Source: a virus. Taken from it: 32,282 nt of DNA. Positions 1 to 32,282 of this stretch are shown here, one piece after another. Each line of letters opens with the position of its first letter. Positions within the stretch are counted from its first letter, which is position 1. The notes beneath the pieces are model-generated. The model had not been told where the DNA came from, did not search any database, and was given only the letters and a program-made list of their open reading frames with translations. Position numbers and translations under genes: made by a program. The stretch covers positions 1 to 32,282 of the IMG/VR virus record IMGVR_UViG_3300025138_000187, one strand, 5' to 3'.

Positions 1-422
1 CAGTACAACCGTAAGTAAAAGGTATACACGATCCATTATCTATATTTGCTAATTGATCATAGTTAAACATTGTAGGATCAGTACAACCATAAACAACGTC
101 TATGCAGCTACCATCATCTACATTTGCTTGTGGCATGAAATTAAGTGCTGAAGGATCCATACACCCAAAAATAGGTAGTATACAACTGTTGTCATCTGTG
201 TTTGCTAATGAGTCATAATTTAAAGCAATATCACTTGTACAACCATATATAAACGGAATACAAGTATCGGGTGTGTTTGCTAATATGTTGTAGTTAAATG
301 CAAAAGCATCCATACAACCTGTAACTACAGGTAAGCAACCACCATTATCAACGTTAGCTAAATCATTGTAGTTAAAAGCTGTTGAGTCAGTGCAACCAAA
401 AACAGCTAGAGTATTACAACTA
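1..422 (-). repeat. Tandem 78-nt (26-codon) coding repeat
   Basis: Six consecutive degenerate copies have their Gly-Cys codons ending at plus-strand positions 10, 88, 166, 244, 319 and 397, a spacing of 78, 78, 78, 75 and 78 nt. Each encodes a GC(T/M)D-x-NY-x-AN-DDGSC-like unit with two cysteines, probably a small disulfide-closed or metal-binding loop. The DNA copies differ at many positions while the protein pattern is kept, so this is an old protein repeat under selection and not a recent slippage product. More copies are expected beyond the left edge. Confidence 0.85.
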
Positions 423-1468
423 TCTTGAACATTTATATCTGTGTAGTAAGTGTTAGCTGTATCAACGTGATATTCTAAATACGCTGGAGATATACAGCCT
501 GGATAGTAATAACAACTCTGAGCAGTGTTTGCTGTATCTACATAGTTAAATGCTAGAGTGTCCATACAGCCATATACTATATCTTCACATATATTACCAC
601 AATAAGTAAAACCTTCGTAGCACACAAATGGCTGTATGAAAGGTGGTTGAACACTTATAGCTGTATCACCATCAGGTGCAATCAGCGTAAAGCCACATTC
701 TACAGCTGTAAATTGTGCTTGTTGACTAATAAAAAGTTTAGCACTAACAGGAGCTGGTGCGTACAAGTCTATAGTAAATGCTTGGTTAAAACCACCGTTT
801 GTCATAAAAAAAGCAGTAGTATCACCGTCTTGATATATTTCTAATGTAGTTCCAAAAACCCAACCATTACCTATTAAATCGTGTAGTATAAGATCGTAAG
901 TACATTGAACAATGTTATCCATAGCGTTTGCTAGTGGATCGTAGTTATACATAGTGCTATCAGTACAACCGTAAACTATCAATGTGTTGCAGCTACTATC
1001 ACTAACATTTGCTAATGGGTTATATTCTAAGTAATCATCATCAGTACAACCAGGAACTGGTGGTGGTGGCGGGCAGAAATCAGAAACAAAATAATGAGTA
1101 GTATCTAAACCAAAAGCGGGATTGTCTCCATAAACTAAAGTATCACCACATTGTACTACATAGTAAGAACCATCTTGTCCACCCCATATACTTCCTTGCA
1201 AACCATCTCCATACTGATCATATATAGTAAATGCCATATAACCAACAGGTAGACAGTGATTAATATATTGAGGTTGATAGTTAGGTACATTAGTATAAGG
1301 ACCTCCTGATATAAGAACATTACCTAAAGAGTCTTGAATATCCCAAGTAGTTTCTGATGGGTATTGATCTAGGTTTATATTAATTAAAGTATTTTCACAA
1401 TAACTACCTTGAGCAGTCATTGTAAAGCTTATTAAAAAAGCTATTATAAATGCTAGTAAACTACGCAT
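1..1468 (-). CDS. Secreted flavobacterial-type repeat protein (partial, runs off the left edge)
   Basis: The frame is open from the ATG at 1468 to the window edge (489 codons, no stop), so the C-terminus is missing. It begins with a clear signal peptide (MRSLLAFIIAFLISFTMTAQ, cleavage probably after TAQ). Residues about 24-135 form a beta-rich domain with a YPSETTWDIQDSLG segment and a YDQYGDG motif, a type common in secreted proteins of marine flavobacteria. A PPPPP linker follows. Cys-containing repeats start with Gly-Cys at residues 140, 167, 300, 324, 358, 384, 409, 435, 461 and 487. The clearest copies read GCTDPTMFNYDQLANIDNGS-C. A second beta-rich domain (about 190-290) is inserted between copies 2 and 3. 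Such repeats are known from large Bacteroidota surface proteins. A signal peptide is unexpected for a phage tail fibre, so I infer an exported adhesin or surface decoration made during infection. No catalytic motif is seen. The ATG lies inside the preceding micro-gene, overlapping it by 8 nt. Confidence 0.85.
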   Translation of the reverse strand, partial: MRSLLAFIIAFLISFTMTAQGSYCENTLININLDQYPSETTWDIQDSLGNVLISGGPYTNVPNYQPQYINHCLPVGYMAFTIYDQYGDGLQGSIWGGQDGSYYVVQCGDTLVYGDNPAFGLDTTHYFVSDFCPPPPPVPGCTDDDYLEYNPLANVSDSSCNTLIVYGCTDSTMYNYDPLANAMDNIVQCTYDLILHDLIGNGWVFGTTLEIYQDGDTTAFFMTNGGFNQAFTIDLYAPAPVSAKLFISQQAQFTAVECGFTLIAPDGDTAISVQPPFIQPFVCYEGFTYCGNICEDIVYGCMDTLAFNYVDTANTAQSCYYYPGCISPAYLEYHVDTANTYYTDINVQDSCNTLAVFGCTDSTAFNYNDLANVDNGGCLPVVTGCMDAFAFNYNILANTPDTCIPFIYGCTSDIALNYDSLANTDDNSCILPIFGCMDPSALNFMPQANVDDGSCIDVVYGCTDPTMFNYDQLANIDNGSCIPFTYGCT

Positions 1469-1532
1469 GCGAACCATCACAATTACCGTTAGCATCTTTT
1501 GTTTTACCGCACATACATTTTTTTTCTTTCAT
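1461..1532 (-). CDS. CDGSH-like micro-protein, 23 residues
   Basis: An ATG at 1532 opens a 23-codon frame ending in TAG at 1461-1463. It contains CMCGKTKDANGNCDGSH, i.e. C6-x-C8 followed by C18-D-G-S-H22. This is the three-Cys one-His ligand pattern of CDGSH [2Fe-2S] proteins (C-x-C-x2-S/T-x3-P-x-C-D-G-S/A/T-H), with one residue more than the consensus between the second and third Cys and no proline. Known CDGSH domains are about 40 residues, so this is little more than the ligand loop. It starts 4 nt after the lipoprotein stop at 1537 and its end overlaps the start of the repeat protein (1468), which fits a translationally coupled operon. The context of A-rich sequence before ATG matches the neighbours. 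Whether it folds or binds a cluster alone is inference; it might dimerise or bind zinc. Confidence 0.7.
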   Translation of the reverse strand: MKEKKCMCGKTKDANGNCDGSHA

Positions 1533-1536
1533 AATT

Positions 1537-2088
1537 TTATTCTTTAATTTTTATTGTTATATCATGAGGAGCAAATTCGTTTCCACCAAAATAAGGATAT
1601 AAGTAATACCTTCTAATTGTTCCCCAAAATCCATCAGGTCTTCTTCTTACGCTTGTAGTATCTCCGTCTATTGTTATAGTATAGTAAAATGTTTCTATAT
1701 CAATCATCGCCTCGTACGATGTGTTTATTTCTATATTTCTTATAAAGCCAGAAGACATTGAATTGTTTTCACGCTTTAACCAACAAAGCTCTATGTTACC
1801 TTCTATATATCTCCAACCTAATCTTATAGAGTATTTTTTATGTGATTTGCCAAAGTCGCTAAAACCATATATCTTGTTAACATCATATTGATTTTCTGGT
1901 ATCTCAGTTGTATACTCTGCCGATTCGTCTAGTATAAAACGAAACTTAATTCTAGAGTTGTCTGGGTGGTTAAAAAAACTACCTGATCTATGTTCACCTT
2001 CTGGTATTATGTAAGTTCTATAGCCAAGGTCGTCAGTTTCTTTAGCACAAGATACAAATAGTAGTAATATTAATAATCTAAAAGTCAC
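1537..2088 (-). CDS. Predicted surface lipoprotein, beta-rich, function unknown
   Basis: The 183-residue product starts with a hydrophobic stretch and a lipobox (LLFVSC, Cys14), followed by AKETDD. Acidic or lysine-acidic residues right after the lipidated Cys resemble the lipoprotein export signal that sends Bacteroidota lipoproteins to the cell surface; that is inference. The only workable start is GTG at 2088. A TGA lies in frame directly upstream and the next in-frame Met is far beyond the signal peptide. The start overlaps the end of the thioredoxin-like gene by 11 nt (stop at 2078-2080). The body is rich in alternating beta-strand patterns and aromatic residues and ends with YPYFGGNEFAPHDITIKI, which recalls ConA-like jelly-roll proteins, but I cannot name a family. 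Two further cysteines are not paired in an obvious motif. Confidence 0.75.
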   Translation of the reverse strand: MTFRLLILLLFVSCAKETDDLGYRTYIIPEGEHRSGSFFNHPDNSRIKFRFILDESAEYTTEIPENQYDVNKIYGFSDFGKSHKKYSIRLGWRYIEGNIELCWLKRENNSMSSGFIRNIEINTSYEAMIDIETFYYTITIDGDTTSVRRRPDGFWGTIRRYYLYPYFGGNEFAPHDITIKIKE

Positions 2089-2404
2089 TCATTAATAGTT
2101 CATCAATCACCGCTTGCATTTCTTTTCTTGTAGCTTTCATACTGAATGATATATCAGCTTGAAACCTTTTTACTTCTTCACCATCTTTATATATAACAAC
2201 CGTTGGCACTATAATTATTTCATGTTTTTCTTGTAACTTAGGCGCTTTAGCTATATCTACATATACTATATCACAGTCAGTAAGCTTTCCTATGTATGCT
2301 ACTTTGTTTGGATCGTTCCACTCGGCATTAAAATGTGTAACCACAATCTGTGAGCTAGCACTTAAACTAAATGCTGTAAAAAGTATTAGTAATAATTTTT
2401 TCAT
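2078..2404 (-). CDS. Exported thioredoxin-fold protein lacking the CxxC active site
   Basis: The 108-residue protein has a cleavable-looking signal peptide (residues 1-19, MKKLLLILFTAFSLSASSQ) and then a compact thioredoxin fold. It shows strand VVTHFNAEWNDPNK (21-34), strand DIVYVDI (45-51), the cis-proline loop IIVPTVVIYKDGEEV (64-78) and a C-terminal helix. In a normal thioredoxin the first stretch reads F-x-A-x-W-C-G-P-C-K; here the two catalytic cysteines are Asn30 and Asn33 around Asp31-Pro32. Only one cysteine (C44) remains, so thiol-disulfide exchange is excluded. The cis-Pro67 surface used for partner binding is retained, so a binding role in the periplasm is likely. The gene sits between a membrane-anchored protein and a lipoprotein in the exported cassette, 6 nt after the former. 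Family assignment is fairly sure; role is unknown. Confidence 0.8.
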   Translation of the reverse strand: MKKLLLILFTAFSLSASSQIVVTHFNAEWNDPNKVAYIGKLTDCDIVYVDIAKAPKLQEKHEIIIVPTVVIYKDGEEVKRFQADISFSMKATRKEMQAVIDELLMSDF

Positions 2405-2410
2405 TTAATT

Positions 2411-2686
2411 TTATCTAAGTTTATCGATCTTATCTTCCATTCTTCTAATATCAATCTTTAACTCTTCTACAGCTTTTTCTGTGTTTTCTATAGATTGACG
2501 TACGTTAACATCTTTCATATTAAATTCCATGCGAGTAATATCTGGTTTAGGCAGCTCTTTTGCCTCAGCTATATCTGCTTGTAAAGCAAACCACATACCT
2601 ATAATAGTTGCCATGGCAAAGCCAACAGCTATTAGTGTTTTTATACTTATATTAAAACCTGTATTTTCATTTAAATCGTTTGCCAT
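2411..2686 (-). CDS. Single-pass membrane protein with C-terminal coiled coil
   Basis: This is a 91-residue protein with a polar N-terminus (1-15), one transmembrane helix (about 16-36, rich in Ile, Ala and Met, containing IIGMWFAL) and a charged tail. Residues about 58-91 form a heptad-like amphipathic helix (VEELKIDIRRMEDKIDKLR). The N-in, C-out arrangement with a periplasmic coiled coil is that of inner-membrane spanins or other small phage envelope proteins, but the sequence alone does not prove it. It lies 20 nt behind the outer-membrane-like gene and 6 nt ahead of the thioredoxin-like gene, and the same short spacing suggests one transcript. No endolysin is visible in the window to support a complete lysis module. 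A holin or an anchoring protein for the exported cassette are alternatives. Confidence 0.7.
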   Translation of the reverse strand: MANDLNENTGFNISIKTLIAVGFAMATIIGMWFALQADIAEAKELPKPDITRMEFNMKDVNVRQSIENTEKAVEELKIDIRRMEDKIDKLR

Positions 2687-2706
2687 TTTCTTAGTTTTGA
2701 GTATAG

Positions 2707-3756
2707 TTAAAATATTACATAATTTACACCAAACTTAAAGTCATACCACTCTCTATTCCAGTACTTATTGTATTTACCTTCAACAAAAGTACCTAAGTGT
2801 TTATTTATTTTATAACCAAGTATGATACCACCACTGTAATCAAGCCATTGACTACCCTCGTATTTATGATAAGAGTAATTGTTACCTCCGTCTAAATGAT
2901 AAGGCATAACGTTAGCCCAAGCATGTGACCAAAATGATTTTGTGTAACGGTAGTAATCAAAACCTAAAACAACAGAGTGTTGTATTATTTGATCTAGTTC
3001 ATTGCGTTTTCTTTCTGTATAACTTGCTAGCACGCCTGGTATTACAACTTCTTCCCAAATCTCTTTGCTTGTAGCAACGAGTTCTCCATCAGGAGAAAAA
3101 TACTCACTAGCAGCTACATTGACATTATAGCCTTCTTGCAGTGCTAGGTAAGTGTAATGTATATTGCCATTGCTTAGCATCCACTCAGCCAAAGGATTAT
3201 ATCCGTACGGTTCGGATAACCTTTGAGCAAGCCCAGCATTAAAAGACAATTTGTCATTAACTTTATATCTATATCTTTCCGATGTCTCAAAGTATTTGAT
3301 GTCAGCAAAACCATCTTCTAGGTATTCACCTTTTAATATATACTTATCATCTACAAATCTTACAAAGTGATGTTGATCTAAATACTCATTACCTTGTTGT
3401 CTTTTGTAATCTACTTCAAATAAAAATTCTAAGCCACGTACTTTACCTACGTTAGCGCCGTCTGACCACGACTGTTCTGTACCATCATAAAACGTTTGTG
3501 CTCTGTTTTCGTAACCAAATCTAGCAATTTTACGCACGCCAAGAGCTAAGTTGTAGTCATATGGAGTTTCTACTGTTACAGTTTCTAAACCATTGTTAAC
3601 AGAAAATACATCTATATCTGATATAGAGTTACCACCGTTCGCAGCGGCATAAAACGTAGCAAATTTAAAATACTTTTTTAAATTTTGTGAACAACATTTT
3701 TTCGGCGCCGCACAAGCAACCAGTGCTATACACATTATTATTATTAGTTTCTTCAT
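2707..3756 (-). CDS. Outer-membrane beta-barrel-like protein of phage origin
   Basis: This 349-residue protein begins with a signal sequence (MKKLIIIMCIALVAC) containing a lipobox-like LVAC at Cys15 and a second Cys pair at about 21-22. It could be lipidated or cleaved by signal peptidase I. The rest is dominated by alternating aromatic/polar strands: YNLALGVRKIARFGYENRA, VRGLEFLFEVDYKRQQ, QHSVVLGFDYYRYTK, LDYSGGIILGYKINKH and HLGTFVEGKYNKYW. It ends in FKFGVNYVIF, and a terminal aromatic residue on a last beta strand is the classic outer-membrane-barrel signature read by the BAM machinery. It starts by an ATGA overlap with the stop of the giant ejection protein, so it is co-translated with late virion genes. 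I infer insertion in the host outer membrane. Receptor masking or superinfection exclusion is possible, and being a virion component is less likely because of the signal peptide. Confidence 0.75.
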   Translation of the reverse strand: MKKLIIIMCIALVACAAPKKCCSQNLKKYFKFATFYAAANGGNSISDIDVFSVNNGLETVTVETPYDYNLALGVRKIARFGYENRAQTFYDGTEQSWSDGANVGKVRGLEFLFEVDYKRQQGNEYLDQHHFVRFVDDKYILKGEYLEDGFADIKYFETSERYRYKVNDKLSFNAGLAQRLSEPYGYNPLAEWMLSNGNIHYTYLALQEGYNVNVAASEYFSPDGELVATSKEIWEEVVIPGVLASYTERKRNELDQIIQHSVVLGFDYYRYTKSFWSHAWANVMPYHLDGGNNYSYHKYEGSQWLDYSGGIILGYKINKHLGTFVEGKYNKYWNREWYDFKFGVNYVIF

Positions 3757-6700
3757 AATTGTTTTCGATTTTTTCGTCTTTTAGTAATAGTTCTTATTCT
3801 TTGAATTTCAGGATCTTCAATACCAAGATTCCATTTACTCCAACCAAAAAGCATAAATATTCTTGACAAAGTACTATTATCTCTATTAGCAACCTCTTGT
3901 AAGTTTTGAGTTTTTCTATATAATCTGTTAGTAGGTAAAGTTGTTAAAGCTTCAACATAGTTTGTTGCTGCAGACCATACTGGGTTATCAATATCAAAAG
4001 TGTCCATATAATCCATAACTTTTCTATCATAGTTAAAAGTTTTTTCTGCATTAACTATTTTTCTAGCTTTAATACCAAGTGGCGGAGAATAGTTTAGCGC
4101 TTCAACCAGTACGCTACTTTCGTCAGGATTATAAGATTTAGTTCTTTCACCAGCAAAAGCAAACGCCATGTTTTTTAATGTAGCGATAATTGCACCACCA
4201 ACACCTGAACCTCTAAGTAAACTATCTATTGTTCCGTTTAATATTCTACCTTTTTTCTTTAAAAGATCTTCATCATCTGGATCGTCATTAAACATAGCCG
4301 CAAACAAAGCTGTTTGTAAAGTGTAGAAAACTATATTTTGAGCAAAGCCGTAATAAAGTATTCTAGAAACATTAGCCATGTCACTTTTCTTTTGACTTGT
4401 ATAAGGAGGTGATATTCTTCTTTTTATAAGATCACTAGCAGATTTTTTAATTATTCTAGCATACTGTGATGTAACGTTTTGAAAACCTAGTATCATCCAA
4501 CCTAACACAGAATTTTGCTGTGATGAAGTCATATCAGGTCTTGCAGACTGCTGTGTAGATTCTGCTACAATTTGAAAATCCTCAAAAGCTTTTTTCTCAG
4601 CTTCTTTTTGTGACATACCTTTTTTTATATAAGTATTAACTCTATTTCTATAAAAACCAGCACCACCTGAAGCAATAGCCATACTATCAGATATTTGTGT
4701 TGGTGTAAAACCTAAAGCTAATAATCTTTTTATTATAGATCTTACCGGTTGTTTTGATCTACTAGCATAACTAGCTATGTCTTGATAGTTAACATCCATT
4801 GTTAAACCACCACGTCTTTGCTTTAACATATCAGAGTTAAATATCATTGACCAATCAGTCCAGTATTGTCTTTGGTTAGCAAATGCTTTAGCAGCGTGAA
4901 ATAAATTGTTATCTTCAAAGTTAATAAAATTAACAACAGATAGTTGCTGTAATATTGCAGATCTCATATTAAAGAACATCACACCACCAATAGAAGCTTG
5001 TAAATAATCTAAAAATCTATTTACATTTTTATTAACACCTTGTGGTCTTCTAGTACCTTTACTAATCCTGTAAATCATGTCTTCTAAAGCCTCTCTTACG
5101 TTTTCACCAAAAGCAGCTTCTATCTTGTTCATGTTTTCTTTACTAAATATTTCTTTAGCGTTGTTGTTAAAATCTACAAAAAACTGTTCTCTGTTAACAC
5201 CATCAGTTGCTTTTATTAAATCAGTTCTTATATCACCTACTTCCCACTCTTCAGTTGGCTTAACGTACTTATCTTGTCTAGATATTATACTTACAGTCTC
5301 TGCGTACTTCTTTAATTCAGAGTCATTGTTAACAATTTCAACTAATAAATTTTGATCTGCCTTACTAAGACCTGGTATACTATAGCCGTATTTATTCCAT
5401 AAATAAACTCTTGCAGCATCTTCATAATTATAATCGTTTTTTGTTTCTTTTATTTTGTTGTTTAGCTTTTTAGCTGTTTCACGATCTGTTTTCTTTAAAG
5501 CTTTGTAGTCATTAGCTATAGCTTGCTTAGCATTGTTTAGTTCTCTAAAAGCTCTATTCAAAGGTCTTATTAAAGTTTTTTCAAAAAAGTCTCTATGTCT
5601 ATTACCCATTTTACCAGTACCTATAAAGTTATATAATAAACCTACAAAGTCTTCATGTGAAGGTGGTATAAACAACTTAAACTTACCTTTGCTAGCGCCA
5701 CGTTTTCTAGCTTTTATAGCACTAAACCTTTTGTTAGCATCGATACCAGTTATTTCTTCTAGTATTGTATTGAACTTAGTACCAGCACTAAAATTAACTC
5801 TAGCTTGAACTACTTTTGATTTTATATCTAACTGTTCTAAAACATTTTTAACAGCTTTTACATTTGGTAAAGCATCGTCTACAAAGTACATATCGTTATA
5901 TCCTTCTGAAAACTTTTCAAGCATCCACATTGCTTTTGCTTCGCCAGTACTATTACCTAGACCAGTTATGTTTTCTAAAGGTATATTTATACCTTCGCTT
6001 TTTAAATATTCGTGTATTGCTTGCTCACTTTGTGGTGCTCTTGCTGTTAATATAAATACATTTTTAGGACCAAACTTTTCTATTTGGTTTTTCATCTTTT
6101 GCATTAGTGGTCCTGGTTTTCCATTAGTAACTCTGTTAAAGTCTGTAAAATCCATTTTCCAACCTTGCTGTACAAGATCATCACCAACAAAAGGCCACTC
6201 ATCAGAAGCTATACGTTTTGTTTCACCATCTTTAGTTGCTATTACAAAATTATTACTTATGCCAACAGTTTCGTCAAAGTCAAAAGCGCTCATACCTCTT
6301 GGAATAGTATCTTTGGTATAACCTCTAGCCATTTTAGTTCCTCTTGAAAACATATTTCTTTGTTTAACCTGAGTGTCTAAAGATTTTATGTTTCCGTTAA
6401 TATTTACATTGTATATTTGATCAGCTGTTTGTCTACCTTCACCAAAGAGATTTTTTGGATTTATACCAAACCCGTTTTTACCTTCAATAGCAGCAACTTC
6501 TGGATGAAAATATCTATCAAGCCAAGTGTTTACTAAAAACTGCCAGTTCTTACCCATTGATTTTTGTCTTCCTGAACCTACAAGCTTAGTCTTATCTTCG
6601 TAATTGTCAAGAGCTATTAACTTATAATTTTCCATTACCAACTTATAAGCACGATCAAAGTCTAAATATTCACCATCAATTTGTTCTAAAGAAGTTTCTA

Positions 6701-9700
6701 ATAAGTACAAGTAAGATCTTGTGGCCATCATAGCGTGCTCCCATTCGTATAATTTAAACTTATTACCTTTTCCATACCCAATAGGATTTTTACTAAAAAG
6801 CACATACTCAGCACCCATTCGCCAAGGATGCTCTGTGTTTTGACCTACAAGACTAAAATAATTACCCCACACTTTAGCGTTTTTATTGTCTTTTCTTATT
6901 GAATTGTTTACTCTAGCCATAAACTGTTGGTGCATACTAGCAAAAATTGCATTATTATTTTTTCTAATATCACTATAAAAAGATGTTTCAATTTCTTTAC
7001 TTGTTTTTCCATATATACTTCCATAAGTTTTTCCGTATACATACTTAGCGCCTTCACCTTCAAACTCAGCACCAAAAACTAACTTGTCTTCGCCTTTATA
7101 ATCTTTTTTACTTCTTGCAACTAGACCAGCTCTCATTTCATCAAAAAAGTCATTAACAGTAACTGTTCTTCCATCTTCTAACTTAATTTCACCTTTACCA
7201 TCATTTGGAAGTATTCTTTTACTAGGTTTTAAAAAACTGCTTAACGCACCCATAAACATGTTTTTTGGTAGATTTTTTATTACAGTTTTTTCAAAATCGT
7301 TAAAATAATCTCTTATTTGAGTTTCATCATTAAACTTGTAAGTTCCTTCACCAATAAACTTTTTCAATATTTTATCTACTCTATCAAGATCACCTTCAAA
7401 CGTAAGTTTTACAGCACCACCTTCTACTATATATAAGGCATCTACGTTTTGTGCCATTTTTTTACTACCAGCGCTAAATGCAGCTTTACTTTGCGCGGTT
7501 GTAACTTTAGCTATATCTGATTTAGAAGCACCTTCTTTTTCTAGTTTTCTTTGAGCACCAGATAATGCTACGCCAATTGATAAAGTTTTTGCAGCACCTT
7601 TTAAAAACTGACCAATATCTCTATTATATACGTTTGGTTGGTTTTTAGGTGTTATACCTAAATCTTTTTTAAGTTTTTCAATAGTTTCAGGTGTAGGGTT
7701 TCTAAACTCTGGTTTTAATATTTTTACATCTGTTTGACTTGACAAACCTAAACTTCTACCGCTTGGTGATGTTTCAGCGTCTTTTTTAACAGCACGATCT
7801 TTGCTAGTAGCTTTTGTATCTACATAGTCTTCGTAGAAGTAATCCATTACTAAGCCTTTTAAACCAATAGCTCTACCATAAACTTCTCTTGATACATCTA
7901 TGTTTTCACCTATTTTGTTTATATCAGCTGTTTTTCTAGAAACATTTAATAAGGGTAAAGTTTTAAGAAATTTACTAGCGTTTTCACCAGCGCTAAAAAC
8001 TCTTTGTATACTCTGTGCCTCAGCAGGTATCGGCATACCTTCTTTATACTTTGTAACTAAAGATAAGTTAGCACCACCTTTCATAATTTTATCGGCAGCT
8101 ATATCAAATATAATTTGACCAACTTGACCAGCGTTATTACTAATTACTTCTTTAAACGTATCACCTTTTTTTACTTTTATTTTAGACTTTATGTTATCAG
8201 ATTTTGTAGACACAATACTAAAGTCTTCAAACATATCTATTTTTTGAACAAAAGTTTGCTGTGTGTTTGCTGTATCGTTTACATCACCAGCAAGATCTTT
8301 TATGTTTGGATCATCAAGCTTAACACCATCACGAATAGCTAGTATTTTAGCTTCTTCAAATATAGTGTCATCTTTAGGTTTTATATTTGCAGTTACAAAT
8401 GTAGAAAATTTACCTTTTCCAGAAACGTATCTTGTTATAAGACCAGGTAGATAAACAGAAAGAGCAGATACAACGTTTTTTCTAGGTATATCACCATATT
8501 CTTCAGAAAAATTTATAGCAGTTAAAGCCAACGCATTGTACTGTTGTAACAACTCTGAATTAGCTTGTGCTAACTCAGTTTTATCAGTATTTTTATTTTT
8601 TATTATTCTAATTAACTTTTCAGGAGCTCTTTGTGTACCAGCAGAAAGCATTACGCCTTCTTGATCTTCTGGTGGAAGCACGTTTAAATTTTTTCTTTCT
8701 AAAACTCTTTTGTTAAAATTATCAATATACCTTAGTACGTCTTCCGTTGTTTCTAATCCTAAAAGTTTAGCGTTTTCACCAAATCTAAGATTATGAAGCT
8801 TGTTAACAAATGATTTTATAAAATAGTTTAAACTGCTTTCTTCAGTAGAAATCATATTAGCTCTTTTCATTGTAGCTATTATCTGTAAAAGCTCTGCAAG
8901 ATCTACTTGGCCGTTGTTCATTTCTTTATAAATCAATACTCTTTGTAAAAACTCTGAATAATCTTTTGACTTTAATCTTCCTTGATCAAATAATTTTTTA
9001 ATATGATCTGTTAAACCTTCAACAAGAAGTCTTGCCTCTTTTACAACTTCACCATCTACAACTAAATTATTGTTAATATCAAAGATGTGGCCAAGCTCGT
9101 GTATTGCAGATTGTATTGCGTCTTGTCTATCAAGTTCACTTGCAGAGTCTAGGTTTCTTCGTACGTTTTCATCAAAAACTAATATAGCACCGTTTGGTAA
9201 AAAAGTAGCATTACCACCAGTAGTTGTTTCTGTACCATCATAACCAGCTAAAACTTGTTCTTTAAATTCTTCTGATATATCACCATTTTGTATAGCTTCG
9301 TCAAGCACTTTTACAAGATCACCCCTGTTTTCAATAACTTTAAACTTATCCTTGTCTTTAATTACACCTCTAACAACAGCATTGAAATAATGGTGTTTGC
9401 CATAATCTTCATACATTTTGGTAGTAACATTTGTTTTACCGTGAGTTTCTTCTAGCTTTATTAATCTATTTTTTTCAGGTGTTTTTAAAAGCTTTTCTTT
9501 TTCAGCTTGTAAATCATCATATTCTTTTTGAAGTTTTTCTTTTTCTTTTTGAATGTATTTACCATCTTGACCACTAGAACCTATATCAGTAAAGTTTCTT
9601 AAAATTGACATTTGTTTTCTAGCAAGATTAAAAACTTCTTCTACTTCTTCTCTACTTAGCTCGGATATTTTTCCAAAAACTCCAATATCATGTGCTGCAA

Positions 9701-11684
9701 TTTCTTTTAATATTTCTTGATTTCTTTGTTCTAGTATGCTTCTGTCTAAACCTAGTCCTTCTGTACCTAGGTTTGTACCGTCTTCTAATATGTCTAAGTT
9801 GTCAGTATATTCTTCAAGTAAATCTGTATATCTTTTTCTCTCTGTTGATGTTTTTAAAGCGCTACCAATTATCATTTTCATGTTTTGGCTAGCAGATGGT
9901 CCGGCTATAGCTAAAGATGTTACAATAACATTGGCAAAAAAGTCAGCGTCCATACCTTCTATCAAACTCTTGTCTTCTCCTAAAACAACATTGTCAACTA
10001 TATTATGACCTAAAAGAGTTACTGATTCTTCTATAGTTTCAGTACCAGCTGACATCCATAAAAACTTACCACTTTTTCTAATACCGTCTTTAATATTTTT
10101 AACACCAATATACTTACTAGTTGCTACCATGTCATCAATCCAACGCATAGTACCAATTCTTTCAGCCGCAGCAGCTATACCACCAAATAATAAAGTTGCA
10201 ACTGCTTTGTTAGAAGTGCTATAATCTCTATATTTTTGTTGTTTTTCTAACTCTCTTTGATAAGCAATTTTATTTTGTGGAGTAATTTTTGGATCTGCAA
10301 TTGACTGTTCTAGTTGAGCAATAGCAGCGCCAGAACTTTGTTGCAACTTTTCCATTCGGTTTAATTTACCAGCACCTTCTACTACAACCCAAGTTGCTGT
10401 TAGACCTTTTTTTGCTATTGCTTGTAATCCTCTTTTTGCAAGTCCTTGATAGCTATAAGCAGCTACAATACTAAAAGTATTATCAGCAAGCATATTAGTC
10501 ACCGTGCTACCAAGGTTTTGAAAACTCAAATCAGCCATTTTACCTGTAAAAGGTATTTGCGTCCGTTGGGCTGCAGTCATTATGTTTGCCTGCTTCATTT
10601 GGTTTGTACGGTAACTTTTAAAACTACTAATTCTTGCTTCTTTATATATAGACCCAGTAGAAATAAAATTTTCAGCAAGCTCTCCAGCAAACATAGCATA
10701 ATTAACTGCTTCAAACATTATTTCTTCTAAACCTAAAGCCATTCTGTAAGTTGTACTATAGCTTTTATTTAAACTTTCTAAAACAGCAGCACCATCATCA
10801 GCTTTTGTAGCTTGCTCTTTAAACTCATCTAAAACACTTACAACCTCTAATTGTTTGTCAAAAACTTTTTTTCTTGTAGAAAAAGGTATAGTTTCGTTAT
10901 CTAAAAACTCTTTCATTTTTTCAACGTCAAAATCTTCACCAGTTGGAATATTGTATTCGTTCAACAAGCTGTTATACTCATTTATTTCATCTTCAACGTG
11001 AAGGCTAAAAGCATTCATATATTTGTCCATTGTACCAACTACAGAGTCTAAATTTGTAGTTGTGCTTTTAACATCTATGTCTTTTACAAAACTTGTAGTA
11101 AAAGGATCTTGACTTTCATATAGTTCTTCTATTGAAGTAATAGCCTCAATTTTTGTTTTGACAGGAATTGTTTCTTTCGCAAGCACAGGATTGAACGTTG
11201 TGTGAGTGTCATTGTAGTTATCTAATTGAGTAGCTACTCTCTCTCTTTTTTTTGTTGTTAAAATATTATAAAAATCATCTTTCAACGAATCTGGTATATC
11301 ATCAAGATCTAAATCACCTTTTTCTTGGTATAAGTTAAAAAGATCATATTTGTCTTCTCCTAAATAAGTTTTTAAATCCGTGTCATAATCGTTTTCGTAA
11401 GAAAATTGACCTGTAATTCCTGCGTCAAACTCTTGAACCTGACCACCTCTTGTACTAGGCAAAGGAACAATATCATTAAATGTTCTAGGTCTGTTACCAT
11501 CAAAATCACTATTAACTTCAAAAAGCTTAGAAAATACATTTTGTCTTAATAAAGTGTCATCATTAAATGTAACACTTTTTTTAATATCAAAAAGATTCTT
11601 AATATGTTCTTTGTCGTCTTTGCCACCCTCAGATATTATTATTTCAGGAGTCCTTTTAGACGTTGGTGGAGTAAGTGGAATCAT
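3753..11684 (-). CDS. Giant virion ejection protein with metallopeptidase motif and HAD domain
   Basis: The 2643-residue protein is the last and largest of three successive genes that look like T7 gp14-gp15-gp16, so I infer an internal protein injected with the DNA. Visible modules: an N-terminal mostly helical region; Ala/Gly-rich hydrophobic stretches at about 500-620; a charged coiled coil at about 700-760; an HELGH zinc-peptidase motif at 862-866; a HAD phosphohydrolase domain at about 1798-1960 with motif I DFDET (D1802, D1804), motif II T1880-A-R, a lysine near 1917 and motif IV VDD (D1936, D1937); and a conserved region after it (ASKGKFKLFIPPSHEDFVG). The C-terminal part has membrane-prone helices (about 2400-2500) and a closing LFGWSKWNLG. 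F/L-S-A/R-G motifs occur at 1013, 1230, 1403, 1779 and 1965. No DxDGD motif is present, so it is not the virion RNA polymerase of crAss-like phages. Large marine-phage polyproteins of this build are known; the biochemical role is not. Confidence 0.8.
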   Translation of the reverse strand: MIPLTPPTSKRTPEIIISEGGKDDKEHIKNLFDIKKSVTFNDDTLLRQNVFSKLFEVNSDFDGNRPRTFNDIVPLPSTRGGQVQEFDAGITGQFSYENDYDTDLKTYLGEDKYDLFNLYQEKGDLDLDDIPDSLKDDFYNILTTKKRERVATQLDNYNDTHTTFNPVLAKETIPVKTKIEAITSIEELYESQDPFTTSFVKDIDVKSTTTNLDSVVGTMDKYMNAFSLHVEDEINEYNSLLNEYNIPTGEDFDVEKMKEFLDNETIPFSTRKKVFDKQLEVVSVLDEFKEQATKADDGAAVLESLNKSYSTTYRMALGLEEIMFEAVNYAMFAGELAENFISTGSIYKEARISSFKSYRTNQMKQANIMTAAQRTQIPFTGKMADLSFQNLGSTVTNMLADNTFSIVAAYSYQGLAKRGLQAIAKKGLTATWVVVEGAGKLNRMEKLQQSSGAAIAQLEQSIADPKITPQNKIAYQRELEKQQKYRDYSTSNKAVATLLFGGIAAAAERIGTMRWIDDMVATSKYIGVKNIKDGIRKSGKFLWMSAGTETIEESVTLLGHNIVDNVVLGEDKSLIEGMDADFFANVIVTSLAIAGPSASQNMKMIIGSALKTSTERKRYTDLLEEYTDNLDILEDGTNLGTEGLGLDRSILEQRNQEILKEIAAHDIGVFGKISELSREEVEEVFNLARKQMSILRNFTDIGSSGQDGKYIQKEKEKLQKEYDDLQAEKEKLLKTPEKNRLIKLEETHGKTNVTTKMYEDYGKHHYFNAVVRGVIKDKDKFKVIENRGDLVKVLDEAIQNGDISEEFKEQVLAGYDGTETTTGGNATFLPNGAILVFDENVRRNLDSASELDRQDAIQSAIHELGHIFDINNNLVVDGEVVKEARLLVEGLTDHIKKLFDQGRLKSKDYSEFLQRVLIYKEMNNGQVDLAELLQIIATMKRANMISTEESSLNYFIKSFVNKLHNLRFGENAKLLGLETTEDVLRYIDNFNKRVLERKNLNVLPPEDQEGVMLSAGTQRAPEKLIRIIKNKNTDKTELAQANSELLQQYNALALTAINFSEEYGDIPRKNVVSALSVYLPGLITRYVSGKGKFSTFVTANIKPKDDTIFEEAKILAIRDGVKLDDPNIKDLAGDVNDTANTQQTFVQKIDMFEDFSIVSTKSDNIKSKIKVKKGDTFKEVISNNAGQVGQIIFDIAADKIMKGGANLSLVTKYKEGMPIPAEAQSIQRVFSAGENASKFLKTLPLLNVSRKTADINKIGENIDVSREVYGRAIGLKGLVMDYFYEDYVDTKATSKDRAVKKDAETSPSGRSLGLSSQTDVKILKPEFRNPTPETIEKLKKDLGITPKNQPNVYNRDIGQFLKGAAKTLSIGVALSGAQRKLEKEGASKSDIAKVTTAQSKAAFSAGSKKMAQNVDALYIVEGGAVKLTFEGDLDRVDKILKKFIGEGTYKFNDETQIRDYFNDFEKTVIKNLPKNMFMGALSSFLKPSKRILPNDGKGEIKLEDGRTVTVNDFFDEMRAGLVARSKKDYKGEDKLVFGAEFEGEGAKYVYGKTYGSIYGKTSKEIETSFYSDIRKNNNAIFASMHQQFMARVNNSIRKDNKNAKVWGNYFSLVGQNTEHPWRMGAEYVLFSKNPIGYGKGNKFKLYEWEHAMMATRSYLYLLETSLEQIDGEYLDFDRAYKLVMENYKLIALDNYEDKTKLVGSGRQKSMGKNWQFLVNTWLDRYFHPEVAAIEGKNGFGINPKNLFGEGRQTADQIYNVNINGNIKSLDTQVKQRNMFSRGTKMARGYTKDTIPRGMSAFDFDETVGISNNFVIATKDGETKRIASDEWPFVGDDLVQQGWKMDFTDFNRVTNGKPGPLMQKMKNQIEKFGPKNVFILTARAPQSEQAIHEYLKSEGINIPLENITGLGNSTGEAKAMWMLEKFSEGYNDMYFVDDALPNVKAVKNVLEQLDIKSKVVQARVNFSAGTKFNTILEEITGIDANKRFSAIKARKRGASKGKFKLFIPPSHEDFVGLLYNFIGTGKMGNRHRDFFEKTLIRPLNRAFRELNNAKQAIANDYKALKKTDRETAKKLNNKIKETKNDYNYEDAARVYLWNKYGYSIPGLSKADQNLLVEIVNNDSELKKYAETVSIISRQDKYVKPTEEWEVGDIRTDLIKATDGVNREQFFVDFNNNAKEIFSKENMNKIEAAFGENVREALEDMIYRISKGTRRPQGVNKNVNRFLDYLQASIGGVMFFNMRSAILQQLSVVNFINFEDNNLFHAAKAFANQRQYWTDWSMIFNSDMLKQRRGGLTMDVNYQDIASYASRSKQPVRSIIKRLLALGFTPTQISDSMAIASGGAGFYRNRVNTYIKKGMSQKEAEKKAFEDFQIVAESTQQSARPDMTSSQQNSVLGWMILGFQNVTSQYARIIKKSASDLIKRRISPPYTSQKKSDMANVSRILYYGFAQNIVFYTLQTALFAAMFNDDPDDEDLLKKKGRILNGTIDSLLRGSGVGGAIIATLKNMAFAFAGERTKSYNPDESSVLVEALNYSPPLGIKARKIVNAEKTFNYDRKVMDYMDTFDIDNPVWSAATNYVEALTTLPTNRLYRKTQNLQEVANRDNSTLSRIFMLFGWSKWNLGIEDPEIQRIRTITKRRKNRKQL

Positions 11685-11687
11685 TAA

Positions 11688-13253
11688 TTATTGTGAGTTA
11701 AATTGTTCTTCAAGTAAAAATGCAAATTCTGGTCTATTGTTTAATAAAGAGTAAAAAGATTTACCACTACCAGCGCTACCACCAGCTCTTTCTGGTATAG
11801 GCTCATAACTACCATTGTAATTATACTCCCAAGCCATTTTACCTTTTAATTTGTATACTTTTTTAGTTGTAGGATCTTTATAATCTTTTGTTTGTTTTAC
11901 GTATCTATACGTATCACCACCAAGATTTACAGTTCTAGTTGGATCTGCACCAGCCTTAATTGCAGCAGCGTCTGGGTTCATTGTTTTTACAAAACTAGGA
12001 AATTCTGCAAAGTATATTCTTTTATTCGTTGCCATAACTATACCACTTCTATCGTCTGTAGAAGAAGGTTTAGTGTTCGTATGTTGAGCTGAAGATATGT
12101 CAACAAGCCATTGAACCATTTCAGTTTCTAAAATAGAGTAGTTGTTAGTAGAAAAAGCACTTGTTAAAACATGTTTTTTCATTTCTTCTGCAACTTCTGC
12201 TGTAGGTGAAGCTGTTTCAAACATAGGGTCATAACTAGCAGCGTTTTCATCTATCATTTTAGTCCACTCTTCGTCAGTCTTACCCATTATTTTTGCAGAA
12301 TTACTATTTACAAAAGTACCGTGCTTTGCAACACCAGTTTGTTTATCAATTGAAGTGTTTTTATAATCATAAGCTGCGCTTCTTAACCCGTCAGGACCTA
12401 ATTTTTTAATTCTTTCAAATAAAATTGAAAAATCATTTCTAATTAAATTTTCTTCAAATATATTTCTACCACTTAGCTTAGCATTTTTACCATGCTTTAA
12501 TATAATTGCATCTATTTCTTGTCCTATGTTTAAAGTAGATCCATCATCTAGTTTTATTTTTTTATAAGCAAGATTTTCTTTATAACCTCGCATTATATCA
12601 GATATGTTATATAGTTCAGTTGTGTTGTCTTGATCCATAGTTACATACATTGAACCGCCAAGATCTATACTTTCGTTTGCAAGTGATGGACTTGCTAGCG
12701 GGTCATCTCCAGATCCTGCTGGTTGCTGAACCATTATACCGTTAGGTGTCATAATCAAACTAGAATTTACTTGACCTGAATAAGGGTTTGTTACAATATC
12801 AGCTAGTCTATTTTCAGCATCAAATCCAATACCAGCAGATCTATTTGTCCAGTTTTTATGAGCAATTTCTCCTTGCATGCTAGCCCAAGTTTCAGCGTCA
12901 GCCTTGTTCTTTTCAAACATGGTTTTAATTTGATTGATTTTTTTAGCAGCATCTTTATATTTTTTACTACCAGACCTTGACTTACCTAAAACTTCACTAG
13001 CTTTATAGTACTCGTTTTGAGCATTTATAAGAAAGTTCATGTTTTGATCACCGTTAACACCTTGAAAAATTTCTTGTGGCATTTCGTTAATCTTAAAATT
13101 TTTATTACCATAAGTAACTAATTCGTTAACAACAGCTTTTTTACTTGATCGATACTGACCTATAGCTCTTATAGCATTTAATATACCGCTATAGTCAAAT
13201 GGCTGTGCTCCCATTTGTGACGCTGCTTTTATTAAGTTTTGATCTGCTCCCAT
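11688..13253 (-). CDS. Internal virion (ejection) protein, gp15-like position
   Basis: The 521-residue protein has no signal peptide and no membrane segment. The N-terminal third (to about 140) is helical and charged (KKYKDAAKKINQIKTMFEKNK), the middle contains a Gly/Pro/Ser-rich stretch (about 160-190), and the C-terminus is Gly/Ser-rich with a short helical end. I recognise no catalytic motif. It lies between the small Ala/Gln-rich ejection-type protein and the 2643-residue protein, 29 nt behind the former and 3 nt ahead of the latter. By position and size it corresponds to T7 gp15, the middle member of the trans-envelope injection channel. The call rests on gene order rather than recognised homology; a minor tail protein is the alternative. 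Confidence 0.6.
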   Translation of the reverse strand: MGADQNLIKAASQMGAQPFDYSGILNAIRAIGQYRSSKKAVVNELVTYGNKNFKINEMPQEIFQGVNGDQNMNFLINAQNEYYKASEVLGKSRSGSKKYKDAAKKINQIKTMFEKNKADAETWASMQGEIAHKNWTNRSAGIGFDAENRLADIVTNPYSGQVNSSLIMTPNGIMVQQPAGSGDDPLASPSLANESIDLGGSMYVTMDQDNTTELYNISDIMRGYKENLAYKKIKLDDGSTLNIGQEIDAIILKHGKNAKLSGRNIFEENLIRNDFSILFERIKKLGPDGLRSAAYDYKNTSIDKQTGVAKHGTFVNSNSAKIMGKTDEEWTKMIDENAASYDPMFETASPTAEVAEEMKKHVLTSAFSTNNYSILETEMVQWLVDISSAQHTNTKPSSTDDRSGIVMATNKRIYFAEFPSFVKTMNPDAAAIKAGADPTRTVNLGGDTYRYVKQTKDYKDPTTKKVYKLKGKMAWEYNYNGSYEPIPERAGGSAGSGKSFYSLLNNRPEFAFLLEEQFNSQ

Positions 13254-13282
13254 ATTTTATTTATCTTTAATTAATTACCGCT

Positions 13283-13924
13283 CTAACCAACAGGTATTGT
13301 AAATGCTGATGCTACACCACCTATAATGTTACCCCACATAGCTTTGTTAGCTGCAATAGCTTGTTGAGCGTTACCAACTTGTTGCATAGACATACCAAGC
13401 ATTGTAGACTGTCTATCAAATTCCATACCTTGAACCATTGCATCACCTCTTTGAACTGTATCTCTACCTTTACGCTCCATAGTTTGTAATCTTGAAGCTT
13501 CTCTTGCTTGTGCCATTCTGTTAGTAGACTCTTGTTGTCCTATAGAAGCTGATGCTCTTTGAGCTGATACAGCACCTTGGTTAGCTAAAGCTTGTATATT
13601 TCCAGCGTTAAAATTACCACCACCTTGTATAGAGCTTAATATATTAGCTTGGCTTTGTTGATTTTGTTGTGACTCAAACTTTGCTTGTTGTTGATTTACA
13701 GTCAAATCTTCCATAGTGTTTTGCATGTTGCTATACACATTATCTTTATAAGGATTTTTAAAATCAAAATCTTTGTACATTTCCATTTGTTTTTTAAAAT
13801 CTGTTTCAGCGCCTTTCAATCTTCGCATGTTACCCTTACCCGCAAACAAGTTTCCAAGAAACTTTGTTGGAGAATCTTTTTCAGAACTATGTATTATTTG
13901 TTTTTTAATTAAACCTACTGGCAT
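13283..13924 (-). CDS. Ala/Gln-rich internal virion protein, gp14-like
   Basis: The 213-residue product has a basic N-terminus, a KNPYKDNVYSNMQNTMEDLT segment (about 56-75), then a long Gln/Ala/Ser-rich helical stretch without hydrophobic core (75-185). A hydrophobic glycine-rich C-terminus follows (about 193-213, WGNIIGGVASAFTIPVG) that could insert into a membrane. Composition, size and position at the head of a three-gene series resemble T7 gp14 and P22 gp7/gp20 type ejection proteins. The same NPY...EDLTVNQQ pattern is known from proteins of many marine phages. It is separated by 41 nt of A/T-only sequence from the gene before it and by 29 nt from the next. The stop codon is TAG, which is followed by a TAA three codons later. 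Confidence 0.65.
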   Translation of the reverse strand: MPVGLIKKQIIHSSEKDSPTKFLGNLFAGKGNMRRLKGAETDFKKQMEMYKDFDFKNPYKDNVYSNMQNTMEDLTVNQQQAKFESQQNQQSQANILSSIQGGGNFNAGNIQALANQGAVSAQRASASIGQQESTNRMAQAREASRLQTMERKGRDTVQRGDAMVQGMEFDRQSTMLGMSMQQVGNAQQAIAANKAMWGNIIGGVASAFTIPVG

Positions 13925-13965
13925 ATTTTTATTGTTTATTTATTTATAATTACACTTTTTACACA

Positions 13966-14346
13966 TTATTTACTACTAATAGCTATTGAAGAGCCTATTG
14001 CAAAAAGTTCAATTTTTTCTGTTGAGTTGTTTACTAAGTTTATTTCAGCGTAATAACCTTTTAAATCACTAGAATTTATTTTTTTGCTTTTAGAAAACAT
14101 TATATATGTAGTGTTATCTAAAACTAAACCTAAGTCTGCTGGTAAATCAAAGCCTGGCATTTCAACCTCAACCTCTGCTCTTTGATATTCGTTGCTTATA
14201 CTTGTTACTTCACCTAGTAAAGCAAAATTATTATCAGTAGAAGCCACATTGTGACTACCAGACTGAGTTGTAGGCGCATACCATATGCTATCGCCAACTT
14301 GTAAAGAAGTGTTTAAATCGTATTCAAAAGTTAATTTTGCTCTCAT
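13966..14346 (-). CDS. Small conserved marine-phage virion protein
   Basis: This 126-residue, beta-rich, cysteine-free protein has an N-terminal half with a DSIWYAP...G-S-H segment. Its C-terminal half carries TTYIMFSKSKKINSSDLKGY followed by YAEINLVNNSTEKIELFAIGS and a terminal SSK. The MFSK-x-K/N-x-x-N-x-S-x-LKGYYAE...ELF pattern recurs in uncharacterised structural-region proteins of marine phages, including cyanophages and pelagiphages as far as I remember. It starts 1 nt after the stop of the 429-residue gene, so the two are probably translationally coupled and used in the same particle. I infer a small tail or decoration component. There is no signal peptide or membrane segment. Confidence 0.6.
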   Translation of the reverse strand: MRAKLTFEYDLNTSLQVGDSIWYAPTTQSGSHNVASTDNNFALLGEVTSISNEYQRAEVEVEMPGFDLPADLGLVLDNTTYIMFSKSKKINSSDLKGYYAEINLVNNSTEKIELFAIGSSIAISSK

Positions 14347-14347
14347 A

Positions 14348-15637
14348 TTATCCTACTGTTAAAATATTATCTAATTCTAGTGTTAGTGTTAAATTGTCTT
14401 CGCCAAAAGTTTGAATTACTACATCAGCTGTAATTGTACCAGCTCTACTACTACCTGTGAAAGTAACTGTTTGTCCGTTTTCTATAGTTTGTGCTGAGCT
14501 AGCAGTTATATTAACACCATTACTAACAGCATCAACGTGAGGTGAGGCCGATGTTACTCCTATACCTGTCATTAAAACTCCTTCAGCAGCTTTTATACCA
14601 TCTGTGCTTGTTATAGGTATTGTTGCGCTACTTGAAACAGCAGCATCAGTTGTTGTTACTACTGGATTTATAACTAACTTAAAGTTGTTAATTTTAAACC
14701 TTGTAACATTGAACGCGTCTGCACCGTTACTTCCAAAACCTTTAAAAGTTATTGTTCTATTAGCAACAAAAGTTGAGCTTTTATCAATAATTACAGTACC
14801 AGGTGCGGTAGTATCACCTTCTGCGGTTAGTGGAACAGTATAAACATGGTTTAATGGTGTAGATTTGTTTTCATCTTTATACCCGTTAAAAATACTTACT
14901 ATTGTTGAATTGCTAGCTATACCAGTACCTGTAACACCCATACCAACAGATAATCCTTTTATATCTTTTAATTCTAATCTTGTTGAGCTAGAATCTGCCG
15001 TTAAAGTATCTTTTGTTGTTGTAAAGTAAAAATCATTAATTACAGGTTGTCTAGCTATAACAAATTGACTACTACTTAAACTAACAGGCCAAGATATTGA
15101 AAACTTTGAATTAAAAATCTTTCTAGTTACAGTTGAACTTATTCCAGTAGACGTATTATCACTTGGCAATGTATTATAAGTTCCAGAACTACCTGTAGAA
15201 CCTAAAGAAAAAGTTAATGTAGTGTCTAAGTATTGATCAATTTTTGCAACTCTATATATTGATTCATTACTGTCGTTTGCGTTTGATAATCCTTGTGAAA
15301 AAAACGTATTTGAAGTAGCATCTGCTTGTAAAACTATATAATACTCATCATCATCACTAACACTTGGAAAATGTATTGTTCCAATATAAGTACCGGAGCT
15401 ACCAATAGTTTTTTTAGATAACCTAGTAGGTGTTGCTGAAAAACTTCCTGAAGGTGTAGTAGTGTCTAATTGCTCATTAACAATAGTATTTTCAGGAAAA
15501 TTATAATAGTGTCCGTCTTCATTTAATATTATCATACTAAAAACAGCGTCTTTATCACCTTGTATCTCGTATGTTCTAGACTCTCCTTTACCTTGTATTG
15601 GATTTAAATTTATGTTAAATGTATTTATATATTTCAT
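14348..15637 (-). CDS. Beta-rich tail-associated structural protein
   Basis: The 429-residue protein is Ser/Thr/Gly-rich, cysteine-free and almost entirely beta by pattern. The first 135 residues form an N-terminal beta domain with strands such as AVFSMIILNEDGHYYNF and YYIVLQADA. Two related stretches follow: LSVGMGVTGTGIASNSTIVSI (about 216-240) and ITSTDGIKAAEGVLMTGIGV (about 335-356). Both resemble the VGMSVFGPGIPLNSTVATV segment in the 474-residue ring protein. The start ATG overlaps the muzzle stop (ATGA at 15634-15637), so it is coupled to the tail gene. Its composition suits a fibre, appendage or muzzle-associated protein exposed on the particle. No enzymatic motif is seen. The exact structural role is inferred. 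Confidence 0.6.
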   Translation of the reverse strand: MKYINTFNINLNPIQGKGESRTYEIQGDKDAVFSMIILNEDGHYYNFPENTIVNEQLDTTTPSGSFSATPTRLSKKTIGSSGTYIGTIHFPSVSDDDEYYIVLQADATSNTFFSQGLSNANDSNESIYRVAKIDQYLDTTLTFSLGSTGSSGTYNTLPSDNTSTGISSTVTRKIFNSKFSISWPVSLSSSQFVIARQPVINDFYFTTTKDTLTADSSSTRLELKDIKGLSVGMGVTGTGIASNSTIVSIFNGYKDENKSTPLNHVYTVPLTAEGDTTAPGTVIIDKSSTFVANRTITFKGFGSNGADAFNVTRFKINNFKLVINPVVTTTDAAVSSSATIPITSTDGIKAAEGVLMTGIGVTSASPHVDAVSNGVNITASSAQTIENGQTVTFTGSSRAGTITADVVIQTFGEDNLTLTLELDNILTVG

Positions 15638-18600
15638 TGATTAAGACTTTGATATTCTAAAAATAATTCTATTCTTATAGTTTTGATACCACTATTGACT
15701 GTTTCTGGTACTGTAAATTTAATAGGTACGTTTAACAACACATGGTTTTCATTTGTGTTTGGCGTGTGAGTATCAACAAAGTTAACATTTGCACTTATAG
15801 GACTAAAAGTTGAATTTATAAAACCGACAGCATCTGGACCTTTGTCTTCAACAGCACCGCCTGCACCGTCTTCTGTTTGTATGTTTTCTATAAAATTACC
15901 AAGCCCGTCAAATGCTCTTGATCTTTCACCATCAGGACCAGGTTGGGGAAGATGTCTTGCTGAAAAGTCAGAAGCTTGTATTGGCACAGGCGTATTTTGT
16001 CCTTGTGAAATATCTATACCAGGTCTTATTTTAAACTGTACTATTTCATCTACTGTTTCTCCTTGCCTATAAACATTACCACCAAATATTTGTTCTGCAA
16101 TTAAATTAGGGTTTATTGTTGATCCTGCTGGTTCGTTTGGATCGTTAAACATGTTGCTAGAACCTGTTAAACCTCTTTTTAAAAGAGTTTGATTGCTATT
16201 ATTTATAACAAACCAACGGTCTATTGTTGGATTCATAAATACCTCAACAATAACATCGATAGGTTGTTGTACGTCAAAATACTCTACAGCAGAAGGTCTA
16301 CCAACACCTTGAAAAGAAAAGCTAGATGTGTTTACATCTTCTTTTGTGTTTATATTTTTACCTTTTATATTATTAAACCATTTACCTTCTTTACCAATAA
16401 ACTCTGGAACAAAACCAATATCTTTATCTGTTTTTATATTTTCTACTTTCCACCCATCTTTTTGAGATAGGTTGTAGTAGTTATTATCATTTAAATTAAC
16501 ATTTACATACGACTGTGTTCCTTCATAGTTTATAGTTTTAAAAGATTTTACAACATCAGCTTGATCGTTTAATATAGTTGTAATTTTAGAATCATATTGA
16601 TTTCCATAAAAATTATTTTTATTATCACTATTATGGTGTTCATATATATTACCGTTTTTAAAAGTATAATACTCATTTGAAACACTTGCTCCTTGCTCTA
16701 AAACAAAAGACTTGAAACTTGTCCAACCTTTCACATCTTCTTTAAAAGATACTGTTTGATTGTATGTTGGTAACGTTAAATTATATTCTTTTTTCTTTTC
16801 GTCAAAACTACCTATTATTTTATTTTCATTTTTTAAATTATCTCTAAAAAAATCTGCCATACCATAATCAGATATAGGTGTTATACCGTCCATTGATAAT
16901 CTTAAAACTGCACCTCTATTTTTATCTGTAAAGTAAGCTCTATAAGACTCTTTAACAAAAGACTCAGGATTATTTGATATACCAAAATCACCAGTAAAAG
17001 GCATTGTTTGCCCTAAAACGTTTGGAGTAGCTACTAGATTAGGATTACCATCAGCATTAAATATAGCGTCTTTATTTGCTAGTATTCTTATAACTTTATC
17101 TTCACAGAAAGTAACTAAATCAGTATTTCTACTAAAAAGCTTTTGAATAGATCCGTACGTAGGGTTAATATCTTTAATTATGTTTTCTGCAGAAATAAAT
17201 TGATTTAAATTGTTAACGCCATTAGTTGAATTATATAAACCTGAAAATATTAATCCGCTTTTTCTATTTTCTTCTTCATAAACAAAATCAATTGTTGAAG
17301 AAGCTATAGCACCTTTATCAATAACTATTTGATTAAAATCATCTCTTAGTCTATTTGATTCAACACCATTGTTAAAAGAGTAACAATTAAACCAGTCTAA
17401 CTCTTGTGTTGTTCCATGTAAAGAAATATCAAAACACTCACTAGCTTCGTAATAAATATCTAAATCTATATTTTCTTTTGGCTCTGTTTCCCAAACAGCA
17501 GGGTTGTCACTAACTAATTGATCGTCTTCTCCTTCGCTAATTTCTAAAAATTGTACTGATCTAGCAGAGTTGTTGTCAGCACCATGACCATCTCTTGAAC
17601 CATTAGAGTCAGCATCTGTATCTATAAAGTTAGTATATGCTGTTCCATCAGTATGAACAAAACTACTATTTGCCAAAGGATTTGCTGGCTCGTATATAGG
17701 TTGTTGTGCTGAATCAACATTTGGGTCTTGGTCATAAAGAGCAAAAGGAATAATGTAAGTTACTCTTCTGTTAAAAGCTTCTGTAAAATCATTCCAAGCA
17801 TCTTGCAATGGAGTTCTATAATCAGGTCCACCTCCACCACTACCTCCACCAGTTGCAAAAGTTAGAAAAGAACTGCTGCTACCAAGCCTAGTTTGGCCAG
17901 TGTGTATACCTTGAGGAGGATCTTCTAATCTATCCATTGCATCCCTAACTGTTGTAAAAGGCATGTAATTAAATCTTTTTTCACTAGTAACAGTTCCGTT
18001 AATTATATACTTTGTGTCTGTATTTTGATCACCTACAAATTTAAATAATTTATTTTGTTTAAGCTGTGAAGTTACTGAGTTTTGATCTTCATGGTCTGGG
18101 TTTAAACTTGATCCTACAGCAAACAACATTGGATCTCGTATAATATCTTCGTTTAATCTACCTCTAAAATAACTTCCATCAACAACAGGTATTAAAGCAT
18201 CACCTTGACCACCAAACTCTATAAAATTACTATCAGGATCTGGATTAATTAATGAAAATGACAACTCCATATACCACTGATCTACACCACCAGGACCACC
18301 ACCAGGAACTTTGTATATTCCTTTACCAAAGCCACTAGGCGATCCATAAGAACTTTCAATATCTCCACTTGTAAAGCTACCAGCATACCACACTTGATCA
18401 ATAAACCACTCGCTACTTCTTTCGTTGTTGTTAAAATTTAAAATATTACTAACCCAATCGCTTCTTAAAGAAGATTCCCAATTACTAGTAGTACCAGTGT
18501 TAGCAAGATCAGCTAAACTTACTAAACTATTAGTATAACCAGCGTTCTTATCAGATATATAAAAAAGATCAACAATACCAACAGAAGTGTATGTTGTAGC

Positions 18601-21486
18601 GTCACTAGCACCTCTCAAAACATATTGTTCAGTTGAAATATCATTAAGTATTTTTACAAAAAATCTACCGTCAAACTTTGGTTGATCTTTTACAACGTTT
18701 CTATAAATTCTTAATGACAAATCAGTATTTAAATTAGAAGCGGCAAAAGAAGTTATATTAGCAAAGTTGTTAAAAATCCAACTATCAGATTTTTTAATTT
18801 TATTTTTTAAAGTTATATTATAATGCGGAGATTCAAACTCTATATAAGCAACTTCGTAAAAATCAGAAGAAATACCAGCTGCAGTGTCTCTAAATTTAAT
18901 ACTTAATGTTTCTGAAAAATTATCAATACTTGGTCCGTTGTCTGTCTTCCAAACAGGTTCGTTAATTTGAAAATACTTATCTTCTATTAAAGGCATGTCA
19001 CCTGTAAATAAGTCTGCTATTGTACCGTTACCATTAGAACTTGCAACAAAGCTAGTATCTGTTTTTACTTCTACAGGAGCTTCGTTTTCTATAGCTATTA
19101 CTTTGTATTTTAAATTATCTGCAACTTGCACGTCAGAATCTAGTTGTTTTTTTAATATTAAAAACGTTTCTTCATCAATTTTATTTCTTTCAGAAGAAGG
19201 AAAAGACATCCAAACATTACCGTCTTCAGCTCTGTAAACTCTATCCATAGCTAAATTGTAATACTCATTAGAAGTTTCTTTAACAAACAATTTGTAAGAC
19301 TTAGCCCAATCAGGCGCAGACGTTATAGCTGTAAACTGTAAAGCATTAGAACTTTCAGCTTCGTATTTTGGAATTTGAAAAGAAGAAGTTGTATTGCTAA
19401 AAACAGGTGTTTCTCTACCGTACTCATCTATATAAGAAATACCAAGTTGATAATTTCTTAAAGATTTTAATGATTTGTTTGGAACACCAGCGCTAAGAGT
19501 AACGCCTGTTCTAGATGTATAAGTAGCGTCAATAACAGGTTTTTCTGCTAAATCATAATTTTGAACATAATTACCATAAACTATCCTATTACCAGTTATT
19601 TCTTGTGCTAAAGCTTTTCTTGGCACGTTGTCGTAAGGTCTTAGTAATTGATTTGAAGGAAGTAAAGCGTATATAAGATCTGAATTTATTTGATATTCAT
19701 TGTCCTCCCAGTTGTTAGTAGGACTTCCATAATCATTGTATTTTAAAGTTTCTACAATATATACATTTGGTGAGTTTGATTCTTTATATAATAAATCTAT
19801 TTGAACAACATCTTCTAAAATGTCTGTTTCAACAAAGTTTTTAAGTGTTAATTCTTTTAATTTATTTTGCATACCTAGGTTATATGCTTTTTTAGTTTCA
19901 TAATCAAAATCAGCTGGCTTAAAAGCTATTTCAGAAAATGGTGCAAAAGTAGAATATTCACCATCTTGGTATTTATAACGATAGCTAAATCTAGCAAATT
20001 GTTTTTCAAAAAAATCTTCTTGTTTTGCTGCTTTATAAACATACCAGTCTTTTTGACCAAGAGTAACAAAGCCATCTACAATTTCAGTTCTAAAAACAGA
20101 ATTACCCCAATTTCCACCAAAACCGTTAGGTGTACCGCTAAGATCTGCTAATATTTTTAGTTTTATATTATAATTTTCTGGTAGTGTGTTAGAAGCATTT
20201 GCATCTAGCAATAAAATTTCATCTCCAACCATAAGAGCTGGACCTGATTGATTAACAAAAGTACCCCAGTTTTGATAATTGAACAAAAGCCCAGCACCAA
20301 CTAAAGGTATAATAGTTCCTGGCGCCATTGAATATAAAGATGGATTTCCAAACGCAGGAGTTGTAAAAGGCATGTCGTTAAGTAGAGCTGTTGTATCTTC
20401 TTCTACGTCCATAACTAGCGTAAGCTTTGTTTTAGGTGCTTTTTTAATAACAGTAATATGCTCTTCTCTTACTCTTATATCAGAAGTTAAATCAATATCT
20501 CTTTGAGGCACAATTAATTTAGTGCTTGTTCTTTCGTTTTCAGTACCTTGAATACACAGATCAATATTTATTTTTTTAGGCTCAGTTTCATTATCTGTCC
20601 AAAGCAATAAATTATCTATAATATTTATTCCTGTTATTATACTTGTTGGATTAAATTTTAATACAGAATTATCCATATCAACAAACACATATTCTACAAC
20701 ACCATTTTTGTATTTTAATATGTTGCTCATTTGGCTAACTGAAGTTATAGAAACATTGTCAATTTGACCTTCTGTATCTCCTATAAAAAATATCCTTGCT
20801 TCCATAGTTCCAGTAACCGATGCTGTAAATGTGTCTGTTATAGTTACAAAGTTACCGCTTGATTCTTCTGACACACCAATAGTTTGATTTCCATCACCCC
20901 AGTCCATAAACCAATTTGTCTTTGTACGAACTCCTCCTGTGTATCTTCTATCGTAAGACACTCTGTATTCAACGCCTGCAACAATATCTACTAATTGTCT
21001 AGCAGAACTATTGTTAGGTGTGTCTGGCATAGGGACAGGACCTCCTCTTACCAAAGAACCATTGGCAATTTGCATACCATGATTTAAAGGATCAAAGTCA
21101 GATATTAACATCCACTTATCATTTGTAACTAAACCAACACCAAACTCGTCCCATTGTTCTTGAGTATAATCAACAAAACCAATATTAGGTGTGTTATTAT
21201 TAAAACCTCCATTTGTAAAAGAAACTGGTATTGCGCCACCAACAGTAAACCAATAGACACTATTATCTTTTTCGTTGCTATACACACCAACACACTTACC
21301 ATCATCAGACAAAATACCAGACAACTGTATGTTGCTTGATATATTTTCTACAGCACCAACGTCAGCGGTTTCTGACGTAGACACTTGTATGTTTTCTGCG
21401 TGTCTGTACTGACCTTTAGGTATTAGTCTTTCGTCCAGGTCTTTATTCATTTTACCTGCCGAAAAATTCTGCTTAATCTCAGCCAT
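15634..21486 (-). CDS. Giant tail muzzle / stabilisation protein (P22 gp10-like)
   Basis: The 1950-residue protein opens with QNFSAGKMNKDLDERLIPKG (about 6-25) and YRHAENIQVSTSE, the hallmark N-terminus of tail stabilisation/muzzle proteins of Bacteroidota podoviruses and P22 gp10 relatives. Their beta-propeller caps the tail. Further conserved blocks are NLLLWTDNETEPKKINI (about 285-305), PAVWETEPKENIDLDIYYEA (about 1328-1350), the propeller-like SIQKLFSRNTDLVTFCEDKV (about 1445-1465), VLRLSMDGITPISDYG and EKKKEYNLTLP. A segment at about 155-250 looks like an inserted carbohydrate-binding jelly roll (GVEYRVSYDRR ... GQIDNVSITSV). It lies 3 nt behind the 474-residue ring protein gene and overlaps the next gene by ATGA. 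Usual muzzle lengths are shorter, so the extra mass presumably builds surface appendages. Assignment to the tail tip is quite sure; the role of each insertion is not. Confidence 0.8.
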   Translation of the reverse strand: MAEIKQNFSAGKMNKDLDERLIPKGQYRHAENIQVSTSETADVGAVENISSNIQLSGILSDDGKCVGVYSNEKDNSVYWFTVGGAIPVSFTNGGFNNNTPNIGFVDYTQEQWDEFGVGLVTNDKWMLISDFDPLNHGMQIANGSLVRGGPVPMPDTPNNSSARQLVDIVAGVEYRVSYDRRYTGGVRTKTNWFMDWGDGNQTIGVSEESSGNFVTITDTFTASVTGTMEARIFFIGDTEGQIDNVSITSVSQMSNILKYKNGVVEYVFVDMDNSVLKFNPTSIITGINIIDNLLLWTDNETEPKKINIDLCIQGTENERTSTKLIVPQRDIDLTSDIRVREEHITVIKKAPKTKLTLVMDVEEDTTALLNDMPFTTPAFGNPSLYSMAPGTIIPLVGAGLLFNYQNWGTFVNQSGPALMVGDEILLLDANASNTLPENYNIKLKILADLSGTPNGFGGNWGNSVFRTEIVDGFVTLGQKDWYVYKAAKQEDFFEKQFARFSYRYKYQDGEYSTFAPFSEIAFKPADFDYETKKAYNLGMQNKLKELTLKNFVETDILEDVVQIDLLYKESNSPNVYIVETLKYNDYGSPTNNWEDNEYQINSDLIYALLPSNQLLRPYDNVPRKALAQEITGNRIVYGNYVQNYDLAEKPVIDATYTSRTGVTLSAGVPNKSLKSLRNYQLGISYIDEYGRETPVFSNTTSSFQIPKYEAESSNALQFTAITSAPDWAKSYKLFVKETSNEYYNLAMDRVYRAEDGNVWMSFPSSERNKIDEETFLILKKQLDSDVQVADNLKYKVIAIENEAPVEVKTDTSFVASSNGNGTIADLFTGDMPLIEDKYFQINEPVWKTDNGPSIDNFSETLSIKFRDTAAGISSDFYEVAYIEFESPHYNITLKNKIKKSDSWIFNNFANITSFAASNLNTDLSLRIYRNVVKDQPKFDGRFFVKILNDISTEQYVLRGASDATTYTSVGIVDLFYISDKNAGYTNSLVSLADLANTGTTSNWESSLRSDWVSNILNFNNNERSSEWFIDQVWYAGSFTSGDIESSYGSPSGFGKGIYKVPGGGPGGVDQWYMELSFSLINPDPDSNFIEFGGQGDALIPVVDGSYFRGRLNEDIIRDPMLFAVGSSLNPDHEDQNSVTSQLKQNKLFKFVGDQNTDTKYIINGTVTSEKRFNYMPFTTVRDAMDRLEDPPQGIHTGQTRLGSSSSFLTFATGGGSGGGGPDYRTPLQDAWNDFTEAFNRRVTYIIPFALYDQDPNVDSAQQPIYEPANPLANSSFVHTDGTAYTNFIDTDADSNGSRDGHGADNNSARSVQFLEISEGEDDQLVSDNPAVWETEPKENIDLDIYYEASECFDISLHGTTQELDWFNCYSFNNGVESNRLRDDFNQIVIDKGAIASSTIDFVYEEENRKSGLIFSGLYNSTNGVNNLNQFISAENIIKDINPTYGSIQKLFSRNTDLVTFCEDKVIRILANKDAIFNADGNPNLVATPNVLGQTMPFTGDFGISNNPESFVKESYRAYFTDKNRGAVLRLSMDGITPISDYGMADFFRDNLKNENKIIGSFDEKKKEYNLTLPTYNQTVSFKEDVKGWTSFKSFVLEQGASVSNEYYTFKNGNIYEHHNSDNKNNFYGNQYDSKITTILNDQADVVKSFKTINYEGTQSYVNVNLNDNNYYNLSQKDGWKVENIKTDKDIGFVPEFIGKEGKWFNNIKGKNINTKEDVNTSSFSFQGVGRPSAVEYFDVQQPIDVIVEVFMNPTIDRWFVINNSNQTLLKRGLTGSSNMFNDPNEPAGSTINPNLIAEQIFGGNVYRQGETVDEIVQFKIRPGIDISQGQNTPVPIQASDFSARHLPQPGPDGERSRAFDGLGNFIENIQTEDGAGGAVEDKGPDAVGFINSTFSPISANVNFVDTHTPNTNENHVLLNVPIKFTVPETVNSGIKTIRIELFLEYQSLNQ

Positions 21487-21489
21487 GTA

Positions 21490-22914
21490 TTAGTGTTTTA
21501 TTTGTTTAGATTTTCCTCTAAGTATTTGAGTTAGTTCTTCTAACTTTAAATTTGACAACCTTAATTTTGCTTTTCTTACAGCTGCAAACCTTTCTTTTCT
21601 AAATCTATTTACTATGTACTCTTGTATATTTGCTTTTGTAGAAACTACAGCGTATGCAATACACTTGTACAAAGCTTCTTCTGCAAACTTATGTATTTTC
21701 ATTTCAGAGTCAGTTCCTAAGCTATCGCTTAAGTAATCTAAAATAATAGTTTTACCAGATATATTAGAGCTAAAGTGTATTAAACCAGTGTTATCGTTAA
21801 TATAATAAGAACCATTGTTCTGTGCGTGTTGAGGGTCAATACCATATCTTCTACCTTCGTTGTTTAACTCTGTATTATCTTCATAGTTGTCTTTAGTTGT
21901 TGTAGAAGTTTGTGCTTTATATCTACTCCAAGTGTCAGACAATTTGTTTAAATCTACAATAATAACTTGTGTGTTACCTTGTTGAACGTTTAAAGGTCTA
22001 CCAGCTGTATTTGTTGGACTGTCTAAAAGTTGATCTGCTATATATTCTGGGTTTGTTATAGTAATACCAGTACCAGCATAATTAGTACTAGTAGAATCAC
22101 CAACTGTAGCAACTGTAGAATTTAATGGTATACCAGGTCCAAATACTGACATACCTACCTCTACATCAAGAGTGTCATTAAAATTAATTTGCATAGTTTG
22201 CGAGTTGTAAACAAGTTGACTTGTAGTTGATAATGTAGGATCAGATACTAAAGCTCTAGAATCACCTGTTACATTAACTCTAATCTCTTTAGCAAACTGT
22301 GGTAAAGGTGTTTTAGATGTAAAAGAGCTATTAGCTGGGTTGTGTGTTTCAGATGCTATAGGATTACCAAATGAATCGTAAGATCTTGTAATACCATACT
22401 CTTCGTATAAACCTGTTCTAGGGTTTTTCCAAACATTATCTTCAAACTTTAATGTACCATCTGTGTTTTGTTGAAAAGCTATAGGATTAGAAGTTTTTGA
22501 AGTTGGATATATTCTTTTTTTTACACCGTTACTGTCAACACAATATAAACCTACATAATGAATATAATCTTGTGGCACTGGTAGTGTTAGTGTTGCTGGT
22601 ACTTCTAGCTCGTAAGATTTTACAGATTTTAAAGTATCAAAGCTTAACTCAGCTAAAGATCTTTGTGCGTGAAAAGCAACGTCAGTTCTTTTTATTTTGT
22701 TTATTATTTTATCTTCACCAACATAAGCAACAATAAAAGTATTTATAACATCTTCTAAAGAAACAAACTGGTAGTTACCGTAGCTATCAACACCGTTATT
22801 TTGAACACTATCAGCTCCTTCATAGTAAATTTTTGAATTTAAACCTAAATCAATAAGTCCTCCTTCTGCAGTTTCTTCATTTTGTTTTTGTATAAAACCG
22901 TCTAATAATCCCAT
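21490..22914 (-). CDS. Tail ring / head-to-tail connector protein
   Basis: This 474-residue protein has a conserved N-terminal part with VSLEDVINTFIVAYVGEDK (about 51-69), FHAQRSLAELSFDTLKSVKS and LEVPATLTLPVPQDYIHYV. That pattern recurs in ring-type tail proteins of crAss-like and marine Bacteroidota podoviruses, in the place of P22 gp4 or T7 gp11. The middle (about 245-290) contains the VGMSVFGPGIPLNST module that also occurs twice in the 429-residue protein. The C-terminus is helical and strongly basic (FRKERFAAVRKAKLRLSNLK and GKSKQIKH), ready to contact DNA or the portal ring. Genes on both sides are 3 nt away. I infer one of the stacked rings between portal and muzzle. Confidence 0.7.
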   Translation of the reverse strand: MGLLDGFIQKQNEETAEGGLIDLGLNSKIYYEGADSVQNNGVDSYGNYQFVSLEDVINTFIVAYVGEDKIINKIKRTDVAFHAQRSLAELSFDTLKSVKSYELEVPATLTLPVPQDYIHYVGLYCVDSNGVKKRIYPTSKTSNPIAFQQNTDGTLKFEDNVWKNPRTGLYEEYGITRSYDSFGNPIASETHNPANSSFTSKTPLPQFAKEIRVNVTGDSRALVSDPTLSTTSQLVYNSQTMQINFNDTLDVEVGMSVFGPGIPLNSTVATVGDSTSTNYAGTGITITNPEYIADQLLDSPTNTAGRPLNVQQGNTQVIIVDLNKLSDTWSRYKAQTSTTTKDNYEDNTELNNEGRRYGIDPQHAQNNGSYYINDNTGLIHFSSNISGKTIILDYLSDSLGTDSEMKIHKFAEEALYKCIAYAVVSTKANIQEYIVNRFRKERFAAVRKAKLRLSNLKLEELTQILRGKSKQIKH

Positions 22915-22917
22915 TTT

Positions 22918-23598
22918 TTATTGTTTTTCTTGTTGAATATTTTTATTATCCTCTGCCGTAGCTACTTGGTATATTGTAGGATCATTTATAGCTATTCCAG
23001 CTAAAGCTAGAACTTTTATAATTAAATTGTTTTCTTCAGAAGGATGTAGTTGAAAATCTTTTGATGTACTTGGGTCATACAAAGCGTTGTCGTTAGCAAC
23101 AACATATCCCCAGTTTACTTTTTCAGGTCTTCGTATATAGTGACAATGAACATTGTTTGTGAATGTAGGGTATAGTCTAAAACCTTTTGGCATGTCTATA
23201 TAAACAGCTCTTTTTAATGTTGGCTTTGCTAAAGGTGATAGTTTAATGTTTAAGTATTCTTTTTGAGTAACTTGTTCAACAATACCAAAACCAGTTTCTA
23301 TAGTACCTACTCTATATAATTCTCTTGGTTTTTGAAAATAAGGTGAGTGGTAGTTTAATAATTTTATATTTTTAAATATACTAATTTTTTCTTCTAATAA
23401 AGTTAGCATATCAGAATAAGCAGTATCGTTACCAGGTGTTCTACCAAACTGGTTTATATCATAAAAATATTGCTCAAATATATCCATCTGAGCATGATCT
23501 GCAAATAAGTTAAACTCTTGTGGAGTTATATAACCTCTTTGCTCTTTGTTAGCTATTGCTAAAACTTTTTGATAAACTTTATCTATACTTACCGCCAT
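22918..23598 (-). CDS. Head-tail adaptor / ring protein
   Basis: The 226-residue protein begins with a conserved block, VYQKVLAIANKEQRGYITPQ and EFNLFADHAQMDIFEQYFYD (about 8-47). I recognise this from adaptor or ring proteins located before the 474-residue-type ring gene in marine Bacteroidota phages. It continues with a beta section (PRELYRVGTIETGFGIVEQV, about 92-112) and FRLYPT...HCHYIRRPEKVNWGYV (about 139-166). No signal peptide, membrane segment or catalytic motif is present. The next gene starts 3 nt after it. It is preceded by a 55-nt gap holding the GC-rich alternative hairpins, so its translation may be regulated separately from the capsid genes. Adaptor is the best guess from order between capsid and tail genes. 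Confidence 0.7.
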   Translation of the reverse strand: MAVSIDKVYQKVLAIANKEQRGYITPQEFNLFADHAQMDIFEQYFYDINQFGRTPGNDTAYSDMLTLLEEKISIFKNIKLLNYHSPYFQKPRELYRVGTIETGFGIVEQVTQKEYLNIKLSPLAKPTLKRAVYIDMPKGFRLYPTFTNNVHCHYIRRPEKVNWGYVVANDNALYDPSTSKDFQLHPSEENNLIIKVLALAGIAINDPTIYQVATAEDNKNIQQEKQ

Positions 23599-23608
23599 AA
23601 TTTTTTAT

Positions 23609-23648
23609 TGTAGTTTGCAGTCGCCCCGTAGAGCGACCGCTCCTACAG
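23609..23648 (-). other. GC-rich segment with two mutually exclusive RNA hairpins
   Basis: The gap between the capsid-adjacent gene and the adaptor gene is otherwise A/T only. On the minus strand, one hairpin pairs GTA(g)GAGC with GCTCTAC around a GGTC loop. A second pairs CGGTCGC with GCGACTG around the 8-nt loop TCTACGGG (plus 23618-23639). They share bases, so only one can form. An outer TGTAG/CTACA pairing (23643-23647 with 23609-23613) could close the whole element. No U-run follows (the downstream sequence is CAATAAAAAATTATG), so it is not an intrinsic terminator. A translational switch, RNA processing site or protein-binding site ahead of the adaptor gene is possible. Confidence 0.5.
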
Positions 23649-23653
23649 TTTGA

Positions 23654-24493
23654 TTATTTTAATTGTTTTTCTATGTTTGAATATATTTCCATACCTTCAT
23701 CAGTTTTAAACCAAGCGGCTAAAGCTGAATATGGATGCTCATCAAATGGTACGTTCATTAGTTTTCTACCGTTAGATCCCCAAGAAAAAGTTCTTTGATC
23801 TTGAGATAATACTAACAACCCCATTTCTGTTGCTTTAATACCAAAGTTTCTAAGAACAACATTGTCATCATTAATTAATTCTAAGAACAGTTGAGGATTT
23901 CTTTTAGCATATAATAGTAAATCTCTTTTAAGTTCCATAGAACTCATCTCTGTTACTTTAGAACCAACCTCAACCCTCATGATAGCTTCTGCCATATCAA
24001 TGTCAACGTTTTTAGCAGCGTTTAACGCATCTATCTCCATTTCTAACCAATCAATTTGCCCTATTGCATTATCAACTGGTTTTTCTTCATAAAACATTAC
24101 GTTTCTATCAGGGTGATACAAAGAAAGTAGCTTTTGTAAAACTGTTTTTTCTCTTTCAACAATCAATATACCGTTTCTAAAAACAACATGTTCTAGTCTT
24201 TGATCGCCTTTCATTTCATCAACAAAAACTGTTCTTTGGTTTTGACAGTATTTAAGTTCTCTTTCATAACCTTTTTTTTCATCAAACCAATGTATGTTTG
24301 CTGACTTAATAGATCTTGACAAAGGTCTTTTGTTACCTTTTAACTTGTATATTCTGTCTTTAATTTCCCAACCGTCTTCTAATGTTTTGTAAGCTGGTTC
24401 TTTTCTTTTAACTTCTGGTTGTTGTACAACCGTTTTTTCTACGTGCTCATCGCCAGGATCTCCTGCGTAAGCTTTTTTTGCTTTTTTAGCCAT
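23654..24493 (-). CDS. Conserved capsid-adjacent phage protein, function unknown
   Basis: The 279-residue protein has a Lys-rich N-terminal tail (1-40) and a conserved middle: DRIYKLKGNKRPLSRSIKS (about 46-64), NIHWFDEKKGYERELKYCQN with RTVFVDEMKGDQ after it, VVFRNGILIVER (about 103-114), and LLSLYHPDRNVMF. The LKG..PL...I...FDE..G..R.L.Y..NQ pattern recurs in marine phages directly after the capsid gene. I take it as a head protein (decoration, head completion or capsid-DNA contact), without known biochemistry. The C-terminal half is helical with RNPQLFLELINDDNVVLRNF and a closing helix. It starts 73 nt behind the capsid gene and just past the strong terminator, so it is expressed by read-through or from a promoter hidden in the A/T stretch TTATATATTATATTATG. 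Confidence 0.65.
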   Translation of the reverse strand: MAKKAKKAYAGDPGDEHVEKTVVQQPEVKRKEPAYKTLEDGWEIKDRIYKLKGNKRPLSRSIKSANIHWFDEKKGYERELKYCQNQRTVFVDEMKGDQRLEHVVFRNGILIVEREKTVLQKLLSLYHPDRNVMFYEEKPVDNAIGQIDWLEMEIDALNAAKNVDIDMAEAIMRVEVGSKVTEMSSMELKRDLLLYAKRNPQLFLELINDDNVVLRNFGIKATEMGLLVLSQDQRTFSWGSNGRKLMNVPFDEHPYSALAAWFKTDEGMEIYSNIEKQLK

Positions 24494-24510
24494 AATATAA
24501 TATATAATAA

Positions 24511-24553
24511 AATTAATAAAATAAAAGGACCGAGGCCGAAGCCCCGGTTCTTT
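24511..24553 (-). terminator. Intrinsic terminator with UUCG tetraloop behind the capsid gene
   Basis: On the minus strand the stem AAAGAACCGGGGC and its partner GCCTCGGTCCTTT flank a TTCG loop. Twelve of thirteen positions pair (one A-C mismatch, one G-U), and TTTTATTTTATT follows. It begins 12 nt past the capsid stop codon. Such a terminator straight after the capsid gene, as in T7, would give the capsid mRNA a defined end and lower the level of downstream tail messages. Confidence 0.9.
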
Positions 24554-24565
24554 AAATAAATGTGC

Positions 24566-26062
24566 TTATTTCATTAACATGAAATTGTTAGCACCTTGTG
24601 TAACTAGACATCTTTCAGATAAATAGTGAATTTGCATTGCATCTAAAGCAGATGTAGCAGCGCCAACAGAACCAGTAACCCAAGTTTTCATTCTTCGATT
24701 GTCAGTTTGTGAAGCTCTAAATCTTACATGTAAGAAAGGTCTCTTCAAGTTTTTTCCTAAAGCTTGGTCATAAACAGAAGTTACACCAGCTGGAATTAAA
24801 ACCCCTCTAATTGCAGCAGATCCTGCAACACGGTTAATTTCACCTCTTGTAGCTTTGTCATTTAAGTATCTCATGTCAGACTTGTAGAAGTCATAAGAAC
24901 CTCTTCTGAAACCAGAAAAACCTAAATTTAATGCCATATCTTCAGAGTTGTTGAATACACCATAAGATGTACCACCAGCACCGTAAGAATTCATTGAAGC
25001 TAACATATCGTCCATTGCTAACGAAGTAGCTCTGTTTACAAACATCATGTTTTCTTCAATAGCACCTTGCTTATCAAATTCTGCTAATATAGCGTCAAAC
25101 TCAGCTAAATCAGTAGCAGGGTTAACACCAGTAACTCCAGAAGTAACATTACCTCTAGACTCAATAGCAGCGAATAAACCTTCAGTACCAGAACCACCAG
25201 CACCAGAATCAGCAGCACCTCTAATTTGTTTATCAGCAAAACCGATAATAGAGTTAGCAACTGTTTTTTCAGCTTCTAGCATTGTCATTTCTAAGTAATC
25301 AGTAAAACGAGCTCTTGTATCACCTTCAGCTTTTAAGTACCATAGGTAACCATTTTGTCCTGTTTCACCAGAAATTTCAACCCAACCAATTGCAGACGCA
25401 TCAGATCCAGAGATCTCATAGTAATCTTTCATTATGATTGGCTTGTTGTTAAACGACTTGAAAGTAGGTGCTAAAGCAGCTCTTCTTTCAGCACTGTGAG
25501 TACCTGTTGTATCAGAGTAAGACTGTCCTTTTCCATATTCAGAACCAATAACTAATAAAATAGATCCACTAGCAGTTGTAGCATGGCCAGTTAAATCAGC
25601 TTTATCATAAGGTTCAACAGAAACAACGTTTGAGTCTGGAGTTTCAACAACTAAACATTTAGTAACTATACCAGATGTTGCTATAAGTACAATATCGTTA
25701 ACTCTAATACCGTGGTTACTAGACGCTACGTCTGTATTTCCATCAATATCAGTTACAACTGTAAATGTACCGTTCACGTCACCAGCAGTAGCTACTGTAC
25801 CTACGTAAGATAAATGTAGTCTAGATTGCTCAGACCAAATAACTTGGTCAGCAGTCATAGCCTCTTCAGCTCCTACTTGTGAAAGAAATCCTGAGATTGT
25901 TCTGTTTCCAAAAACCTCAGCTTCTTTTTCCATAAGATCTGGTAAATATTGTTGTGCCCACCCTGCGGTGTCAGCACTTGTAAAATCAATGTAGTTTGAA
26001 GCTAGTGTTTGTTGCACTGATGCAGCTACACTATTTAAACTACCTCCTGCAGTAATTGCCAT
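24566..26062 (-). CDS. Major capsid protein
   Basis: The 498-residue protein sits between an acidic scaffold-like gene and a strong terminator, the standard place and context of a major capsid gene. Its N-terminus (residues 35-85) has AQQYLPDLMEKEAEVFGNRT and DQVIWSEQSRLHL, a pattern I recall from crAss-like and marine Bacteroidota podovirus capsid proteins with the HK97 fold. A beta-rich insertion (about 88-178, from VGTVATAGDVNGTF to LLVIGSEYG) interrupts it and probably forms a surface subdomain. Later parts hold FTDYLEMTMLEAEKTVANSI (spine-like helix, about 248-270), a Gly-rich loop GAADSGAGGSGTEG, and the C-terminus IHYLSERCLVTQGANNFML. Start and length are supported by the flanking spacing (21 nt after the scaffold gene). 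No protease motif is visible. Confidence 0.85.
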   Translation of the reverse strand: MAITAGGSLNSVAASVQQTLASNYIDFTSADTAGWAQQYLPDLMEKEAEVFGNRTISGFLSQVGAEEAMTADQVIWSEQSRLHLSYVGTVATAGDVNGTFTVVTDIDGNTDVASSNHGIRVNDIVLIATSGIVTKCLVVETPDSNVVSVEPYDKADLTGHATTASGSILLVIGSEYGKGQSYSDTTGTHSAERRAALAPTFKSFNNKPIIMKDYYEISGSDASAIGWVEISGETGQNGYLWYLKAEGDTRARFTDYLEMTMLEAEKTVANSIIGFADKQIRGAADSGAGGSGTEGLFAAIESRGNVTSGVTGVNPATDLAEFDAILAEFDKQGAIEENMMFVNRATSLAMDDMLASMNSYGAGGTSYGVFNNSEDMALNLGFSGFRRGSYDFYKSDMRYLNDKATRGEINRVAGSAAIRGVLIPAGVTSVYDQALGKNLKRPFLHVRFRASQTDNRRMKTWVTGSVGAATSALDAMQIHYLSERCLVTQGANNFMLMK

Positions 26063-26083
26063 AATTTTGTTTTTTTAAATTTA

Positions 26084-27280
26084 TTATTTATTTTTAATTT
26101 TAAACTTAAAATCATTAGAGTTTTCGCCTAGCACTCTTACTTTCATACCTCCCGCTTCAACAGCCCCATGAGATTGTCTTGGGTTCATATCAACGTTCTT
26201 AGCTTTAGCAACGCTATCTTTCATAGCATCTGCTTTACCTTGTTCATAAAAGTGATTAGCAATAGCATCGGGATTCATTGCTGTAAATAAAGATTTATGA
26301 TAACCTTTGGCATCTGACATTTCGTTGTTTTTGTTCAAAAACTTTTTGACAAAATTATTAATATCACCTTGTGTTTCTTTAATCTCGTTAGCATTTTTCA
26401 CGTTAAACCTATACCTCTTATCGCCGATGTTATATTCAAAACCTTTGAATGTATCGTTAAAAACTTGATTAGTTTTATTTAAAAAAGTATCAGTTTGTTT
26501 TTTAGCTATCTTTTCGTTCTCCTTCGATTCTTTGTTGTACCTATTAAAGAAGTCCCAAGCTTTTTGTTGTTCAGGGTTTAACCTAGAACCAGCTTTAACT
26601 TCTTCATAGTATTTAGACTTTTGCCCGTCTAAGTGGCTTTTAGCGTTGGCAACTTGCTCTTTTAACGCTATTTTTTTCTTTTTAATATCTCTCTCTTCAT
26701 CAACATCATCATCATATGAAAATGAGTCTTCCATTAAAAAACTAATTTCATCATCTGTTAAGTGAGATTTTGTTTGCTTGTAATACTCTCTAAGCACTGT
26801 CATATCGTCGTAGCTAGAATAATCTTGATTAAGACGTACGTAATCTTCTAGCGTACCACCAGTGTCTTCCATAAAATCTACAACTTTTTGTAAATTTTCA
26901 GGTAAAGGTATACCAGTTTTTTCTGCTTCTTCAGCAGCTTCTAAAACTTCTTCTTTTAATCCTTCTGTTTGCTCTTGAACTTCTTCATCAGTAATTTCTT
27001 CTAATACTGGAGTTTCTTGTGTTTCAGCTTCCGGTTGTACTTCTTCTTGTTTTTCTGTGGTGTCGGCATCTTCAACGAGCTCAACCACTCCGCTGTTGTC
27101 AGTGTTATCTTCTGCAACTTTTTCTGTAGTTTCATTTTCTTGTTCTTTTTTTGGTGTTGGTGGTTTGCTTAAATCTACTTTTAAAATACTGTCATCTCCA
27201 GCGCTTTTAAATTTAGTTTCTTCAACTTGTTCAGTTGGTTGTGTAGTTTCTTCAACTACGTTTTCTACGTTTTCTTCCAT
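26084..27280 (-). CDS. Acidic scaffold-like protein
   Basis: The 398-residue protein has an extremely Glu/Thr-rich, low-complexity first 135 residues. A helical charged middle follows (DIKKKKIALKEQVANAKSHL, about 195-215; NPEQQKAWDFFNRYNKESKE, about 235-255). The C-terminal third contains NNFVKKFLNKNNEMSDAKGY, FTAMNPDAIANHFYEQGKAD and a basic end KFKIKNK. Acidic helical proteins encoded between portal and capsid genes are typical scaffolding proteins, whose basic C-terminal end contacts the capsid protein. No protease domain is evident. It starts 28 nt behind the portal gene, with an A/T-only leader ending TTATATTATATTATGG that is nearly the same as the leader of the 279-residue gene. Confidence 0.75.
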   Translation of the reverse strand: MEENVENVVEETTQPTEQVEETKFKSAGDDSILKVDLSKPPTPKKEQENETTEKVAEDNTDNSGVVELVEDADTTEKQEEVQPEAETQETPVLEEITDEEVQEQTEGLKEEVLEAAEEAEKTGIPLPENLQKVVDFMEDTGGTLEDYVRLNQDYSSYDDMTVLREYYKQTKSHLTDDEISFLMEDSFSYDDDVDEERDIKKKKIALKEQVANAKSHLDGQKSKYYEEVKAGSRLNPEQQKAWDFFNRYNKESKENEKIAKKQTDTFLNKTNQVFNDTFKGFEYNIGDKRYRFNVKNANEIKETQGDINNFVKKFLNKNNEMSDAKGYHKSLFTAMNPDAIANHFYEQGKADAMKDSVAKAKNVDMNPRQSHGAVEAGGMKVRVLGENSNDFKFKIKNK

Positions 27281-27308
27281 AATATAATATAATAATAATT
27301 AATAATTG

Positions 27309-29726
27309 TTATCTAGGATCAAATTCACCTAAATTAAACCCGCCTCCTATAGTATCATTACCTGAAGACTCAAAGTTTTTAGGTGGTTTTTGACTATTTC
27401 TTTGTTCAATCATCTCACTTTGTTGTGAAGCTTGAATTCTTGTTCTTTCGTCTTTACGATCCTCTTTTTGTTTTTCTTTTGTTCTTAAGTTCTGAGTTTC
27501 CATTTGCTTTAACTGCATGTTCATGTTAAACTCTAGCTCCATTAATTGTTTTTTGTATTCAACTTCTTGAGCTTGTTTTTGCGCGTCTAATTGCGCCTTC
27601 ATTTGTTCAAGTTGGGCTTCAGCTTGCATCTTAGCCATTTCTTTTTGAACTTCCATTTCAGCAGAAGCTTGTTGCGTTTGCATATTAGCTTGTGCTTGTG
27701 CTTGTATATTTTGTTGTTGCACTTGCTGATCTCTTTCTTGTTTTTTCTTTCTTCTAATCTTTAATATTTGATTTGCAAGTTTTACGTTTTTAATTTCTCT
27801 AACGTCAATAGCATCTTCAAGATCTATAGTTTGTTGTTGCAATGCCATCTGTATATTGTTTTCAAGCATTGCTTTTTCTTCATCATCAGGCATTAACTCT
27901 ATAAATATACCAAAGTCATACAAGTGTAATTCTTTCATTTCACCTAGTGTAGCAACGTTGTGAGCTCCTATAGCTTGTACAAAAGCATCTGCAGTTGGTG
28001 AATATTCTAATATATCAGATATTCTAAGTGATAAACACTCTGCAACCTCACCTGTTAAAAACAAACCAGACTGTAGTATATGTCTTGTTGCTGTGTTAGA
28101 ATTAGCAGCTGCTAGTTTTTGAACACCAACTAAAGCGTTTTTATCTGGCGTTGCAGCATCTCTAGCTTCGTTTAGCCCGGTTACATCTCTTATCATTTGT
28201 AAATAATAATTGTATGTACCAATTAAAGCTTGCATCTTATTACCACCACTACCACTTGTTATTTCTTGTATTGGCACTTTACCAGGATTCATATCGCCAT
28301 CAGAAGTAAAAGACCTACCTATAACAGATCCTGTTTGAAAGAACATGTTTAAAGCTTCTTGTGGATTATAGTTTGTACCGTTACCTAAATCAATTTCAGC
28401 TAAACCATCAGCATCTAAATAAACACCATCTGGTACCATGCGTGACAGCACTTGTTGTAGTTTTAAATGTGTAAGTTGTATCATGTCAGCAAAACCAGTA
28501 ATACGTTGTACTAAAGATTCAATACGACCTTTGTACATACGTGGAGCTACAATGCTATAGTTCATTTTAACTTTAGTAAAGTCACTTTTAGGCCTCATCA
28601 TATTTTTAGCCATCTCCCACTTAAGTAACTTTCCAGTACCTAAAATATAAGCACCATCATATAAACACTCTACAGATCTTTGTAGTTTTCCAAAGTTGTC
28701 TTCATTAGGTGGATTAAACGTATCGTCTTTTGATAAAATTTTATCAGCACCACTACCAGTTTCTTTTACTTTATAAACTTCGTTCATATAAGTCTTGTAG
28801 TTGAAATACAAAACCTGCACTTTGTTATTATCTTCTTCGTTTAAATTGTTATTGTTGTTATGATAATTAGACTGATTACTATATTTGTTTTTTACTATTT
28901 CTTTTAAATCTTCATCAGACAAAAAAGGAAATTGTTTTACTAACTCGTTTACAGGTATCATTTTTACTTCACCAACATAATATATATCATCAAAGTATGG
29001 TGATTCAGTATAAGAATAAACTATATCAGCAGGATCAACATAATCAACAACAACTCCTTCAGACGTGTTAAAAGAAGTTTTTACAGCACCAATACCTAAA
29101 ACTGTAAGATCGTAGTAAAAACGTTTTTTAATTAATTCATAGTTATTTCCTTCTAGCAACGTATTAATAGCTTGTTCTTCTGCTATTTCTACAGACTGCT
29201 TATAACTTAACTGCATGTGTAAGTCTAGTTCTTCTTTTGAATCTGGTAGTTTTTCTTTATCATTTTCGTACAAATCAACTCCAAAAGCATTTGCAACGTA
29301 GTCGTTTATTTCTTGAGTCTTCATATCTTTCATGATAGACTCCATATAATCAGTACGTTGACTAACACCAAAAGGATCTTGTGAGTAACACTTTATGTCG
29401 TATGTTCTTTCTGCAATACCGTTAACAACTATATCAACAAACTTAGGTATGATAGGTACTGGTTTCCAGTCTAGATTAAGATAAGATAAATCTCCATTAA
29501 TAGATAATTCATCTTTATATTTTTGTATTGATTGTTCTCCTCTAGCGTATAATCTTAATTTGTGAAAATCATTTTGATGATTTCTATATCTATTAAAACC
29601 TCTATCTATATTAAACCATTCGGCTTCTATAGCTTTAGCTACTTTTAAACCATAATCATAGCTCATTTTTTCAACGTCGCTTACAACTTGACTTGGAAAA
29701 TAATTATTTATAACAGACTCTGCCAT
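27309..29726 (-). CDS. Portal protein
   Basis: The 805-residue protein follows the terminase by 2 nt. It shows the conserved start of Bacteroidota podovirus portals: HKLRLYARGEQSIQKYKDEL (about 55-74) and LNLDWKPVPIIPKFVDIVVN (about 83-102), then YDLTVLGIGAVKT (about 205) and YVDPADIVYSY (about 230). The clip and stem parts include VQRITGFADMIQLTHLKLQQ (about 407-426) and NGTNYNPQEALNMFFQTGS. Residues about 652-775 are a Gln/Lys/Glu-rich, nearly uninterrupted coiled coil (QQNIQAQAQANMQTQQASAE) that would form the long barrel helices projecting into the head. The last 30 residues are Gly/Asn-rich. Twelve copies are expected at one capsid vertex, docking the terminase and then the ring proteins. 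Confidence 0.85.
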   Translation of the reverse strand: MAESVINNYFPSQVVSDVEKMSYDYGLKVAKAIEAEWFNIDRGFNRYRNHQNDFHKLRLYARGEQSIQKYKDELSINGDLSYLNLDWKPVPIIPKFVDIVVNGIAERTYDIKCYSQDPFGVSQRTDYMESIMKDMKTQEINDYVANAFGVDLYENDKEKLPDSKEELDLHMQLSYKQSVEIAEEQAINTLLEGNNYELIKKRFYYDLTVLGIGAVKTSFNTSEGVVVDYVDPADIVYSYTESPYFDDIYYVGEVKMIPVNELVKQFPFLSDEDLKEIVKNKYSNQSNYHNNNNNLNEEDNNKVQVLYFNYKTYMNEVYKVKETGSGADKILSKDDTFNPPNEDNFGKLQRSVECLYDGAYILGTGKLLKWEMAKNMMRPKSDFTKVKMNYSIVAPRMYKGRIESLVQRITGFADMIQLTHLKLQQVLSRMVPDGVYLDADGLAEIDLGNGTNYNPQEALNMFFQTGSVIGRSFTSDGDMNPGKVPIQEITSGSGGNKMQALIGTYNYYLQMIRDVTGLNEARDAATPDKNALVGVQKLAAANSNTATRHILQSGLFLTGEVAECLSLRISDILEYSPTADAFVQAIGAHNVATLGEMKELHLYDFGIFIELMPDDEEKAMLENNIQMALQQQTIDLEDAIDVREIKNVKLANQILKIRRKKKQERDQQVQQQNIQAQAQANMQTQQASAEMEVQKEMAKMQAEAQLEQMKAQLDAQKQAQEVEYKKQLMELEFNMNMQLKQMETQNLRTKEKQKEDRKDERTRIQASQQSEMIEQRNSQKPPKNFESSGNDTIGGGFNLGEFDPR

Positions 29727-29728
29727 AT

Positions 29729-31942
29729 TTATTTTTTAATTAATTTAGATGTATTGCCTTTGTTTGTGTACTTAGCAATATTTATATTTAGTTTGGGTTT
29801 TTCTACTTTTGCATTAGGTACATATAAATGCCTGTTGTTAGCCATGACAGCTAAACCAGAACTTATAGAAGCATCATGCTTTGTTCTTTTGTTTATATCA
29901 AATTTAGCCCAGTCGTTAAGTAGTTCATTAAAATAACAACTACCAAATGATCCGTCTTGTTTCATACCTACATGACCTTGAATATACATTTCAATTGCAG
30001 CGGCATGAGCTTGTTTTATATCTTCACTTGAGTTAGGTATACCACCTACTTCTTTTTCTGCTACAGATAATTTATTCCATATTTTATCAGGTCTATTCAT
30101 ACTAAAACCTCTGTAACCACGTCTTCGTAAATAATACAATAGACGAGGTTTGTTATTCTCTGCGAGTATAGGCATCCCGTAAAATACTAATGCCATTAGA
30201 ACATCTTCAAAGAATATCTCAGCTGTTTGAGGTCTTGCAAGGTATTCTAAAAAAAACTGATTAGCTGGTGCGTCTTCCATACTAAACTTAGTCAAACCAT
30301 GCAAAGCACCTTTTGAACCTATACCGTCAACTGTTCCTGATATATCGTAGCTATCACAACCAAATGCACCCATGTGTTCGTTGCCAGGCCATTTAATACC
30401 ATTTTTTATAACAACTTTGTTTTGTATATTAGTTGGTGGTACCCAGCTTACTTTAAACCTACCTTTTGGATCTGGATAAAATATTACTGTAGAATCTTTT
30501 ACACCATTAACCCATTGAAAATTACCTTTAGTAACACCTAGTGTCCTAGACATTTCTTCGTTGTAATCTATTTGTTCGTATATTTTTACTAAATTAAATA
30601 TACTGTTTTTTGTTTCATCTCTAAACGCGTGCTCTGTAGTTCTTGGAAACTGTCTATAAAACTCATTTAAAGCATCTTGATCTCCTTTTAAACCATCAGC
30701 TTCGTTTTGCCAGTTTTCTACAACACCTATATCTATTAATTCCCCGTGTGGGTCAAAGACATCATGGTCTGGACTATCGAAGACTGGGCTTCCGTGCTCG
30801 TCAATAAATCCTTCGTAGTTCCACTCCATTGGGATAAAAAGAGAATATAAACCAGACGCTGTCTGGCCGTTTCTGTTTCGCTTAGTAACATCTGATGCGC
30901 TGTATAATCGTTTGAAGTTTTCTCCACCTTTGTCTAATGAGTTTGAAGTTGAGCCCATCATACATTTACCAATAATTCTACTACCTAATCGTAAACATGT
31001 TTTTGTAACTCGCCAGTTGTTTAATATATTATCGGGTCTTTCCCATTTACCACTTTCATCGTGTACTAGTAGTTTTAGTTTTTCACCGTCATAGCTATTG
31101 TCACCTGTATTTTTCCAGTCTATAGTTGTATCTAATCCTTCTATTTCTTCAAGCTTTTCGTTTGTTGTAATTTTCTTTCTAGTGAATTTAGAAGCTGGAA
31201 CTCTATATGCAAGTTCAGATTTTGGACGATCCATACCATCTTGGATAGGGCTAAAAAAGAAAGGATAATTAATTGATATAGGTACAACTTTGTCTGTAAA
31301 CATTTTCTTAGCATCAGCTCCTGTTTTAGATAATATACCAAACCTTGCATCTGTAGATATAGTGGCTTGATTAACTGTTTCAGCTGATGACATAAAAGAA
31401 AAACCAGATCTTCTATTTTTAAGGTAGCACATACCGTAACATCTTTTATCTGCTTTACATGCTTCCCAGAATATATAGAACAATCTATTTGCTTCTCTAA
31501 AGTCTGGTGCACCAACATCTATTTTACTCCATTGCAAGTACATATAGTGCGTACCAGTCATATACGTTGGTGTTCCTTTATTGTTAAACCAAAAACCTTC
31601 TTCTCTACGTTTAAACTCTTCGTCTATATAGTCAAACCAACTAGACTTTTTTTCTTCAGGATAACCACGCCAGTCAAATATGTTTTTAAGTCTTGATAGT
31701 TCTTTAGGATATTCAAACTGTTTCCACTTTTTTTCTTTGTTGCTATACACACTACCTTCTTTTGGCAATGCTATTTGAAAGTTTTGTATTTCATATATAT
31801 CACCTATCTGACCTGTCTTAGATATAACAACAATATTGTGTTCTTTATTGTAACCGTACTTCCACTTCTTACCTTTATTAAGTCTGCTTATAGTAGTTTT
31901 TTTTATAGGTTCTACTATTTTAAATAAATTCTGTTCGTACAT
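29729..31942 (-). CDS. terL: Terminase large subunit
   Basis: The 737-residue packaging motor has an N-terminal part with YMTGTHYMYLQWSKIDVG (about 127-144). A degenerate Walker A region, YLKNRRSGFSFMSSAE (173-188), comes next, followed by Walker B KLLVHDES (D295, E296) and the coupling motif GSTSN (330-334). The C-terminal RNase H-like nuclease has GCDSYD (D530, D533), FFEDVLMALVFYG (E579, D580) and KHDASISSGLAVM (D690), the three acidic sites. Length and motifs suit the large terminases of crAss-like and related marine phages. Classical Walker A (GxxxxGKS/T) is not present: the arginine-rich RRSGFS takes its place, as in several phage terminases. It overlaps the preceding gene by 1 nt (TAATG) and precedes the portal by 2 nt, so it is the core of the packaging operon. 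Confidence 0.93.
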   Translation of the reverse strand: MYEQNLFKIVEPIKKTTISRLNKGKKWKYGYNKEHNIVVISKTGQIGDIYEIQNFQIALPKEGSVYSNKEKKWKQFEYPKELSRLKNIFDWRGYPEEKKSSWFDYIDEEFKRREEGFWFNNKGTPTYMTGTHYMYLQWSKIDVGAPDFREANRLFYIFWEACKADKRCYGMCYLKNRRSGFSFMSSAETVNQATISTDARFGILSKTGADAKKMFTDKVVPISINYPFFFSPIQDGMDRPKSELAYRVPASKFTRKKITTNEKLEEIEGLDTTIDWKNTGDNSYDGEKLKLLVHDESGKWERPDNILNNWRVTKTCLRLGSRIIGKCMMGSTSNSLDKGGENFKRLYSASDVTKRNRNGQTASGLYSLFIPMEWNYEGFIDEHGSPVFDSPDHDVFDPHGELIDIGVVENWQNEADGLKGDQDALNEFYRQFPRTTEHAFRDETKNSIFNLVKIYEQIDYNEEMSRTLGVTKGNFQWVNGVKDSTVIFYPDPKGRFKVSWVPPTNIQNKVVIKNGIKWPGNEHMGAFGCDSYDISGTVDGIGSKGALHGLTKFSMEDAPANQFFLEYLARPQTAEIFFEDVLMALVFYGMPILAENNKPRLLYYLRRRGYRGFSMNRPDKIWNKLSVAEKEVGGIPNSSEDIKQAHAAAIEMYIQGHVGMKQDGSFGSCYFNELLNDWAKFDINKRTKHDASISSGLAVMANNRHLYVPNAKVEKPKLNINIAKYTNKGNTSKLIKK

Positions 31943-32214
31943 TATCTTGATCTACCTTCTGCAAAGCCTTTAAATACTTTAACCTCGCTTTTAGTTTCTT
32001 TACCTTCTAATAAGTTTTCTTCTTCTTGTATTCTATTAAGTATTTCAAACGCATCAAATATAGCTAGCTTTTTTGTAGCTGCAGCATTTTTTAATCTGTC
32101 AGCAGAAATATCATCGTCAGAATCTACAATAGCTTCTTTAGCAACTTTAATTAGTTCTTCAACTGCTTTATGTCCAGCTTGGATTATATTCTTCTTCGTT
32201 TCCTTGATATTCAT
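31942..32214 (-). CDS. Putative terminase small subunit
   Basis: The 90-residue protein lies directly before the large terminase and overlaps it by 1 nt. It is almost fully helical (KNIIQAGHKAVEELIKVAKE, then DRLKNAAATKKLAIFDAFEI and LNRIQEEENLLEG), with an acidic loop DSDDD between the helices and a basic C-terminal tail. That matches the short TerS-like proteins in front of terL in marine phages, which recognise the packaging signal as a ring; no helix-turn-helix is evident. The frame extends to an ATG at 32262 (106 residues), but I prefer the ATG at 32214. The extra 16 residues would overlap the frame of the gene upstream by 95 nt, and the 32214 ATG has the A-rich upstream context seen at other starts here. 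Confidence 0.65.
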   Translation of the reverse strand: MNIKETKKNIIQAGHKAVEELIKVAKEAIVDSDDDISADRLKNAAATKKLAIFDAFEILNRIQEEENLLEGKETKSEVKVFKGFAEGRSR

Positions 32215-32281
32215 ATTTGATTGTAATAAAATTTGATAATAGTCTGTATAGTTTTTGACCATCTATAATAAACTCATACTC
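32168..32281 (-). CDS. C-terminal end of an upstream gene (partial)
   Basis: A frame open at the right edge runs to a TAA at 32168-32170. It encodes 37 residues of protein-like composition (EYEFIIDGQKLYRLL, then SNFITIKYEYQGNEEEYNPS), overlapping the start of the small-terminase gene by 47 nt. No family is recognised. It is offered because its composition looks more natural than the alternative N-terminal extension of the next gene in the same stretch; chance is possible. Confidence 0.4.
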   Translation of the reverse strand, partial: EYEFIIDGQKLYRLLSNFITIKYEYQGNEEEYNPSWT

Positions 32282-32282
32282 T

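Follow-up and report, generated by a model that had tools for sequence, protein, structure and literature searches.

The DNA analysed here, called the window, is a virus record of 32,282 bases carrying a Flavobacteriia-phage structural module, and its portal protein resembles those of Cellulophaga, Flavobacterium (elemo), Tenacibaculum, and Maribacter phages, with a nearly full-length match at less than 60% identity. A minus-strand series of genes (Table 1) encodes, in order, an outer-membrane-like protein, a membrane and coiled-coil protein, a small thioredoxin-like protein, a lipoprotein, the product of a micro-gene, and a secreted repeat protein. A sequence-only reading of the window had proposed the micro-gene as an ATG–TAG frame of 23 codons that encodes little more than a CDGSH iron-sulfur motif; the frame is present and, a strand not having been named in that reading, lies on the minus strand. 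The packing described for it is exact, with 4 nt (1533–1536) between the end of the lipoprotein gene (1537) and the micro-gene ATG (1532) and an 8-nt overlap with the following gene, and the Cys/Cys/Cys/His ligand set is complete, with nine residues between the second and third cysteines, one more than the canonical CDGSH count. The thioredoxin-like protein looks like a phage-encoded envelope redox protein, and its gene is common across viral contigs (at least 80 loci). The lipoprotein is an all-beta, lectin-like jelly roll in a low-confidence model, which matches galectin-8 with a Z score of 11.4 and an rmsd of 3.3 over 132 residues. Its identification as a YceI lipocalin is unsupported, as it has no YceI match and the low-confidence model resembles galectin and alginate-lyase jelly rolls among the matches listed.

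Table 1. Positions of the micro-gene, its ligand motif, and the neighbouring minus-strand genes in the window.
Feature	Position	Strand	Description
Outer-membrane-like protein	2707..3756	-	First of the minus-strand gene series
Membrane and coiled-coil protein	2411..2686	-	In L142 and L190, a homologue immediately precedes the micro-gene
Small secreted thioredoxin-like protein	2078..2404	-	Pfam PF00085, 24.3 bits (cutoff 23.5); anchor for retrieving relatives
Lipoprotein gene, directly upstream of the micro-gene	1537..2088	-	Lipobox-like FVSC
Micro-gene	1461..1532	-	23 codons ATG–TAG, stop included; peptide MKEKKCMCGKTKDANGNCDGSHA; same-place homologues in L002 and L005
Ligand motif CMCGKTKDANGNCDGSH	1467..1517	-	17 residues; Cys6, Cys8, Cys18, and His22 of the peptide
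Overlap between the micro-gene TAG and the start of the following gene	1461..1468	-	8 nt; next-gene ATG at 1468
Secreted repeat protein, directly downstream of the micro-gene	1..1468	-	Extends beyond the window edge

Related loci were retrieved by the neighbouring thioredoxin-like gene and then scanned with a loose motif permitting 3–14 spacer residues. The same peptide type occurs in the loci L002, L005, L007, L009, L014, L022, L023, L030, and L034, every time with a 9-residue spacer and the form CxCGKTxxxxGxCDGSH despite the range permitted. A degenerate DNA pattern for C-x-C-G-x6-G-x-C-D-G-x-H matched at least 120 stretches of IMG/VR in frame and none when the spacer was made one base short as an off-frame control, and a looser version of the pattern gave at least 120 matches in frame versus 14 off frame. 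Three sets of bacterial genomes, each drawn around a centre genome picked for carrying the motif, were scanned as well. The forward pattern was found in 13 of 199 genomes in the set from a Polaribacter family, 16 of 59 in the set from a Paenibacillus family, and 3 of 141 in the set from the class to which an Opitutaceae genome belongs, and the pattern read backwards matched none of these about 400 genomes. An excess of synonymous substitution, which the sequence-only reading had put forward as a check, is found on the columns that the search pattern left free (omega 0.40 for 43 viral pairs and 0.23 for 59 cellular pairs), and omega for the viral set is 0.16 once the pattern-fixed columns are added to make 17, all of these being estimates from 17 codons only with near-saturated synonymous sites. 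By this measure of sequence change, the micro-gene family is shown to be under purifying selection. The frame and reversed-pattern controls, together with selection on the free columns, indicate that the micro-gene is a genuine gene and no chance string. The 23-mer itself has no match in profile searches of Pfam, PHROGs, and NCBIfam; tblastn of the window peptide against cultured phages found no match, 25-mers being too short for such a search, and a longer family member gave a single weak match (E 7). The motif was not found in the complete cultured relatives or module-sharers Nonlabens P12024L and Maribacter Panino or in the complete metagenome-derived podovirus MW202828.

The comparison of these sequences shows a family of stand-alone peptides of 22–35 residues, with longer and fused forms, that share CxCGx[TS]xxxxGxCDG[ST]H and are spread over phages, many of them marine, and the chromosomes of Flavobacteriia, Paenibacillaceae, and Opitutae. 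The phage carriers are probably phages of Bacteroidota. Among 163 non-redundant viral and cellular members, the modal length is 26 aa in phages and 27 aa in cells, with 3–16 residues before the motif and mostly 2–5 (most commonly 3) after it, and the peptides frequently end in ..SHLNK. The invariant columns are C, C, G, G, C, D, G, and H, with T nearly invariant; the pattern itself required Cys, Gly, Asp, and His in all but the thioredoxin-anchored loci, and there too these columns are invariant. Motif positions 6 (T/S) and 16 (S/T) are each kept in 94 of 94 viral variants, and the search imposed neither. When Gly11 was not imposed, it was nonetheless present in 70 of the 80 matches listed with a 9-residue spacer, and of the other 10, 3 look real (L478, L482, and L486) and 7 look like chance. 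When the proline of the canonical 8-residue spacer was left free, it was present in 76 of the 80 matches listed, the remaining 4 looking like chance. These counts among the listed matches indicate that two loop types coexist in viruses, one of eight residues with Pro and one of nine with Gly. Only the former is recognized by Pfam, as two canonical phage examples pass PF09360 with 31.3 and 34.9 bits (cutoff 29.5) and the best 9-spacer member scores 15.4 bits, under the gathering cutoff. Canonical 8-spacer CDGSH proteins, some shorter than 45 residues, are encoded by many viral contigs (L322–L441), and these phage proteins apparently have no description in the open-access papers searched. One phage subgroup of the micro-family (L098, L109, L110, L114, L121, L130, L161, L194, and L195) has a conserved C-terminal tail of approximately LFDMNNLPFPYL after the motif, and a tail of this type is perhaps a binding motif.

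Among phages related to the window, the micro-gene stands intact between the same two neighbours in L002 and L005, the place where the sequence-only reading had advised looking for it, and it is accessory: in L003, whose lipoprotein is ~70% identical, the lipoprotein stop leads directly to the start of a secreted-protein gene with the micro-gene cleanly absent, and it is likewise missing behind the lipoprotein in L006. Frameshifted or Cys-less relics beside conserved neighbours, named in that reading as the contrary sign, were not seen in the relatives examined, the absences being clean. The micro-gene lies upstream of a thioredoxin-like gene in L007, L014, and L030, directly after a membrane coiled-coil protein gene in L142 and L190 (of the same type as the preceding three), and directly after a thioredoxin-like gene in L009. 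Such differing positions among relatives, taken with the clean absences, indicate a small cassette that is mobile within its module. Neighbours in the 121 phage loci listed are almost always on the same strand as the micro-gene and include a holin (phrog_3427) in 41 loci, a membrane and coiled-coil protein in 39, an M15 endolysin (phrog_894, PF08291) in 32, and NinG in 31, where the families were verified on representatives, the counts are lower bounds, and percentages describe a sample. The most frequent arrangement has the membrane coiled-coil gene ending right at the start of the micro-gene or overlapping it, with a 59-residue membrane protein at approximately +65 nt; several loci have an M15-type protein at approximately +217 to +250. 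A DUF3127 protein (PF11325) is found nearby in at least 13 phage loci, which we take to point to Bacteroidota hosts, the group whose chromosomes also carry the micro-gene. The phage neighbours thus mark the micro-gene as accessory to late modules, whether for lysis or for the envelope, and not specifically to an envelope cassette; the envelope setting seen in the window is one of several, and in most phage loci the micro-gene lies in or beside lysis genes.

A scan of genome contigs yielded at least 117 usable cellular loci, mostly from Flavobacteriaceae, Polaribacter, and Cryomorphaceae, with further loci in Paenibacillus, Brevibacillus, and Opitutae, those of Opitutae being tandem pairs. The description of the frame as a real phage micro-gene stands in that the gene is real, conserved, and under purifying selection, but it is no phage invention, as bacterial chromosomes commonly carry the family. 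Of the 117 cellular loci listed, 53 have a YceI gene (PF04264) on the same strand immediately upstream, and FMN reductase (14), MarR (17), pirin (6), and HxlR (5) genes occur within 700 nt, these Pfam assignments having been verified on representatives, with counts that are lower bounds and proportions that describe the sample. In Flavobacteriia, the micro-gene often comes right behind YceI, and some of these loci continue with FMN reductase and pirin and have a MarR or HxlR regulator close by; L221 (Bacillales) has MarR directly upstream and a flavodoxin-fold reductase downstream, and two Paenibacillus-type loci have a nitroreductase within 700 nt. In 17 of the cellular loci listed, the micro-gene precedes trpE, and approximately half of those listed have no YceI/FMN-reductase/MarR-type neighbour within 1.3 kb. 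Two flavobacterial genomes fuse the motif to YceI: the proteins of L229 (902–1564, minus strand; YceI domain 81.2 bits in Pfam) and L245 (from 7624, plus strand) consist of an N-terminal micro-CDGSH motif, a hydrophobic segment, and a YceI domain. The fusion joins two genes that are adjacent in 53 other loci listed. The ligands of YceI lipocalins are ubiquinone-8 or other isoprenoids, and these proteins give protection from lipid peroxyl radicals by quenching them (PMC9113575), and proteobacterial YceI is gene-linked or fused to cytochrome b561, its proposed electron donor (PMC9113575). Synteny and fusion suggest a role for the microprotein in the YceI system of Bacteroidota, as its redox partner or as its guard.

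The motif is also found at the ends of longer proteins. RicT/PSP1 proteins with a +1-spacer CDGSH C-terminal tail (CHCGKTKDPNGNCDGAH) are encoded in L220 (2554–3735), L279 (4914–6065), and L317 (5977–7128), all on the plus strand and all adjoining a gene like that of DNA polymerase III delta'; the RicT/PSP1 homologue of B. subtilis is part of an Fe-S complex (PMC6751060). In L307 (4289–4939, minus strand), ribosomal protein bS16 is extended by a long acidic linker, with a micro-CDGSH motif at the C-terminus. A phage protein with an XkdF-like protease domain (PF14550, verified in L106, at 1854–3680 on the plus strand) ends in approximately CACGRTENPNGLCDGSHLK, and XkdF-like proteins with this type of ending also occur in L123, L128, L129, L132, L135, L184, and L189. 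A phage domain of ~75 residues with CxxCxxCP (CANCKSCPAIDIS) is fused to the motif in L157 (7146–7439, minus strand), L034 (9088–9390, plus strand), and L143; it has no Pfam match and vaguely resembles DUF397.

It is fairly probable that the micro-gene is a translated gene whose product is a minimal, CDGSH-like, putative metal-binding peptide. Its three cysteines and one histidine would hold a metal, for which a solvent-exposed [2Fe-2S] cluster like that of CDGSH proteins is the most likely candidate and zinc the alternative. Such a cluster would be expected to be exposed and labile. In the absence of the dimerising beta-sandwich, a partner protein or self-association would probably complete or stabilise the site, and partner-assisted binding would fit the occurrence of the motif as a tail or fusion on RicT/PSP1, bS16, a phage prohead protease, and YceI. 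In hosts, the peptide would serve a quinone/flavin redox system centred on YceI, either as electron donor or as guard, and phages with a copy of their own would thereby sustain that redox or iron-sulfur function during the late stage of infection. The redox role and the phage role are the least secure parts of this explanation. The full proposal, in which these peptides are free-standing minimal CDGSH iron-sulfur carriers that act as electron donor to or guard of YceI in marine Bacteroidota and were widely captured by phages for their late/lysis programme, is put forward tentatively and as a rather unlikely whole.

The alternative that deserves most attention is a mini zinc finger, in which Cys/Cys/Cys/His binds zinc structurally and the peptide is a clip for proteins or nucleic acids with no redox chemistry. 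Both the ligand set and the size suit zinc, the loop is longer than that of the Fe-S motif and without its proline, the motif is carried as a tail by unrelated proteins in the manner of docking tails, and the Pfam name of the canonical family remains 'zf-CDGSH'. Against this, the residues kept in the micro-family (D14, G15, S/T16, and S/T6) are those that shape the [2Fe-2S] site in CDGSH proteins, and the cellular neighbours are redox genes, which leaves a structural zinc site unlikely while still a serious competitor. A regulatory or coupling ORF, in which the act of translating a short Cys-rich frame would adjust expression of the following gene while its peptide is inert, might be read from the tight overlaps and packing with neighbours in the window and the phage loci and from the position before trpE, but the same peptide is found at many positions with differing next genes, it also serves as the tail or head of longer proteins, its conservation is at the amino-acid and not the codon level, and in L003 the lipoprotein gene couples directly to the next gene with no micro-gene between them; this explanation is very unlikely. 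Descent from a longer CDGSH domain or fusion protein, of which the frame would be a degenerate remnant, is likewise very unlikely: nothing but the motif is left and longer fused forms do exist, yet lengths cluster at 25–28 aa across phyla with the stand-alone form the commonest, selection is purifying, and no full CISD relative with a 9-residue spacer and Gly is among the matches listed. A chance ORF spelling a CDGSH-like string, which the mere 23 codons and the empty profile libraries might suggest, is refuted by the frame and reversed-pattern controls and by same-place conservation, and its probability is negligible.

The peptides make up an overlooked family of minimal CDGSH-like microproteins, encoded by phages and hosts and possibly linked to YceI quinone lipocalins. 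Members of ~25 codons that score below the Pfam cutoff explain why automatic annotation has missed the gene family in both, and in open-access literature on CDGSH proteins in phages or Flavobacteriia, the family was not found described. If a [2Fe-2S] cluster is bound, few natural [2Fe-2S] proteins would be as small as these peptides, and the CDGSH loop would work without the 'universal' proline and without the dimeric beta-sandwich, a module that the published view holds to be needed. The micro-gene would also offer a concrete lead to the partner of the YceI lipocalin in Bacteroidota.

With the CDGSH domain (CISD, PF09360 zf-CDGSH), the micro-family shares C-x-C, the S/T, C-D-G-[S/T]-H, and all four metal ligands, and it keeps the S/T three residues past the second cysteine and the S/T/A before the histidine that are expected of CISD. 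The family profile retrieves two CDGSH crystal structures, 3TBN (E 0.027) and 3TBM (E 0.054), as its top two matches in the PDB, both in alignments with a one-residue gap. The window peptide has no match to Pfam PF09360. The spacer between the second and third cysteines has nine residues in the micro-family versus eight in CISD, Gly-x stands where CISD has the universal Pro-hydrophobic pair, and a hydrophobic residue before the first cysteine, a CISD feature, is present in just 10% of the 163 members. At 22–35 aa versus the 53 aa of the smallest CISD structure reported in PMC3174974, the micro-family is without the CISD N-strand, P motif, and beta-sandwich. An AlphaFold model of a 30-residue flavobacterial member is of mid confidence (pLDDT 74, pTM 0.29), and its Foldseek search of the PDB gave no match, as expected with so short a chain. 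Lin et al. (2011) described CISD types 1–7, reported proline as universal in structurally known CDGSH motifs, and argued that the CDGSH motif requires a beta-sandwich dimer module (PMC3174974); a 23-mer, which at such a length cannot hold this module, is at odds with that requirement. The canonical CDGSH microproteins of phages (L348, MEKKPCTCGKSKNMPFCDGSH..., and L335, 24 aa from its Met) are likewise very short with identical ligands and, unlike the micro-family, have the 8-residue spacer with Pro, and L348 passes PF09360 with 31.3 bits. The genomic setting is like that of BcnA-LcoA of Burkholderia (PMC9113575), where a YceI lipocalin is gene-linked, sometimes fused, to a redox partner; in that system the partner is a cytochrome b561, whereas here it would be a tiny CDGSH-like peptide, with synteny and fusion as the sole pointers to a functional link.
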